Assembly (NCBI GenBank): GCA_027306885.1
Contig: DAHUYV010000019.1
Coordinates: forward strand, 1-50,000
Reading direction: 5' to 3'
From: Candidatus Dormiibacterota bacterium
GTDB lineage: Bacteria > Chloroflexota > Dormibacteria > Aeolococcales > Bog-877
Length of the DNA: 50,000 nt
The translations under genes and the position numbers were made by a program. Positions 1 to 50,000 of the stretch are shown here, one piece after another; positions within the stretch are counted from its first letter, which is position 1, and each line of letters opens with the position of its first letter. The notes below the pieces were generated by a model. That model saw only the letters and a program-made list of their open reading frames with translations. It made no database searches and was not told the DNA's origin.

Positions 1-1265
1 CGGCGGGCCGAGTCGGCCAGGCTGCGCCGGCCCGCCTCGGTCCGCCGCCCATCTTGCATCACCAGCTCCAGCAGTCCCTCGTAGTCGCCGGCCGGCGCGG
101 CCTCACCGTCCAGGGCCAGGACGTCGTGGTCGAACCGCCGGCTCCTCCAGACCTGTTTGGGGCCGGGCAGGGTGGACTTGCCGGTCGAGGTCTTGCGGAC
201 CGAGCGCCCGGCGCAGCTCACCAGCTTGTAGACGGTGTCGGTGAGCGGAGCGTCGGCGGAGACCACCATCGCCGATCCGACCCCGAAGCTGTCGATCGGG
301 GCCGGGTCATCGCCGCTGACCAGGTCCCGGATCTGGTATTCGTCGAGCCCCCCGGTGGCGACCCCTTTCACCTCGGGAAGGCCGGCGGCGTCGAGGGCTC
401 GGCGGGCCCAGCGCGAGAGGTCAGCCAGGTCGCCGGAGTCCAGCCGGACCCCGGCGATGCCGACCCCCTGAGCCCTCATCTCCAGCGCCACCTCGACCGC
501 GGCCTCGACGCCGCGACGGGTGTCGTAGGTGTCGACCAGCAGGACCGTGTGCTCGCCCATCACCTGAGCCAGGTGCCGCAGGGCGGAGAGCTCGTTCGGG
601 TGGGCCTGCACGAAGGAGTGGGCCATGGTCCCCGACACCTCCAGGCCGTAGCGGAGCGCCCCCGCCACATTGCTGGTGGCGGGGATCCCGACGATCCGGC
701 AGACCCGGGCGACCTTCATCCCCGCGTCCAGCCCTTGGGCGTGGCGCAGGCCGAATTCGGCGACCGGCCGGCCCTGGGCGGCTTCGCGGCAGCGCGACGC
801 CTTGGTGGCCAGGGTGGTCTGCATGGTCACCTGGTTGAGAAGGAAGGTCTCCGCCATCTGGGCGACGGCCAGGGGCGCGTCCACCTCCAGCATCGGCTCG
901 CCGGCGAAGAGCAGGGTCCCCTCGGCCACCGCCCTCACCGAACCTCGGAAGCGCAGGTCCTCCAGCCAGGCGAGGAACGGCCCGGGGAAGAGGCCGAGGC
1001 TCTCCAGCGCCCCCAGCTCCACCGGCCCGAAGCGCAGCCCCTCCAACCAGGTGAGGCAGTCCTCCAGGCCCGCCGCCACCAGGTAGCCCCGGCGGGGCGG
1101 CAGTGAGCGGCTGAAGAGGCTGAATGTGGCCGGCAAATCGGCCATCTTCTGGAACCAGTAGGCGTGGGCCATCGTGAGCTCGTACAGGTCCAGCAGCAGC
1201 GACGGGGAGTCCCCCGCCCGGGGGCCGGCCCCCGCTGCGGCCCGGGATTCCGAATCTGGGGTCAC
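1..1265 (-). CDS. pncB: Nicotinate phosphoribosyltransferase (3' end beyond window)
   Basis: Converts nicotinate and PRPP (with ATP) to nicotinate mononucleotide, the entry step of the Preiss-Handler route to NAD in the cytosol. About 421 codons are visible and no stop is reached at the window edge, so only a short C-terminal piece should be missing. The N-terminal part carries the family's DLYELTMAHAYW segment. FLFxR-like (FSLFSRSLPPRRGYLV), NQVTMQT, ATKASRCREAA and a VRLDSGDL stretch follow, and then FGVGSAMV, as in PRPP-binding NAPRTases. I chose the GTG at 1265 because TAAGTT lies exactly 6 nt upstream, matching the leaderless pattern seen elsewhere here. An NrtR-like regulator, a family that often controls NAD genes, lies about 10 kb away; a regulatory link is only a possibility. 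Confidence 0.9.
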   Translation of the reverse strand, partial: MTPDSESRAAAGAGPRAGDSPSLLLDLYELTMAHAYWFQKMADLPATFSLFSRSLPPRRGYLVAAGLEDCLTWLEGLRFGPVELGALESLGLFPGPFLAWLEDLRFRGSVRAVAEGTLLFAGEPMLEVDAPLAVAQMAETFLLNQVTMQTTLATKASRCREAAQGRPVAEFGLRHAQGLDAGMKVARVCRIVGIPATSNVAGALRYGLEVSGTMAHSFVQAHPNELSALRHLAQVMGEHTVLLVDTYDTRRGVEAAVEVALEMRAQGVGIAGVRLDSGDLADLSRWARRALDAAGLPEVKGVATGGLDEYQIRDLVSGDDPAPIDSFGVGSAMVVSADAPLTDTVYKLVSCAGRSVRKTSTGKSTLPGPKQVWRSRRFDHDVLALDGEAAPAGDYEGLLELVMQDGRRTEAGRRSLADSAR

Positions 1266-1271
1266 GCCGAG

Positions 1272-1277
1272 AACTTA
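1272..1277 (-). promoter_or_regulatory. -10 element of pncB, leaderless spacing
   Basis: TAAGTT on the minus strand, followed by 6 nt and the GTG start. The expected transcription start falls at the start codon. No convincing -35 box. Confidence 0.4.
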
Positions 1278-1337
1278 CTAGACCGGAGCCACCCCCCCGC
1301 GCCGCGGTGACCGGATCGGCCGGTGCCGCGCCCGGGT

Positions 1338-2267
1338 TCACCGTTCATAGACGAGCCCCCAGGAGGCGGATATCGACCCTCCGGGCGGAAGGGTCAGCAG
1401 CCCCAGGCCGTTGTTGTAGGCGTCCGGGGCGCAGGTCATGGGCTCGAGCGCCAGACCCCGTCGGCGCCGGGCCGGATCGCCCACCCCGTCACCGGTGTAG
1501 GCCATGACGTACCCGAAGGCGGCATCGGCCCAGAGGCGGAGGCGGCCCGGCGCCCTCGGGTCCTCCAGGGACGCCTCCCACCCTTCACCGCCCGGAAGCC
1601 CGGTGAAGGCGGTGTCGAGCCGGAGGGAGCCAACCGCTCGGCCGGATCGGAAGTCGTACTCGGAGCCCTCCACCGCCACCGGTTCCCCGTCGGGGATGCC
1701 GCGGAGGTCGGTCTTGAGCCGGGAGTGGGCCGGCAGAAGGAGGACCAGGTCGTCGACCGGCGAGTCTCCCAGCGTCAGGTACGGGTGGGCCCCCGCCCCG
1801 AACGGCGCCGGGACGGCGCCGAGGTTGACCGCCCGGATGTCCACCCTCAGCCCTCCGGGCCCCAGCCGGTACTCGGCCTCCAGCTCCAACCAGAAGGGGT
1901 ATCCGGGTTGGGGTTGGACCTGGCAGGTGAGCAGGAGCCGGTCCGACTCGCTCCGGCCAGCCTGCCAGGGGAGCCAGCGGGTCAGGCCGTGGATGGCGTT
2001 GCCTCGCTCCGGCTCGGACAGCGGCAGCTGATGCTCCAACTCCCCAAATCGGTAGCGCCCGTCGCGGACCCGGTTGGGCCAGGGGAGGAGGAGCTGGCCT
2101 CGGCCGTCCTGGCTCCATCCCCGGCGGGGGAAGCCGTCCACCAGCTCACGCCCTCCGGCCGCGTAGCGACGCAGCGTCGCCCCGGTCTCACGGACCCCGG
2201 CCACCTGGTCGCCCCAGCGGAGCTGGTGCTCGGCCGGCAGCGCGCCGCCGGCAACTTCTCGGGTCAT
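1338..2267 (-). CDS. Aldose 1-epimerase family protein
   Basis: A 309-residue galactose-mutarotase-like protein, expected to interconvert alpha and beta anomers of a hexose or a related sugar in the cytosol. The family marks are in order: NAIHG with its substrate-binding His near residue 92, GAGAHPYL with the catalytic-type His near 160, and ALEPMTCAPDAYNNG with the general-base Glu near 275. Length is normal for COG2017 enzymes. It follows pncB's divergently placed neighbours as a single gene, with 72 bp to the pncB start. Sugar specificity cannot be read from the sequence; the closest kin act on glucose or galactose, but some members act on phosphorylated sugars. Confidence 0.85.
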   Translation of the reverse strand: MTREVAGGALPAEHQLRWGDQVAGVRETGATLRRYAAGGRELVDGFPRRGWSQDGRGQLLLPWPNRVRDGRYRFGELEHQLPLSEPERGNAIHGLTRWLPWQAGRSESDRLLLTCQVQPQPGYPFWLELEAEYRLGPGGLRVDIRAVNLGAVPAPFGAGAHPYLTLGDSPVDDLVLLLPAHSRLKTDLRGIPDGEPVAVEGSEYDFRSGRAVGSLRLDTAFTGLPGGEGWEASLEDPRAPGRLRLWADAAFGYVMAYTGDGVGDPARRRRGLALEPMTCAPDAYNNGLGLLTLPPGGSISASWGLVYER

Positions 2268-2386
2268 CGGGTGGGGGTGAGCGGGGCCCTAGACACCTGC
2301 TCTCTCTGATCGGTCACGACCACCGGATCTTAGGCAGTGACAGCGGGGCCGGGATGGCCCCCCGGGAGTGCCCGGTGGACTGGGGA

Positions 2387-2923
2387 CTAACCCTCGGCGG
2401 CCCGGGCCGGGGCGGCCGTCCGACGGGTGATGTCGGTGCAGGCTTCACAGACCGTCGAAGGGATGACCCCCCGGGCCATGAGCCGGCCGAATACCCAGCA
2501 GCCGAGGCAGAAGCCGAACGCGGACTCCAGGGTGGCCGCCGCCAGCAGGGCTCCAAGCAGCAAATAGGTGGCGAGGGCCGTGTGCAGCGCGAACCAGCAG
2601 ACGGTGGCGCTGACCGTGAGGACCGCCCCGATGGCCTGGGCGAAACGCTTGGGGGGCCCGGGCACGAGTCGAGGCGACCGCGCCCAGCGGGGCGCCGCCC
2701 ACCTGGTCGCCAGCTGCCCGAGGGGGCTGAGGGTCGGCCCGGTGGCCGTGCGGGCCAGGAAGCCGTAGGCCAGCACCGCGCTCATCCAGGGGAGCTGCAG
2801 CCCCAGAGCCACCAGGGTCAGGACGACCACGCCGCCCGCCACCACGCGGCTGGCCACCTCGTTGACCGGGTTGGGAAAGCTCAGCAGGGCAGCAGCGCGG
2901 CTGCGCCCATGGGGATCTGGCAC
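2387..2923 (-). CDS. DUF4395 family membrane protein
   Basis: A 178-residue integral membrane protein with about four hydrophobic segments (roughly residues 24-45, 46-60, 95-113 and 116-135). After the last come the family hallmark FGFCLGCWVFGRLMARGVIP and a second CEAC pair, giving two CxxC-type motifs near the C-terminus. The cysteine pairs suggest metal or redox chemistry at the membrane, but the function of DUF4395 is not established. Start is a GTG at 2923, with TACAGT 6 nt before it. It lies just downstream of the DsbA-like gene, and a long perfect inverted repeat covers its promoter and start (see 2921-2950). Confidence 0.85.
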   Translation of the reverse strand: MPDPHGRSRAAALLSFPNPVNEVASRVVAGGVVVLTLVALGLQLPWMSAVLAYGFLARTATGPTLSPLGQLATRWAAPRWARSPRLVPGPPKRFAQAIGAVLTVSATVCWFALHTALATYLLLGALLAAATLESAFGFCLGCWVFGRLMARGVIPSTVCEACTDITRRTAAPARAAEG

Positions 2924-2950
2924 CAGACAACTGTACCTGGTTGTCTGGTG
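2921..2950. repeat. Perfect inverted repeat over the DUF4395 promoter and start
   Basis: Arms CACCAGACAA (2921-2930) and TTGTCTGGTG (2941-2950) are exact reverse complements separated by 10 nt, so half-site centres are 20 bp apart, about two helical turns. The left arm overlaps the GTG start, and the -10 hexamer (2930-2935) sits in the spacer. This is what an operator would look like. It is also 12 bp past the stop of the DsbA-like gene, so a terminator role is possible, but there is no T-run. Confidence 0.55.
2930..2935 (-). promoter_or_regulatory. -10 element of the DUF4395 gene, leaderless spacing
   Basis: TACAGT on the minus strand, 6 nt before the GTG at 2923 and centred in the inverted repeat. 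Confidence 0.45.
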
Positions 2951-2961
2951 CCCCGCCCTGG

Positions 2962-3582
2962 TCAGGCGGTCGGCGCCAGCTGCGGGGGATGCCCGTCCCG
3001 CTCCCGCTTCAGTTCGAAGACGTAGCCTCGGCGCAGCATCCGCACCACGTCCCGCAGCAGCTCCTTGGCCTCCTGGTCGTCCGGGACACGGTCCAGGACC
3101 GGGCCGAAGGCCCCCGGGCCCCGACCGCCGTCCAGGATGATCGTGGGCACCCCGAAGGCCTGGCAGCTGGCTACCGCGGCCTCGTGGTCGGCGACGACCT
3201 CCTCCCAGAGGGTGGGGTCAGACTCGACCTCGGCCCGCCACGAGGAATCCATCCCGGCCCTCTCCAGGGCCGCCTCGATCACCAACGGGTCCACCAGGCT
3301 CTCGCCCCTGCCGTGGACCGCTCGGCCGATCTCGCTGTACAGACGGCCGACGGCGTCGTTGCCGCCGCGGCGGCGGGCGAGGGCCAACAGCCGGAGCGAG
3401 GGACCGGTGAAGCGATCGGCGGCCTCGGAGGGAGGAGCCCCCGCTTCCAGGTGCACGATGCCGAGAGAGAAGAAGCGCCAGCTCACCGAGAGCTCCCCCA
3501 ACTCCGCCAGTCGGGCCGCCCAGCGGGAGGTCAGCCAGGCCCAGGGGCACGCGGGGTCGAAGTGAAAGTTGATCTCTTCCAA
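2962..3582 (-). CDS. DsbA-family thioredoxin-like oxidoreductase
   Basis: A 206-residue protein of the DsbA/FrnE type, most like the mycothiol-dependent nitroreductase (Rv2466c) group. The N-terminal FDPACPWAW motif (residues about 8-16) keeps the first active-site Cys and the Pro-Trp, but the second Cys of CPWC is Ala, so a mono-thiol mechanism is expected. A cis-Pro-type loop FGVPTIIL follows near residue 145. The long helical insert between them is normal for the group. No signal peptide, so it is cytosolic. The TTG start at 3582 is supported by AGGAG 7 nt upstream. Its substrate is unknown; reduction or conjugation of a low-molecular-weight thiol substrate is the family precedent. Confidence 0.8.
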   Translation of the reverse strand: MEEINFHFDPACPWAWLTSRWAARLAELGELSVSWRFFSLGIVHLEAGAPPSEAADRFTGPSLRLLALARRRGGNDAVGRLYSEIGRAVHGRGESLVDPLVIEAALERAGMDSSWRAEVESDPTLWEEVVADHEAAVASCQAFGVPTIILDGGRGPGAFGPVLDRVPDDQEAKELLRDVVRMLRRGYVFELKRERDGHPPQLAPTA

Positions 3583-3628
3583 AGTCGCTCTCCTGGCTTG
3601 GGGCCAACTCGCCCCTATCGGTTGGAAA

Positions 3629-3667
3629 CCCGCCGGCTGCGGCAGGGGCCCTGCCGCGGCCGGCGGG
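3629..3667. terminator. Strong GC-rich hairpin downstream of the hydrogenase operon
   Basis: About 16 bp of stem with one mismatch (CCCGCCGGC pairs with GCCGGCGGG, and GCGGCAG with CTGCCGC) around a GGGCC loop. It sits 71 bp past the stop of the DUF6390 gene, the last gene of the minus-strand hydrogenase operon. Only a short TTT follows on the minus strand, so intrinsic termination is plausible but not proven. Confidence 0.45.
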
Positions 3668-3737
3668 GAACAGAGGGCTGAGCCTCATTCTCCCACCGCC
3701 ACTGCCACCGCCGTTGCGGCCGGCCGAGGGCCCGGGA

Positions 3738-4556
3738 TCAGCCCCTCAGGTCGCAGGCCACCGAGGGGCCCGGGCGGGGCAGGGAGTTGACCGCTCGCAG
3801 GTTGCGCTCGGTGATCGCGGTCAACCTGCGCTCCTCTAGCGCCGAGAGGCGGTCGCAGACCCAGTCCCAGTGCAGGGAGACGGTGTCCCCCGGCCGAAGG
3901 TCGTGGACCAAGCTGAGCCCTCCGGCGCCCCAGCGGGCCGACTCGGTCCGCTCCGCTCCCAAGACCAGCCGCTCCCCGAGGAACTCCAGAACCCGGTTGC
4001 GCACCAGGACCGAGTCGCCCTCGACCGCGACCACCTTTCCCGAGCGGATCCGGCAGCGATCCAGCACCTCCAGCGGTGGCCCCTCCATCCCGTGCCGCAG
4101 CAGGCCGAGCCAGGGGTACACCGCGAAGACGTGGAACGAGTGGTGGGCGACGCCGCCGGCCAGCGCGGCCCCGGCGATGGCTGCGAAGTCGGCCCGGGCC
4201 CGTTGCTCAAAGCGGTCGTCGAGGGAACTCAGCAGCAGCCGGGGGGGGATCCGCCCCAGCAGGGGGCTGCCCAGCCAGTAGGCGGAGACCACGCGGAGGT
4301 CCAGGGGGTCCTCGATCCCGCTCCCGGCGGCGATCAGCCGGAGGTAGGGCCATGCGCCCTCGAAGCGCGGAGCCAGGGCGGTCAGCTCCTGGAGTCCGCC
4401 GCCGCTGCTCGCCGCGCCCAGCAGCGCCTGGGGGTCGGAGGGCCCACAGTACCCGAGGTGGTTGGGCGGGTAGGCATAACGGGCGAACCGCACCGCCCCC
4501 GACTCGATCTCCGGGGGAGCCACCTCGGCCCTGGCGGGACCGTCCTGGCCGCTCAC
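3738..4556 (-). CDS. DUF6390 family protein (hydrogenase-operon associated)
   Basis: A 272-residue soluble protein. After a short N-terminus comes the family signature RFARYAYPPNHLGYCGPSD (about residues 21-39). A mostly helical body follows with VVSAYWLGSPLL and HHSFHVFAVYPW. DUF6390 proteins recur beside [NiFe] hydrogenase genes in actinobacteria and relatives, and here it is the last gene of the hydrogenase operon, so a role in maturation or assembly is likely but unproven. The GTG start at 4556 overlaps the EamA stop as GTGA. A longer in-frame extension toward 5234 exists, but it runs through the EamA gene on the same strand in another frame and was not used. Confidence 0.8.
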   Translation of the reverse strand: MSGQDGPARAEVAPPEIESGAVRFARYAYPPNHLGYCGPSDPQALLGAASSGGGLQELTALAPRFEGAWPYLRLIAAGSGIEDPLDLRVVSAYWLGSPLLGRIPPRLLLSSLDDRFEQRARADFAAIAGAALAGGVAHHSFHVFAVYPWLGLLRHGMEGPPLEVLDRCRIRSGKVVAVEGDSVLVRNRVLEFLGERLVLGAERTESARWGAGGLSLVHDLRPGDTVSLHWDWVCDRLSALEERRLTAITERNLRAVNSLPRPGPSVACDLRG

Positions 4557-5521
4557 GTCGGGACCGTTCGCGGCCAGCCCCGCACCACCAGAGCGACCCC
4601 CGCGGCGACGGTCACCAGGCCGACCGCCTGTGGCAGCAGGCCGACCCCGCCGGTGGCGGCCGCCAGGACGGACGTGACCAGCACGCTGCCGACCAGCACC
4701 GAGGTGACGTCGACCGCGCGCGCCCGGGACAGCGCGGTCATCCAGCTGGCGACGTATCCGGAGAGAAGGATCCCGGTGATCAGCGCCCACGACCACTGGT
4801 CGGGACGCAGCGCCAGCAGCCCGGCCAAGGACCCGCTGGCCGCCAGGTAGGCGACCAGCACCACGACTCCAACCCCCATCCTGGTCACCGCCACCGCCGC
4901 GGTCGACACGTCGGCCAGCAGCCGCTTGGCGACCACGGTCTCGACCGCCCACAGCATGGTGGCCGCCAGGACCAGCCCTGCGCCGGGTCCCAGCACCAGC
5001 GGTCCGATGCCTCCGGAGAGGAGGAGCTGGCCGGCGACCAGCAGCAGGATCGCCAGGAGGTTCCAGGAGGAGGCCCGCTCTCGCAGGGTGGGCCAGGCCA
5101 GGAGGACCACCCAGACCACCAGGGTGTCGTGCAGGAACGCCGCCGGCTGGGCGGAGCTGTGGGCCAGACCGACAAAGAACAGCACGAAAGCGACGCCCCC
5201 GCCGATGACCCCCACGTAGGCGAGCCCCAGCCACCTGGCCGCTCGGGCCCGGCCGGGGTGGGTCGGAGTGCGCTCAGTCGCCCCCGCGCCGACGGCTCCC
5301 TGCCGCCACCCCGAGCCCAGGAGGAGCGCGCCGCCGAGGAGCACCAAGGCGGCCACCAGATTCTTTGCCGTCGTGTACACCACCGGGTTGGGCACCGCCC
5401 GCACGCCGTAGCTGTTGACGAAGACCGACACCCCGCTGATCAGGGCGGTCACGGCCGCCAGCCACAGCCCGGGGAGGCGCCGACCGGAGCCGGCCTTGGA
5501 GATCAACCTTCCACGAATCAA
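4553..5521 (-). CDS. EamA/DMT-superfamily transporter in the hydrogenase operon
   Basis: A 322-residue inner-membrane protein with ten predicted helices arranged as two EamA repeats (about residues 16-150 and 165-310). The second repeat begins with GPLVLGPGAGLVLAATMLWAVE. Members export or import small metabolites, but the substrate here is not predictable. The start is a TTG at 5521, preceded by AGGAGG about 11 nt upstream. It is 16 bp downstream of the hypC stop and overlaps DUF6390 by 4 nt, so it is probably co-transcribed with the hydrogenase. An unusual partner for hydrogenase genes; a cofactor or metal-ligand transport role is speculation. Confidence 0.8.
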   Translation of the reverse strand: MIRGRLISKAGSGRRLPGLWLAAVTALISGVSVFVNSYGVRAVPNPVVYTTAKNLVAALVLLGGALLLGSGWRQGAVGAGATERTPTHPGRARAARWLGLAYVGVIGGGVAFVLFFVGLAHSSAQPAAFLHDTLVVWVVLLAWPTLRERASSWNLLAILLLVAGQLLLSGGIGPLVLGPGAGLVLAATMLWAVETVVAKRLLADVSTAAVAVTRMGVGVVVLVAYLAASGSLAGLLALRPDQWSWALITGILLSGYVASWMTALSRARAVDVTSVLVGSVLVTSVLAAATGGVGLLPQAVGLVTVAAGVALVVRGWPRTVPT

Positions 5522-5537
5522 AGCGGCTCACCCCTCC

Positions 5538-5777
5538 TCATTCCAATTGGCCCAGCTCAGCCGCCTGGCGGAGCTCCGCGACGATCGCCTCGGCTTCGGC
5601 GGGGTCCACCCGTTGCAGGGCGAAGCCGCTGTGCACCACCAGCCACTCGCCGACCCGGGGCGCTTCCCCTTCGAAGGCCAAGAGGGAGGCCAGGTGCCGA
5701 GCCCCCTGGGCGTCCTCCACGGTCACCTGCAGGCCGACACCTTGATCGACCACCCGTTGCAGCCGGCTCAGGCACAT
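5538..5777 (-). CDS. hypC: HypC/HupF-family hydrogenase maturation chaperone
   Basis: A 79-residue protein starting MCLSRLQ. The Cys at position 2 is the residue by which HypC-family proteins bind the Fe(CN)2CO group and the immature large subunit. The body (VEDAQGARHLASLLAF, then VGEWLVVHSGFALQRV) matches the small OB-like HypC fold, and the length is normal. It overlaps the protease gene by 10 nt, so it is translated from the same transcript as the hydrogenase. HypA, B, D, E and F are not in the window and must be elsewhere for a working enzyme. Confidence 0.88.
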   Translation of the reverse strand: MCLSRLQRVVDQGVGLQVTVEDAQGARHLASLLAFEGEAPRVGEWLVVHSGFALQRVDPAEAEAIVAELRQAAELGQLE

Positions 5778-6241
5778 GCCATCCCCTCCTCAAGGAGTTC
5801 TCTGACCCTCAGGGCGGCGGCGGGGACCGCAGCCCTGACCCGGGGGCTGAGGCCGACCCCGAAGCCGAAGTCAGCCCCCTCCACGCCCACCAGCCAGACC
5901 TCCCTTGGGGCCTGGCCCAACGCCTGGGCCAGTCGGAGGACGCCGCCCAAGCCGATCCCGTGGCTGCTGGAGGTCGCCTCCCAGGCCGGGCCTTCCGGCC
6001 CGAGACGTCGCGAGTGGACGGTCCCCGCCGCGGCCCCAGACCGCACGGCGTCGACGATCACCGCGCAATCCGCCTGCGCCCAGACGCCGAGCAGGTCCAG
6101 GGGCTGGGGGACGACCAGGTAGTGGGGGCCATTTTCTCGGCGAGGGGTGGCCCGCGCCATGACCGCGCGCAACACCGCCGGGCCGACGCCGTCGTCCCGG
6201 CGGTCCGCCTCCCCCAAGCCGAAGACCATGAGGCCGCTCAC
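5768..6241 (-). CDS. Hydrogenase maturation endopeptidase (HyaD/HycI/HoxM-type)
   Basis: A 157-residue protein of the M52-type protease family, which trims the C-terminal peptide of the [NiFe] large subunit after nickel insertion. It shows the N-terminal VFGLGEADRRDDGVGPAVL (usually GNxxxxDDGxG) with the acidic nickel-sensing pair near residues 16-17, a CAVIVDAV strand with the second conserved Asp near 63, and a SSSHGIGLGGVLRLA segment with the conserved His near 94. Start ATG at 6241 overlaps the large-subunit stop as ATGA. The first family Asn/Glu position is slightly altered (GEADRR), which is within family variation. Confidence 0.88.
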   Translation of the reverse strand: MSGLMVFGLGEADRRDDGVGPAVLRAVMARATPRRENGPHYLVVPQPLDLLGVWAQADCAVIVDAVRSGAAAGTVHSRRLGPEGPAWEATSSSHGIGLGGVLRLAQALGQAPREVWLVGVEGADFGFGVGLSPRVRAAVPAAALRVRELLEEGMACA

Positions 6242-7548
6242 CGCTGGCGCTCCACGGTCACGTCGAGGAAGTGCGCCGCGCAGGAGATGCAGGGATCGTA
6301 GTTGCGCACCGTCTGCTCGCAGCGCCAGGTGAGGTCGGCATCGGAGAGCTCCAGGCCGGCCTGCACCACTTGGCGCAGGTCGGCCTCGATGGCGAGCTGG
6401 TTCTGCGACGTCGGCGGGACCAGGCGGGCCACCCGGATGAGGCCGGTGTCGTCGAGTTCGTAATGGTGGAGCAGGAGACCCCGCGGGGCCTCGGTGGCAC
6501 CGGTGCCGCTGCCGGCTCGGCCGGGTACCGGATCCGCAGGGGGGGAGGGGGGCTGATAGGAGTCGACCAGCCGCAGCGCCTCACCGCAGGCGTACATCAG
6601 CTCCACGGCCCGGACCACGATGCTCTGGAAGGGATTGCAGCACACCGCCGCCAGCCCCGCGGCCTCCGCCGCCCGGCGCACCTCTTCGGGCAGTCGCTCG
6701 CGGTTGAGCGCGTATCGGGCCATGGGCCCGGTCAGGTATCGGTCGCGGCCGCGCAGCCGGGCGTGGAGCGCGGTGGAGCGCTGCTCGTGCTCTTCGATCA
6801 CCATCGGCTCGAACTCTTCGGGGCTCACGTCGAGCCCGGCGGACGAGCCCACCCGGCCGGCTTCGATCGGGTACTGCTGGTCGCCGAGCAGAGCCACGAA
6901 AAGGTAGTCGGCCTCCAGGTCCGGGATGTCGAACCGCGAGACCCACTCCACCGTGGCCGCGGCGTCCTCCAGCGCCACCTGGAGCGGTCTTCGAAGCGCC
7001 TGGATCTCGGCCGTGGTCGGGGCCCGGTGGAAGCCTCCCACCCGCACGTTCACCGGGTGGATGGCGCGCCCTCCCACCGTTTCCATCAGCAGGTTTCCGG
7101 TCCGCTTGATCCGCAGCCCGCGCTCCACCGCGTTCGGGTCGAGCGCGGCCAGTCCCACGGCGTCCTGACAGCCCAGAAAGTCGGGGGCATGCAGGAGGTA
7201 GATGTGTAGGGCGTGGCTCTGGATCCACTCTCCACAGTAGAGAAGGCGGCGCAGCGCGGTGATCGGATCGCTCACCACCACCCCGCAGGCCTGCTCCACG
7301 GCCGCGCAAGCGCTCATCTGGTAGGCCACCGGGCAGATCCCGCAGACCCGGGCGGTGATGTCGGGGGCCTCATCGTGGCGCCGCCCCCGTAACAGGGCCT
7401 CGACGACCCGGGGTGGCTCGAAGATGTTGAGCGCCGCCTCCTGGACGGTGCCTCCCCGCACCACGACCCGAAGGGAACCCTCCCCCTCGACCCGGGCGAG
7501 GTCGGAGACCTGCAGCAGGCGCTCGCTAACGCTGGCGCTGTGGGTCAT
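6238..7548 (-). CDS. hyhL: [NiFe] hydrogenase large (alpha) subunit, group 3b type
   Basis: The 436-residue catalytic subunit of a cytosolic bidirectional NAD(P)-linked hydrogenase. Both nickel-binding motifs are intact: N-terminal [15 protein letters not shown] (about residues 67-81) and C-terminal [13 protein letters not shown] (about 418-430). Cleavage after the His would release a short tail ending in ERQR. The PVAYQMSA form of motif L1 is typical of group 3b, the sulfhydrogenase-like class. Start ATG at 7548 has AAGGAG upstream; an in-frame extension of 73 codons was rejected because it runs through the small-subunit gene. It overlaps that gene by 23 nt. Physiologically, group 3b enzymes may recycle H2 or dispose of reductant under hypoxia. 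Confidence 0.95.
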
Positions 7549-8326
7549 GGCGGAGACTCTCCTTGGCGAAGGCCGGGGCGCCGGCGTTGAAGGTCCGGAA
7601 CCAGCGCGACAGGTCGGCGGGATCCATCCCCACCTCCAGGAGCCGGTCTGCGAGCGCCCCGGTGTTGGTCGCCTCCGCAGGCCCGAAGCAGCCGTAGCAG
7701 CCTCTGCCGATCGCCGGGCAGAGCGCTCCGCAGCCCGCCTGGGTGACCGGCCCGAGGCAGGGGACACCGCGCCCCACCAGAAGGCAGGTGGTGCCCCGGA
7801 GCTTGCATTCCGCGCAGACGCTGTGGGTGGGGATCACCGGCCGTCGGCCGGCCAGGGCGGCGGTGATTACCTCCAGCAGCTGATGCCGGTCGATTGGGCA
7901 GCCCCGCAGCTCGAAGTCCACCTTGACGTGGTCGGCGATCGGGGTGGCGGTGGCCAGGGTCTTGATGTACTCGGGCCGGGCGTAGACGGCGGCAACGTAG
8001 TCGCCGATGTCGGCGAAGTTGCGCAGCGCCTGGATCCCGCCCGCGGTGGCGCAGGCGCCGATGCTGACCAGCGTCGTGGAGGTTGCCCGCACCAGCTGCA
8101 GCCGCTCCGCGTCCGCGGACGTGGTTATCGAGCCCTCCACGAAAGTCAGGTCGTAGGGCCCCTCGATGGTGGCGCGCGACATCTCGGCGAAGTGAGCGAT
8201 CGAGACCGCTCCCGCCAGGCTCAGCAGCTCATCCTCGCAATCCAGGAGGCTGAGCTGGCAGCCGTCGCACGAGGCGAACTTGAAGACCGCGACCGAGGGG
8301 CGGAAGCCCGGCGCTGGAGCGGTCAT
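7526..8326 (-). CDS. hyhS: [NiFe] hydrogenase small (delta) subunit, group 3b type
   Basis: The 266-residue electron-transfer subunit that carries electrons from the NiFe site through iron-sulfur clusters. The proximal cluster ligands are visible: SCDGCQLS (about residues 19-26), GACATAGG (about 92) and RGCPIDRHQ (about 141). A cysteine-rich C-terminal half follows ([12 protein letters not shown], then [16 protein letters not shown] and GCYGCFGP) for two more [4Fe-4S] clusters. There is no twin-arginine signal, which fits a cytoplasmic enzyme. It overlaps the gamma subunit by 4 nt. Confidence 0.93.
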
Positions 8327-9189
8327 CGCTCGCGCACCCCAAGGATGCTTTCGACCCGCTCACCGTAGGTGAAGACCGGCCCGTCTCGGCAGATCAGCCA
8401 GGGCCCGAGCTGGCAGTGGCCGCACAGCCCCACCCCGCACTGCATGTTCCTTTCCAGGGAGATCCGAATCGCCTCGGGGCGCATTCCCTGGCGCACCAGG
8501 GCGCGAGCGGTGAACCGGATCATGATCTCGGGTCCGCATACCAGGGCGGAGCTCCGGGTGAGGTCGAGGGGGACCTGGCCGAGAAGGTCGGTGACCACCC
8601 CGACGGGGCCTGCCCACCCGGGACGGGCGGTGTCCACGGTGAGCAGGACGTGCGCCCCGGAATGCTGCCAGTTGAGCACCTCCTCCTCGAAGAGCAACTG
8701 CTCCGGGGTCCGGGCCCCGACGACCACCGCCAGCTGGGGCCGGGGTCGGTGCGCCGGGCTCCGCTCCAGAAGGGCCCGAACCGCGCCCCGCAGCGGTGCC
8801 AGCCCGATCCCGCCGGCGACCACCAGCACGTCGGAGTGGAGGAGTTCGCGGACTCCCCAGGCGGTCCCGAATGGGCCCCGGACCCCGACCACCTGGCCCG
8901 GGGCGGTCTGGCAGAGGGCTCGGCTGACCGCGCCCACCGCCCGCACGGTGTGCTCGAGCGGCTCGCCCACGGCCGGGTCGTTGCTGATCGAGATCGCCAC
9001 CTCGCCGACCCCGAGGGCGGTCAGCATGTTGAACTGCCCAGGGCGGGCCAGTGGGATCGGCTCCCCCGCCGGCTCCAGGGTGAGGGTGACCGTGTCCTCG
9101 GTCTCCCGGCGCTTTCCCGCCAGACGGTAGAGGAGGGGGGTGAGCGGGTGCCGGGTCCTCGGCCCCGCCTCAACGGCCAGGACCATCAC
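8323..9189 (-). CDS. hyhG: Hydrogenase gamma subunit: FAD/NAD(P)-binding oxidoreductase
   Basis: A 288-residue ferredoxin-NADP reductase-like protein that moves electrons between the hydrogenase module and NAD(P). The FAD-binding part has [15 protein letters not shown] and AISISND (about residues 47-76). The nucleotide part has [19 protein letters not shown] (about 121-139). The C-terminal [17 protein letters not shown] segment (about 251-267) gives four Cys ligands for a [2Fe-2S] cluster. Length and order match HydG/HyhG subunits. It overlaps the cNMP-domain gene by 20 nt. Confidence 0.92.
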
Positions 9190-9640
9190 CGTAGAGGTCC
9201 AGGACCCGCAGCTCGGTCGCCTGCAGGCGCTCCAGCATCAGGCTGGCGAACCTTCGCATCAGCAGGAAGCCGAGCTCGTGGTCGGCCTCGGCCTTCGCTC
9301 GCAGGCAGTTGCCGTCCACCGCCACCGCGCCCAGCGGGGAGGTGACCCGCCCGGTGAAGTTCCAGCGATAGGGTGGGAAGAGCCAGGACCAGCCCACAAC
9401 GCTGCGGGGCCCGACGGTCTCGATCACCAGCGGCCCGCGGCCAGGTGCGTGCACCTCCAGCGACACCCGCCCGCGGCGAATGAGGTAGAGCGTGGTGGCG
9501 GGGTCGCCCTCGAGGAAGAGGATGTCGCCCGGTTCGGCCACCACGTTCCGCGAGCATCCCGCCACCTGCTCCACATCCGTCGGGGACAGGCCTTCCAGCA
9601 GGGGGTGCCCACCGATCAGCTCGACGATCGTTTCCGCCAT
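9170..9640 (-). CDS. Stand-alone cyclic nucleotide-binding domain protein in hydrogenase operon
   Basis: A 156-residue Crp-like cNMP-binding domain with no DNA-binding helix-turn-helix. It has the beta-roll [25 protein letters not shown] and a phosphate-binding-cassette-like stretch [21 protein letters not shown], where the usual FGE and Arg of true cAMP binders are changed, so the ligand is uncertain. I prefer the ATG at 9640, which has GAGGTG 6 nt upstream and sits just after the beta-subunit stop, over an in-frame start 13 codons earlier. Encoded between beta and gamma subunits, it may regulate or stabilise the hydrogenase allosterically rather than act as a transcription factor (inference). 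Confidence 0.85.
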
Positions 9641-9641
9641 C

Positions 9642-10862
9642 TCACACACCTCGTTCCCCGGCCGGGACCGGGTTTCCAACGTCGCTCGCCCGGAGGGCGG
9701 CCACCTCCTCCGTCAGGTCGATGCCGACCGGGCACCAGGTGAGGCACCGGCCGCAGCCAACGCAGCCGGAGGTCCCGAACTGCTCGAACCAGGTCCCCAG
9801 CTTGTGGGTGAGCCACTGCCGGTACCGGGCCCTGGTCGAGGGCCGAACCGCCCCGCCGTGCAGGTAGGAGTGGCCGACCTCGAAGCAGGAAGCCCAGCGT
9901 CGGTGCCGCTCGATGCCGGTGGTCACGTCCGTCACGTCCTCGATCGAGACACAAAAGCAGGTGGGGCAGACCTGGGTGCAGTTGCCGCAGGAGAGGCACC
10001 GGGCCGCCACCTCGGACCACCGCGGGTTCTCCAGGTTGCGCTCGAGAAGGTGGGGAAGACTGGCGGTATCTACCCGGCGAACCAGGCCGGCCCTGGCTCC
10101 GGCGACCACCGCCTCCCGCGCCTTGAGGTCGCGCTCCTCCGCCGGAAGGGTTCGGATACCTGCCAGAACCGCAGCTCCCCTCTCCGAGCCGGCCCGGACC
10201 AGGAACCGCTCCCCATCGGCGTCCCGGATCTCGGTCAGGGCGAGGTCGAAACCGCTCTCCGCGGAGGGGCCGCTGCCCATCGACTCGCAGAAGCAGCTGG
10301 CCGAGGGCCGGCCGCACTCCACCGTGCACACGAAGAGGTCACGGCGCGCCGCCACGAAGTCGGGATCCGGCACTGGCGATCTGCCCAGCACCCCATCCAG
10401 GATCCCGATGGCCGCGACCTCACAGGGGCGGACTCCGACCAGCGCGATCGGCGCCTTCGGCCCCTCGCTTGCCCCGATCGGCGCCGGGTCCCCGCCACCG
10501 CCGGCAGCCCGCCAGACCACGGACCGTGGCGGCCACAGCTCCCGCTTGGCGGACTGGGGGCCGACCGCCCACCCAAAGAGCTCCCCGTCCTCACCTGAGG
10601 TCAGCCGGTAGGTCCCTGGCCCCTGGGTGTCGTGCCACCCCTGCGGGAGGTCAGCGATCGAATCGATCTCGCCGAGAACGATGGCCCCGTCTGCGACGGT
10701 TGGCCCCAGAGTGCGGTACCCGCCCTCCCGCAGCCGGGTGATGAGGGACCCCAGCCCGGCGCGATCGATCGTGCAGGGAGTGGGAGGGATTGGCACTCCC
10801 GAGGCGGCCGGGATCGCGCTCGCGGCCCGCGCTTCCGATGGCGGGAATCCGTCCAGCGCCAT
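9642..10862 (-). CDS. hyhB: Hydrogenase beta subunit: 4Fe-4S ferredoxin-type protein
   Basis: A 406-residue iron-sulfur protein and first gene of the hydrogenase operon. The N-terminal region has [14 protein letters not shown] and [18 protein letters not shown], seen in HydB/AsrA-type subunits. The C-terminal third holds two cluster motifs, [16 protein letters not shown] (about residues 286-301) and [16 protein letters not shown] (about 365-380). It passes electrons between the gamma flavoprotein and the small subunit. Start ATG at 10862 has a GGGGGTGG stretch upstream; a 41-codon in-frame extension has no support and was rejected. A candidate promoter (TACACT, 10921-10926) lies about 59 nt upstream. 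Confidence 0.9.
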
Positions 10863-10920
10863 TTGCCACCCCCGGTTGGGACGCTGACAGAACCCTTCGC
10901 TCAGCGGTGTCCCACGGGCC

Positions 10921-10926
10921 AGTGTA
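10921..10926 (-). promoter_or_regulatory. Candidate -10 element of the hydrogenase operon
   Basis: TACACT on the minus strand, about 59 nt before the beta-subunit ATG. No clear -35 box, so this is tentative. Confidence 0.3.
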
Positions 10927-11153
10927 TCGGCTGCGGCGCCCGGCCGCCGCCAGGATCTGCCCGGTGCGGCCGCCCCTGATGCCACCGCGGTCGCGGCCGG
11001 GCCAGCCCGCCAACCGGGCGGCGGCGGGTCCGGAAAGGAGGCCGATCGCGCGTCGCCGCTCAGGCTCTGGGGGAGTCGGCGGCTCCCCGGAGGAGTCGCA
11101 GCGCTGTCGGCCCTCCGATCGAGGAGCTGGTTCGCGGCAATCGACTCCCGGTG

Positions 11154-11177
11154 AGTTAAAATCCTCTATAGTTGAAA
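11154..11177 (+). promoter_or_regulatory. Promoter and AGTTRAAA direct repeats before the nrtR-like gene
   Basis: TATAGT (11167-11172) is 6 nt from the ATG at 11179, the leaderless layout. Two direct repeats, AGTTAAAA (11154-11161) and AGTTGAAA (11170-11177), flank the -10 and are AT-rich islands in GC-rich DNA. They could be an autoregulatory operator, which is an inference. Confidence 0.45.
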
Positions 11178-11178
11178 G

Positions 11179-11976
11179 ATGGCTGAAGGTCTCCCGGACC
11201 AGGTCGCGGCGCTCCGGCCCAACGCCGTCGTCGCGGTCGACGTGGTGCTCTTCACGGTCCGGCTCGGCGACCCTACCGGGCGGGCCTGGCAGGTGCTGGT
11301 ACTCGAACGCGACGATGCCGCCTTCGCCGGTCGCCTCTCCCTCCCCGGCGTCCTCCTCAGGGCCGATGAGACCTTTGACGGCGCTGCGCGGCGAGCTCTG
11401 GCGGCCAAGGCCGGGCTCGACGCCTCGCAGTGGTACCTGGAGCAGCTGGGGACCTTCGCCGCTCCGGATCGCGACAGTCGGGGCCGGGTGATCTCGGTCG
11501 CGCAGCTGGCGCTCCAGGGTTCGGCGCAGATCCGGCTGGCGCCCGGCCGCGGGGTGATGCGGGCCGCCTGGCTGCCGGTCCGGGCGCTGCCCCCCGAGAG
11601 CCTCGCCTTCGACCATGCCGACATGCTCCGGGTGGCCAGCAACCGAGTGCAGTCGAAGCTGCGCTACTCGTGGATCGCGTTCCAGCTCCTGCCCGAGACA
11701 TTCACCCTCTCGGAGCTCCGCGCCGTGTACGCGGCGATCCTCGATCCGGCGCTGCTCCGTCTCAACACCGGCAACTTCCGGAAGGCGTTCGAGACGCTGT
11801 TCGCCGCTGATGTGCTGGTGCCGGTTGGCACCAGGGCGCGAGCTGGGCGGGTTGGACGGCCGGGAGACCTCTATCGGTTCACCGGGCCAGTCTTGGGGCG
11901 GTGGGAGCGGGAGCTGCCCTGGCAGGGCTCCCCGGAACCGGGGCCCGACGACACGACGCTGGACACGGCCGGATGA
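11179..11976 (+). CDS. NrtR-like Nudix-related transcriptional regulator
   Basis: A 265-residue protein with an N-terminal Nudix fold and a C-terminal winged helix (about residues 160-225, with FTLSELRAVYAAIL and LLRLNTGNFRKAFE). The Nudix box region reads LPGVLLRADETFDGAARRALAAKAGL, where the catalytic REXXEE becomes RRALAAK. The hydrolase is therefore probably dead, as expected of NrtR regulators that sense ADP-ribose-like ligands. NrtR proteins usually repress NAD salvage or related genes. It is translationally coupled (ATGA) to an NCS1 permease, which suggests that transporter as a direct target. pncB is also nearby in the window. Confidence 0.82.
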   Translation: MAEGLPDQVAALRPNAVVAVDVVLFTVRLGDPTGRAWQVLVLERDDAAFAGRLSLPGVLLRADETFDGAARRALAAKAGLDASQWYLEQLGTFAAPDRDSRGRVISVAQLALQGSAQIRLAPGRGVMRAAWLPVRALPPESLAFDHADMLRVASNRVQSKLRYSWIAFQLLPETFTLSELRAVYAAILDPALLRLNTGNFRKAFETLFAADVLVPVGTRARAGRVGRPGDLYRFTGPVLGRWERELPWQGSPEPGPDDTTLDTAG

Positions 11977-13358
11977 GGGCGGTGGGCGCCCCCCCGGAGC
12001 CGGCGGGGCGCAGCGAGCGCGCCTACGGCGCTCGGGTGGCAGCGCTCGAGCCGTACTCGGTGGAGCGCATCCCGGTCGGCGAGCGGCACGGGCGGCCCCG
12101 GCGCCTCCTCTGGCTGTGGCTCGCCGCCAACCTGACGATCGCCGATTACGCGCTGGGCTTCCTGCCGGTGTCGCTGGGGTTGGGCTGGCCGGGGACCATG
12201 GCCGCCCTCGCCGTCGGCAACCTCCTCGGAGCCGCGCTTCTGGGGCTGACCTCGGCCATGGGCCCGGCCACCGGTTACCCCCAGATGCTGATCGGGCGCC
12301 GCGCCCTGGGCCGGGTTGGCGCCTACCTTCCGGCAGGGCTCAACTGGATCAGCACCGTGGGCTGGTTCACGGTGAACACCATCCTTGGCGCATTCGCCGT
12401 GGAGGTGGTGCTTCCGGCGGTCCCGTTCTGGGTGGCCGCGGGCCTGCTAGCCGCCGCCCAGAGTGTCCTCGCCACCGTCGGGCACAACCTGATCCATTCC
12501 TTTGAGCGGGCCATGGCGGTGGTGTTGGCGCTGCTCTTCGGCGCCAGCACCTGGCTGGCGCTGTCCCATTGGGGCGCTGTCGCCGCCTGGCAGCCCCGGC
12601 CCGCAGTGGCGCCGTGGGCGGGGTTGGGGATCGTGTTGGCGGCGTCGTTCTCCTACGTCGTGAGCTGGGCGCCGTATGCCTCCGACTACTCCCGCTACCT
12701 GCCGGAGCGCAGCTCCAAGATTGCGGTTGGCGCCTGGACCTTCCTCGGCGCGGGGATCGCCTCCTTCTGGTTGGAGGCCCTTGGGGTGCTGGTCGCGATC
12801 CTGGCCGGGCCCAACACCAACCCCGTCACCGGTCTCCATTCGGTGCTGGGCAGCTTCGGTGCGTGGGGGGTCGGCGCGGTGGTCCTCGGCGCGGTCGCCG
12901 CCAACGCCCTGAACCTGTACTCGAACTCGCTCTCAGCCCGCGCTCTCGACGTGCGTCTGCCGCGGTGGGGACTGGTCTGGATGGGCGCCGCTGTCGGGTT
13001 CGCCTTGGCCCTGGCCGGGTCCGGCAACTTCAACTCCTTCTACCAGGAGTTCCTGCTCCTGCTCGACTACTGGATCACCCCCTGGCTGGCGGTGGTACTT
13101 CTCGACTTCTTCTGGCTCGGCCACCGCCCCGACCACGGCTCGGCTTCTCCCGTCGCCGTGCGCTGGCGGGGTCTCGTCGCCTACCTGGTGGGGATCGCGG
13201 CCTCGGTGCCCTTCATGTCCCAGCAGTTCTTCACCGGCCCGGTGGCATCGTTGCTGCATGGTGCCGACATCAGCTACTGGGTCGGCTTCGCCGTCGCTGG
13301 AGTGGCCTATCTCCTGCTCCAGCGCGGCGCGCCGGGGGCGGCCGGGGTGCCGCGGTGA
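11973..13358 (+). CDS. NCS1-family cytosine/purine-type permease
   Basis: A 461-residue membrane protein with about twelve helices, of the nucleobase:cation symporter-1 family. Family marks include NLTIADYALGFLPVSLG in the first helix region, GLTSAMGPATGYPQMLIGRRALG, WISTVGWFTVNT, SYVVSWAPYASDYSRYLP and a late LLLLDYWITPWLAVVLLDFF. It should import a nucleobase or nicotinate-like base with a cation. Start ATG at 11973 overlaps the regulator's stop as ATGA, so both are one operon. Coupling to an NrtR-like regulator makes an NAD precursor a reasonable guess for the substrate, but cytosine, purines or hydantoins are equally known for the family. Confidence 0.85.
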   Translation: MRAVGAPPEPAGRSERAYGARVAALEPYSVERIPVGERHGRPRRLLWLWLAANLTIADYALGFLPVSLGLGWPGTMAALAVGNLLGAALLGLTSAMGPATGYPQMLIGRRALGRVGAYLPAGLNWISTVGWFTVNTILGAFAVEVVLPAVPFWVAAGLLAAAQSVLATVGHNLIHSFERAMAVVLALLFGASTWLALSHWGAVAAWQPRPAVAPWAGLGIVLAASFSYVVSWAPYASDYSRYLPERSSKIAVGAWTFLGAGIASFWLEALGVLVAILAGPNTNPVTGLHSVLGSFGAWGVGAVVLGAVAANALNLYSNSLSARALDVRLPRWGLVWMGAAVGFALALAGSGNFNSFYQEFLLLLDYWITPWLAVVLLDFFWLGHRPDHGSASPVAVRWRGLVAYLVGIAASVPFMSQQFFTGPVASLLHGADISYWVGFAVAGVAYLLLQRGAPGAAGVPR

Positions 13359-13414
13359 TCCGCGCCGGGCACCGGCAGGGCGGGTTCTCCGGCTAGCCCG
13401 TGTCCACCCGGGGA

Positions 13415-13431
13415 CCGGGACCCCGTCCCGG
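13415..13431. terminator. Short GC hairpin between convergent permease and sodN genes
   Basis: CCGGGAC and GTCCCGG form a perfect 7 bp stem around CCC, 56 bp after the permease stop. No T-run on either strand. The 221 bp convergent gap holds nothing else that I recognise. Confidence 0.3.
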
Positions 13432-13579
13432 CTGGTCTACCCGGCTCCAGAGGCGCCGACGGGCGCCTCGGACCGGTGCTCTCGACCGCGAACTTGCCGC
13501 CTTCCCGCCGGCGACTCCCGACCGGAGTCGGTGGAGAGCCGCCAGCCGGAACCGGATCTCTCGCCGGGGTGCACCCCCC

Positions 13580-13999
13580 CTACTTCTTGGTCTCCCAGAA
13601 GATCCGGGCGAACTCGTCCACCTGGCGGCGAAGCTCGGCCGCCTTCTCGGCGTCGATCGCCTGCTTGCAGGCCGAGGCCGCCTTCACCGCCTTCCAGGTC
13701 AGATCGTGAAGCTGCGGGAACTTCTCCAGGTGCTCGGGCTTGAAGTAGTCTCCCCAGATGATCAGGATCTCCCGCTTGACCTTCTCCGCATGCAGCTCCT
13801 TGACCCCGACCATGCGCACGAAGGAGTTCCGACTGGCCTCCGAGGTGTGGTCCGGGAGCCCCTGGATCAGGGTGACCATCCGCTCCACCGTCTGGGCCGC
13901 GAGCTGGGCCTCGTGGGGGTCATAGATGCCACAGGGGATGTCGCAGTGCGCATGGACGACGCGGCGCGGACCGAACCTGGCGATCGCCTTGACTGACAT
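13580..13999 (-). CDS. sodN: Nickel superoxide dismutase
   Basis: A 139-residue Ni-SOD precursor that disproportionates superoxide in the cytosol. The nickel hook HCDIPCGIYDP (mature residues 1-11) follows a 17-residue propeptide. After removal of the propeptide, His1, Cys2 and Cys6 bind nickel. The four-helix body (TVERMVTLIQGL, REILIIWGDYF, WKAVKAASACKQAID) matches the family. Start ATG at 13999 has AAGGGAGG upstream; a 12-codon longer start was rejected. It is divergent from sodX, its processing peptidase, with only 70 bp between starts. Nickel is thus needed both here and for the hydrogenase. Confidence 0.95.
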   Translation of the reverse strand: MSVKAIARFGPRRVVHAHCDIPCGIYDPHEAQLAAQTVERMVTLIQGLPDHTSEASRNSFVRMVGVKELHAEKVKREILIIWGDYFKPEHLEKFPQLHDLTWKAVKAASACKQAIDAEKAAELRRQVDEFARIFWETKK

Positions 14000-14053
14000 G
14001 GACGCCTCCCTTCGAACCTCGAGCTTGCCGGGCACCTCCTCCGGCCTTCGACC

Positions 14054-14063
14054 AAACTACCAT
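14054..14063. promoter_or_regulatory. Overlapping divergent -10 elements of sodN and sodX
   Basis: TACCAT on plus (14058-14063) is 6 nt from the sodX GTG. TAGTTT on minus (14054-14059) is about 54 nt from the sodN ATG. The two hexamers share 2 bp, so the two polymerases could not both bind. Confidence 0.4.
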
Positions 14064-14069
14064 CACCTC

Positions 14070-14450
14070 GTGAGCCGCGGCAAACCAGAGGGAAGTCGGG
14101 GTCCGCGACTTCCCCAGCTCCTGCTGGTCGAGGGGCGCAGCATGGAGCCGGGGCTCCATGACGGCTCCTGGGTGGTGATGATGCCCCGACCGGGGTGGCT
14201 GCCAACGGTGGGGGAGGTGGTTGTGGCCCGTCATCCAGAGCGGGCGGGGTACGAGATGATCAAGCGGGTCGCCGCGGTCAGCCGCCCGCGCCGCTTGGTC
14301 TGGTTGGCCGGGGACAACCGGGCGGAGAGCACCGACAGTGATCAGTTCGGCCCGATTCCGGCGGCACTCATGGTGGGGCGGGTGATCCTGGCGGTCCGTC
14401 CCTGGCCGCCGCGGCTGCTCCTTAGGCGCCCGACCCGCCTTTGGCTCTGA
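14070..14450 (+). CDS. sodX: Ni-SOD maturation peptidase SodX (S26 signal peptidase-like)
   Basis: A 126-residue S26-type serine protease expected to remove the Ni-SOD propeptide. The catalytic Ser lies in VEGRSMEPGLHDGSWVV (about residues 21-37) and the general-base Lys in YEMIKRVAAV (about 65-74). The third box is GDNRAESTDSDQFGPI (about 87-102). There is no N-terminal membrane anchor, unlike true signal peptidase I, which fits the cytosolic SodX type. I use the GTG at 14070 because TACCAT is placed 6 nt before it; the longer in-frame extension overlaps sodN. Divergent pairing with sodN supports the call. Confidence 0.92.
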   Translation: MSRGKPEGSRGPRLPQLLLVEGRSMEPGLHDGSWVVMMPRPGWLPTVGEVVVARHPERAGYEMIKRVAAVSRPRRLVWLAGDNRAESTDSDQFGPIPAALMVGRVILAVRPWPPRLLLRRPTRLWL

Positions 14451-14504
14451 TCTCCCCCGGCGCGACCCCCCACCTCCCGCCTGTCCACCTGTCAACATAC
14501 GGGT

Positions 14505-14648
14505 GTGAGTGACAGCGAGCTTCCCGCCCCGCCTCCCCGCCCGGCCAACCCTCCACACGAGCTGTTGACCCCGGCGCCGCAGCCCAAGGCCAAGAAGCAC
14601 AAGAAGAAGGTCTCGCGCGAGCCGGCGCGCGGACGGGGCCGACGCTGA
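14505..14648 (+). CDS. Possible small basic protein of 47 residues
   Basis: A GTG-started frame that ends 19 bp before the inositol-phosphatase-like start. The product is Pro-rich in its first half and strongly basic in its second (KAKKHKKK, then REPARGRGRR). I do not recognise a family. No clear Shine-Dalgarno or leaderless -10 is present. It fills an otherwise empty 200 bp gap, and the composition could reflect a nucleic-acid-binding tail or chance. Confidence 0.3.
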   Translation: MSDSELPAPPPRPANPPHELLTPAPQPKAKKHKKKVSREPARGRGRR

Positions 14649-14667
14649 GCCGCTCTCGCGGCGATCG

Positions 14668-15456
14668 GTGATCGACCTCGACCTAGCCCTCAGCACCGTG
14701 CGCTACGCCTCCCAGGCCGGGGGGGCGGTGATCAAGGCTGCGGGAGTGGGCCGGCATGCGGTGGAGAGCAAGGGGCCGGGCGACTACGTGACCGAGGTCG
14801 ACCGCCAGAGCGAGACCGTGGTCCTGCGCATCCTCGACTCGGCCTTCCCTGACCTCCCGATCCTGGCTGAGGAGCGGGGAGGGGAGGAGTTCACGACCGG
14901 CTGGGTGGTGGACCCGCTTGACGGCACCACCAATTTCAGCCGGGGCTTCCCCCTGGTGGGGGTGTCGGTGGCCCTCCTGGTGGATGGCGAGCCCGCCGTC
15001 GGCGCGGTGCACGCCCCCTTCCTCGGCTGGACCTACGCGGCCCGCGCCGGTGCCGGCGCCTTCGACCAGCGGGGCCAGCGCCTGCGGCTGGAGGACCCCG
15101 ATCCGGCGCGGGCGGTGGTCTCCACAGGGTTCCCCTTCAAGGACCCGGCGAGCATCCCCCGCCTCCTGCGGGCGCTGCGGGGGGTCCTGGAAACCTGCGA
15201 GGACGTCCGCCGTCCAGGCGCCGCCAGCCTCGACCTGGCGTTCGCCGCCTCGGGGGTGTTCCCGGGCTTCTTCGAACTCGGGCTCAAGGTCTGGGACATC
15301 GCCGCGGGTGCGCTTCTGGTCGAGGAGGCGGGCGGGGTGGTCACCGACTGGGCGGGCAACCGGGGCCACCTCCGCAGCGGCGACATCGTGGCCGGGTCAG
15401 CCCGGGTGCACGCCGCCCTGCTGCGCTCCTGCCTCGCCAGCTCAGGGCCGGACTGA
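14668..15456 (+). CDS. Inositol monophosphatase family protein
   Basis: A 262-residue Mg2+-dependent phosphatase of the IMPase/FBPase superfamily, acting on a sugar or inositol phosphate. Metal-binding motifs are complete: the early TEVDRQSE, AEERGGEE with its Glu (about residues 67-74), WVVDPLDGTTNFSRGFP (about 80-96) and KVWDIAAGALLVEEAGG (about 210-226). The start is GTG. It is convergent with a membrane-anchored protein whose 3' end overlaps by 15 nt. Substrates could be inositol-1-phosphate, histidinol phosphate or fructose-1,6-bisphosphate; the sequence does not decide. Confidence 0.87.
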   Translation: MIDLDLALSTVRYASQAGGAVIKAAGVGRHAVESKGPGDYVTEVDRQSETVVLRILDSAFPDLPILAEERGGEEFTTGWVVDPLDGTTNFSRGFPLVGVSVALLVDGEPAVGAVHAPFLGWTYAARAGAGAFDQRGQRLRLEDPDPARAVVSTGFPFKDPASIPRLLRALRGVLETCEDVRRPGAASLDLAFAASGVFPGFFELGLKVWDIAAGALLVEEAGGVVTDWAGNRGHLRSGDIVAGSARVHAALLRSCLASSGPD

Positions 15457-15939
15457 CACCTGTCCGGAGGGGCCCGACCCCACGGTGCGGTCGCGCACCT
15501 TGGGCCGGGCGGCGATGGTGAAGTCCCCGGGGTGGAGCGGCACCACCGTGATCACGATCGGGATGGTCGAGTTGGCCTCCAGGATCTGACCGCAGGACTC
15601 GTTCCCGGCCCACGAGGAGCCCGGTGCGTTGAGGAAGGTCACCTGCACCACCTTGAACTCCGGAGTCAGGTTGGCCCCGATGCACGCCGGGTCCATGGCG
15701 CCGCCGGAGGCCAGGAAGAGGCCGAAGGTGAGGCGGGCAGGGCGGCCGACCGTCAGCACCGAGGACCCCAGCGAGCCGTCGAGCTGGGCTTTCGGCGGCC
15801 CACCGGACTTGCCGACCGTCCCGATGCTGGTGACCACGTCGACCACCGCCGAGACCGACAGGAAGGCGATCACCGCCACCACCAGCAGCCGTCCGGCCGA
15901 CATCCGCGGAGCAAATCTCTGAAGACGATTGAGGCTCAT
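15442..15939 (-). CDS. Membrane-anchored extracytoplasmic protein of unknown function
   Basis: A 165-residue protein with one N-terminal transmembrane anchor (about residues 17-39, AGRLLVVAVIAFLSVSAVVDVV). A Gly/Pro-rich linker and an extracytoplasmic beta-rich domain with two cysteines (about residues 85 and 115) follow, probably as a disulfide. The pattern of alternating hydrophobic strands (LTVGRPARLTFGLFL, FKVVQVTFLN, STIPIVITVVPLHPGDFTIA) looks like an Ig-like fold, but I do not recognise a named family. TAGACT lies 15 nt before the ATG. It lies divergent to cysM with about 70 bp between starts. Confidence 0.6.
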   Translation of the reverse strand: MSLNRLQRFAPRMSAGRLLVVAVIAFLSVSAVVDVVTSIGTVGKSGGPPKAQLDGSLGSSVLTVGRPARLTFGLFLASGGAMDPACIGANLTPEFKVVQVTFLNAPGSSWAGNESCGQILEANSTIPIVITVVPLHPGDFTIAARPKVRDRTVGSGPSGQVSVRP

Positions 15940-15995
15940 GAGCGATCGTGGGCCAGTCTACCGGCGGGCTTGGGCGGGGCTGAAAACCCGACTGA

Positions 15996-16001
15996 TACAG
16001 T
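15996..16001 (+). promoter_or_regulatory. -10 element of cysM, leaderless spacing
   Basis: TACAGT, then 7 nt, then the ATG at 16009. Confidence 0.45.
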
Positions 16002-16008
16002 ATGGATT

Positions 16009-16959
16009 ATGGCCAGATCCTCTCCGGGGCGGCTGGAGATCGTCCCCAGCCTGCCCGACCGCGGGGTGCTCGACCTGATCGGGAACACCCCTCTGCTCCG
16101 GCTCCGACTGTTCGAGGAGTCGGCGCCGCGGCTGCGCGTCTACGCGAAGGCCGAGTTCGCCAACCCCGGGGGCTCGGTGAAGGACAGGCCCGCGCTCTGG
16201 ATGCTTCGGGAGGCCCTGCGCAGCGGCGAGCTCAGCCCGGGGAAGACCATCCTGGACAGCACCAGCGGCAACACCGGTGTGGCCTACGCCCTCCTGGGGG
16301 CGGCCCTGGGCTACCCCGTGACTCTCGTGGTGCCTGCCAACGTCACGGAGGAGCGCAAGCAGCTGATGTCGGCCTACGGGGCCGAGCTGGTGTTGAGTGA
16401 CCCGCAGGAGGGTTCCGACGGCGCCATCCTCCTCTGCCGCGAGTTGCGGGCGCAGGATCCGGAGCGGTACTTCTGCCCCGACCAGTACAACAATCCCGCC
16501 AACTGGCAGGCCCACTACCACACCACCGCCAACGAGATCTGGGACCAGACTGACGGGGAGGTGACCCACTTCCTCGCCGGGCTGGGCACCAGCGGGACCT
16601 TCGTCGGCACCATCCGGCGGCTGAAGGAGTTGAACCCGGACGTCGTCGGCATCAGCCTCGAGCCTGATGACTCCTTCCACGGGCTGGAGGGCCTGAAGCA
16701 CATGGCGTCGGCGATCGTGCCCGGCATCTACGACCCCTCTCTGGCCGACCGCCATCTGCTCGGCCCCACCGGCGAGTCCTATGATCTGGTCCGGCGGTTG
16801 GCCCGCCAGGAAGGCGTGATGGCGGGCCACTCCTCGGGGCTGGCTCTCTGGGGCGTGTCACAGCTGGTGGGCGAGGGCCTGCGCGAGGGCGTCGTGGTGG
16901 TCATCTTCGCCGACGGTGGCGGGCGCTACCTGAGCGGCGGGTTGTACGGAGGCGGCTGA
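16009..16959 (+). CDS. cysM: Cysteine synthase, CysM-like (probably CysO-dependent)
   Basis: A 316-residue PLP enzyme of the fold-type II cysteine synthase family. PLP Lys58 is in GGSVKDRPA, the substrate loop STSGNTG is at about residues 84-90, and the phosphate-binding loop is GLGTSGTF (about 188-195). It sits 5 bp before a JAMM peptidase. The pairing is known from the mycobacterial Mec-CysO-CysM system, in which CysM uses O-phosphoserine and a thiocarboxylated CysO. From memory of that family, a basic residue after the EP loop binds the phosphate; here LKHM offers a Lys at about that place. The CysO-like carrier lies at 33073. Start chosen by the leaderless -10; a longer frame overlapping the opposite gene was rejected. 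Confidence 0.88.
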   Translation: MARSSPGRLEIVPSLPDRGVLDLIGNTPLLRLRLFEESAPRLRVYAKAEFANPGGSVKDRPALWMLREALRSGELSPGKTILDSTSGNTGVAYALLGAALGYPVTLVVPANVTEERKQLMSAYGAELVLSDPQEGSDGAILLCRELRAQDPERYFCPDQYNNPANWQAHYHTTANEIWDQTDGEVTHFLAGLGTSGTFVGTIRRLKELNPDVVGISLEPDDSFHGLEGLKHMASAIVPGIYDPSLADRHLLGPTGESYDLVRRLARQEGVMAGHSSGLALWGVSQLVGEGLREGVVVVIFADGGGRYLSGGLYGGG

Positions 16960-16964
16960 TCCTC

Positions 16965-17453
16965 ATGGCCGGTCGAAGCTTGCAGTTCCTTGAGCCGATG
17001 TTCGAGCGCATGCGGCAGCTCGCCGAGGCCGCCTACCCGTACGAGGGCTGCGGAGTGCTGGTGGGCAGGCGCGGACCGGAGGCGGCGGTGGTCACCGAGG
17101 TGGTGGAGGGCCGCAACCTGGTCACCGAGCGGCGGCGAGATCGTTACGAGCTCGACCCCCGGGACATCATCACCGCCGAGCGCAGCGCCCGGAATCGGGG
17201 AGAGGAGGTGCTGGGCTTCTTCCACACCCACCCCGACCACCCGGCCCGGCCCAGCCAGTTCGACACCGACCACGCCTGGCCCAAGTACCACTACGTCGTG
17301 ATCGCCGTGGATGACGGGCGGATGGCCGGGGCCACGGCCTGGGAGCTGGAAGGGCCCGAGGGCGACCAGCGGTTCGAAGAGCGGCCTCTGGCGACCGGTG
17401 AAGGTACCGCCGCGGGCTATAATCCGCCCGGCGTTGTGGTGGAGATCCAATGA
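16965..17453 (+). CDS. mec: JAMM/MPN (M67) metallopeptidase, Mec-like
   Basis: A 162-residue zinc peptidase with a full JAMM motif: Glu27 in YPYEGCGVL, His87 and His89 in FFHTHP, and Ser97 and Asp100 in PSQFDTDHAWP. In Mycobacterium the homologue (Mec, Rv1334) cleaves the CysO-cysteine adduct to release cysteine. Location 5 bp after cysM supports the same job. Here the CysO-like carrier also ends GG-Arg-Pro, so this peptidase might additionally expose its diglycine (inference). The last codons overlap secG as ATGA, and a TATAAT box for secG lies inside its 3' end. Confidence 0.88.
   Translation: MAGRSLQFLEPMFERMRQLAEAAYPYEGCGVLVGRRGPEAAVVTEVVEGRNLVTERRRDRYELDPRDIITAERSARNRGEEVLGFFHTHPDHPARPSQFDTDHAWPKYHYVVIAVDDGRMAGATAWELEGPEGDQRFEERPLATGEGTAAGYNPPGVVVEIQ
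17418..17423 (+). promoter_or_regulatory. Consensus -10 box (TATAAT) inside the JAMM gene, for secG
   Basis: A perfect TATAAT in GC-rich coding DNA, 26 nt before the secG ATG. No clear -35 box. Confidence 0.4.
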
Positions 17454-17680
17454 AGACCGCGATCACGACCCTCGAAGTGGTGCTGGCGGTGCTGGTGGTG
17501 ATCACGGTCCTGCTCCAGACCCCCAAGTCCAGCGGCCTTGGCGGCACCATCGGCGGGGGAACGGACATGGGCGGCGGGTACCGGACTCGCCGGGGCCTGG
17601 AGAAGGGGCTTTTCCGCGCCTCGATCTGGCTGACGGTGGCGTTCGCCCTGGTCGCCATCGTCCAGATCCGGGTCGGCTGA
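17450..17680 (+). CDS. secG: Preprotein translocase subunit SecG
   Basis: A 76-residue inner-membrane protein with two helices (about residues 5-23 and 58-74) flanking the conserved loop LLQTPKSSGLGGTIGGGTDM. SecG assists SecYE in protein export. Length and loop are typical. Start ATG at 17450 overlaps the JAMM stop, with GGAG a few nt upstream, and a TATAAT box lies 26 nt before it. Confidence 0.92.
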   Translation: MKTAITTLEVVLAVLVVITVLLQTPKSSGLGGTIGGGTDMGGGYRTRRGLEKGLFRASIWLTVAFALVAIVQIRVG

Positions 17681-17736
17681 CAAGGGAGCTCAAGCTCTCC
17701 CTCATCCCCAGCCCTCGCCGCCATCCCCTGCGGCTG

Positions 17737-19311
17737 GTGGCCGTTGCCGGCACGGCGGCGCTGGTGGTGCTGGGCGCGGGATCGCTGGCGCTCGGCCTCG
17801 TCCAAAGGGCCACCGATCAGGTCTACACCGAGGCCATGGTGGCCCCGACCGGCCCGTCGCCGCTGAGCTCGTTCCTCTATCCGACCAACCCGGTGGCGAA
17901 CTCAGTCTCGGCGCTCACCGCGCCCGGGCTGATGAAGGTCGGCCCGAACGGCCTTCCGGTGCGCGGCCTCGCCGCCTCGTTCCGGGAGGAGGACGGGGGA
18001 GCCCGATGGGCCTTCACCCTGCCACGCAGCGGCCGGTGGTCCGACGGCGCCGCCCTCACCACTCGCGATGTCGGCTTCACCCTGGCGGTGCTGCAGACCC
18101 CAGGCTTCTCCAACAGCGCCCTGTCGGCGCCCTGGGTGGGCGTCTCTCTGGAAGCCAGCTCCTACTGGTCGGGGGTGTTCGTGCTCCCTGGGCCGGCGCC
18201 CAGCTTCGCCGCCACGGCCGAGCTGCCGATCCTGCCCCAGGCGCCGTACCACGATCGCCCTCTGCTCTACCTGCGCCAGGGGGGTCGGCCGACCGGGTCC
18301 TTCGCCCCCTCGGCCGGGCCCTTCCGCGTCATCGCCAACACCGCCGACCAGGTGGTGCTGAAGCGCAACTCCAGGTACCTGCCGGTCCCGCACCTCTCCG
18401 GCTTCGTCATCCAACTGGAACCCAGTTCGGCGGCGGTCCACACTCTGCTGGCCAGGGGCCTGGTGGACGGCTGGCTGGCGGAGACATCGAAGGAGCTCTC
18501 CGGGCTGCCCGCGGGGTTGGTCCGGCAGAAGATCCTCACCTACGCCTTTGTCGAGCTGCTCTTCAACGAGTCCAGCGCTCCGCTCGGCGAGGTGGCCGTG
18601 CGTCAGGCGGTGGCGGCTTCTCTCGACCGTTCCCGGGTGATCGCCAACGTGCTGCCCGGCCTGGGGCGCCCCCAGTACGGCCCGCTGCCGGAGTCGATCA
18701 GCTGGGCCAAGCTGGGACCCGGCTCGCTGGCGCCTCTGGAGTCGCCCAGCCGGCTGCTGGAGGCGGCGGGATTCCAGCGAGAGGGGCCGCTCGGGCACTT
18801 CGCCCGTGGCGGCAAGCCCCTGACCCTTCGCCTCTCCGTCCCCGACGTGGAGCCGCTGCCCCAGGTGGCGGCCGACCTCGCCGCCCAACTTGAGGCGGCG
18901 GGGATCCCGGTGACCGTGGCCGTCTACCCGCTCGCGTCCTTCGTGGCCGGCCACCTCGCCAAGGGCGACTACCAGATGGCCCTCGTCGGGTTTGACAACG
19001 GGCCCAGCCCGGACCTGGCCGGCCTCTTTGGAGTCGGTGGTGACCCCGGTCAGTCGATGGACTTCAGCCAGGCTCCCGCCGACCCCATCCTCAACCACGA
19101 GCTCGACCAGCTGGCGACCGCCAACAGCCCGGCCAGCCGGACCGCCGCCTACCGGGAGGTCGCGAGCCGCCTGCAGGCGGACATGCCCGCGGTGTTCCTC
19201 TACACCCCCCAGGTGGTCTACGTCCACCTGCCCACGGCGCACACCCCGGGGCTGTCGCCGGTCGGGGACCCCGACCAGCTCTTTCAGGGGGTGGCGGACT
19301 GGAGCACCTGA
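17737..19311 (+). CDS. ABC-type extracellular solute-binding protein (family 5)
   Basis: A roughly 524-residue protein with an N-terminal hydrophobic anchor (AGTAALVVLGAGSLALGLV) and no lipobox Cys, so it is likely an uncleaved membrane-anchored protein. The body fits peptide/opine-type SBP family 5: WSDGAALTTRDVGFTLAVLQ, VLKRNSRYLPVPHLSGFVIQL, VRQAVAASLDRSRVIANVLPG, and a late NGPSPDLAGLFG. The start is uncertain. The frame is open back to a CTG that overlaps the secG stop (17677), with AGGGAG just after it, but GTG at 17737 is the first ordinary start. No permease or ATPase genes adjoin it, so it is an orphan here. Confidence 0.78.
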   Translation: MAVAGTAALVVLGAGSLALGLVQRATDQVYTEAMVAPTGPSPLSSFLYPTNPVANSVSALTAPGLMKVGPNGLPVRGLAASFREEDGGARWAFTLPRSGRWSDGAALTTRDVGFTLAVLQTPGFSNSALSAPWVGVSLEASSYWSGVFVLPGPAPSFAATAELPILPQAPYHDRPLLYLRQGGRPTGSFAPSAGPFRVIANTADQVVLKRNSRYLPVPHLSGFVIQLEPSSAAVHTLLARGLVDGWLAETSKELSGLPAGLVRQKILTYAFVELLFNESSAPLGEVAVRQAVAASLDRSRVIANVLPGLGRPQYGPLPESISWAKLGPGSLAPLESPSRLLEAAGFQREGPLGHFARGGKPLTLRLSVPDVEPLPQVAADLAAQLEAAGIPVTVAVYPLASFVAGHLAKGDYQMALVGFDNGPSPDLAGLFGVGGDPGQSMDFSQAPADPILNHELDQLATANSPASRTAAYREVASRLQADMPAVFLYTPQVVYVHLPTAHTPGLSPVGDPDQLFQGVADWST

Positions 19312-19345
19312 GCTCCAGCGGATCGTCCGCCGCCTCGCCATCCGC

Positions 19346-19351
19346 TACGAT
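19346..19351 (+). promoter_or_regulatory. -10 element of tRNA-Leu
   Basis: TACGAT, 11 nt before the tRNA 5' end. Confidence 0.35.
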
Positions 19352-19362
19352 TTGCGGGCCCG

Positions 19363-19449
19363 GCCGGGATGGTGAAATTGGTAGACACGCAGCGTTCAGG
19401 GCGCTGTGCAGGTCACTGCGTGCGGGTTCGAGTCCCGCTCCCGGCACCA
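19363..19449 (+). tRNA. tRNA-Leu, anticodon CAG
   Basis: An 87-nt class II tRNA with encoded CCA. The acceptor arms GCCGGGA and TCCCGGC pair exactly, with A as discriminator. The D-loop includes AAATTGGTAGA, the anticodon stem is CAGCG/CGCTG with loop TTCAGGG (anticodon at 19397-19399), and a long variable arm and TTCGAGTCC T-loop follow. It reads CUG, likely the commonest Leu codon at this GC content. Confidence 0.97.
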
Positions 19450-19536
19450 GCTTCGAGCTTGCACGGGCTTCGGCGAGGGGTATTCTGGCCCGGGACCCGC
19501 CGTCGCCCGGGCGGCTCGCTCCCCTTCGTCCCGGCC

Positions 19537-20475
19537 TTGCCACGAGGAGGCCCAGCCACGGATCCTCTACCCCCCGGTACGGACTCGGCCGATGAGGCCA
19601 GGGTCCCGCTCCCGTGGGAGCCGCCCGACCCGTCCCTGGCCCCCCCTGGCCTGGTCTGGGAGGGGGAGGGGCCACCGTACGACTGGGCCCCGCTCTCGGC
19701 ACCCCCGTCCCGAGGTGGCTGGGGGCGCCGGGTGGCGGCGGCGGTGCTGGTGGTCGCGGTGGGCGTGGCCGCGGGCTCGGCGGCGGGGCTGGCCCTCACC
19801 GGTCAGCCGCGTCCGGGGCACACCGGCCGGCGGGTATCCTTCGCCCCCGCCCCCAGCGCCTCGCCGGCGAGCAGCGGGGTCGGACTTCAGCAGGTGGCCG
19901 GAGAGGACCTGCCGGAGATCGTCACCGTGGTCGCGGTCGGAGCCCAGACCGAGGAGCTCGGCACCGGCTGGCCGGTCGACGGCCATGGGGACTTCATCAC
20001 CAACGACCATGTGGTCAACGAGGGCCTCAGCTTCCACGTGATCACGGCGTCGGGGGCGGAGTACCAGGCCCGCGTCGTGAACTCCGATCCCCAGCTCGAC
20101 CTGGCCGAGGTCCAGGCAATCGGCCTGGAGGAGGCCCCCTTGCCGATCGCCACGGCGCCCGCGACGATCGGCCTGTCGGTGGTGGTGCTGGCGTCTCAGG
20201 GCGCCACCGGGCACGCGCCGGTCACGGTGTCGTTGGTGAACGGGCTCAACGAGCGAGCCAGCGTCGACGATGCCCAGCCCGGAGAGCTGACCGACTACAC
20301 TGACCTCATTAGGATCCCCGCCCACATCTTCCCCGGCAACAGCGGGGGACCGGTGCTGACCCCGCAGGGGCAGGTGGTGGGGATTCTCACCCTGGCGGCC
20401 AAGAACGGGACGGGGGCGTTCGCGATCCCCCTCGCCGAGGTCGGCCCGGTGATCCGCCAGTGGCTGCAAGGCTAG
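19537..20475 (+). CDS. Membrane-anchored trypsin-like serine protease (S1C type)
   Basis: About 312 residues: a Pro-rich cytoplasmic N-terminus, one transmembrane helix (AAAVLVVAVGVAAGSAAGLAL), then an extracytoplasmic chymotrypsin-fold domain. The triad is intact, with His in ITNDHVV, Asp in SDPQLDLAEV and Ser in FPGNSGGPVL. No PDZ domain follows, unlike full DegP/HtrA. The start is unsettled. I list the TTG at 19537, but the strong AGGAGG (19545-19550) lies downstream of it and 7 nt before an in-frame ACG at 19558. Role is probably envelope protein quality control or a signalling cleavage. Confidence 0.82.
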   Translation: MPRGGPATDPLPPGTDSADEARVPLPWEPPDPSLAPPGLVWEGEGPPYDWAPLSAPPSRGGWGRRVAAAVLVVAVGVAAGSAAGLALTGQPRPGHTGRRVSFAPAPSASPASSGVGLQQVAGEDLPEIVTVVAVGAQTEELGTGWPVDGHGDFITNDHVVNEGLSFHVITASGAEYQARVVNSDPQLDLAEVQAIGLEEAPLPIATAPATIGLSVVVLASQGATGHAPVTVSLVNGLNERASVDDAQPGELTDYTDLIRIPAHIFPGNSGGPVLTPQGQVVGILTLAAKNGTGAFAIPLAEVGPVIRQWLQG

Positions 20476-20514
20476 GAATTGACTGAGAATCCGCCGACCC
20501 GAAGTGGGGCGCGT

Positions 20515-20552
20515 TTGACCGCCGCCCCGAGGATCTGGCACGATCGGTGCCA
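20515..20552 (+). promoter_or_regulatory. Candidate promoter with a palindrome over the -10
   Basis: TTGACC (20515-20520), an 18 bp spacer and CACGAT (20539-20544) resemble a promoter for the sulfoquinovose-synthase-like gene. The perfect palindrome TGGCAC-GATCG-GTGCCA (20536-20552) covers the -10 and could be an operator. The remaining leader up to 20643 shows a second GC-rich inverted repeat but no gene. Confidence 0.35.
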
Positions 20553-20628
20553 GGTGGCCATGATCTGCCGGAGCCGCTTCGGGGCGGGCCGCGGGACGGG
20601 TCCTGTCCGCCTTCGGGGCGCGGTCTGA

Positions 20629-21903
<1,275 letters not shown>

Positions 21904-21933
21904 AGGCGGGGCTTGGCACCCCGGGAGACTGGG

Positions 21934-21939
21934 TAAGCT
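21934..21939 (+). promoter_or_regulatory. Candidate -10 element of trxB
   Basis: TAAGCT with TTGGCA at 21913-21918 (15 bp spacer, shorter than usual), 32 nt before the trxB start, which has its own GGAGG. Confidence 0.35.
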
Positions 21940-21971
21940 GAGGGTGCATTCGGGCCATCTGGAGGCGCGCC

Positions 21972-22934
21972 GTGGCTGATCGGCAATACGAGATTGCGGT
22001 GGTGGGAGCGGGACCCGCAGGACTGACCGCGGCCCTGTACGCGGGCCGGGCGATGAAGAGGACTCTGCTGCTGGAGGCGGGCCTGCCGGGGGGAGAGCTC
22101 CTCAACACCGAGGCCATCGAGGACTACCCTGGGTTCGCCTCGATCACCGGCCCGGAGCTGGCCAGCAAGATGACCGAGCATGCGCTCAGCTTCGGCGCCG
22201 AGCTGGTCACCGCCCGGGTCGTCAGCATCACCCCTCAGGACGACGGCTGGCACCGGATCGAGGTGGAGGAGCAGGACCCCTTCTTCGCCCGGGCGGTGAT
22301 CCTCACCGCCGGCGGGCAGCCCCGCAAGCTGGGGATCCCCGGCGAGCAGGAGTTCGCCGGCCGGGGCGTCTCCTACTGCGCCGTCTGTGACGGGGCCTTC
22401 TTCCGCGGTGAGCACCTGGCGGTGGTGGGCGGGGGGGACGCCGCTCTCGAGGAGGCCGCGTTTCTGACCCGCTATGCCTCCAAGGTCACGGTCATCCACC
22501 GGCGCGGGGATTTCCGCGCCCAGACGCTCCTGGTGGAGCGGGCGCGCCAGAACCCCAAGCTGGAGTTCCTCATGGACTCGGTGGTCGAGGAGATCGTCGG
22601 CGACCAGAACCGGGTGGTCTCCCTGCGCCTTCGTCGGGTGCCGGACGGAATGCAGAGCGACTTTCCGGTCGGCGGGGTCTTCATCTTCGTCGGCTTCATA
22701 CCCAACACCGGGCTGCTGACCGTCCACGCCGACCACGATCCCCAGGGCTACTACCTCACCGATGCCAACATGCAGACCTCGGTGCCGGGCATCTTCGCCG
22801 CCGGCGACGTCCGAGCGCAGCTGACCCGGCAGGTGACCACGGCGGTCGGTGACGGCACCACGGCGGCGATCGCCGCCACCAAGTACGTGGAGGAGGGCGC
22901 GGCGGAGCCCCAACTGGCGGGCGCCATCTCCTAG
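21972..22934 (+). CDS. trxB: Thioredoxin reductase
   Basis: A 320-residue homodimeric flavoprotein that reduces thioredoxin with NADPH. The FAD motif is GAGPAGLTAALYAGR (about residues 12-26), the redox pair is SYCAVCDGAFF (about 135-145), the NADPH motif is GGGDAALEEAAF with HRRGDFRA, and the C-terminal FAD contact is GIFAAGDVRAQLTRQVTTAVGDG. Length is normal. The start is GTG with GGAGG upstream. The stop overlaps the next gene by 1 nt. Confidence 0.95.
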   Translation: MADRQYEIAVVGAGPAGLTAALYAGRAMKRTLLLEAGLPGGELLNTEAIEDYPGFASITGPELASKMTEHALSFGAELVTARVVSITPQDDGWHRIEVEEQDPFFARAVILTAGGQPRKLGIPGEQEFAGRGVSYCAVCDGAFFRGEHLAVVGGGDAALEEAAFLTRYASKVTVIHRRGDFRAQTLLVERARQNPKLEFLMDSVVEEIVGDQNRVVSLRLRRVPDGMQSDFPVGGVFIFVGFIPNTGLLTVHADHDPQGYYLTDANMQTSVPGIFAAGDVRAQLTRQVTTAVGDGTTAAIAATKYVEEGAAEPQLAGAIS

Positions 22935-23473
22935 TGAGCATCGTCACCAAGGGCGGCGATGCGGGGGAGACCAGCCTCCTCTACGGGGGACGGGTGCCCA
23001 AGGACGATCCGCGCACCGAGGCCTACGGCTCTTTGGACGAGGCCATCTCCGCCATGGGCCTGGCTCGCTCCCTGTGCTCCCAGCCACCGGTCGCGCACGC
23101 GCTCCTGGAGCTGGAGCGCGAATGCTTCACCGTCGGCGCCGAGCTGGCGACCGACCCGGAAGAGCGGGCCAAGCTGGAGAAGCACTTCCCGGTCCTGGGG
23201 GCGGAGGCGGCCGACAGGCTGGAGGAGCGGGTGCACCAGTTGGAGGCGGAGGTCGGGCTGCCCCCGGGGTTCGTGCTCCCCGGCGGCACCCCGGGAGCCG
23301 CGGCCCTGGATCTGGCCCGCTCACTGACCCGCCGAGCCGAGCGCCGGGCGGTGACGCTGCAGCGCGCCGGACAGCTCGGGAACCCCGAGGTGGTCCGTTA
23401 CCTCAACCGCCTCTCCGACCTCCTCTTCATGCTGGCCCGCCAGGAGGAGGCCGGGAGCACCGTCCTCAAGTGA
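22934..23473 (+). CDS. ATP:cob(I)alamin adenosyltransferase, PduO type
   Basis: A 179-residue enzyme that attaches the 5'-deoxyadenosyl group to cobalamin, giving coenzyme B12. The N-terminal ATP loop TKGGDAGETSLLYGGRVPKD and the following YGSLDEAISAMGLAR match PduO/MMAB proteins. The C-terminal helix motif TRRAERRAVTL, then YLNRLSDLLFMLAR, holds the conserved Arg/Asn residues. Start GTG overlaps the trxB stop, suggesting co-transcription. The usual D in GDDGTT is replaced (GDAGET), a minor change. Confidence 0.9.
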   Translation: MSIVTKGGDAGETSLLYGGRVPKDDPRTEAYGSLDEAISAMGLARSLCSQPPVAHALLELERECFTVGAELATDPEERAKLEKHFPVLGAEAADRLEERVHQLEAEVGLPPGFVLPGGTPGAAALDLARSLTRRAERRAVTLQRAGQLGNPEVVRYLNRLSDLLFMLARQEEAGSTVLK

Positions 23474-23498
23474 GGCCGGGTGGCCAGCCTGATTCCCG

Positions 23499-23504
23499 TA
23501 CCCT
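23499..23504 (+). promoter_or_regulatory. -10 element of the acylphosphatase-trp operon, leaderless spacing
   Basis: TACCCT, 6 nt before the GTG at 23511. Confidence 0.4.
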
Positions 23505-23510
23505 TCGAGA

Positions 23511-23804
23511 GTGAGCGCTGTTCCGTCGCCGCTGATCTGCCGTCGCTGTGTGGTCAGCGGCCGCGTCCAGATGGTCGGATTCCGCGCCTACGCCGCGCGC
23601 CGGGCCGACGAGCTGGGGCTGGTGGGCTGGATCCGCAACCGCCCGGACGGGCGGCTGGAGGCTGTCGCCCAGGGGAAGGAGGCAGCCGTGGTCGACTTCC
23701 TCCGCTTCCTCGGGGAGGGCCCGCCCGCGGCCCGGGTGGAGCGGGTCGAGGTGACTGAGGAGCCGGTCCAGGACGGCCTCCCGCCGTTCACCATCGACGT
23801 CTGA
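23511..23804 (+). CDS. acyP: Acylphosphatase
   Basis: A 97-residue enzyme that hydrolyses acyl phosphates. The motif CVVSGRVQMVGFRAYA carries the phosphate loop and catalytic Arg, and GLVGWIRNRPDG carries the catalytic Asn. The middle Gly of the usual VQGV is Met here. Length is typical. It may be leaderless, and its last base is shared with the trpC start, so it probably leads the trp gene run. Confidence 0.9.
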   Translation: MSAVPSPLICRRCVVSGRVQMVGFRAYAARRADELGLVGWIRNRPDGRLEAVAQGKEAAVVDFLRFLGEGPPAARVERVEVTEEPVQDGLPPFTIDV

Positions 23805-24622
23805 TGGAGGCGGCCAAGGGTGCCGGGGTGTTGGCGCCGATCCTGGCGGCCTCCGAGCTCCGGCTGAGGGCCCTGAGGAGGGAGTCCTCCGAGGAGCGGC
23901 TGTGGGAGGTGGCCCGCGCGGCTCCGCCGCCGCGGTCGCTGCGGGAGTCGCTCTCCGCTCCCGGGGTGAGCGTGATCGCGGAGCTGAAGCGCCGCTCCCC
24001 CTCGGCCGGAGAGCTGCGGCCCGGACTGGACTGCTCTCGGCTGGCCGCCGAGTTCGCCGACGCCGGCGCCGCCGCGCTCTCGGTCCTCACCGAGCCCGAC
24101 CACTTTGGGGGCTCTCTCGCGGACCTCCGTCGGGCCCGGGAGTCCACCCAGCTCCCGGTGCTGCGCAAGGACTTCGTGGTGGCCCGCGAGCAGGTCCTGG
24201 AGGCCCGGGCGTCGGCCGCCGACGCGGTGCTGCTGATCGTCCGCGCCCTGGCCGACGGGGTGCTGGGGGACTGCCTTTGGACCTGCCGGGAGCTGGGCGT
24301 GGATGCCCTGGTGGAGGTCCACGACCAGGCGGACATGGACCGGGCCGCGGCGCTGGGGGCGGGGTTGATCGGGATCAACAACCGCGATCTCGACACCTTG
24401 AGGACCGACCTCGCCACCACCGAGAGGCTGGCGGCGAAGGCGCCGGCCGGGGCGGTCCTGATCTCGGAGTCGGGGATCTCCGGACCAGCGGATCTGGAGC
24501 GCCTGCGGTCGTGCGGGGTGGCCGCGGTCCTGGTGGGCGAGACGTTGATGAGGTCCCCCGACCCCGCCGCCCGCCTCGGCGAACTGGTCCGAGCGGGCGT
24601 CCTCCCAGGGGGCCCTGGGTGA
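23804..24622 (+). CDS. trpC: Indole-3-glycerol phosphate synthase
   Basis: A 272-residue (beta/alpha)8 enzyme that closes the indole ring in tryptophan synthesis. Active-site motifs: IAELKRRSPSAGEL (Lys near residue 62), LTEPDHFGGS, VLRKDFVV, GINNRDLDTL and ISESGISGPADL. Start ATG shares a base with the acylphosphatase stop, and the end overlaps trpF as GTGA. The operon order trpC-F-B-A is compact and lacks trpE, trpG and trpD, which must be elsewhere. Confidence 0.95.
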   Translation: MEAAKGAGVLAPILAASELRLRALRRESSEERLWEVARAAPPPRSLRESLSAPGVSVIAELKRRSPSAGELRPGLDCSRLAAEFADAGAAALSVLTEPDHFGGSLADLRRARESTQLPVLRKDFVVAREQVLEARASAADAVLLIVRALADGVLGDCLWTCRELGVDALVEVHDQADMDRAAALGAGLIGINNRDLDTLRTDLATTERLAAKAPAGAVLISESGISGPADLERLRSCGVAAVLVGETLMRSPDPAARLGELVRAGVLPGGPG

Positions 24623-25245
24623 TCCGGGTCAAGGTCTGCGGCATCACCACCCTCGCGGACGCGAGGGCAGCGCTGGACGCCGGGGCTGACGCCATCGGCC
24701 TCGTGTTCCACCCGGGGAGCGCCCGGCGGGTGACGGTGGGACAAGCTCGCGAGATCTCCGATTTCGTGGGCGCCCGGGCCGCTCGGGTGGGGGTAGTGGT
24801 CGACGCCACCGCCGCCGAGTTGGAGCTGCTGGTCGGGGCCTGCCATCTCACCGCGGTGCAGGCGAACCTGCGCAGCTGCCCGAGAGAGCTGGTGGCGGAG
24901 GTCTCGGTGCCGGTGCTGCCATACCTCGGATCGGGGCCTTCAGCGCTGGTCCGTGCCTCTGCGTGGTGGCCGCGGCTCCCCGTGCTGCTCGATGCGGTGG
25001 ACGCCAGCGGCGGCGGTGGAACCGGCCGGGCTTCGGACCTTGGGTCCGCCGCCGCCCTCGCCCGCCACCGTCCGGTGTGGCTGGCCGGAGGACTCGCCCC
25101 CGAGAACGTCGCGGCCGCGGTGCGCGCCGTGCGGCCGGTGGGGGTGGACGCCAGCAGCTCGCTGGAGGCGTCCCCGGGACGCAAGGACCCGGCCAAGGTC
25201 CTGAGCTTTGTCACCGAGGCGCGGCGGGCGGCGGAGCTTTCGTGA
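24619..25245 (+). CDS. trpF: Phosphoribosylanthranilate isomerase
   Basis: A 208-residue TIM-barrel isomerase. The N-terminal [12 protein letters not shown] holds the catalytic Cys, and [12 protein letters not shown] and [21 protein letters not shown] hold the catalytic Asp and the phosphate loop. The start GTG at 24619 overlaps trpC, and the stop overlaps trpB. An upstream extension through trpC in another frame was rejected. The usual GVE in the C-terminal motif is SLE, within variation. Confidence 0.95.
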
Positions 25246-26447
25246 CCGGTCCTGGGCCGCTCATCATCACGGCGCCGCCGGTCGCCGGGCGATACGGGGA
25301 GTTCGGGGGCAGCTTCGTGCCGGAGACCGTGGTGCCGGCCCTCCAGGAGCTGGAGGCAGCCGCGGTGGCCGCCTTCGCTGACCCGGCGTTCCGCGACGAG
25401 TTCTACCGGCTGGAGGCCACCTACGCCGGGCGGCCGACCCCGCTGTACCTCGCCGGCCGGCTCTCCGCAGGGGCCGGGTATCCGATCTGGCTGAAACGGG
25501 AGGACCTGCTCCACACCGGGGCCCACAAGCTCAACAACGCCCTCGGCCAGATGCTCCTCGCCCAGCGGATGGGCAAGCGGCGGATCGTGGCCGAGACCGG
25601 CGCCGGCCAGCACGGCCTGGCGACCGCGACCGCAGCCGCTTTGCTGGGGTTCGAGTGCACGGTGTACATGGGCCGGGAGGACATGCGCCGGCAGGCCATC
25701 AACGTCTCCAAGATGGGCCTGCTGGGCGCCCGGGTGGAGCCGGTCGGGAGCGGCTCGGCGACGCTGAAGGACGCCACCTCGGAGGCCATCCGCGACTGGG
25801 TCACCAACGTCCGGGACACTCACTACGTGATCGGGTCCGCGGTGGGCCCCCACCCCTATCCCTGGCTGGTGCGCACCCTCCAGTCGGTGATCGGCAGCGA
25901 GGCACGAGCGCAGATCCAGGAGGCGGTGGGCGCGCTGCCCCAGGTGGTGGTGGCCAGCGTCGGCGGCGGCAGCAACGCGATCGGCATCTTCGCGGCCTTC
26001 CTCGACGACGCCGCGGTGCGGCTGCTCGGCGTTGAGGCGGGGGGGCGCGGCCCCGGCGACGGAGCCCACGGGGCCAGCCTCAGCCGTGGCCGGTCCGGAG
26101 TGCTGCACGGCTCCCGCTCGCTCCTGCTCCAGGACGCCGATGGCCAGGTCCTGCCCACCCACAGCATCTCGGCCGGGCTGGACTATCCGGGCGTCGGCCC
26201 GGAGCACGCCCAGCTGCAGCGTTCCGGCCGGGCCGACTACCAGGTGATCGACGACGCCGAGGCGATCTCCGCCTTCCACCTGCTCACCAGGAGCGAGGGG
26301 ATAATCCCCGCCCTCGAATCCAGCCATGCGGTGGCGGCGGCGGTGCGGCTCGGAGCCAGTGCTCGGGGGGGACCGGTCCTGGTGTGTCTCAGCGGGCGTG
26401 GCGACAAGGACCTGGAGACGGTCCTCGGGGCGAGGGGCGGGGAATGA
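25242..26447 (+). CDS. trpB: Tryptophan synthase beta subunit
   Basis: A 401-residue PLP enzyme that condenses indole with serine. PLP Lys is in [13 protein letters not shown] (about residues 83-95), followed by [19 protein letters not shown], the phosphate loop VGGGSNAIG, and [13 protein letters not shown]. Length is normal for TrpB1. GTG start at 25242 overlaps trpF as GTGA, and the end overlaps trpA as ATGA. Confidence 0.97.
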
Positions 26448-27217
26448 CCCCGGCGGAGCGGATCGTCGCGGCCCTGCCGCGGGACGGGGGCCGGCCCCGG
26501 TTGATCCCCTACCTCATGGCCGGCTTCCCCCGGCTCGACCTCACCGTGGAGCTGCTGCTGGCGGCCGAGGCCGGGGGAGCCGCCCTGGTCGAGCTGGGGC
26601 TCCCGCATTCCGACCCCCTGGCCGACGGGCCGACCATCCAGGCGGCGGGCCAGACAGCGCTCCGGGAAGGCACCACCGTGGCTCGCGCCCTCGCCCAGCT
26701 GGCCACGGCGCGGAGCCGGGGCCTGGCGGTCCCGGTGGTGTGCATGAGCCACCTCAATCCCCTGCTCCAGTTCGGGCTGGAGTCCTTCTGCTCCGCCGCC
26801 GGGCAGGCCGGGGTGGATGGTCTGGTGGTCCCCGATCTGCCGTTGGAGGAGCTCGCCGAGCTGGCCCGGTGCGCCTCTCGGACCGGCCTTGGCATCTGCA
26901 CCATGGTGGCCCCGACCACCCCGGACTCGCGGATTGAGCTGGCCGCCGCCCGGGCCTCGGGGTTCCTCTACTGCGTCTCCCGCACCGGGGTCACCGGGGC
27001 TGGGGGATCGGGGGAGGGACAGGAGCTGCTGCGCCGGGCCCGGGCCCGGACCGAGGTCCCGCTGGCGCTGGGGTTCGGCGTCCGGGAGCGGGCCCAGATC
27101 GATGCCTTGACCGGGCTCGCGGAGGCGGTGGTGGTGGGGACCCGCTTCGTGGAGGCGGCGGCGGCGGAGGACCCGGTGTCAGCGGTGCGCGAGCTGGGGG
27201 TGAGCCTCTCCGGCTGA
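26444..27217 (+). CDS. trpA: Tryptophan synthase alpha subunit
   Basis: A 257-residue TIM-barrel lyase releasing indole from indole-3-glycerol phosphate. The motif [19 protein letters not shown] includes the catalytic Glu and Asp, and [11 protein letters not shown] and [11 protein letters not shown] follow as usual. The ATG at 26444 overlaps the trpB stop. It is convergent with fabG, with only 5 bp between them, so the two operons share a terminator region too small to show a hairpin. Confidence 0.95.
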
Positions 27218-27222
27218 GCGGC

Positions 27223-27951
27223 TCAGGCGGAGAGGCCGCCGTCGACCACCAGCACCTCACCGGTGATGAACGAGGCCGCCGGGCTGCAGAGGAAGGCGAC
27301 CGCCGCGGCCACCTCCGCGGTGGTCCCCTCCCGCCGCAATGGGGTGAGGCGCACCAGCTCCGCCAGGATCTCCTCGGTGAGCGACCCGGTTGTGAGCTCG
27401 GTGCGGACGTACCCCGGGGCCACGGCGTTGCAGGTGATGCTCCGGGTTCCCAGCTCCTTGGCCACCGACTTGGTGAGCCCGACCAGCCCCGCCTTGGCGG
27501 CGGCGTAGTTGGCCTGGCCGGGGTTGCCGCCCAGCCCCACGATCGAGGTGACGTTGACGATCCGGCCCCAGCGCCGTTTCAGCATGTTGGGCACGGCGGC
27601 CTTGGTGACGTGGAAGGCGGCCGACAGGTCGGTGCGCAGCACCAGGTCCCAATCGTCCTGGGTCATGCGCAGCAGCAGGCGGTCGCGCAGGATGCCGGCG
27701 TTGTTCACCACCACGTCGAAGGGGCCGCGAGCGCTGAAGAGCTCGGCCACCTGGACGGGGTCGCCGACATCGGCCCGGTGGGTCGTCGCCCCGGGCAGCG
27801 CCGCCGCCACCTCCTCCGCCGACTTCCCGTCGGAGAGGTAGTTGACCACCACCTCCGCGCCCATCTGGCTCAGCTCTCGGGCGACAGCGGCGCCTATCCC
27901 CTTGCCCCCGCCGGTGACCAGCGCCCGCTTCCCACCAAGGTCCAGCTCCAA
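27223..27951 (-). CDS. fabG: 3-oxoacyl-ACP reductase
   Basis: A 242-residue NADPH-dependent short-chain dehydrogenase for fatty-acid elongation. Cofactor motif TGGGKGIGAAVA, then VVVNNAGI, and the Ser-Tyr-Lys triad in NVTSIVGLGGNPGQANYAAAKAG. It ends in the FITGEVLVVDGGLSA tail common to FabG. The start is TTG, 3 bp after the fabD stop, and it is the last gene of a fabF-acpP-fabD-fabG operon. Confidence 0.93.
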   Translation of the reverse strand: MELDLGGKRALVTGGGKGIGAAVARELSQMGAEVVVNYLSDGKSAEEVAAALPGATTHRADVGDPVQVAELFSARGPFDVVVNNAGILRDRLLLRMTQDDWDLVLRTDLSAAFHVTKAAVPNMLKRRWGRIVNVTSIVGLGGNPGQANYAAAKAGLVGLTKSVAKELGTRSITCNAVAPGYVRTELTTGSLTEEILAELVRLTPLRREGTTAEVAAAVAFLCSPAASFITGEVLVVDGGLSA

Positions 27952-27954
27952 GGC

Positions 27955-28911
27955 TCAGCCCGCCTGCGAATCGAGGAGAAGCTCGTCCGCGTTCCAGGTC
28001 GAGACCCCGGCCATGTGCTTGGCGGCGAGGCTGGCCAGCACCCGACCCGGTCCCAGCTCCACCACAGTGCCCACCCGCAGCCCCTGCATCGCGGCCATGG
28101 TCCTGGCCCAGAGCACCGGCCGGAGCAGGTGGCCGGTGAGCTCGGCGCGCAGCGACCGGGCCGAGCGCAGCACCAGCCCGCTCCCGTTGGCCACCAGGGG
28201 GATCTGCGGCGCTCGCAGCTGGATGAGGCGCACCCGCTCGGCGAGCGAGGCGGCGGCGCGGGCCATGAGCGGAGAGTGGGCGGCCAGGGGGATGTCCAGC
28301 AATGTCACCCGTCGGGCCCCGGCGCGGACGGCCATCTCCTCGGCCCTGGCGATGGCGGGCGCCTCCCCGCTGAGGATGAACTGATTCGAGGCGTTGATGT
28401 TGGCCACCCAGATCCCCCCGGCGGCGCCGGCCGCGGCGCGGATCTCCTCCACCTGATCGGCGTCCAGCCCCACCACCGCCAGCATCCGCCCCGGGCTGGA
28501 CAGGGCCGCGGCGGCCATCAGCCTCCCGCGCTCCCGCACCAGCTGCAGGGCGTCGTCCCAGGACATCGCCCCGGAGGCGGCGCAGGCGCTGATCTCGCCG
28601 AGGCTGTGGCCGGCGACCACCTCCACCGGGAGCTCGCCGAAGCGTTGGCGGAAGGCGGCGAAGGCGGCGTATGAGACCGCCACCACGCAGGGTTGGATGT
28701 TCTCGGTGCGGAAGAGCTCGTCGGCGGGCCCCTCGAAGCACAGTCGGCGCAGCGGCATGCGCACCACCGCCTCGGCCCGTTCCATGGCGGCCTCCGCCGC
28801 GGAGAACATCCGCGTCAACTCCCGGCCCATCCCGGGGCGCTGCACGCCCTGCCCGGGGAAGAGCAGGGCGAGTGGGCCAGAGAGGGTGGGGCGCGCGTAG
28901 GTCGCGGTCAC
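27955..28911 (-). CDS. fabD: Malonyl CoA-acyl carrier protein transacylase
   Basis: A 318-residue transacylase loading malonyl onto ACP. Motifs: LFPGQGVQRPGMG near the N-terminus, nucleophile Ser in VAGHSLGEISA (about residues 90-100), the substrate Arg in LVRERGRLM and the catalytic His in PLAAHSPLM. GTG start overlaps the acpP stop as GTGA. Confidence 0.95.
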   Translation of the reverse strand: MTATYARPTLSGPLALLFPGQGVQRPGMGRELTRMFSAAEAAMERAEAVVRMPLRRLCFEGPADELFRTENIQPCVVAVSYAAFAAFRQRFGELPVEVVAGHSLGEISACAASGAMSWDDALQLVRERGRLMAAAALSSPGRMLAVVGLDADQVEEIRAAAGAAGGIWVANINASNQFILSGEAPAIARAEEMAVRAGARRVTLLDIPLAAHSPLMARAAASLAERVRLIQLRAPQIPLVANGSGLVLRSARSLRAELTGHLLRPVLWARTMAAMQGLRVGTVVELGPGRVLASLAAKHMAGVSTWNADELLLDSQAG

Positions 28912-29180
28912 TTGGCCGGGTGGTGCAGCTCGAGGAAGGTCCAGAGGTCACCCACCTTGCGCATGTTCTCCAGCTCCTCTGGAGGGAGGGAGACCTGGTA
29001 GCGATCCTCGATCGCCATGATCAGCTCCACCAAGTCCAGGGAGTCCGCCGCCAGGTCGCGAGCAAAGCTGACGTCCAGCTGGACCCGCTCGGCATCAACC
29101 CCCAAGATCTCTCCCGCGAGCTTCTGCAGGTCGGCGAAGTCGAGGGGGGCTCCCTCCGGGGTCGGCGATGTGGCAGTCAA
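28908..29180 (-). CDS. acpP: Acyl carrier protein
   Basis: A 90-residue ACP. The phosphopantetheine Ser lies in DLAADSLDLVELIMAIED, and a C-terminal helix follows (NMRKVGDLWTFLELH). The start is a TTG with AAAGGAG upstream on the minus strand, 4 bp after fabF. A little longer than usual at the N-terminus (about 12 extra residues). Confidence 0.93.
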   Translation of the reverse strand: MTATSPTPEGAPLDFADLQKLAGEILGVDAERVQLDVSFARDLAADSLDLVELIMAIEDRYQVSLPPEELENMRKVGDLWTFLELHHPAK

Positions 29181-29184
29181 CTGT

Positions 29185-30462
29185 TCACGCTCCTTTGCCG
29201 AGGTCGGTGGGAGCCCGTCCCAGCAACAGGCTGGCGTTGTGGCCCCCGAACCCGAAGGAGTTCGAGAGCGACACCTCCACCTGGACCGGTCGGGCCCGGT
29301 TGGGCACGTAGTCGAGGTCGCACGAAGGATCCGGGTCCTCCAGGTTGATGGTGGGCGGGATCATGCCGCGGTCCATGGCGAGGATGCAGGCCGCCGCCTC
29401 CATCGCCCCGGCGGCGCCCAGCAGGTGGCCGGTCATGGACTTGGTGGAGCTGACCGGCACCAGCGGAGCGCGCTCCCCCAGGACCTGGTGCAGGGCCAGC
29501 GTCTCGGCGATGTCCCCGAGCTGCGTGGAGGTTCCGTGGGCGTTCACGTACCCGACCGCCTCCGGGCCCAGGTTGGCCTTGCGCAGCGCCGCCCGCATCG
29601 CGCGTGCCGCCCCCCGGCCCTCGGGGTCGGGGGCCGTGAAGTGGTACATGTCGGCACTGGCGCCGGCGCCCAGCACCTCCCCCCACATCCGTGCGCCCCG
29701 TCGCCGGGCATGCTCCATCTCCTCGAGCACCAGCACCACCGCCCCCTCGGACATGACGAAGCCGTCCCGGCCCCTGTCGAAGGGGCGGGAGGCGAGCTGC
29801 GGGGCGTCGTTGCGCCGGCTCATGGCGCTCAGCTGGCAGAAGGCGCCGATCATCAACGGGGTGAGAGCCGCCTCCGCGCCGCCGGCGATCATCGCCACCG
29901 CGTCGCCCCGGCGGATCACCTCGAAGGCATCGGCGATGGCGTGGCCGCTGCTGGCGCAGGCGCTGACCACCGCGTAGTTGGGGCCGCCGGCCCGCAGCTC
30001 GATCGCGATCAGGCCGGCGGCGATGTCGGTGATCATCATCGGCGCGGTGAAGGGGCTGATCCGGTGCACGCCGCGCTCCAGCAGCATGCTGTGGCCCCGC
30101 TCGATCTCCTCCATCCCCCCGGCGCCGGAGCTCACCACCACGCCGACGGCGTCCGGGTCCATCTCCGCGGGCCGCAGTCCACTGTCGTCCACCGCCATGC
30201 GCGCGGCGGCCAGTCCGAACTGGCAGTAGCGGGCCACGTGACGGGCGGTCTTGCGGTCCATGTAGAGCTCGGGGTCGAAGTCCGACACCTCGCCGGCGAT
30301 CTGGGTCGGGTACTCCGAGGCGTCGAAATGGGTGATCCGCCCGATGCCGGAGCGACCGGTGCGCAGACTCTCCCACACCTGCTCGATGCCGGTCCCAATC
30401 GGCGTCACCAGGCCCATGCCGGTGATCGCCACCCTTATCCCCACCCCATCGGACGCGGTCAC
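29185..30462 (-). CDS. fabF: 3-oxoacyl-ACP synthase II
   Basis: A roughly 425-residue condensing enzyme for fatty-acid elongation. The active-site Cys is in VVSACASSGHAIADAFE, and the two His are in NAHGTSTQLGD and STKSMTGHLLGAAG, giving the full Cys-His-His set. The N-terminus IRVAITGMGLVTPIG is normal. The start is uncertain between a TTG at 30468, this GTG at 30462 and a further GTG a few codons in; I chose 30462 because TATGCT lies 9 nt before it. First gene of the fab operon. fabH is not present here. Confidence 0.93.
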   Translation of the reverse strand: MTASDGVGIRVAITGMGLVTPIGTGIEQVWESLRTGRSGIGRITHFDASEYPTQIAGEVSDFDPELYMDRKTARHVARYCQFGLAAARMAVDDSGLRPAEMDPDAVGVVVSSGAGGMEEIERGHSMLLERGVHRISPFTAPMMITDIAAGLIAIELRAGGPNYAVVSACASSGHAIADAFEVIRRGDAVAMIAGGAEAALTPLMIGAFCQLSAMSRRNDAPQLASRPFDRGRDGFVMSEGAVVLVLEEMEHARRRGARMWGEVLGAGASADMYHFTAPDPEGRGAARAMRAALRKANLGPEAVGYVNAHGTSTQLGDIAETLALHQVLGERAPLVPVSSTKSMTGHLLGAAGAMEAAACILAMDRGMIPPTINLEDPDPSCDLDYVPNRARPVQVEVSLSNSFGFGGHNASLLLGRAPTDLGKGA

Positions 30463-30471
30463 TAGCAAATC

Positions 30472-30477
30472 AGCATA
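30472..30477 (-). promoter_or_regulatory. Candidate -10 element of the fab operon
   Basis: TATGCT on the minus strand, 9 nt before the GTG at 30462. Confidence 0.35.
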
Positions 30478-30478
30478 C

Positions 30479-30548
30479 GGACAAACTGTTCCTATTGCAT
30501 CGGCCCCGCTGACTAAGAAGGTGGATTGTCCCTAGGACAGATCGTCCT
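30479..30548. promoter_or_regulatory. Cluster of GGACA/TGTCC inverted half-sites upstream of the fab operon
   Basis: Three palindromes share a GGAC/GTCC core: GGACA-AACT-GTTCC (30479-30492, imperfect), TGTCC-CTA-GGACA (30527-30539, perfect) and AGGAC-AGATC-GTCCT (30534-30548, perfect and overlapping the second). The region is less GC-rich than its surroundings and lies directly upstream of fabF on the minus strand. A fatty-acid regulator's operator is a fair guess, but the sequence does not match the FapR consensus I know. Confidence 0.4.
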
Positions 30549-30560
30549 AAACAGTCGTAA

Positions 30561-31799
30561 TCAGCCGCGAGCCAACGTCTTCCCGGCGAGTCCTTTGAGG
30601 TCGTTATCCGGGTCCGCCAGAAGGGAGGGATCCACCTCCCGTCCGGCGGTGATCAGGATACGGGCCTGCTTGAGATCGGGGAAGCGGTTCACGGCGACAC
30701 AGGCGACCACCCTGCGGCCCTCCATCTGAAAGAGCGAGAACCGGGCCGCCCCGGGACTCCCTCGCCGCACCTCGGGCCGGCCCGCCTCCCACAGCCCCAC
30801 CTGCTGGACCATCGCGCCGTACAGCTCCGTCCAGAAGTAGGGGAGGGGGGCGTACGGGGCGGCCCCCCCCAGCATCCCCTCGGCCGCGTGGCGCCCCTGC
30901 AGCTGGGCGTTGTCCCAATGCTCCAGGCGGAGGCTCCGCCGCAGCGCTGGGTGCCAGAAGCGGGCCACGTCCCCGGCCGCCAGGATCTCCGGGACCGAGC
31001 TGAATCCCGCCGCGTCGACCAGCACCCCGTCGTCGACCCGGAGCCCGGCCCTGATGGCGAGGTCCACCCGTGGCCGGGCGCCGACGCAGACCACCGCCAG
31101 CTGGCAGGTCTGGAGGCTCCCGTCGCTGAGGACCGCCTGCTCCAGCTCGCGCCCCCCGCGGAACTCGGTCACCGAGGCAGAGAGGACCACCTCCACCCCC
31201 TGTTCTCGGTGGGCCGCCGCGGCCCAGCTCCCGATGGCTGAGCCCATCGGCATGAGGGGCAGTCCCCGCGCCTCGACCAGGACCACCTCGCAGCCCATCT
31301 GCCGGGCGGTCGCCGCCACCTCGCTGCCGAGGAAACCCGCGCCGAGGATGAGGACCCGGGCCCGAGCCGTGAGTCGGGAGCGGATCCGGTCGGCGTCCTC
31401 GACGGTGCGCAGCGTTTCCACCCCCTCGAGGTCGGAGCCTGGAATCCGAGGTCGCACCGCCTCCGATCCGGGAGCCAGCAGCAGCCGGTCATAGTGAAGC
31501 CGGTCCCCGCCGAGCAGGCTCAGGACCCGGCCCCGGGGATCGATGTCGGTGACGCGGGTCCCGGTGCGCACCTCGATGGCGTTGTCCGCGTAGAACTCCG
31601 GCGGACGCGTGAGCAGCCGCTCCGCGGGCAGCCGGCCGAGAAGGTAATCCTTGGAGAGGGGCGGCCGCTCGTGCGGGAGCCGGGGCTCCTCGGTGAGAAG
31701 GACCACCTCTCCCGGGAAGCCGAGCTCCCTCAGCGCCTCGGCGGCCCGGCCCCCTGCCAGGCCGCCGCCGATGATGCAGAACCGGGGTCGCTCGGCCAT
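30561..31799 (-). CDS. NAD(P)/FAD-dependent oxidoreductase (ferredoxin/rubredoxin reductase-like)
   Basis: A 412-residue flavoprotein. FAD motif IIGGGLAGGRAAEALRELG (about residues 8-26), the RPPLSKDYLLG signature of ferredoxin reductases, NAD motif LILGAGFLGSEVAATARQMG, and VPEILAAGDVARFWHP near the C-terminal FAD site. The tail has the reductase C-terminal domain. It probably passes electrons from NAD(P)H to a ferredoxin or Rieske partner, but no partner gene adjoins. ATG at 31799 is chosen because TACTCT is 6 nt upstream; a 32-codon extension into the opposite gene's promoter was rejected. Confidence 0.88.
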   Translation of the reverse strand: MAERPRFCIIGGGLAGGRAAEALRELGFPGEVVLLTEEPRLPHERPPLSKDYLLGRLPAERLLTRPPEFYADNAIEVRTGTRVTDIDPRGRVLSLLGGDRLHYDRLLLAPGSEAVRPRIPGSDLEGVETLRTVEDADRIRSRLTARARVLILGAGFLGSEVAATARQMGCEVVLVEARGLPLMPMGSAIGSWAAAAHREQGVEVVLSASVTEFRGGRELEQAVLSDGSLQTCQLAVVCVGARPRVDLAIRAGLRVDDGVLVDAAGFSSVPEILAAGDVARFWHPALRRSLRLEHWDNAQLQGRHAAEGMLGGAAPYAPLPYFWTELYGAMVQQVGLWEAGRPEVRRGSPGAARFSLFQMEGRRVVACVAVNRFPDLKQARILITAGREVDPSLLADPDNDLKGLAGKTLARG

Positions 31800-31805
31800 C
31801 GCCTG

Positions 31806-31811
31806 AGAGTA
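31806..31811 (-). promoter_or_regulatory. -10 element of the flavoprotein gene, leaderless spacing
   Basis: TACTCT on the minus strand, 6 nt before the ATG at 31799. Only 20 bp separate it from the opposing plus-strand -10. Confidence 0.45.
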
Positions 31812-31831
31812 CCGCCCTCCCCCCGGCTCAC

Positions 31832-31837
31832 TATCCT
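31832..31837 (+). promoter_or_regulatory. -10 element of a leader ORF and the Nudix gene
   Basis: TATCCT, 7 nt before an ATG at 31845 that opens an 18-codon ORF. Confidence 0.4.
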
Positions 31838-31844
31838 GGCCCAG

Positions 31845-31901
31845 ATGCCGGCTCGCAGGAGTGGCGATTGCCCGTCGAGCCCTAGCGGAGGGCACGGGTG
31901 A
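31845..31901 (+). CDS. Putative 18-residue leaderless upstream ORF
   Basis: ATG-started frame whose start has canonical leaderless spacing from TATCCT and whose TGA overlaps the GTG of the Nudix gene as GTGA. The peptide reads MPARRSGDCPSSPSGGHG. A coupled leader peptide would let ribosomes reach the Nudix start. No homologue known to me; it could be chance. Confidence 0.35.
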   Translation: MPARRSGDCPSSPSGGHG

Positions 31902-32596
31902 GCGGTGCCTCGGCGGCCCGCCCCATCGGAGTCGCCGCCGGACGCGAGCTGGTCCTGGTGGTCCCGAGGGAGGTGGCCCTGGGGCCGCTGTCCTGGCACG
32001 GACTGAGGCTGGGCGGGGTGGACGCGCTTCTGGGGGCCCTGCCCGGGCACGGCGAGTTCCGGCCCCGCTCAGAGGTGGAGAGCCAGGACCAATGGCAGCA
32101 GGTCATCCCTCACCTGGTGGTGCGCTCCGGTGACCGGATCCTGACGATGCGCCGCCTGCGCAAGGGCAGCGAGCGCCGCCTCCACGGGCAGGTGACGCTG
32201 GGCGTCGGCGGCCACGTGAACGCCACCGATGGCCCTCTGGACGAGGCGTTCGCCAACGGCTGCCGCCGGGAGTGGACGGAGGAGGTGATCTGCGCCCGAC
32301 CCCTGGTGGGGAAGATGGTGGGGCTGATCAAGGACGACGCGGGAGAGGTGGGCCGGGTGCACCTCGGCGTGCTGATCCTGGTCGAGGCCGACGGGGTAGC
32401 CGTCGGAGTCCGGGAGCGCGAGAAGCTGGAGGGGCGGATGCTCTCCGTGGAGGAGCTGGGGGTGCTCTATTTGGAGATGGAGACCTGGTCGCAATTCGTC
32501 TTCGACCAGCTTCTCCGGGGGCGCTCGGACGGGCTCGGGACCGGGGGGCCGCAGCTTGTTCTGCCACCATCGCCCGCCGAATTCGACGGCTGCTAG
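31898..32596 (+). CDS. Nudix-domain phosphoesterase-like protein (COG4112-like)
   Basis: A 232-residue protein. After a non-conserved N-terminus, the Nudix region has LGVGGHVNATDGPLDEAFANGC and the catalytic helix REWTEEV (about residues 124-130), keeping the key Glu residues. It resembles the predicted MutT-like phosphoesterase group COG4112. Substrate unknown; nucleotides or other diphosphates are likely. A putative leader ORF is coupled to its GTG start. Confidence 0.75.
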   Translation: MSGASAARPIGVAAGRELVLVVPREVALGPLSWHGLRLGGVDALLGALPGHGEFRPRSEVESQDQWQQVIPHLVVRSGDRILTMRRLRKGSERRLHGQVTLGVGGHVNATDGPLDEAFANGCRREWTEEVICARPLVGKMVGLIKDDAGEVGRVHLGVLILVEADGVAVGVREREKLEGRMLSVEELGVLYLEMETWSQFVFDQLLRGRSDGLGTGGPQLVLPPSPAEFDGC

Positions 32597-32599
32597 ACT
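32594..32599 (+). promoter_or_regulatory. -10 element of the YbjQ-like gene, leaderless spacing
   Basis: TAGACT, 6 nt before the GTG at 32606, lying over the stop codon of the Nudix gene. Confidence 0.42.
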
Positions 32600-32605
32600 T
32601 CGGCC

Positions 32606-33010
32606 GTGAGCTACCAGCCTGAGCCGGAGACCGGTCGCAACCCCCCTCCGCTCTGGGTCACGACCGGGGTGGGCTTCGACGGCTATCGGGTCGTCCGGCA
32701 GCTGGGGGTGGTCCGTGGCCTCATGATCCGTTCGCGGTCGGTGGTGGGGAACATCGGGGCCGGCTTCCAGCAGTTCGTGGGGGGCCGGCAGACCGTCTTC
32801 ATGAAGATGAGCGACCACGCCCGCCAGGAGGCCTACGACCTCATGGTCCAGCACGCAGCCGCGCTTGGTGCCAACGCGGTCCTCTCCATGCGCTACGACT
32901 CCAACGAGCTGGCCGCCGGGGTCAGCGAGATCCTCGCCTACGGCACCGCCGTGGTGATCGCGGCCGAGGGGCAGGCGGGGGCCCCCGCCGCACCGCCGCC
33001 GCCGGCCTGA
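32606..33010 (+). CDS. YbjQ/UPF0145 family (heavy-metal-binding domain) protein
   Basis: A 134-residue protein with the YbjQ-type fold: VVRQLGVVRGLMIRSRSVVGNIGAGFQQFVGG-like start, then ARQEAYDLMVQHAAALGANAVLSMRYDSNEL and EILAYGTAVVI. The family is pentameric in known structures, but its role is not settled despite the metal-binding name. N- and C-terminal Pro/Ala tails are extra. Start fixed by the leaderless -10. Confidence 0.83.
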   Translation: MSYQPEPETGRNPPPLWVTTGVGFDGYRVVRQLGVVRGLMIRSRSVVGNIGAGFQQFVGGRQTVFMKMSDHARQEAYDLMVQHAAALGANAVLSMRYDSNELAAGVSEILAYGTAVVIAAEGQAGAPAAPPPPA

Positions 33011-33043
33011 CCGACTCGCACCGGCGCGGCGACGATCCAGACA

Positions 33044-33049
33044 TATACT
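33044..33049 (+). promoter_or_regulatory. -10 element of the CysO-like gene
   Basis: TATACT, followed by a short leader with AGGAGG (33063-33068) before the GTG at 33073. Confidence 0.45.
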
Positions 33050-33072
33050 GAGATCGTCATCCAGGAGGACAC

Positions 33073-33354
33073 GTGAGCACCAAGATCCGCGTACCGAGCC
33101 CGCTGCGGCAGCTGACCGGCGGTCAGTCCGACGTCCAGGTCGAGGGCTCCACGGTGCGCGAGGCGCTGGCCAGTCTGGAGGACAGCTTCCCAGGGTTTGC
33201 CACCCGGCTCTTTGAGCCCGACGGCAGCCTGCGCCATTTCGTCAACGTCTACCGCAACGACGAGGACATAAGAACGGCGGGAGGACTGGATGCCGCCCTC
33301 AGCCCCGGCGACGACCTGAGCATCGTGCCCGCCGTGGCGGGAGGGCGACCATAG
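33073..33354 (+). CDS. cysO: CysO-like ubiquitin-fold sulfur carrier protein with Gly-Gly-Arg-Pro tail
   Basis: A 93-residue beta-grasp protein of the MoaD/ThiS class, closely following mycobacterial CysO: IRVPSPLRQLTGGQSDVQVEG, HFVNVYRNDEDIRTAGGLDAAL, and the C-terminal IVPAVAGG. In CysO the last Gly becomes a thiocarboxylate that gives sulfur to CysM. Here Arg-Pro follows the GG (residues 90-91), so the diglycine must be exposed by proteolysis before activation. That is a plausible task for the JAMM peptidase at 16965. The carrier is separated from cysM-mec by 16 kb. No MoeB-like activating enzyme is in the window. Confidence 0.88.
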   Translation: MSTKIRVPSPLRQLTGGQSDVQVEGSTVREALASLEDSFPGFATRLFEPDGSLRHFVNVYRNDEDIRTAGGLDAALSPGDDLSIVPAVAGGRP

Positions 33355-33378
33355 CCGTCTGGGTCCAGGGATAGCGCG

Positions 33379-34641
33379 GTGCGGCTGCTCGCGGGCACCG
33401 GCTGGGGAGGCCGGCCTGGGGCCGCGGACGGGGCTGCCCCTGTGTCCGAGCCACCGGCTGCGGGTGCCCCGCCAGATCTCGCTGAGGCGCCGACCTGGGC
33501 GCGGCCGGTCCTCCTGACCCTGGCCCGACTGCGCGCCCCTCGCACGGTGGTCGCGGTGGCGATGAGTGGGGGCGTGGACAGCTCGGTGGCGGCAGCTCTC
33601 CTCGTGGCCGCGGGGGTGGGCGTGGTCGGTGTGACCATGCGCCTGTGGGGCGAGGAGGAGCTGGAGCGAGGGGAGGGGGGGTGCTGCTCCCTGGACGCGG
33701 TGGAGGACGCCCGCCGGGTCTGCGGCCGCCTGGGCATCGCCCACTATGTCCTCAACCTGCGTGAGCACTTCCATTCCACCGTGGTCGGCGACTTCCTGAG
33801 CCAGTATCGCGATGGGCTGACCCCGAACCCCTGCGTCCGCTGCAACGAGCGGGTCAAGTTCGATGAGCTCTACCGGCGGGTGCGGCTGGTGGGGGCGTCC
33901 CACCTGGCCACCGGTCACTACTGCCGGCTGACCGAAGCCGGCGACGGGAGCCTGGTGATGCGGCGCGCCCGGGACCAGCGCAAGGACCAGTCCTACACCC
34001 TGTACCGGACTCCCGACGAGGTGCTGCGCCGGTGCGTCTTTCCTCTCGGCGAGCTGGAGAAGCCCCAGGTGCGGGAGCTGGCCCGGACCTGGGGGCTGGC
34101 GGTGGCCACCAAGCCCGACAGTCAGGAGCTCTGCTTTGTCGGTGGCGGTGACCACCGGGGAGTGCTGGCCCGCGACCTCGCCGGCAGCTACGCCCCGGGT
34201 CCGATCCTGGACCTGGAGGGAAGGGAGGTTGGCCGGCATCAGGGCGTGCCTTTCTACACCGTCGGGCAGCGTCACGGCCTGGAGCTGAAGGTCACCCGGC
34301 CCGACGCGGAGCCCCAGTACGTCGTCAAGGTGGAGTCGAGGGCCAACACCGTGCGGATCGGTCCGTGGCGCGCGCTGCTGACCCCGTCCTGCAGCCTGAG
34401 CCGGCTCGTGGTCCTCAGCCCGCGGCCGGCGGGGGAGGGCGCCAACGCCCTCGCCCAGCTCCGGGCCCACGGGCGGCCGGTTCCGGCGCTCTGGTGGCAG
34501 CTTCCCGGCGGGCGGGCGCGGGTGGAGTTTCGCGAGCCGCAGGCCGGCGTCTCTCCCGGGCAGTCCCTGGTCCTCTACGATGGTGACCAGGTGGTGGCGG
34601 GCGGGGAGGTTGAAGTCGAGAGCGGAGCGGAGGCCCGCTGA
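33379..34641 (+). CDS. mnmA: tRNA-specific 2-thiouridylase
   Basis: A 420-residue enzyme that thiolates uridine 34 of tRNAs for Lys, Glu and Gln. Its PP-loop is AMSGGVDSSVAAALL, the catalytic Cys pair lies in LTPNPCVRCNERVKFDEL and SQELCFVGGG, and VGQRHGLEL opens the C-terminal part. The first 60 or so residues before the PP-loop are an Ala/Pro-rich extension not usual for MnmA; a later start could be real, but no better start signal is seen near residue 60. It sits 24 bp after the CysO-like carrier. Confidence 0.92.
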   Translation: MRLLAGTGWGGRPGAADGAAPVSEPPAAGAPPDLAEAPTWARPVLLTLARLRAPRTVVAVAMSGGVDSSVAAALLVAAGVGVVGVTMRLWGEEELERGEGGCCSLDAVEDARRVCGRLGIAHYVLNLREHFHSTVVGDFLSQYRDGLTPNPCVRCNERVKFDELYRRVRLVGASHLATGHYCRLTEAGDGSLVMRRARDQRKDQSYTLYRTPDEVLRRCVFPLGELEKPQVRELARTWGLAVATKPDSQELCFVGGGDHRGVLARDLAGSYAPGPILDLEGREVGRHQGVPFYTVGQRHGLELKVTRPDAEPQYVVKVESRANTVRIGPWRALLTPSCSLSRLVVLSPRPAGEGANALAQLRAHGRPVPALWWQLPGGRARVEFREPQAGVSPGQSLVLYDGDQVVAGGEVEVESGAEAR

Positions 34642-34973
34642 TGGGGTGGCCCATCGAGGCTCTCCTGCTTCTGGTGGCGCTGGCGGGTTGCACCGTTGCC
34701 GCCGCCGCGATTCAGCTCGCCTGGGCGTGGCGCAGCTGGCCGCTGCTGGCGGTGGGGCTGGCGACCGTCTGCAGCCTCGCCGCGGAAGTGGCGGCCCTCA
34801 ACGGGTGGTGGGGGCCGACGCTACCCGGCGGGGTGGCCACCGTCTCCCTGGGGATGGGCGCCGCGGCCGTGGCCGCGCTCGCTGTCTATCTGCTGCTCCC
34901 GCCCCCGCCTCCTCGGACGGACTCCAGGGCCCGGGCCACGGGACCTGCGGCCAACCCCGACAGCGAGGCTTGA
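34641..34973 (+). CDS. Small membrane protein, unknown function
   Basis: A 110-residue protein with three hydrophobic helices (about residues 6-27, 33-50 and 63-85) and a Pro-rich cytoplasmic tail. No family is recognised. ATG overlaps the mnmA stop by 1 nt. It starts a run of membrane-linked genes leading to the polyprenyl synthase and the complex I-like cluster, so it may serve the same membrane system. Confidence 0.6.
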   Translation: MGWPIEALLLLVALAGCTVAAAAIQLAWAWRSWPLLAVGLATVCSLAAEVAALNGWWGPTLPGGVATVSLGMGAAAVAALAVYLLLPPPPPRTDSRARATGPAANPDSEA

Positions 34974-34977
34974 GGCG

Positions 34978-35262
34978 TTGATTGCCGCGGTGCTCGGGGT
35001 GGTGGCGGCGGTGGTGATCGTGGTCGGGGGCTGGTTCGCGCCCGCTCCGGATCTCCTCACTGGGCGTGTGCTGCGGGCCGCTCGGGGCAGCCGGCTGCTC
35101 CTGTGGGCGGCTGTCCCATTCGTGCTGGCGCTGATGCTTGCAGCGCTGCTGGGTGCCAACGGCCGGTCGGGGCCCCTGCTGGTCACCCTTCTGGGGCTGG
35201 TGGGGTTGGCAATCCTGCTGGTTGGCTGGTTCGCCTGGAGCTATCCCGAGGTGGAAGCGTGA
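34978..35262 (+). CDS. Small membrane protein, unknown function
   Basis: A 94-residue protein with three helices (about residues 2-19, 41-60 and 66-84) and a C-terminal WSYPEVEA. No family is recognised. The TTG start at 34978 is chosen because it is the first start after the previous stop and gives a normal N-terminal helix, with only GAGG upstream. The stop overlaps the prenyl synthase start as GTGA. Confidence 0.55.
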   Translation: MIAAVLGVVAAVVIVVGGWFAPAPDLLTGRVLRAARGSRLLLWAAVPFVLALMLAALLGANGRSGPLLVTLLGLVGLAILLVGWFAWSYPEVEA

Positions 35263-36806
35263 GCGTCTCGCTGTCGCTGGGCTCGCGTGAGAGCCAGGCC
35301 GGCGCCGTCTCCGGGCCGTGGCTGCAGGAGGCCTACCGGCGCGCTCTGGACCGCCTCGAGGGGATGCAGTTCGGCCCGGCCCCCGACCGTCCCGGCGACG
35401 AGCTGGGATTGGCGGCCCGGTGGGCCCTCCGGGCCGCCGCCGCCGGGCCGGAGCTGGTCCCTCACGCCGGACTGGTCGCCAGCGCCGCGGAGATGACGCA
35501 GCGGGCGCTGGAGTGGCATGCCGCCGCCGCCCGCGGGGAGCAGTCGGTCGGGCTCGGCACCCTCGCCGGGGACTACTGCCTTGCCCAGGCTGCGGCCCTG
35601 CTCACCAGCTGCGGCAGCGTGGAGCTGGAGGCCGCCTTCGCCGACGGGCTGACCGTGGCCGGAGCGGTCCTCGCCGCGGGGGCTGGGATCGAGACGGTGG
35701 TCCGGCAGCTGCTGCCCGCAGCCGGCTGGGGAGGGGCTCGCTGCGCCGGCCTGCCCGGGTCGGCGCAGGCCAGGTGGTGGCGGGCCGGGCGCCGACTTGC
35801 CGCCACCCCGGCGGCGTTTCGATCCACCCCGCCCTGCCCGGACGAGGTCGCCTCACTCCTGCGGTCCGCCGACCCCCTGGAGCGTCGGCTCGGGGCCACC
35901 CTGGCGATGGATCCTCCCTCGGTGTCGGCACCGATGGCCCGGCTGTTGGGCGCGGGGGGCAAGCGGATCCGGGCCCGTCTGCTCCTCATCGCTGGCGAGG
36001 TGGGCCGGGAGTACCGACCGGACCTCATCATGAACGGGGCGGCGGCGATGGAGATGCTCCACGCCGCCACGCTCTGCCATGACGACCTGGTGGACGGCGC
36101 CGACTCCCGCCGGGGTGCCCCCACCGTGGCCTCCACCCAGGGGCCGCTGGTGGCTCTGGGGGTGGGCGACTACTACCTGGGCCGGGCCTCGGGGATGGTG
36201 GCGCGCCTCGGTGACCCGAGGATATCCAGGGCCTTTGCCACCGCCCTGGTGGAGATCGCCGAGGGGCAGTTGAGGGAGTTGGACCGACGCTCGGTCTGGT
36301 CGGCTGGCCTGGTGCCCTACGTGCAGGTGGCCCGCCGCAAGACCGGCTCCCTCCTGGCGGCCTGCGCCGCCATAGGGGCGCTTCTGGGGAGGGCGCCGGC
36401 CCGCGACGTCCGGGCCGTGGCGCGCTTCGCTCGGGACCTGGGCCTGGCGTTTCAGGGAATCGACGATTGCCTCGACTTCAGCGACCCGGGCCGGACCGGG
36501 AAGCCGGCCGGCATCGACCTGGCGCAGGGCATCTGCGGTCTGCCCGTGCTCTGCGCCCTCCGAGGCCCGCGCCGAGCCGAGGTTCTGGTGCGGCTCCGGC
36601 GCATGGAGCGGGTGGGCCCCGATGAGGCCGCCGCCCTCCGATCCCAGGTGGTGGCCCTGGTGCACGAATCGGGGGCCCTGGCGACCGCTCGGACGGTGGC
36701 GGACGGGTGGAGCGGCGAGGCCCTGGCCCACGTCTCGCACCTGCCGGAACCGATCCGGGTGCAGCTGGAGCGCTTCGCCGATCGCCTTACGCTTCGAGAC
36801 CGCTGA
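35259..36806 (+). CDS. Polyprenyl diphosphate synthase, double-length with degenerate N-terminal half
   Basis: A 515-residue protein, about 190 longer than usual. The C-terminal half is a complete trans-prenyltransferase: GGKRIR (233-238), first Asp motif DDLVD (275-279), KTGSLL (361-366) and second Asp motif DDCLD (402-406). The N-terminal half keeps the helical pattern and a TLAGDYCLAQAAALL block (101-115) comparable to the VGDYYLGRA block (302-310), but has no Asp-rich motif. It looks like a decayed second copy or a fused non-catalytic subunit, as in heteromeric heptaprenyl synthases. Probably makes the menaquinone side chain. GTG start overlaps the upstream gene. Confidence 0.82.
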   Translation: MSVSLSLGSRESQAGAVSGPWLQEAYRRALDRLEGMQFGPAPDRPGDELGLAARWALRAAAAGPELVPHAGLVASAAEMTQRALEWHAAAARGEQSVGLGTLAGDYCLAQAAALLTSCGSVELEAAFADGLTVAGAVLAAGAGIETVVRQLLPAAGWGGARCAGLPGSAQARWWRAGRRLAATPAAFRSTPPCPDEVASLLRSADPLERRLGATLAMDPPSVSAPMARLLGAGGKRIRARLLLIAGEVGREYRPDLIMNGAAAMEMLHAATLCHDDLVDGADSRRGAPTVASTQGPLVALGVGDYYLGRASGMVARLGDPRISRAFATALVEIAEGQLRELDRRSVWSAGLVPYVQVARRKTGSLLAACAAIGALLGRAPARDVRAVARFARDLGLAFQGIDDCLDFSDPGRTGKPAGIDLAQGICGLPVLCALRGPRRAEVLVRLRRMERVGPDEAAALRSQVVALVHESGALATARTVADGWSGEALAHVSHLPEPIRVQLERFADRLTLRDR

Positions 36807-36839
36807 CCGAGGGCGGCCCGGGATTTGATCTCGGTCCCA

Positions 36840-36845
36840 TAAAAT
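36840..36845 (+). promoter_or_regulatory. Candidate -10 element of the complex I-like cluster
   Basis: TAAAAT, 85 nt before the NuoJ-like ATG, which has AGGAGG at 36915-36920. It suggests the cluster has its own promoter. No clear -35 box. Confidence 0.35.
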
Positions 36846-36930
36846 GACCGCCCGTGCCACGTTCACACGGGCGCTGTCTCGCCCGGCCGGGGCGGCCTGT
36901 GACCATCGGACTCAGGAGGCGGGGCGGTAA

Positions 36931-37536
36931 ATGATCGGGGTGGCGGTCGCTGGGGGGGTGGCGGTGGGCTCGGCCCTTGCCTTTCTCCTCCGCCCGCAGC
37001 GGTCGCTGCAGCTGGCCGCCCTCCTGCTCATGAGCCTGGCCGCCGGTGTGGCGATGGCCACCGCCGGGGCCCTCATTCCGGGGATCGTGGTGGTCCTGGT
37101 TGGGGGGATCGGAACCACCGCTCTGCTCTCTCCCCTGAGCCGGAGCGCCACCGCGGGGGATCGTCGTGACCGGGCGGCCCGACGCGCCTCCACGATCTAC
37201 GCCGGCGTGGCCGGGCTGGGGGTCTTCGCCCTTCTGCTGGGGGTGGGCATCGCCACCCGGTCGGCCTTCTCGGCGGCGCCCCCCGGCCCCTCGCCCGCCC
37301 AGGTGGGCTCGGCGTTCCTGCTGGGAGCCGGGATCCCGGCCCTCGGCGCGGTGGTGCTCCTCGCCACCGTCCTGGTGACCGCGGTGGTGCTGATCCAGCG
37401 CGACCGCCGCGAGGCGCTCGAGGAGCAGGCTGAGGCGGCGCGCCGCCGCCGAATCGCCCAACAGAGGCGTCGGGCTGAGCAGCGCGAGGCGGCGCGGGCG
37501 GCCGCACGGGTTCAGCGGCGGGGCCCCAGAGGGTGA
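36931..37536 (+). CDS. NuoJ-like membrane protein (divergent complex I subunit)
   Basis: A 201-residue protein with five helices, then a long Arg/Ala/Glu-rich coiled-coil-like tail (about residues 150-201). Helix order and loops follow NuoJ: FLLRPQRSLQLAALLLMSLAAGVAM, then ALIPGIVVVLVGGIGTTALLSPL at the place of the NuoJ pi-bulge region, and a last long helix. The Glu of the usual PFE motif near the last helix is absent (AGIPALGAVVLL). Identity rests on position as first of a J-K-L-M-N order and on topology; sequence match is weak. Start ATG with AGGAGG upstream. Confidence 0.6.
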   Translation: MIGVAVAGGVAVGSALAFLLRPQRSLQLAALLLMSLAAGVAMATAGALIPGIVVVLVGGIGTTALLSPLSRSATAGDRRDRAARRASTIYAGVAGLGVFALLLGVGIATRSAFSAAPPGPSPAQVGSAFLLGAGIPALGAVVLLATVLVTAVVLIQRDRREALEEQAEAARRRRIAQQRRRAEQREAARAAARVQRRGPRG

Positions 37537-37976
37537 GCGGTTCCGCCGCCGCGCTCCTGGTGGCCGCCGCCGGGCTTGTCGGCGTCTCGGTGGGCGCCTT
37601 GGTCCACCGGCGGGACGCCCTCGGCGCCATCGGCGCTGTGCTCATGCTGCTGACGGCGGCGGGGTGTGCCCTGGCGGCGTTCGCGGCCACCGCCCCGACC
37701 AGCTCCGACTCGGCCCAGCTCCAGGCGTTCGCGCTCGTCGTGGAGCTCCTGGCCCCGTCCCTGGTCGTGGCCGCGGTCGGCGTGGCCCTGGTGCTGCGCC
37801 GCCGGTCCGGGTCCGACCTCCTCAGCCTCGTCACCACCCGCCCCACCGGCCCGGCGGCCGCCGCCAGATCCAGCTCGGCTTCCGAGCCTTCGGAGCCGGA
37901 GAATGAGCCCGGGAGCGCCACCGACGGCTCGCCGGCCGCGGACGATGACGGCGACGCCGCGGAGGAGCCGCTGTGA
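37533..37976 (+). CDS. NuoK-like membrane protein (divergent complex I subunit)
   Basis: A 147-residue protein with three helices in the first 90 residues, like NuoK, plus an added acidic, Ser/Pro/Asp-rich tail (about residues 95-147). In NuoK the first buried Glu sits in an IGIELM-type motif; here the equivalent reads AIGAVLMLL, so the Glu is lost. A second Glu remains in VVELLAP. GTG start overlaps the previous stop, and its end overlaps the NuoL-like gene. Confidence in the family rests mainly on size, topology and position. Confidence 0.55.
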   Translation: MSGSAAALLVAAAGLVGVSVGALVHRRDALGAIGAVLMLLTAAGCALAAFAATAPTSSDSAQLQAFALVVELLAPSLVVAAVGVALVLRRRSGSDLLSLVTTRPTGPAAAARSSSASEPSEPENEPGSATDGSPAADDDGDAAEEPL

Positions 37977-39946
37977 GGCTGTTCGACGCTGGTTGGGTCC
38001 TCCTGCTTCTGCCGTTGGGGGGGATCGCGGCCAGCTACCTCTCGGAGACCCGCCGAGGCTCGGCCTGGGCGGTTTGGGGTGCGGCCTGGCTGACGCTGGC
38101 CGCCTCGCTGTTGCTGTTGGCCGCCACGGTGGCTCATCACACCGTCGTGAATCAATCAACGATCACCTTCTGGAGCTTCTCGGTCACCCAGACGCCGTTC
38201 AACGCGGCCACCGCCACCCTGCTGCCCGCCACCTTCCAGGTGGGGGTGGGGTTCGCCGCCACCCCATTCGGGGCGGTCCTGGCGGTGCTGGCCTCGGTCA
38301 CCGTCCTGCTCGGGGAGGCCCAGCTGATGGGCCAGCTTCGCTCCAGCCCTCAGCTCCCGACCCTGATGCGCCTCTCCGCGCTGCTCGGGCTCGCCGCCCT
38401 GCTGGTGGTGCTGGCCCCGGGCCTCTTCCAGCTGTTCCTCGGCGTCGGGCTGACCGGGCTTCTGGCTTCGCTGCTGGCGGGGGCCGGTGGCGGCACTGGA
38501 TTCGGTCGGGCGGCGCGGTACACCCACGTGGCTTGGACCGCCGGGACCGCCTCCCTGCTCTTGGCGGTGGTGTTCGTGTACACCAAGTTCGCCGGTGCCG
38601 TGGCCGTGGCGGCCACCACCGGGAAGCACGCCACCGCCCAGACCCCGTACGGGCTCAATCTCACGGCGCTGGATGCCATCTGGCAGGCGGCACACCGCGG
38701 CGCCGTCAATGCGGTCGGTGGCAGAACCCTGACCTTGGCCGCGGTCCTGTTCCTGGTGGCGGCCGCCTGTGGCGCCGGCCAGCTGCCGCTCCAAGGGGTC
38801 TGGAGGGCGCTCGCGCATGCCCCCTCCGGGGCCGGCCCGCTGTTGCAGGGGCTGTCGGGTGTGGTGGTCCCGGCATCCCTGCTGCTGGCCGTGTTCCCCC
38901 TCCTGCACCTGGCTTCCGGGGCGCAGCCGGCCCTGCTGGTGCTCGGCTCCGTCTCCAGCCTCGCCGGGGCGGTCCTCGCTCTCGGGGAGCAGCGGCTACT
39001 CCGCTTCCCCGCCTGGGTGGCGCTCAGCCAGGCGGGGATGGTGCTGGTGGCGATCGGGGTAGGCTCCCCCGCGGCAGCGGTGGCGCTGGCGATCTCCACC
39101 GTTCTGGTGGGCATGGCGCTGGGCGCGGCCACCTCGCGCCTGAGCCTGGACCTGAGGGTGGACACCGTCCAGCGCCTGGGGCTGGCCTGGAGGCAGGCGC
39201 GCCCCAGCGGGTGGGCGATGCTCGGGGCGCTGGCGGCGGGGTCGGGGGCCCTCGGCCTCGGTGCCTTCTTCGCCCGGTCGGAGGTCCTGGCGGCGGCCCT
39301 GAGCTCTGGCCCGGAGGCCGCGGCTCTGCGGGTGGTGGCGGTGGTGGCGGTCATCCTGTCGCCGCTGGCGGTGGCGGCGGGGTGCGGCCGGCTCGCGTGG
39401 CACCTTCTCCGTGGCGCCGACCCCTCCGACCCGCGCGAGGCGCGCTCGGCTCGCCGCCAGCTCAGCCAGGGCCAGCGCCAGGCCGGGGACAGCGTTCCGA
39501 TCGTGGCGGCGGTCCTGGCCGTGCTCGCCGGCGTCCTCGCCCTGATCCTCGGCCGGATGCTTCCGGAGCCGGGGGCCATCCCTGGCCTGTCCGCCTCCGG
39601 CGCGGCCCTCCTGGCGATGACCGTCCTGCCCCTTTTGGGGCTCGCCCTGGCCTGGACGGCGGGCGCCCGCCTTGGGGCCCCGGCCCGCACCCAGGGTGTC
39701 CTTGACGGCACGGCATTGCTGGCGGCGGCGACCGATCTCGGCCTCGGCTGGCCGGCCGAGGCGGTGGAGGCCTTCACCACCCGGGTCTGGCAGCCGGTGG
39801 CGGATGGCGCAGGTGGCGTGCTCGCCGAGCTTCTGGGAGCGGACGAGGGTGGTGCCGGGCCGATCTGGGATCGCTGGGCGGGAGCTGCCGTCCTGGCCCT
39901 GCTGGCGCTGGCGGTGGCGGCGGCATCGTGGTGGGGGTTGGCCTGA
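37973..39946 (+). CDS. NuoL-like antiporter-type membrane protein with missing proton-path residues
   Basis: A 657-residue protein with about 15 helices. Homology is visible in GAGQLPLQGVWRALAHAPSGAGPLLQG, which aligns with the KSAQ-PLHVWLPDA-PVSALIHAAT region of NuoL, and in LGAFFARSEVLAAAL, which aligns with GFFSKDEIL. The helix-7 Lys becomes Gly, the helix-8 His becomes Gln-Gly, and the GWELVG Glu becomes Gly (GVGLTGL). The SKDE Lys becomes Arg. It may therefore not pump protons as NuoL does. GTG start overlaps the NuoK-like gene by 4 nt. Confidence 0.75.
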   Translation: MRLFDAGWVLLLLPLGGIAASYLSETRRGSAWAVWGAAWLTLAASLLLLAATVAHHTVVNQSTITFWSFSVTQTPFNAATATLLPATFQVGVGFAATPFGAVLAVLASVTVLLGEAQLMGQLRSSPQLPTLMRLSALLGLAALLVVLAPGLFQLFLGVGLTGLLASLLAGAGGGTGFGRAARYTHVAWTAGTASLLLAVVFVYTKFAGAVAVAATTGKHATAQTPYGLNLTALDAIWQAAHRGAVNAVGGRTLTLAAVLFLVAAACGAGQLPLQGVWRALAHAPSGAGPLLQGLSGVVVPASLLLAVFPLLHLASGAQPALLVLGSVSSLAGAVLALGEQRLLRFPAWVALSQAGMVLVAIGVGSPAAAVALAISTVLVGMALGAATSRLSLDLRVDTVQRLGLAWRQARPSGWAMLGALAAGSGALGLGAFFARSEVLAAALSSGPEAAALRVVAVVAVILSPLAVAAGCGRLAWHLLRGADPSDPREARSARRQLSQGQRQAGDSVPIVAAVLAVLAGVLALILGRMLPEPGAIPGLSASGAALLAMTVLPLLGLALAWTAGARLGAPARTQGVLDGTALLAAATDLGLGWPAEAVEAFTTRVWQPVADGAGGVLAELLGADEGGAGPIWDRWAGAAVLALLALAVAAASWWGLA

Positions 39947-41473
39947 GTGCCCAGCGACATCAGCCTCACCTTGATCGTGTTCGCACCCCTGGTCGGCGCC
40001 CTCATCGTGCTCGCCCTTCCGGCTCGGACCGATCTGGAGCGCTTCCGGGTCCGAACCACCGCGCTCTTCGCCACCGCGCTCCCCCTGGCGGTCGCCATAT
40101 TCGACCTCCTGGGGGAAGTCGGCAACCCCGCTCAGGGCGCCCTCGCCCAGCCCAGCATCGACGCCCCCTGGTTGCGCGGCTTCTTCTTCCAGATGGACTA
40201 CCACCTGGGCACCGACGGGCTGAACCTCATGCTCCTGTTCGCTGTGACCGTCGTGTTCCCGGCCCTGGTCCTCGCCAGTTGGAGGCAACGGCAGCGGCCC
40301 CGCTCCCACTTCGCCCTGCTGCTGCTCACCGAGGTGGGCCTGGCTGGCACCATGGCCACCCAGGACCTCCTCCTGCTGGTGGTGTTCTTTTGGATGCCGG
40401 TGCTGCCGCTGGCGCTCCTGGTCGGTCAGGGGCAGCATCCACGGGCGGCCGAGGCGGCCCGCCGGGTCCTGGTCAGCCAGTCTCTGGGCTCCGCCGCCCT
40501 CCTCCTCGCCGCCTTGCTGGTGCTGCTGCGCACCGGCAACACCACCTTCAACTTCACGACCCTCTCCACCGTCACTCCGCTCCAGGGAGCCCCGGGGCTG
40601 GTCGTGGCCGCGCTACTCCTCTTCGCCTTCGGCTCGCGCCTGGCGGTCTTCCCCCTCCAGCGCTGGCTGGTGGGCGGCCTGGAGGCCGCCTCCACCCCCG
40701 TCGCCATGCTGTTGGTGCTCAGCTCGGTCCCGGTGGGCACCTATGGGTTGGTTCGCGTGCTGCTGGGGATCGACCCGAAGGGGGCCCTCCAGTTGGTGCT
40801 CCCGGTCCTGGCCCTGGCGCTGGTGACGCTGTACTGGTCGGCCCTGGCCGCGCTCGGGGCGAGGGATGTGCGCCGCGCCACGGCCTCGCTCCTGGTCGGC
40901 GTCGGGGGCCCGGTGCTTCTCGGGGTGATCACCTTCTCCGAGACCTCGCTCTCCGGAGCCCTCTGGCTGGGGTTCGCCACCGGCTTCTTCGGACCGCTCC
41001 TGGTCCTGGTGACGGGAGCCGTCGCGGAGCGGGGAGGGGAGGGGAGCCTGGCTAGACTCGCCGGCCGGGCGGGAGGCGCCGACCGGCTCCGCCTCCTCTA
41101 CGTTTGCGCGGCCGCGGGACTGGTGGGCGTGCCGTTCCTGGCGGGGTTCCCGGGGCTGTTCCAGGTCCTGGTGGGGAGCTTCGCCCAGCACCGATTCGTG
41201 ACCGCCCTGGTGGTGGCCGGCATGGCTCTTCTGGCGGTGGCCGCCTGGCGGGTTGGGGCGGCCCTCTTCTGGGGTGGGCCGGAGGACGAAGCCGAAGTGG
41301 AGCGGGTCAGCGATGCGAGGGGGTCCGAGTTCTACGCGGGCTGGTGGCTGGCGGCGGCGATCGTGGTGTTCGGGCTCACCGCCGGCTACTTCATCCCCTA
41401 CACGGTTCACGGCACCGACCTCGTGGCGGCCCGGGTGTCCAGCCTCGCCCCCGCCAAGGTGCCCGGCAAGTGA
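39947..41473 (+). CDS. NuoM-like antiporter-type membrane protein with missing proton-path residues
   Basis: A 508-residue protein with about 14 helices. The HLGTDGLNLMLLFAVTVVFPALVLASW run matches the NuoM LGVDGLSL region well, and VGVPFLAGFPGLFQVLVGSF matches the late GFPGEF motif. The key buried Glu of FFWELML is replaced (VVFFWMPVLPL). The helix-7 Lys of VKMPMVPVHGWLPDAH is Arg (GSRLAVFPLQRWLVGG), and the helix-8 Lys of LLKTAAYGLLR is Ser (LSSVPVGTYGLVR). Strong subunit identity but altered function is inferred. It directly abuts the NuoL-like gene. Confidence 0.82.
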   Translation: MPSDISLTLIVFAPLVGALIVLALPARTDLERFRVRTTALFATALPLAVAIFDLLGEVGNPAQGALAQPSIDAPWLRGFFFQMDYHLGTDGLNLMLLFAVTVVFPALVLASWRQRQRPRSHFALLLLTEVGLAGTMATQDLLLLVVFFWMPVLPLALLVGQGQHPRAAEAARRVLVSQSLGSAALLLAALLVLLRTGNTTFNFTTLSTVTPLQGAPGLVVAALLLFAFGSRLAVFPLQRWLVGGLEAASTPVAMLLVLSSVPVGTYGLVRVLLGIDPKGALQLVLPVLALALVTLYWSALAALGARDVRRATASLLVGVGGPVLLGVITFSETSLSGALWLGFATGFFGPLLVLVTGAVAERGGEGSLARLAGRAGGADRLRLLYVCAAAGLVGVPFLAGFPGLFQVLVGSFAQHRFVTALVVAGMALLAVAAWRVGAALFWGGPEDEAEVERVSDARGSEFYAGWWLAAAIVVFGLTAGYFIPYTVHGTDLVAARVSSLAPAKVPGK

Positions 41474-42921
41474 ACCTCTCCTTCCTCCAGGACTTCTCCA
41501 CCCTGGGGGTGCTGCTGCTGGGCGCGGTGGTCTGCGCCGCCCTGGAGGTGCTGCAAGACGCGGGCGGGGCGCGCGAACGCCATCTCAGCCGCTGGGCGGC
41601 GCTGGCCTTCCTGCTGCTCGCCTTCCTGGTCAGCATCGGCTTCTGGCGCAGCTCCCTGGGCCCGGCGCCGCCCGATGTCGAGCACGGCAGCTTCCTCATC
41701 GACCGCTTTGCCCTCTTCTTCTACGCGGCCGGCCCGGCGGCAGCGGCCGCCATCGTGCTCTGCGGAGCCGACCTTGAGGCCGAGCTCGAGCTCCACCAGC
41801 CGATGTACCACGCCCTGCTGCTGGTGGCCACCGCCGGGGTGGTGCTGACCGCATCGGCTGCCGATCTCGGCTCCCTGCTGGTGGGGCTGGCGCTGGTGGC
41901 GCTCCCGATGGCGATGGCCCAGGGGCTGCGCAAGATCGATGCCGCCGGCCTTCGCCGGACGGCGCGCTCGGTGACTGTGACCGGCTCCCTGCTGGCCGCT
42001 TTCGCCGCCGGCGAGGCGATCCTGGCGGGGCTGGGGCACGCCACCCAGCTCACCCGGCTCCAGGCGCTGCCACCCAGTGCCCTCCTGGCCGTGGCCGCGC
42101 TCCTACTCGTGGTCGGCTCCGCCGGGCAGCTGGGGGTCTTCCCCCTGACGCGTTGGCGGGCGGGTCAGGGCGAGGCCACCCCCCTCGCGCCGGCCCTCGC
42201 CGGCCTCGCCCTGCTCTCCCTGGCGGTGGCTGCCGCGCTGCTGCGCCTGCTCCCCGGGGCCCTGGGCTCCCAGCCCGGGGGTTGGACCCTGACGGTGAGC
42301 GCGATCGCCGCGGCCACGCTCCTCATCGCCCCGGTCCTGGCCTGGCGCCAGCGCCGCCTGCTGCCGGCGGTGGCCTATCTGCTGGTCGCGCAGGCCGCCC
42401 TCGTGCTGGTGGGGCTGGTGGGCCCGGGACGGCCCGGGACGGCCGCGGTCCTCTACCTCATTCTCGGGCTGGTGCCCATGGTGACCGCGGCTCTGGCGAT
42501 TCTGGGGGCGATGCGCCTGGCGGAGTCGGGGGACGGCCTCTCGGCGATCCGTGGCTTGGCGGCGCGCTCTCCGCTCCAGGGCGGCCTGCTCGCCCTCCTG
42601 CTGGCGGCCCTCGGCGGCCTGCCCCCTTTGGCGTCATTCTTCGCGCGCCTGCTGGTTGTCGAGACGTCGCTGCAGGCCGGGCTGGGGTGGCTGGCGGCGG
42701 TCGCCGTCCTCGCCGCGATCGTCTCGGCCGCGGTCGCCCTGCGCTGGCTGCTGGCGATCCTCGACCTGCACGCTGAAGGACCTCAGCTGGATCGTCCGGG
42801 GCGGGCGACGCTGCTGGGGCTGGCGCTCAGCGCGGCCGCCCTGGCCGGCTTCACGGTGGCGCTGGGCCCGCTCATGGGCATCGCCGCCCGAGCCGCGCTG
42901 GCCCCCCTGGCGGGGCCCTGA
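41470..42921 (+). CDS. NuoN-like antiporter-type membrane protein with missing proton-path residues
   Basis: A 483-residue protein with about 13-14 helices. The motif GLPPLASFFARLLVVETSLQAG matches the NuoN GIPPLAGFFAKF region. The helix-5 Glu of GLELLSLP is Ala (GLALVALPM), the helix-7 Lys of FKIAAVPFHFW is lost (GSAGQLGVFPLTRW), and the helix-8 Lys is Leu in an ALLSLAVAAALLR segment. GTG start at 41470 overlaps the NuoM-like stop. It is last in the cluster and convergent with the aldolase gene 10 bp away. Confidence 0.78.
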   Translation: MNLSFLQDFSTLGVLLLGAVVCAALEVLQDAGGARERHLSRWAALAFLLLAFLVSIGFWRSSLGPAPPDVEHGSFLIDRFALFFYAAGPAAAAAIVLCGADLEAELELHQPMYHALLLVATAGVVLTASAADLGSLLVGLALVALPMAMAQGLRKIDAAGLRRTARSVTVTGSLLAAFAAGEAILAGLGHATQLTRLQALPPSALLAVAALLLVVGSAGQLGVFPLTRWRAGQGEATPLAPALAGLALLSLAVAAALLRLLPGALGSQPGGWTLTVSAIAAATLLIAPVLAWRQRRLLPAVAYLLVAQAALVLVGLVGPGRPGTAAVLYLILGLVPMVTAALAILGAMRLAESGDGLSAIRGLAARSPLQGGLLALLLAALGGLPPLASFFARLLVVETSLQAGLGWLAAVAVLAAIVSAAVALRWLLAILDLHAEGPQLDRPGRATLLGLALSAAALAGFTVALGPLMGIAARAALAPLAGP

Positions 42922-42931
42922 GGGCCCTTCC

Positions 42932-43864
42932 TCAGCCGACCCCGTACTGGGCGAGGATCCGGTGCACCCTCTCGGTCATCGCCATGGCCTGGTCCATGGG
43001 GCGCTGCCACATGTTCCGACCGAAGATGAAGCCGGTGCCGCCGGCGGCCATGCAGTCGTCGATCCTTCCGAGGAGCTCTTCATCGGGCTGCTTGCTCCCG
43101 CCGGCGAAGATCACCAGGGATCGGCCCGCCGAGCGGATCACCCGAGTGAGCATTTCGCGACGGTCCTCGACCAGGGTGTCGTAGGGCGCCGGGGCCGCCG
43201 CGTCGGCATCCCCATGCGCCCTGGGGATGTTGATCTTGATGACGTCTGCCCCCATCTCCGAGGCCACCCGGGCGGCGTAGTCCACTGCGTACAGGCTGTC
43301 CTGGCCGCCCTTCTTGGCGATCGCGGCGCCGCGGGGATAGGCCCAGCAGATCAAGGGCATCCCGTAGCGCTCGCAGGCCTGGCGGACCTCGTTCATCTGC
43401 CGGAGGTCCCGCTCCTGGGCGGGCGAGCCGACGTAACAGGTGTAGCCGACCGCCGCCGCCCCCAGCCGCACGGCATCCTCGACCGAGGCGGTCAGAGGTG
43501 AGAAGGCGTCCTCGGAGCTGGGGACGTTGGTCCGGCCGTTGATCTTGAGCACCAGCGGCAGTCGCCCCGCGTACCGGGACTGGTAGCGCTGGGCCAGACC
43601 GATCTGCAACGCGATGCCCGAGTACCGGCCCTGCAGCGCCAGCTGGCACTGGAACTCCGGGTCCAGCGCCGGAGGGTTGGCGAAGAAGTCCACCGGCCCA
43701 TGCTCCAGGCCCTGGTCGACGGGCAGCAGCAGAAGGGTCCCGTTGGCGGGGCCGTGCTCGTACAGGAGGCTGTGCAGGCGGGCCCTCTTGCCCTGGGATA
43801 GGGACATGTCGTCCAGGGTGGTCCGGGTCGGGGCGGTGGTGGGTCGGCTGGCGGTGATGCTCAT
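42932..43864 (-). CDS. Class I fructose-bisphosphate aldolase, archaeal/DhnA type
   Basis: A 310-residue Schiff-base aldolase of the FBA class IB group (DhnA-like), acting in glycolysis or gluconeogenesis. LLLPVDQGLEHGPVDFF near residue 45 is the N-terminal signature, the Schiff-base Lys is in GADVIKINIPR (near 208), and IFAGGSKQPDEEL and GTGFIFGRNMWQ form the phosphate site. TAACCT lies 6 nt before the ATG. Some relatives make aromatic precursors (ADH synthase), but this length and motif set favour FBA. Confidence 0.9.
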   Translation of the reverse strand: MSITASRPTTAPTRTTLDDMSLSQGKRARLHSLLYEHGPANGTLLLLPVDQGLEHGPVDFFANPPALDPEFQCQLALQGRYSGIALQIGLAQRYQSRYAGRLPLVLKINGRTNVPSSEDAFSPLTASVEDAVRLGAAAVGYTCYVGSPAQERDLRQMNEVRQACERYGMPLICWAYPRGAAIAKKGGQDSLYAVDYAARVASEMGADVIKINIPRAHGDADAAAPAPYDTLVEDRREMLTRVIRSAGRSLVIFAGGSKQPDEELLGRIDDCMAAGGTGFIFGRNMWQRPMDQAMAMTERVHRILAQYGVG

Positions 43865-43870
43865 GACCTG

Positions 43871-43876
43871 AGGTTA
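43871..43876 (-). promoter_or_regulatory. -10 element of the aldolase gene, leaderless spacing
   Basis: TAACCT on the minus strand, 6 nt before the ATG at 43864. Confidence 0.42.
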
Positions 43877-43915
43877 CAACGTCGCATCGGCGACTGGGGC
43901 CAGTCGCTCGACGGC

Positions 43916-43921
43916 CATAAT
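43916..43921 (+). promoter_or_regulatory. -10 element of the ABC exporter genes, leaderless spacing
   Basis: CATAAT, 7 nt before the GTG at 43929. Confidence 0.4.
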
Positions 43922-43928
43922 CGCAGCC

Positions 43929-44717
43929 GTGTCCGAGCACACGACCGCTTTGGCGGCGGTCCAGTTCGAGGCCGTCGGCAAGGACTTCGAGGACCGGGCA
44001 GCGGTGGCCGAGCTGAACCTCGAGCTGGCGCCGGGGGAGCTGTTCGGCCTGATCGGGCCCAACGGCGCCGGGAAGACCACCACCATAAAGATGGCGGTGG
44101 GGCTGCTGAGGCCCACCCGCGGGCGGATTCTCGTTTGCGGGCACGACGTTCAGCTGGAGGGCGGCGCCGCCCGGCGCCATCTCGGCTACGTTCCCGACAG
44201 CGCCCCTTTGTACGAGAAGCTCACCGGTGGGGAGATGCTGGAGCTGGCCAGCGACCTGCATGGAGTGAGTCGGGAGCGCCGACGCCGGCGCATCCCGGCC
44301 CTGCTGGAGGCGCTGGACCTCGGCCCCGCCGCCGGCCAGTTGGTGCACTCGTACTCCCGCGGGATGCGCCAGAAGCTCGCCCTCTGCGCCGCTCTGATTC
44401 ACGACCCGGAGGTGATCTTCCTCGACGAACCGACTGTCGGCCTCGACCCCAGGGCCGCCCGTCAGCTCCGGGTCATGCTCCGCGCCCTCTGCGCCACCGG
44501 CCACGCCGTCTTCCTCAGCACCCACGCCCTGGAGGTGGCCAGCGCCCTCTGCGACCGGGTGGGGATCTTCTCGGCCGGACGCCTTGTGGCGGAGGGGACC
44601 GTGGAGGAGCTGGCCGGGAGGTCAACTGGAGGCGCCGGGCTGGAGGCGGCGTTCATGCAGGCCACCGGTGCCGAGGATCAGGACGCCGCGAGCCTGATCG
44701 CGGCCCTCTCCGCCTGA
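43929..44717 (+). CDS. ABC transporter ATP-binding protein
   Basis: A 262-residue ABC ATPase of the exporter type. Walker A GPNGAGKTTTIKM (about residues 39-51), the ABC signature YSRGMRQKLALCAALIHDPE, Walker B VIFLDEP, the D-loop GLDPRA and switch His in LSTHALEVA are all present. It pairs with the following membrane protein, 1 nt apart. Substrate unknown. The start is GTG with leaderless spacing. Confidence 0.92.
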   Translation: MSEHTTALAAVQFEAVGKDFEDRAAVAELNLELAPGELFGLIGPNGAGKTTTIKMAVGLLRPTRGRILVCGHDVQLEGGAARRHLGYVPDSAPLYEKLTGGEMLELASDLHGVSRERRRRRIPALLEALDLGPAAGQLVHSYSRGMRQKLALCAALIHDPEVIFLDEPTVGLDPRAARQLRVMLRALCATGHAVFLSTHALEVASALCDRVGIFSAGRLVAEGTVEELAGRSTGGAGLEAAFMQATGAEDQDAASLIAALSA

Positions 44718-44718
44718 G

Positions 44719-46353
44719 ATGGCGGGTCTCGCGCCGGTCCTGCGCCGGGTCGGGCGCGTATCGCCCGCCGGTGCACAGCTTGAGGGGCTGATCCGGGCCT
44801 CATTGCGCGGAACCCGGAACTCGTCGTGGCGGATGGGCCCCGGTCGGCGCGTGACCACAGTCCTGCTTCCGCCCGGGGTTGCGGTGGCGTGGGCGGCCCT
44901 GGTCCCCACTGCCGAGCGCCTTCTTTCCCCGGTTCATCCCGCTCAGCTGACGGAGGCCCTCGCCACCATCGCGGCCCTCCTCTGCCTGTTCACCCTGGCC
45001 AGTTCGGTGAGCTTCGCCCTGGCGTCCCTCTACTTCTCTCGAGACGTGGAATGGCTCCTCGCCACACCGGTCAGCGCCCGGGTCTTCATCACCCACCGCC
45101 TGCTGTCCCAGCTGGCCCTCGGGGCGACCGTCGGTGCCCTCGTGGGCGGCCCCGCCGTGGTCGGCGCCGCCCTGCGCTACCACGACCCGCTGCTGATCGC
45201 GGTGGCGGCGGTGGACCTGCCCGCCCTCCTGCTGGTCCCGATGGCGCTGGCGGTTCTGGCCGTGGTCCTGGTGGTGCGCCTGGTGCCGGCCCGCAGGGTG
45301 CGCGACGCTGCGGCGGTGCTGGTGGCCTTGGTCGGTTTCGGGGTGGCGGCGGTGGACCTGTCGGCCGCCTTCGGCGGGTCCCGGGCAGCCACGCTCACCG
45401 TGGACCAGTTCCGGCACGGGCTGGGGACGCCGGCCTGGCTGCCACCCAGCTGGGCGGCGCACAGCCTGGAGGCGGCGGCGGCCGGGCACTGGGGCCAAGC
45501 CCTCTGGCCAACCCTGGGACTGCTGACCCTGGCAGCGCTGGTGGTGCCCGGGTCGGTCTTCCTGGCCGGGCCCGCCCTGCGAGAAGGGTGGTTCCGCTCC
45601 CAGCACGCTCCATCCCGAAGCCGGTCTCTCGGCCAGAGCCGGCGCCTGCCCCCGGCGCTGGCGGTGCTCCGAAAGGACTGGAGGATCCTTCGCCGCGATC
45701 CGGGTCAGCTGATCCAGCTGCTTCTGCCCATCGGGCTGTTTGCCGTGTACCTCCTCTCACCCCGGGGCGGTTCCGCCCTCTTCCGCGACTTCCCCGCTTG
45801 GTACGGTCCGCTGACCACCGCCGCCTTCGCCGCCCTCTTCGCCACCAGCGGGATCGGGCTGCGCGCGGTCGGCTCCGAGGGCCGGCAGCTCTGGTGCGTG
45901 CGCAGCTCGCCCATGCGGGCGAGGGACCTACTGCTCAGCAAGAGCCTGTTGCCGGCGCTGATCTCGGTCGCGGCCAGCCTGGTCCTCCTCCTGGCCACCG
46001 AGCTGCGGCAGGGAATGGGCCTGGCGGAAGTCGAGGTGTCGGCGGCGCTCCTCTGCTTTCTGGTCCTGGGCCTGGCGGGCCTGGCCACCGGGCTGGGGGC
46101 CGCCTGGCCCCGGCTGGACTGGACCGATCCCCGGCGGTCGGTGGGCATCTGGCTGGCCATCACCTTCATGGTTGTCGGTTCCGCCTACATAGCGGTCTGC
46201 GTGGTGGCCTTCACCCTTCCCCTCCTGCTCGCCGGAATCCCCCTTTGGCTGCGGCTGGCGTTGGCTCTGCTCACCTGTGCGCTCTGCGCCACGCTGGCCG
46301 CCGGGGGAGCGCTGCGCGCCGGCACCCGCCGCCTCGCCGGCCTTGACCTCTGA
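44719..46353 (+). CDS. ABC transporter permease (ABC-2-like exporter subunit)
   Basis: A 544-residue membrane protein with about 12 helices. The VSFALASLYFSRDVEWLLATPVSARVFITHRLL region resembles large bacterial ABC-2-type exporter subunits (PF16949 group), where a cytoplasmic loop contacts the ATPase. The second half repeats the pattern (RAVGSEGRQLWCVRSSPMRARDLLLSKSLL), so the protein looks internally duplicated. It forms an exporter with the ATPase upstream. Confidence 0.83.
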   Translation: MAGLAPVLRRVGRVSPAGAQLEGLIRASLRGTRNSSWRMGPGRRVTTVLLPPGVAVAWAALVPTAERLLSPVHPAQLTEALATIAALLCLFTLASSVSFALASLYFSRDVEWLLATPVSARVFITHRLLSQLALGATVGALVGGPAVVGAALRYHDPLLIAVAAVDLPALLLVPMALAVLAVVLVVRLVPARRVRDAAAVLVALVGFGVAAVDLSAAFGGSRAATLTVDQFRHGLGTPAWLPPSWAAHSLEAAAAGHWGQALWPTLGLLTLAALVVPGSVFLAGPALREGWFRSQHAPSRSRSLGQSRRLPPALAVLRKDWRILRRDPGQLIQLLLPIGLFAVYLLSPRGGSALFRDFPAWYGPLTTAAFAALFATSGIGLRAVGSEGRQLWCVRSSPMRARDLLLSKSLLPALISVAASLVLLLATELRQGMGLAEVEVSAALLCFLVLGLAGLATGLGAAWPRLDWTDPRRSVGIWLAITFMVVGSAYIAVCVVAFTLPLLLAGIPLWLRLALALLTCALCATLAAGGALRAGTRRLAGLDL

Positions 46354-46436
46354 TCGACCGGGCCCGCCGAGGGCATCCTCCGCCCCGCCGGGGCGGACCC
46401 CGCCGGGCGGATGGAGGGACCGGCGGCGCCGAGCTG

Positions 46437-46442
46437 TAGAAT
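46437..46442 (+). promoter_or_regulatory. -10 element of the SRP RNA gene
   Basis: TAGAAT, about 5 nt before the start of the closing helix of the RNA. Confidence 0.45.
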
Positions 46443-46446
46443 CGGC

Positions 46447-46719
46447 GTGATCGCGCTAGATGGGGAGTTAGCGGTGCCCTGTACCCGCAATCCGCTGCAG
46501 CGGGGTCGAACTCCCCTCCTAGGGGGGGCGTTTCCGGGTCAGCTCCGATCATCTGGGTGCCGACGGCCGGGTCCGGCGCGGCCAGTCACCGCCAACCCCG
46601 TCAGGTCCGGAAGGAAGCAGCGGCACGCGGAGCGACTGGGGTGCCGTCGGGCTCCCCGGCCCGAGCCCAGGGGTCGGTCGGCGCCGGGGGCGTCTTCACA
46701 AAGAGGGGTGCGCGATCAT
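46447..46719 (+). ncRNA. ffs: Signal recognition particle RNA, large (Alu-containing) type
   Basis: The universal SRP domain IV motif GTCAGGTCCGGAAGGAAGCA is at 46599-46618, within a stem flanked by CCAGTC and GACTGG. The 5' part has Alu-type elements (GGTGCCCTGTACCCGC). A closing helix, TGATCGCGC (46448-46456) with GCGCGATCA (46710-46718), gives perfect 9 bp pairing and a length of about 271 nt, equal to the large SRP RNA of Bacillus-type bacteria. It is followed 12 nt later by dnaX. Confidence 0.9.
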
Positions 46720-46730
46720 CTTCTGGCCAA

Positions 46731-48311
46731 GTGAAGTCGATTAGACAGAGCCTCTACCTCAAGTACCGGCCGCAGCTCTTCTCCGAGTTGGTGGGCCAGG
46801 AGGTGGTGGCGCGCACCCTGCGCCACGCGGTGCGCGAGCGGCACCTCAGCCACGCCTACCTCTTCACCGGGGTGAGGGGCACCGGCAAGACCAGCGCCGC
46901 CCGGATCTTGGCCCGGGCGATCAACTGCCTCCAGCCTGAGGACGGCGAGCCCTGCCAGCGGTGCAGCGCCTGTCAGGTGATAGGCGAGGGTCGCAGCCTT
47001 GACGTGATCGAGATCGACGCCGCCACCAACCGGGGGATCGACGAGATCCGCGACCTGCGCGAGCGGGCGCAGTTCCTGCCCAGTGAACTGGGCACCAAGG
47101 TGTACATCATCGACGAGGCGCACATGCTCACCAACGAGGCCGGCAACGCCTTCCTCAAGACCCTGGAAGAGCCCCCGGCCCACGCCTGCTTCATCCTGGC
47201 CACCACCGAGCCCCAGCGCCTCAGTGAGACGATCCTCTCCCGTTGCCAGCGCTTCGACTTCCGGCGCATCCCGGCCGCCGCCATGTCGGCGCACCTGATG
47301 GAGATCTGTCGTCAAGAGCAGGTCCAAACCACCTCCACGGTCATGGACCTTGTGGCCGAGGCCGGGGCTGGCTCGCTTCGCGACGCCGAATCGTTGCTGG
47401 ACCGGCTGTTGGGGCTGGGCGAGGGCATCCTGGATCTGGCGGTGGTTCGCTCCGCCCTGGGGATGGCCGACCCGGAGGCTGTGACCAGCCTGGCCGAGGC
47501 GCTGTGGCGCCGCGACGCGGCGGCGGCGTGGGTCCGCCTCCGGGACCTGGAAGGCTACGGGGTTGACCCTCGGCAACTGCTGCGGGCGCTGGGCGCCCAT
47601 GCCCGCGCCCGCTACTGGGAGGAGTTGGAGGGAAGGGGGAGCCCGGCCGCCTGGCTGAGCTTGATGGAGGCCTGTGCCGACGGGGGGCAGCAGCTCCGTC
47701 GGGCGGACGACCCTTGGATGTCCCTGGAGGTGATCCTGCTCCGGCAGGCGGCCAGTTCCCCGGAGCCGGCGGCCCTGGCCACCACTCCGACGCCCTCCAC
47801 CCCGACCGCCGCTCCCCGGCCACCCGCCGTGCCCTCGCCGTCCGCCTCGGTGACACCCTCTCCACCGTCCCCCCCTCGGCCGGCTTCGACGCCGAACCCC
47901 CCGGCTCCGCCCCCTCCCGAGCTTCTGCCCGCTCCCCCTGGCCCCGCGGTGGACCCGGAATGGAGGGCAGCGTGGGAGCGGGTCGTGGAGTGGGCACGGC
48001 AGCACCACGTGCCCTTCCACGCTCTGGTCCGCGACACCGCCCCGGTGGGGCTGCGCGATGGCACCCTGGTCATCGAGGTCCGGTACGAGTGGCACCTGGG
48101 ACAGCTCAGTTCGCCCGCCAACCGCGAGCTCATGCAGCAGGCGCTGCGCGAGGTGACCGGGGAGCCCTTGGCGGTGACCCTGGTTCTGGCGGGCGCAGCA
48201 CCAGCCCCCCCGGATGGGGGAGGGGGCCGCGGAGGGGGCGGGCTGGCCGCCGCCCTGAAGCACTTCCCGGGAAGCACGGTTCGGAAGGTGGACTTCCTCG
48301 ATCCCCGCTGA
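46731..48311 (+). CDS. dnaX: DNA polymerase III subunits gamma/tau
   Basis: A 526-residue clamp-loader ATPase. The start LYLKYRPQLFSELVGQ and Walker A GVRGTGKTSAARILARA (about residues 43-59) are followed by a four-Cys zinc module (CQRCSACQV after NC), then VYIIDEAHMLTNEAGNAF and SRCQRFDFRRI. A Pro-rich linker of about 75 residues joins a C-terminal domain. No A-rich slippery site for making a short gamma form is seen. GTG start at 46731, 12 nt after the SRP RNA; an upstream in-frame extension would cross the RNA gene. Confidence 0.95.
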   Translation: MKSIRQSLYLKYRPQLFSELVGQEVVARTLRHAVRERHLSHAYLFTGVRGTGKTSAARILARAINCLQPEDGEPCQRCSACQVIGEGRSLDVIEIDAATNRGIDEIRDLRERAQFLPSELGTKVYIIDEAHMLTNEAGNAFLKTLEEPPAHACFILATTEPQRLSETILSRCQRFDFRRIPAAAMSAHLMEICRQEQVQTTSTVMDLVAEAGAGSLRDAESLLDRLLGLGEGILDLAVVRSALGMADPEAVTSLAEALWRRDAAAAWVRLRDLEGYGVDPRQLLRALGAHARARYWEELEGRGSPAAWLSLMEACADGGQQLRRADDPWMSLEVILLRQAASSPEPAALATTPTPSTPTAAPRPPAVPSPSASVTPSPPSPPRPASTPNPPAPPPPELLPAPPGPAVDPEWRAAWERVVEWARQHHVPFHALVRDTAPVGLRDGTLVIEVRYEWHLGQLSSPANRELMQQALREVTGEPLAVTLVLAGAAPAPPDGGGGRGGGGLAAALKHFPGSTVRKVDFLDPR

Positions 48312-48327
48312 CCGTCGCACGCGGCCC

Positions 48328-48333
48328 TAGAAT
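48328..48333 (+). promoter_or_regulatory. -10 element between dnaX and ybaB
   Basis: TAGAAT, 29 nt before the ybaB GTG, which has GAGGAG upstream. Confidence 0.4.
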
Positions 48334-48362
48334 GAGCCTCGCTTTGAGAGGAGCAGAGAGAA

Positions 48363-48680
48363 GTGCCGCAGCTTAATCCGCGCCAGCTTCGCCAGCTCCA
48401 GCAGAACATGGCCCGTCAGTGGGAACAGGCTCAGGATGCCCTGGCCACCCAGGAGGTCGAGGGCTCTGCCGGAGGGGGAGCCGTCACCGTGCGCTGCAAC
48501 GGTCAGCAGCGGGTCACCTCGGTCACCGTGGACCCAGCCATCCTCGAGGAGGGCGCCGAGCTGGTGGGCGACCTCATGCAGGCGGCCGTGAACGACGCGC
48601 TCGAACGATCCCGAGATCTCGCAGCCCGCTCCATGGAGGCGCTTCTGCCACCGGGAATGCTGCCCCCCGGGGTGCGCTGA
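48363..48680 (+). CDS. ybaB: YbaB/EbfC family nucleoid-associated protein
   Basis: A 105-residue DNA-binding dimer. Its pattern is an N-terminal helix of Gln-rich repeats (QLRQLQQNMARQWEQAQ), a central VRCNGQQRVTSVTVDPAILEE strand region and a C-terminal helix (LMQAAVNDALERSRDLA). Located between dnaX and recR as in most bacteria. The start is GTG. Confidence 0.92.
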   Translation: MPQLNPRQLRQLQQNMARQWEQAQDALATQEVEGSAGGGAVTVRCNGQQRVTSVTVDPAILEEGAELVGDLMQAAVNDALERSRDLAARSMEALLPPGMLPPGVR

Positions 48681-48708
48681 CACTGGCCTCGCCCAGGGCG
48701 GCCTGAAG

Positions 48709-49314
48709 TTGGGCCTCTTGCCCGCGCCGGTGGAGCGGCTGGCCGAGGAGTTCGCCCGCTTCCCCGGGATCGGGCCCAAGACCGCGCAGCGCCTGGCTTT
48801 CCACGCCGCCTCCAGGGTCCCGCCGGCGGTGCTGGATGGTCTGGCCGCCGCCATCACCGCGACCGCTGCCACGGTCACCCCCTGCCCGGTGTGCTTCTTC
48901 CTCAGTGACGAGGGGCAGCTCTGCGCGGTGTGTCGGCAGCCAACGCGTGATCGTCAGCTGATCTGCGTGGTGGAGGAGCCGGGGGACGTACTGGCAATCG
49001 AGCGCACCGGGGAGTTCCGCGGCCTCTACCACGTGCTCGGGGCCGCCCTGTCACCCCTCGACGGGGTGGGGCCCAACGACCTCCACTGCCAGGAGTTGCT
49101 GGACCGGGTTGCGGCGGGCGGCGTCAAGGAGGTGATCCTGGCGACCGACTCCGACCTGGAGGGGGAGGCCACCGCCACTTACCTGCTCCGCCGCCTGGAG
49201 GGGCTGGACGTCCAGGTGACCCGGCTGGCCCACGGCCTGCCGATGGGTGGCGAGCTCGCCTACGCCGACGAGCGGACGGTGGCTCGGGCGTTCTCCGGTC
49301 GGCGTCAGGCCTGA
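48709..49314 (+). CDS. recR: Recombination protein RecR
   Basis: A 201-residue repair protein that acts with RecFO at gaps. It shows the helix-hairpin-helix FARFPGIGPKTAQRLAFH, a zinc finger (CPVCFFLSDEGQLCAVC) and a Toprim domain (LICVVEEPGDVLAIERTGEF, then EVILATDSDLEGEATATYL). The start is TTG. The 3' end overlaps the transposase remnant on the other strand. Confidence 0.95.
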   Translation: MGLLPAPVERLAEEFARFPGIGPKTAQRLAFHAASRVPPAVLDGLAAAITATAATVTPCPVCFFLSDEGQLCAVCRQPTRDRQLICVVEEPGDVLAIERTGEFRGLYHVLGAALSPLDGVGPNDLHCQELLDRVAAGGVKEVILATDSDLEGEATATYLLRRLEGLDVQVTRLAHGLPMGGELAYADERTVARAFSGRRQA

Positions 49315-49690
49315 GGCGGCCGAGGAGCTGGGCCGGCCGCCCCGGGGGTGAGCAGGCTGCTCTCGATCCCTGGAGAGCGGGCCGCAGTCACGGCAGGGGT
49401 CGTGGGCGCGGCGGAGGTGGACCGGGACGGGGACGGTGCCCGCAGTCTCGGGTCGATAGACCCGGACGTTGGCCAGGCTGGCAGTTCCGCGGTCAACCTG
49501 CGGGCCGCAACGCCCGACGGCCCGTTCCAGCCCCCGCTCCAGCCGGGCGCCTTCCAACTTCCGAAGGGCGGTACGCATCACCAGCCTGGCCACCTCGAGG
49601 CGTGGCCGGAGAGGTCTTGCAGATGGATCGCCGCCAGCCGGCTGGGCTGGGCCACCTCCTCTTGGAACTCCGCCCGGATCGCTTCACCGG
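49305..49690 (-). pseudogene. Decayed ISKra4-like transposase fragment
   Basis: Reading the minus strand with at least two frame changes gives pieces of an ISKra4-type transposase N-terminus: AIRAEFQEEV, then LVMRTALRKLEGARLERGLE, then the treble-clef-like TVPVPVHLRRAHDPCRDCGPLSRDRE followed by SSLLTPG in another frame. Normally TVLGPVxLRRAYYxCxxCGxGxxPRDRxLGLxPG is in one frame. The catalytic part is missing. It ends against the recR 3' end. Confidence 0.55.
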
Positions 49691-49998
49691 GCTTCCCATT
49701 GGACGTCCGGGGCGGCCTCCTGGGGGTGGGCAAGTTGCCGCGCTTCACAGATCTGCTCGTTGACCTCCACGATCTGCTCGACCACCGCCTTGAAGCGCTT
49801 GTAGCTGTCCACCTCGCGCCTGGTCTTCTCCAGCGCCGGCCCGGGCGGCACCGCCCGGGTCACGGTCCTGCCCTGTACCGACTTGGTCAGAAGGTGGATC
49901 GGACCGTGCCCGGGGTGCCCGGGGACCGCGCATGCGCAGCCGGGCCTGCCGCAGCGCCGGTAGGAGGCCGTCAAGCTGCCGCGCCTGAAGTCGCCCAC
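49684..49998 (-). CDS. DUF6788 family protein (IS-associated; may start beyond window)
   Basis: A 104-residue protein with RRGSLTASYRRCGRPGCACAVPG and HGPIHLLTKSVQGRT, then a coiled helix VDSYKRFKAVVEQIVEVNEQICEA. This is typical of the small DUF6788 ORFs that precede ISKra4-like transposases. A GTG at 49998 allows a start in the window, but the true start may lie outside. Function unknown. Confidence 0.65.
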   Translation of the reverse strand: MGDFRRGSLTASYRRCGRPGCACAVPGHPGHGPIHLLTKSVQGRTVTRAVPPGPALEKTRREVDSYKRFKAVVEQIVEVNEQICEARQLAHPQEAAPDVQWEAR

Positions 49999-50000
49999 TG

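What the first reader, a model, noticed from the sequence alone, without database searches (positions are those of the whole stretch)
33073..33354. CysO-like sulfur carrier ends GG-Arg-Pro and needs trimming
Seen: the last residues are AVAGG followed by Arg-Pro, then a stop. Known: CysO, MoaD and ThiS must end in a free GG to be adenylated and thiocarboxylated; mycobacterial CysO ends directly at GG. Inference: a protease must remove two residues first. The JAMM peptidase beside cysM at 16965 is the natural candidate, which would give it a second, activating role besides releasing cysteine.
Basis: partly seen in the sequence, partly recalled or inferred. Interest (0 to 1): 0.6.

Follow-up and report, generated by a model that had tools for sequence, protein, structure and literature searches.

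The report
Sulfur carrier with disposable two-residue cap
A small bacterial protein that carries sulfur for making cysteine is encoded with two extra residues over its working end, so a protease must clip it first; such caps and the likely protease are already known elsewhere, and here the cap turns out to be a short, freely changing, throw-away piece across a whole bacterial class.

Summary
The ORF at 33073-33354 encodes a CysO-type sulfur carrier ending ...VPAVAGG-Arg-Pro-stop. Its closest solved structures are Mycobacterium tuberculosis and Amycolatopsis CysO, which stop exactly at GG. It is not a sequencing error: all six nearest relatives (same genus or family) also carry residues after GG. 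They do not conserve Arg-Pro. Of 143 stand-alone carriers read in this phylum, all keep GG; 89 have a cap, with 53 different caps in all. The capped state changed at least 28 times on the tree. Caps are short (median 2 residues, against about 30 codons to the next in-frame stop). This fits a disposable propeptide.

The JAMM peptidase beside cysM (16965-17453) is the only clear JAMM in this genome, and cysM-JAMM is paired throughout the class. In relatives cysM, JAMM, carrier and E1 form one cluster, sometimes with the carrier fused to its E1. Carriers next to a JAMM gene are capped in 34 of 35 cases, others in 55 of 108. JAMM trimming is therefore the best explanation, but cleavage was not shown. 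Published precedents exist: QbsD for capped carriers, and DRJAMM for the MoaD-MoaE fusion. I rate it a new member of a known kind.

The parts
33073..33354 (+). CysO-type sulfur carrier precursor, 93 aa, GTG start
   Evidence: AF2 pLDDT 91 with Foldseek top hits CysO 4n6e_B, 3dwg_C, 3dwm_A
33063..33068 (+). Shine-Dalgarno-like AGGAGG before the GTG start
   Evidence: Sequence
33340..33345 (+). Gly90-Gly91 codons, the future C-terminus
   Evidence: Invariant GG in all 143 stand-alone carriers read
33346..33351 (+). Cap codons Arg92-Pro93, predicted to be removed
   Evidence: residues 90-93 have pLDDT below 50; unconserved in relatives
16009..16959 (+). cysM-type cysteine synthase (ATG 16009), 5 nt before the JAMM gene
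   Evidence: PALP 217.7 bits, TIGR01138 cysM 339.8 bits, under that model's cut-off; start
16965..17453 (+). JAMM (Prok-JAB) metallopeptidase, Mec-like; predicted cap remover and cysteine releaser
   Evidence: Prok-JAB 90.3 bits; motif HTHPDHPARPSQFD, E27/H87/H89/S97/D100 invariant in 18 homologues; fold matches bacterial MPN proteins and P. furiosus JAMM1
33379..34641 (+). mnmA, tRNA 2-thiouridine synthase; downstream neighbour across much of the class (annotated start probably too early)
   Evidence: NF001138 375.5 bits; neighbourhood
32606..33010 (+). YbjQ-family gene upstream of the carrier; conserved neighbour in genus and family only
   Evidence: Pfam YbjQ_1 101.6 bits

Best explanation
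The gene encodes the inactive precursor of a CysO-type sulfur carrier. The two residues after GG (Arg-Pro) are a disposable cap that keeps the C-terminal glycine from being adenylated. The JAMM metallopeptidase encoded with cysM cuts after Gly91 (inferred). A ThiF-rhodanese E1 encoded elsewhere in the genome then adenylates and thiocarboxylates the freed GG (inferred from family). CysM uses the thiocarboxylate to build cysteine on the carrier, and the same JAMM can cut the resulting GG-Cys bond to release cysteine (inferred from Mec). Chemically both JAMM steps are the same reaction, hydrolysis of the bond after GG, so one enzyme with loose preference for what follows GG would suffice.
For: GG is invariant in 143 of 143 stand-alone carriers, but the residues after it are not: 89 capped, 53 distinct caps, at least 28 changes of capped/uncapped state. 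Caps are far shorter than stop loss would give (median 2 against 29.5 codons), so they look like short propeptides. The modelled tail is disordered. Only one Prok-JAB passes the cut-off in this genome, with all JAMM motif residues. cysM lies just upstream of JAMM in 32 of 34 class loci. In other lineages cysM, JAMM, carrier and E1 are one cluster, or cysM-JAMM-[carrier::E1 fusion], where cleavage after GG is needed to free the carrier. Carriers with a JAMM gene within 2.5 kb are capped in 34 of 35 against 55 of 108 (Fisher p 1.4e-7; by genus 18 of 19 against 39 of 62, p 0.0086). Literature: capped carriers need a protease, QbsD the example (PMC6006322); DRJAMM cleaves MoaD-MoaE leaving a C-terminal Gly (PMC8832034); Mec+ hydrolyses CysO-Cys (PMC3227635).
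Against: No cleavage was shown. In this class the carrier is not next to JAMM (about 16 kb apart in the window, 15-17 kb in four of five congeners, another contig elsewhere) but near mnmA. G282 and G056 have capped carriers and no detected JAMM (91% and 83% complete). Nine class carriers have naked GG although eight of those genomes still have a JAMM, so the cap is dispensable. The phylogeny-aware pair test could not decide (2-6 independent pairs), because JAMM adjacency changes only about six times.
Confidence: 0.72

Rival explanations
1. The cap is removed, but by another peptidase (a carboxypeptidase or a housekeeping protease), and the JAMM only releases cysteine.
For: Capped carriers occur in two genomes without a detected JAMM (G282, G056). 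In the class the carrier is not clustered with JAMM. The protease that opens Mtb MoaX was reported as unidentified although Mtb has Mec (PMC4326299).
Against: Both JAMM-less genomes are incomplete. JAMM-carrier clusters are nearly always capped (34 of 35), and carrier::E1 fusions sit beside JAMM. A C-terminal Pro resists many carboxypeptidases (general knowledge).
Confidence: 0.17
2. The tail is retained and the protein acts without a free GG, for example as a non-catalytic binding partner, or in tRNA thiolation together with the adjacent mnmA.
For: The carrier lies near mnmA in many class members, and its cap does not need to be any particular sequence.
Against: GG is invariant in all carriers while the next residue is not, which is hard to explain unless GG becomes the terminus. 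Close relatives end at GG exactly. The linkage to mnmA is loose, with 1-2 kb between them in family f4.
Confidence: 0.08
3. The Arg-Pro codons are an assembly or sequencing artefact and the real gene stops at GG.
For: The window comes from a draft metagenome assembly (170 contigs).
Against: All six nearest relatives carry caps in independent assemblies, with different DNA after GG.
Confidence: 0.03

Closest known systems
CysO of Mycobacterium tuberculosis (CysO-CysM-Mec-MoeZ cysteine pathway)
   Same: Best sequence match (E 9e-21) and among the top fold matches; cysM-JAMM gene pair; GG at the same alignment position
   Different: CysO ends at GG as encoded; here two residues follow, and the carrier gene lies about 16 kb from cysM-JAMM
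Capped sulfur carriers with a JAMM: QbsE/QbsD, PtmS2 (cap MV) and PtmS3 (cap C) with JAMM PtmS1
   Same: GG followed by one or two residues; a JAMM peptidase is the (predicted or tested) cap remover (PMC6006322)
   Different: Those serve thiocarboxylate natural products and PtmS2 is clustered with its JAMM; here the cap is Arg-Pro, the likely use is cysteine, and clustering is seen only in relatives
DRJAMM with the MoaD-MoaE fusion of Deinococcus radiodurans
   Same: A JAMM opens a carrier after GG (PMC8832034); the window's genome also has a MoaD-MoaE fusion
   Different: There the cap is a whole MoaE domain and the product makes molybdopterin
Operon type 4c of Iyer, Burroughs and Aravind 2006 (ThiS/MoaD, E1-rhodanese, JAB, cysteine synthase)
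   Same: Same four parts, reported in Acidobacteria and Chloroflexus; those authors proposed that JAB frees the Ubl C-terminus where the Ubl is fused (PMC1779556)
   Different: In Dormibacteria the cluster is split into cysM-JAMM, carrier and E1; short caps are not mentioned in the passages read

Membership tests
CysO sulfur carrier | ThiS/MoaD beta-grasp fold closest to CysO | tested here: met
CysO sulfur carrier | Encoded C-terminus is a free Gly-Gly | tested here: not met
   GG is followed by Arg-Pro; GG itself is present and invariant
CysO sulfur carrier | Partners CysM, Mec-type JAMM and MoeZ-type E1 in the genome | tested here: met
   cysM-JAMM in the window; rhodanese-ThiF E1 on contig C97; rhodanese is N-terminal, unlike MoeZR
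CysO sulfur carrier | Becomes a C-terminal thiocarboxylate used by CysM | not testable with these tools
   Needs biochemistry
Capped sulfur carrier (QbsE/PtmS2 type) | One to several residues after the conserved GG | tested here: met
Capped sulfur carrier (QbsE/PtmS2 type) | JAMM peptidase encoded in the same genome | tested here: met
Capped sulfur carrier (QbsE/PtmS2 type) | JAMM gene clustered with the capped carrier | tested here: not met
   About 16 kb apart in the window; clustered in other Chloroflexota and in fused form in Acidobacteriota/Armatimonadota
Capped sulfur carrier (QbsE/PtmS2 type) | Cap removed by the JAMM | not testable with these tools
   Needs in vitro cleavage
JAMM/MPN+ peptidase (Mec type) | Glu plus HxHx7Sx2D metal site and MPN fold | tested here: met
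JAMM/MPN+ peptidase (Mec type) | Encoded with cysM | tested here: met
   Window, and 32 of 34 class loci
TtuB-like tRNA thiolation carrier | Partner TtuA sulfurtransferase | not tested
   Only the mnmA neighbourhood was seen; TtuA was not searched

The most novel reading that the evidence does not exclude
One Mec-like JAMM, encoded with cysM, is the general GG-maturase of Dormibacteria: it removes short caps from the cysteine carrier, splits the MoaD-MoaE fusion that is present in most of the class, and releases cysteine from carrier-Cys. The cap would then be a sequence-free propeptide, kept short and gained and lost freely.
Probability: 0.45. Interest if true: 0.5.

Novelty: new member of a known kind. 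Interest (0 to 1): 0.38.

Why it matters
It extends capped, protease-opened sulfur carriers from natural-product pathways to a probable primary cysteine pathway in an uncultured class. It gives a simple genomic sign of processing: GG invariant, next residues free and short. It makes the question whether one JAMM both activates a carrier and releases its product directly testable with two small proteins. Cap removal of sulfur carriers also parallels ubiquitin precursor processing.

Tried and rejected
Sequencing error: rejected by relatives. Conservation of Arg-Pro: rejected, caps are unconserved. JAMM presence or absence by genome as a test: weak, since 245 of 301 genomes have a Prok-JAB; capped 86 of 135 with JAMM against 3 of 8 without, p 0.15. 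Phylogenetically independent pairs: too few. First regex for tails missed most carriers and was replaced by an HMM. Functional link to mnmA: conserved neighbourhood but loose, left open. Papers on QbsE and HcyS themselves are not in the library searched; their role is taken from PMC6006322 or from memory.

Full report
What is there. The ORF at 33073-33354 (+) encodes 93 residues from a GTG start with a good ribosome-binding site and ends GGA GGG CGA CCA TAG: Gly-Gly-Arg-Pro-stop. It belongs to the ThiS/MoaD family. By sequence and by predicted fold its closest solved relatives are CysO proteins: M. tuberculosis 3dwg/3dwm and Amycolatopsis 4n6e. The CysO alignment ends at GG, so two residues are extra here. 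The window lies in a 2.26 Mb draft genome whose closest relatives in public data include Candidatus Dormiibacterota metagenome assemblies.

Not an artefact, and not conserved in sequence. Five congeners read GG-Leu-Arg and one same-family genome reads GG-Gly-Pro-Gly-Leu-Asp. Other class members end in GG, GRS, AQ, G, GGRR, LSSAG, RTGTGR, RRRA, RRA, RRRP, EVAS, AFQP, RSA, R, T, or nothing after the GG. I read 143 stand-alone carriers from a sample of 301 genomes of the phylum. GG is present in every one; 89 have a cap. There are 53 distinct caps. On the carrier tree the capped state changes at least 28 times and the cap itself at least 73 times. If caps arose only by loss of a stop codon they would run about 30 codons to the next stop; instead the median is 2 (p 2e-31; 8e-22 on distinct caps; neither value corrects for relatedness). 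The cap thus looks free in sequence but held short. A second, much longer form exists: in Acidobacteriota, Armatimonadota and some Chloroflexota the carrier is followed by a whole ThiF-type E1 in one chain.

Who removes it. The genome has one Prok-JAB above the cut-off, the gene at 16965-17453, five bases after cysM. It has the full JAMM metal site and the MPN fold. cysM-JAMM is paired in 32 of 34 class loci examined. In this class the carrier is not beside them: it sits near mnmA. In other Chloroflexota cysM, JAMM, carrier and E1 are neighbours, and in Acidobacteriota/Armatimonadota the order is cysM, JAMM, [carrier::E1]. Carriers within 2.5 kb of a JAMM gene are capped in 34 of 35 cases against 55 of 108. 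Corrected to one vote per genus this is 18 of 19 against 39 of 62 (p 0.0086). A stricter test with phylogenetically independent pairs had too few pairs. Two genomes with capped carriers had no detected JAMM, both incomplete.

Mechanism. Best supported: precursor, cap removal by JAMM after Gly91, activation by the rhodanese-ThiF E1 on contig C97, use by CysM, release of cysteine by JAMM. Shown here: the cap, its lack of conservation and its shortness, the intact JAMM site, and the gene associations. Inferred: every catalytic step. Some caps are a single Cys (G038, G065); such a precursor is by composition the same as the carrier-Cys product that Mec cleaves, which makes a shared enzyme easy to imagine.

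What is known. Iyer et al. 2006 described this four-gene neighbourhood and proposed that JAB enzymes free the Ubl terminus where the Ubl is fused to other proteins (PMC1779556). Dong et al. 2018 describe sulfur carriers capped with MV or C and state that capped carriers require a protease, with QbsD as the example (PMC6006322). DRJAMM cuts MoaD-MoaE (PMC8832034). MoaX of M. tuberculosis must be cut after Gly82 by a protease then unidentified (PMC4326299). Mec+ releases cysteine from CysO (PMC3227635). So the principle is known; a capped CysO-type carrier in Dormibacteria, and the statistics of caps, are what is added here. I did not find the cap statistics in the papers read, but the library lacks most subscription journals.

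Extension. The same genome has a MoaD-MoaE fusion, found unbroken in most class members with a match (48 to 50 of 55; split in five). With one JAMM per genome in nearly all class members searched, a single peptidase may mature two carriers and release cysteine. This is inference.

Noticed in passing
L030 (G000 contig C97:4151-5335): The E1 has its rhodanese domain in front of ThiF, the reverse of mycobacterial MoeZR; this order matches full length in families f1-f3 of the class, while family f4 matches mostly over ThiF alone.
   Followed up: partly
L027:1480-2118 (G000 contig C84): MoaD-MoaE fusion with internal GG, class-wide; split into two genes in five genomes and interrupted by TGA in two (G261, G095).
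   Followed up: partly
L028:1498-2376, minus strand (G000 contig C146): ThiS fused to the C-terminus of ThiE (thiamine phosphate synthase), ending in a free GGG.
   Followed up: no
L015, L016, L018-L023: Carrier fused to its own ThiF-rhodanese E1, directly after cysM and JAMM, in Acidobacteriota and Armatimonadota.
   Followed up: partly
L145 (G038), L128 and L129 (G065): Carriers whose cap is a single Cys, so the encoded precursor equals the carrier-cysteine product.
   Followed up: no
window 33073-34641: Carrier next to mnmA in many Dormibacteria; possible link to tRNA thiolation, untested.
   Followed up: partly
L087 and L088 (G103): Two near-identical carrier loci on two short contigs of one genome, same cap RTGTGR.
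   Followed up: no

Follow-up and report, generated by a model that had tools for sequence, protein, structure and literature searches.

A cluster of five membrane genes in the genome studied here is, as synteny and phylogeny show, what remains of a second complex I with 11 subunits after the loss of NuoA-D, H and I, with the caveat that the one relative holding the complete operon (G019) may have regained these genes or received the operon by transfer. The orphan arm is class-wide, occurring in four families of a class that we take to be Dormibacteria. At the level of sequence its proton relays are broken, so the arm should not pump, and proton pumping by it appears unlikely. Its proteins are under purifying selection, less so than their canonical counterparts, and the predicted models of the L and M proteins indicate that the folds are kept. 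A membrane half retained without the electron-handling half or the proton movers suggests that the assembly has another job.

Gene content and predicted folds of the orphan arm

The window (the whole stretch of DNA analysed, 50,000 nucleotides) carries at 36931-42921 five intact frames, overlapping or abutting and all on the + strand, which encode homologues of NuoJ (xJ, 36931..37536, 201 aa, with an Arg-rich C-terminal tail), NuoK (xK, 37533..37976, 147 aa), NuoL (xL, 37973..39946, 657 aa), NuoM (xM, 39947..41473, 508 aa) and NuoN (xN, 41470..42921, 483 aa). NCBIfam matches follow the order J-K-L-M-N along the cluster, with E-values of 1.2e-4 for NuoJ, 0.025 for NuoK, 1.1e-9 for NuoL, 2.9e-62 for NuoM and 1.1e-31 for NuoN, all five falling under the curated cut-offs. 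By profile xM and xN are clear, and xL, xJ and xK weak; the cut-off of Pfam Proton_antipo_M is exceeded by xM and xN, and in a search of the genome also by xL (E 2.4e-7). Models built from alignments made for this analysis settle the predicted identities of two of them: xL (pLDDT 83.9) has a NuoL fold, closest to 7p7k_L, the NuoL of E. coli (Z 43.3 over 512 residues at an rmsd of 2.3), and xM (pLDDT 90.5) has a NuoM fold, closest to the NuoM 8e9g_M (Z 51.8 over 494 residues at an rmsd of 2.2). The lateral helix of NuoL clamps L-M-N in complex I. In the xL model helices are predicted between residues 571 and 620, with a last helix at 630-656, and past residue 610 only rows with an rmsd above 5 align. 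An earlier note on this DNA had described five abutting membrane genes in nuoJKLMN order, with clear NuoM- and NuoN-like proteins and a recognisable NuoL-like one; its coordinates and gene assignments are correct, and the profile matches and models agree with it.

The earlier note had also reported that nuoA-D, H and I are missing beside the arm, and the window indeed holds no nuoA-I. A normal nuo operon exists elsewhere in the same genome (G000; 2.26 Mb, 90% complete), on contig C36, where nuoB-N genes were found and nuoA would fall past the stretch read. Three of the six Proton_antipo_M matches in this genome lie in the arm and three in the C36 operon, which also contains the genome's one strong NuoH and one NuoD. 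The canonical 14-subunit complex I, as in the C36 operon and E. coli, shares the J-K-L-M-N order and folds with the arm at about 20-32% identity, whereas the arm lacks the redox half, the ion pairs and the middle and terminal residues; among the features of complex I compared, the gene order is present and A-D/H/I, the L/M/N relay, the NuoK Glu pair and the NuoJ Y-x-G-A motif are missing.

Upstream of the arm, also on the + strand, lie an mnmA homologue (33379..34641), which flanks the locus in f2, f3 and G019 as well, the small membrane proteins yA (34641..34973, 110 aa) and yB (34978..35262, 94 aa), and a polyprenyl diphosphate synthase (35259..36806). The protein yA is conserved in f1 and gave no convincing family match in profile scans; yB is poorly conserved, with 31-37% identity to six congeners. 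A functional tie of the arm to the menaquinone-tail synthase and the two small proteins, as once proposed for this locus, finds no support, since this trio adjoins the arm in f1 only and the f2, f3 and f4 arms have other neighbours. The synthase is therefore probably not part of the arm; a second polyprenyl synthase is present in the window's genome.

Loss of the proton-relay residues in the window

Positions are given in E. coli numbering, part of which, like its correspondence to the numbering of Thermus, is our assumption. None of the 20 tabulated relay positions (L 8, M 6, N 4, K 2) holds the E. coli residue in the window. In xL, E144 is replaced by Gly159, D178 by Thr192, K229 by Gly267, H254 by Gln292, H334 by Leu372, H338 by Thr376, K342 by Gly380 and K399 by Arg435; in xM, E144 by Trp149, K234 by Arg231, K265 by Pro262, H322 by Val319, H348 by Thr345 and E407 by Leu404; in xN, E133 by Ala141, K217 by Gln220, K247 by Ser250 and K395 by Arg393; and in xK, E36 by Leu37 and E72 by Leu77. 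Both the Y-x-G-A motif of NuoJ TM3 and the PFE Glu are lost from xJ. E144 (L, M) and E133 (N) are among the residues named in PMC3046159, and PMC9802314 names the Paracoccus residues and describes the ion pair and the terminal residue as essential for catalysis. The loss of relay residues and of the NuoJ PFE Glu had been noticed before, and this part of the observation stands; some of the letters then given were off by one register, those for Met and Ser in M being Trp and Pro, those for an absent residue and Leu in N being Gln and Ser, and that for Val in K being Leu.

No shifted but equivalent Glu or Lys was found, with the possible exception of Glu71 of xK, which lies six residues ahead of the E72 position, and so on another face of the helix, and is present in 9/9 f1 NuoK rows. 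Within 7 residues on either side of the remaining relay positions, the only charged neighbours are Glu437, after Arg435 of L, and Glu398, after Arg393 of N. Lys is changed to Arg at three relay positions (L Arg435, M Arg231 and N Arg393). Base composition was considered as the cause and rejected: such a change is expected at 69-75% G+C, yet the canonical operon of the same genome retains its Lys. When burial is estimated from hydropathy, an f1 M has on average 1.8 buried Lys and His, an f1 N 1.6 and an f1 L 3.1, as against 5-7, 4-6 and 5-11 in intact copies. Buried Arg goes up in f1 M, buried Asp and Glu in f1 N are by the same estimate little changed and not reduced, and f3 M keeps 6.0 buried Lys/His, i.e. 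without reduction. Several buried residues conserved in f1 are absent from E. coli and G019, for example M Glu332, M Arg435, N Arg474 and L Arg133.

Distribution of the arm and residue loss in relatives

The relatives are draft genomes in many contigs, whose kinship and family codes (f1-f4) were taken as supplied and whose genes were labelled by a simple gene finder and BLAST. Among the 61 nearest genomes, the orphan arm occurs in 18/18 of f1, 30/31 of f2 (G019 apart), 6/6 of f3 and 5/5 of f4; it was not seen in G047 (f2, 58% complete), and G035 (f2) gave a weak match only. In a wider set of f4 genomes, 40/42 carry the f4-form M (E <= 1e-94). No A-I gene is labelled in the 58 orphan stretches fetched, of which 33 show the upstream mnmA and 35 dnaX, many of them ending at contig ends. 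No report of a JKLMN-only arm in this class was found in the openly licensed literature. The nearest report (PMC9326234) concerns a bin assigned to Dehalococcoidia in which NuoCDGI are missing between NuoEF and NuoLMN; it mentions Dormibacteria in general terms only.

NuoM Glu144 is kept in 0/81 orphan copies (79 substituted, 2 gaps), as against 12/12 same-type copies outside the class, 4/4 canonical copies of relatives, G019, the canonical copy of the window's own genome and E. coli. The same is seen in 30 fetched NuoM loci, where Glu144 is kept in 19/19 from outside the class and in G019, and in 0/10 orphan loci. NuoN Lys247 is likewise kept in 0/48 orphan copies. Apart from these two positions, the relay losses are a lineage-specific mosaic. 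The middle and terminal transfer residues are both kept in 1/81 orphan copies of M (that of G033), 0/48 of N and 5/47 of L, and in all intact copies. Five f1 genomes retain E144 of L, and G025 retains E133, K217 and K395 of N; f3 L keeps K229 in 6/6 and K342 and K399 in 5/6, and f3 M keeps K265 in 6/6 but carries E407Q in 6/6. NuoK E36 is kept in 1/37 orphan rows, and the Y-x-G-A motif of NuoJ is in place in 0/36 orphan rows, none of them from f4, compared with 18/18 intact rows. In G025, G026 and G041 a Y-x-G-A occurs elsewhere in the NuoJ protein, out of place. What looked like a deletion of xK in G005 is a stretch of Ns in its assembly.

Origin from an 11-subunit complex I

In G019, a member of f2, mnmA and the same small membrane gene are followed by nuoA-B-C-D-H-I-J-K-L-M-N, and 3' of this operon lie acyltransferase, glycosyltransferase and DegV genes, as after the JKLMN-only cluster of G025. 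The relay residues of G019 are intact. Among 12 loci from other classes of the phylum, six hold all eleven genes, three most of them and two J-K-L-M-N only, and one is cut. This enzyme of eleven subunits, which comprises NuoA-D and H-N and has no E, F or G, is present in G019 and in relatives within the phylum; it shares the locus and flanks with the arm in G019 and forms one clade with it in L, M and N, whereas the arm lacks A-D, H and I as well as the relay residues. Two phylum members with J-K-L-M-N and without A-I in the stretches read (G110 and G113) nevertheless keep the tabulated relay residues, and have two strong NuoH genes elsewhere in the genome; JKLMN-only gene content as such was rejected as an explanation.

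A tree of L+M+N (42 rows, of which 27 were flagged for uneven letter make-up and one, G021, is very long) puts G019 within the class clade and f3 outside it, at 97/100. From the common node the branch measures 0.24 changes per column to G019 and about 2.6 to the window. A single clade of all orphan copies without G019, chosen for testing after the tree had been seen, is rejected (p-AU 0.0013), which implies two or more losses of the redox half if G019 did not regain it. The test does not reject a clade of f2 plus G019 (p-AU 0.168), which leaves room for strictly vertical descent with yet more losses. Among 110 class genomes, NuoH of the G019 type was found in G019 only, the other class matches of more than 100 residues being at most 47% identical, which is the level of canonical NuoH. 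Two such NuoH each were seen in G268, G058, G251 and G017, which are perhaps mixed bins. The complete operon at the same place, together with the nesting of G019 inside the orphan copies, identifies the arm as what is left of the second complex I. Descent from the complete enzyme that G019 retains did not figure in the earlier note.

Selection on the arm and alternative functions

Among six congeners (15 pairs per gene, 10 for xK), median dN/dS is 0.09 for xM, 0.15 for xN, 0.17 for xL, 0.18 for xJ and 0.26 for xK, indicating constraint rather than decay; in the same congeners canonical subunits give 0.02-0.10 and mnmA 0.22. Four other genera of f2/f3, and f4 (M only), give medians of 0.10-0.31. 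A low dN/dS had been put forward as a check on the arm; in six genera, one of them represented by M alone, the medians do lie well below 1, with the qualification that M or N frames are split in some fragmentary relatives (G038, G041, G030 and G049). Against the window's genome the values are higher, at 0.24-0.47 for the arm, 0.06-0.26 for canonical subunits and 0.32 for mnmA. The slow decay of a useless operon would account for the missing relay residues, the long branches to the window relative to G019, the excess of arm dN/dS over that of most canonical subunits and the split frames; it is largely contradicted by the congener dN/dS, comparable to that of mnmA, and by the retention of the arm in f1, f2 (the weak match of G035 included), f3 and 40/42 f4 genomes, and we consider it very unlikely. 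Frames are intact in the window and in the congeners, and neither mark of a pseudogene, broken frames or a dN/dS near 1, was found there.

Other functions can be weighed against the same residues. The arm might dock onto canonical NuoA-I to form a low-gear or non-pumping isoform of complex I. As a rule an orphan genome carries a single strong NuoH and a single strong NuoD, both canonical (G017 and G058 have two strong NuoH, and some drafts none), which would be ready partners, and the group-4-hydrogenase-like loci seen whole (G002 and G003) own M- and L-like genes. These loci were themselves rejected as a partner of the arm, as their NuoH and NuoD homologues sit with M- and L-like genes of their own; in G000 the contig ends inside such a locus. 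Docking is nevertheless disfavoured by the degraded coupling parts, namely the NuoJ TM3 motif, in place in none of the orphan rows, and NuoK Glu36; in PMC7613608 the water wire leading to the quinone site is gated by TM3 of ND6/NuoJ. Moreover, orphan L and M occur in G021 (91% complete), where NuoH, NuoD and canonical L/M/N were not found; this genome gave one NuoF-family match only, and a missing contig can explain the absence of the canonical genes. Taken together, these points make docking improbable.

The arm might instead have taken up a new transport function, moving another substrate as a channel or carrier or, in f3, conducting protons by way of other charges. The buried residues conserved in f1 and absent from E. 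coli and G019 would fit such a role, as would an FAD/NAD-binding oxidoreductase gene inside the f3 cluster and the resemblance of f3 L to the fast-conducting Glu-to-Gln variant described in PMC11496545. The mosaic nature of the relay losses speaks against it, and the neighbours scanned give no clue to a substrate; transport of another substrate is a rather unlikely prospect, though least so for f3. A still ion-translocating, Mrp-like antiporter with its proton residues moved elsewhere appears highly improbable. Mrp antiporters are likewise stand-alone sets of L-, M/N-, K- and J-like proteins, the predicted folds of xL and xM are intact, the xM model matches MrpD 7qru_D with Z 43.7, and f1 xK has its conserved Glu six residues off the old place. 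However, MrpA fuses the L- and J-like parts and its operon includes MrpE/F/G, whereas the arm has separate J and L genes and no relay residues; no MrpE/F/G match was found among the 8 window proteins scanned, and the estimated fall in buried Lys/His in f1 M, N and L, with Arg rising in M, also argues against this possibility. The same scan of 8 window proteins gave no DUF2309 (DabA) partner of a DAB/MpsAB system.

A sealed membrane arm as the favoured explanation

We lean, by a little over even chances, towards an overall explanation in which the remnant of the 11-subunit enzyme kept its folds, had its relay broken, was sealed and serves another role. According to PMC11496545, detached Thermus Nqo12 and Nqo13 conduct protons in vitro, changing the ion-pair Glu to Gln in the detached module makes conduction faster, and conduction is blocked when the middle Lys or the terminal Glu is changed in Nqo13 or the terminal Lys in Nqo12. 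Like the orphan arm, these modules are antiporter subunits without a redox half; they are engineered single subunits, whereas the arm consists of five natural subunits with a changed relay. The second complex I would have lost its redox and quinone half (A-D, H and I) while the membrane arm J-K-L-M-N stayed. Since antiporter modules without the redox half leak protons, an orphan arm kept for another reason would have been harmful until sealed, which would explain the loss of relay residues in every subunit; Arg in place of Lys would keep the charge and not the proton transfer. With the blocking rule, derived from L and M homologues and extended here to N and to the middle Lys of L, 80/81 M, 48/48 N and 42/47 L orphan copies (170/176 in total) would be blocked, the exceptions being G033 for M and five f3 genomes for L. 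The f3 arms may leak protons, since their L keeps the middle and terminal Lys in 5/6 without the ion-pair Glu.

Sealing fits the pattern of losses, and simple relaxed constraint explains it nearly as well. Counted against the sealing explanation are M of G033 with both residues, Glu71 of f1 xK, the unreduced buried charges of f1 N and f3 M, the higher dN/dS against G000, the split frames, and a possible regain of A-I or receipt of the operon by G019. Our reading is that the arm would be a folded, mostly sealed membrane assembly in a non-pumping role. This is in line with the proposal of the earlier note that the arm is non-pumping or re-purposed, of which the maintained arm, the vanished relay and the standard nuo genes elsewhere are borne out, the exact role being a matter of inference. 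The weakest step is what the stand-alone J-K-L-M-N complex would be retained for; a structural or organising role in the membrane is the one we prefer, as a tentative suggestion that we would sooner doubt than assert. A partial parallel is HycC of E. coli formate hydrogenlyase, an antiporter-like protein that, according to PMC9474812, has lost one ion-pair residue, a Lys replaced by Leu208; HycC still has Glu135 and a redox partner, whereas the orphan arm has neither relay nor partner.

Significance

The orphan arms offer a natural experiment on a disputed question, namely what the membrane arm of complex I does apart from pumping and which residues serve proton transfer only, because a single class holds arms in the orphan, the partly degraded and the intact state, and G019 has at the very same locus an intact copy that resembles the ancestor. 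Should the arm prove to be folded and assembled yet inert, a second role of complex I subunits would follow; if the f3 arms conduct protons, they would be natural counterparts of the 'open' variants made in the laboratory. Taken jointly, the results may be read, at somewhat less than even chances, as a proton-inert membrane machine found across the class, in which the redox half disappeared more than once, every subunit lost its proton relay, selection retains the assembly and the function is new and not bioenergetic. If this is true, the complex I superfamily would include a natural 'pseudo-pump', of which one living relative, G019, holds the ancestral enzyme at the corresponding locus.

Genomic context of the orphan arm within the class

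In family f3 of the Dormibacteria, the interval between mnmA, the upstream flanking gene, and nuoJ of the orphan arm (nuoJKLMN homologues unaccompanied by nuoA-I) holds a gene for an FAD/NAD-binding oxidoreductase (PF00175/PF00970) together with a small membrane gene. On the 3' side of nuoN in this family, and at some loci of family f4 as well, lies a gene whose product combines transglycosylase and transpeptidase domains (loci for both observations: L053, L054, L103 and L105). The orphan NuoL and NuoM of genome G021 (L097; 91% complete) are highly divergent, with a branch of 2.56, and a search of this genome found no NuoH, NuoD or canonical NuoL, NuoM or NuoN. The bin G030 carries the orphan cluster in two copies on two contigs (L092 and L093), possibly as a result of a mixed bin.

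Some genomes of f1, the window's own family, also contain a group-4-hydrogenase-like cluster that includes M- and L-like subunits of its own (L164, L165 and L166). The window region 5538-10862 resembles a soluble NiFe hydrogenase cluster, with putative large and small subunit genes as well as putative maturation genes.

Canonical NuoL and nuoJKLMN-only clusters with retained relay residues

The position of the ion-pair residue Glu144 (E. coli NuoL numbering) is occupied by Ala in all five canonical NuoL copies read from the class, including that of the window's own genome (L007, 8131-10134; the others from L145-L148), and K229, H254, H338 and K399 are retained in these same copies. Elsewhere in the phylum, genomes G110 (L150) and G113 (L158) harbor nuoJKLMN-only clusters in which the relay residues are retained, and two strong NuoH genes are located at sites separate from these clusters; split operons therefore exist as well.
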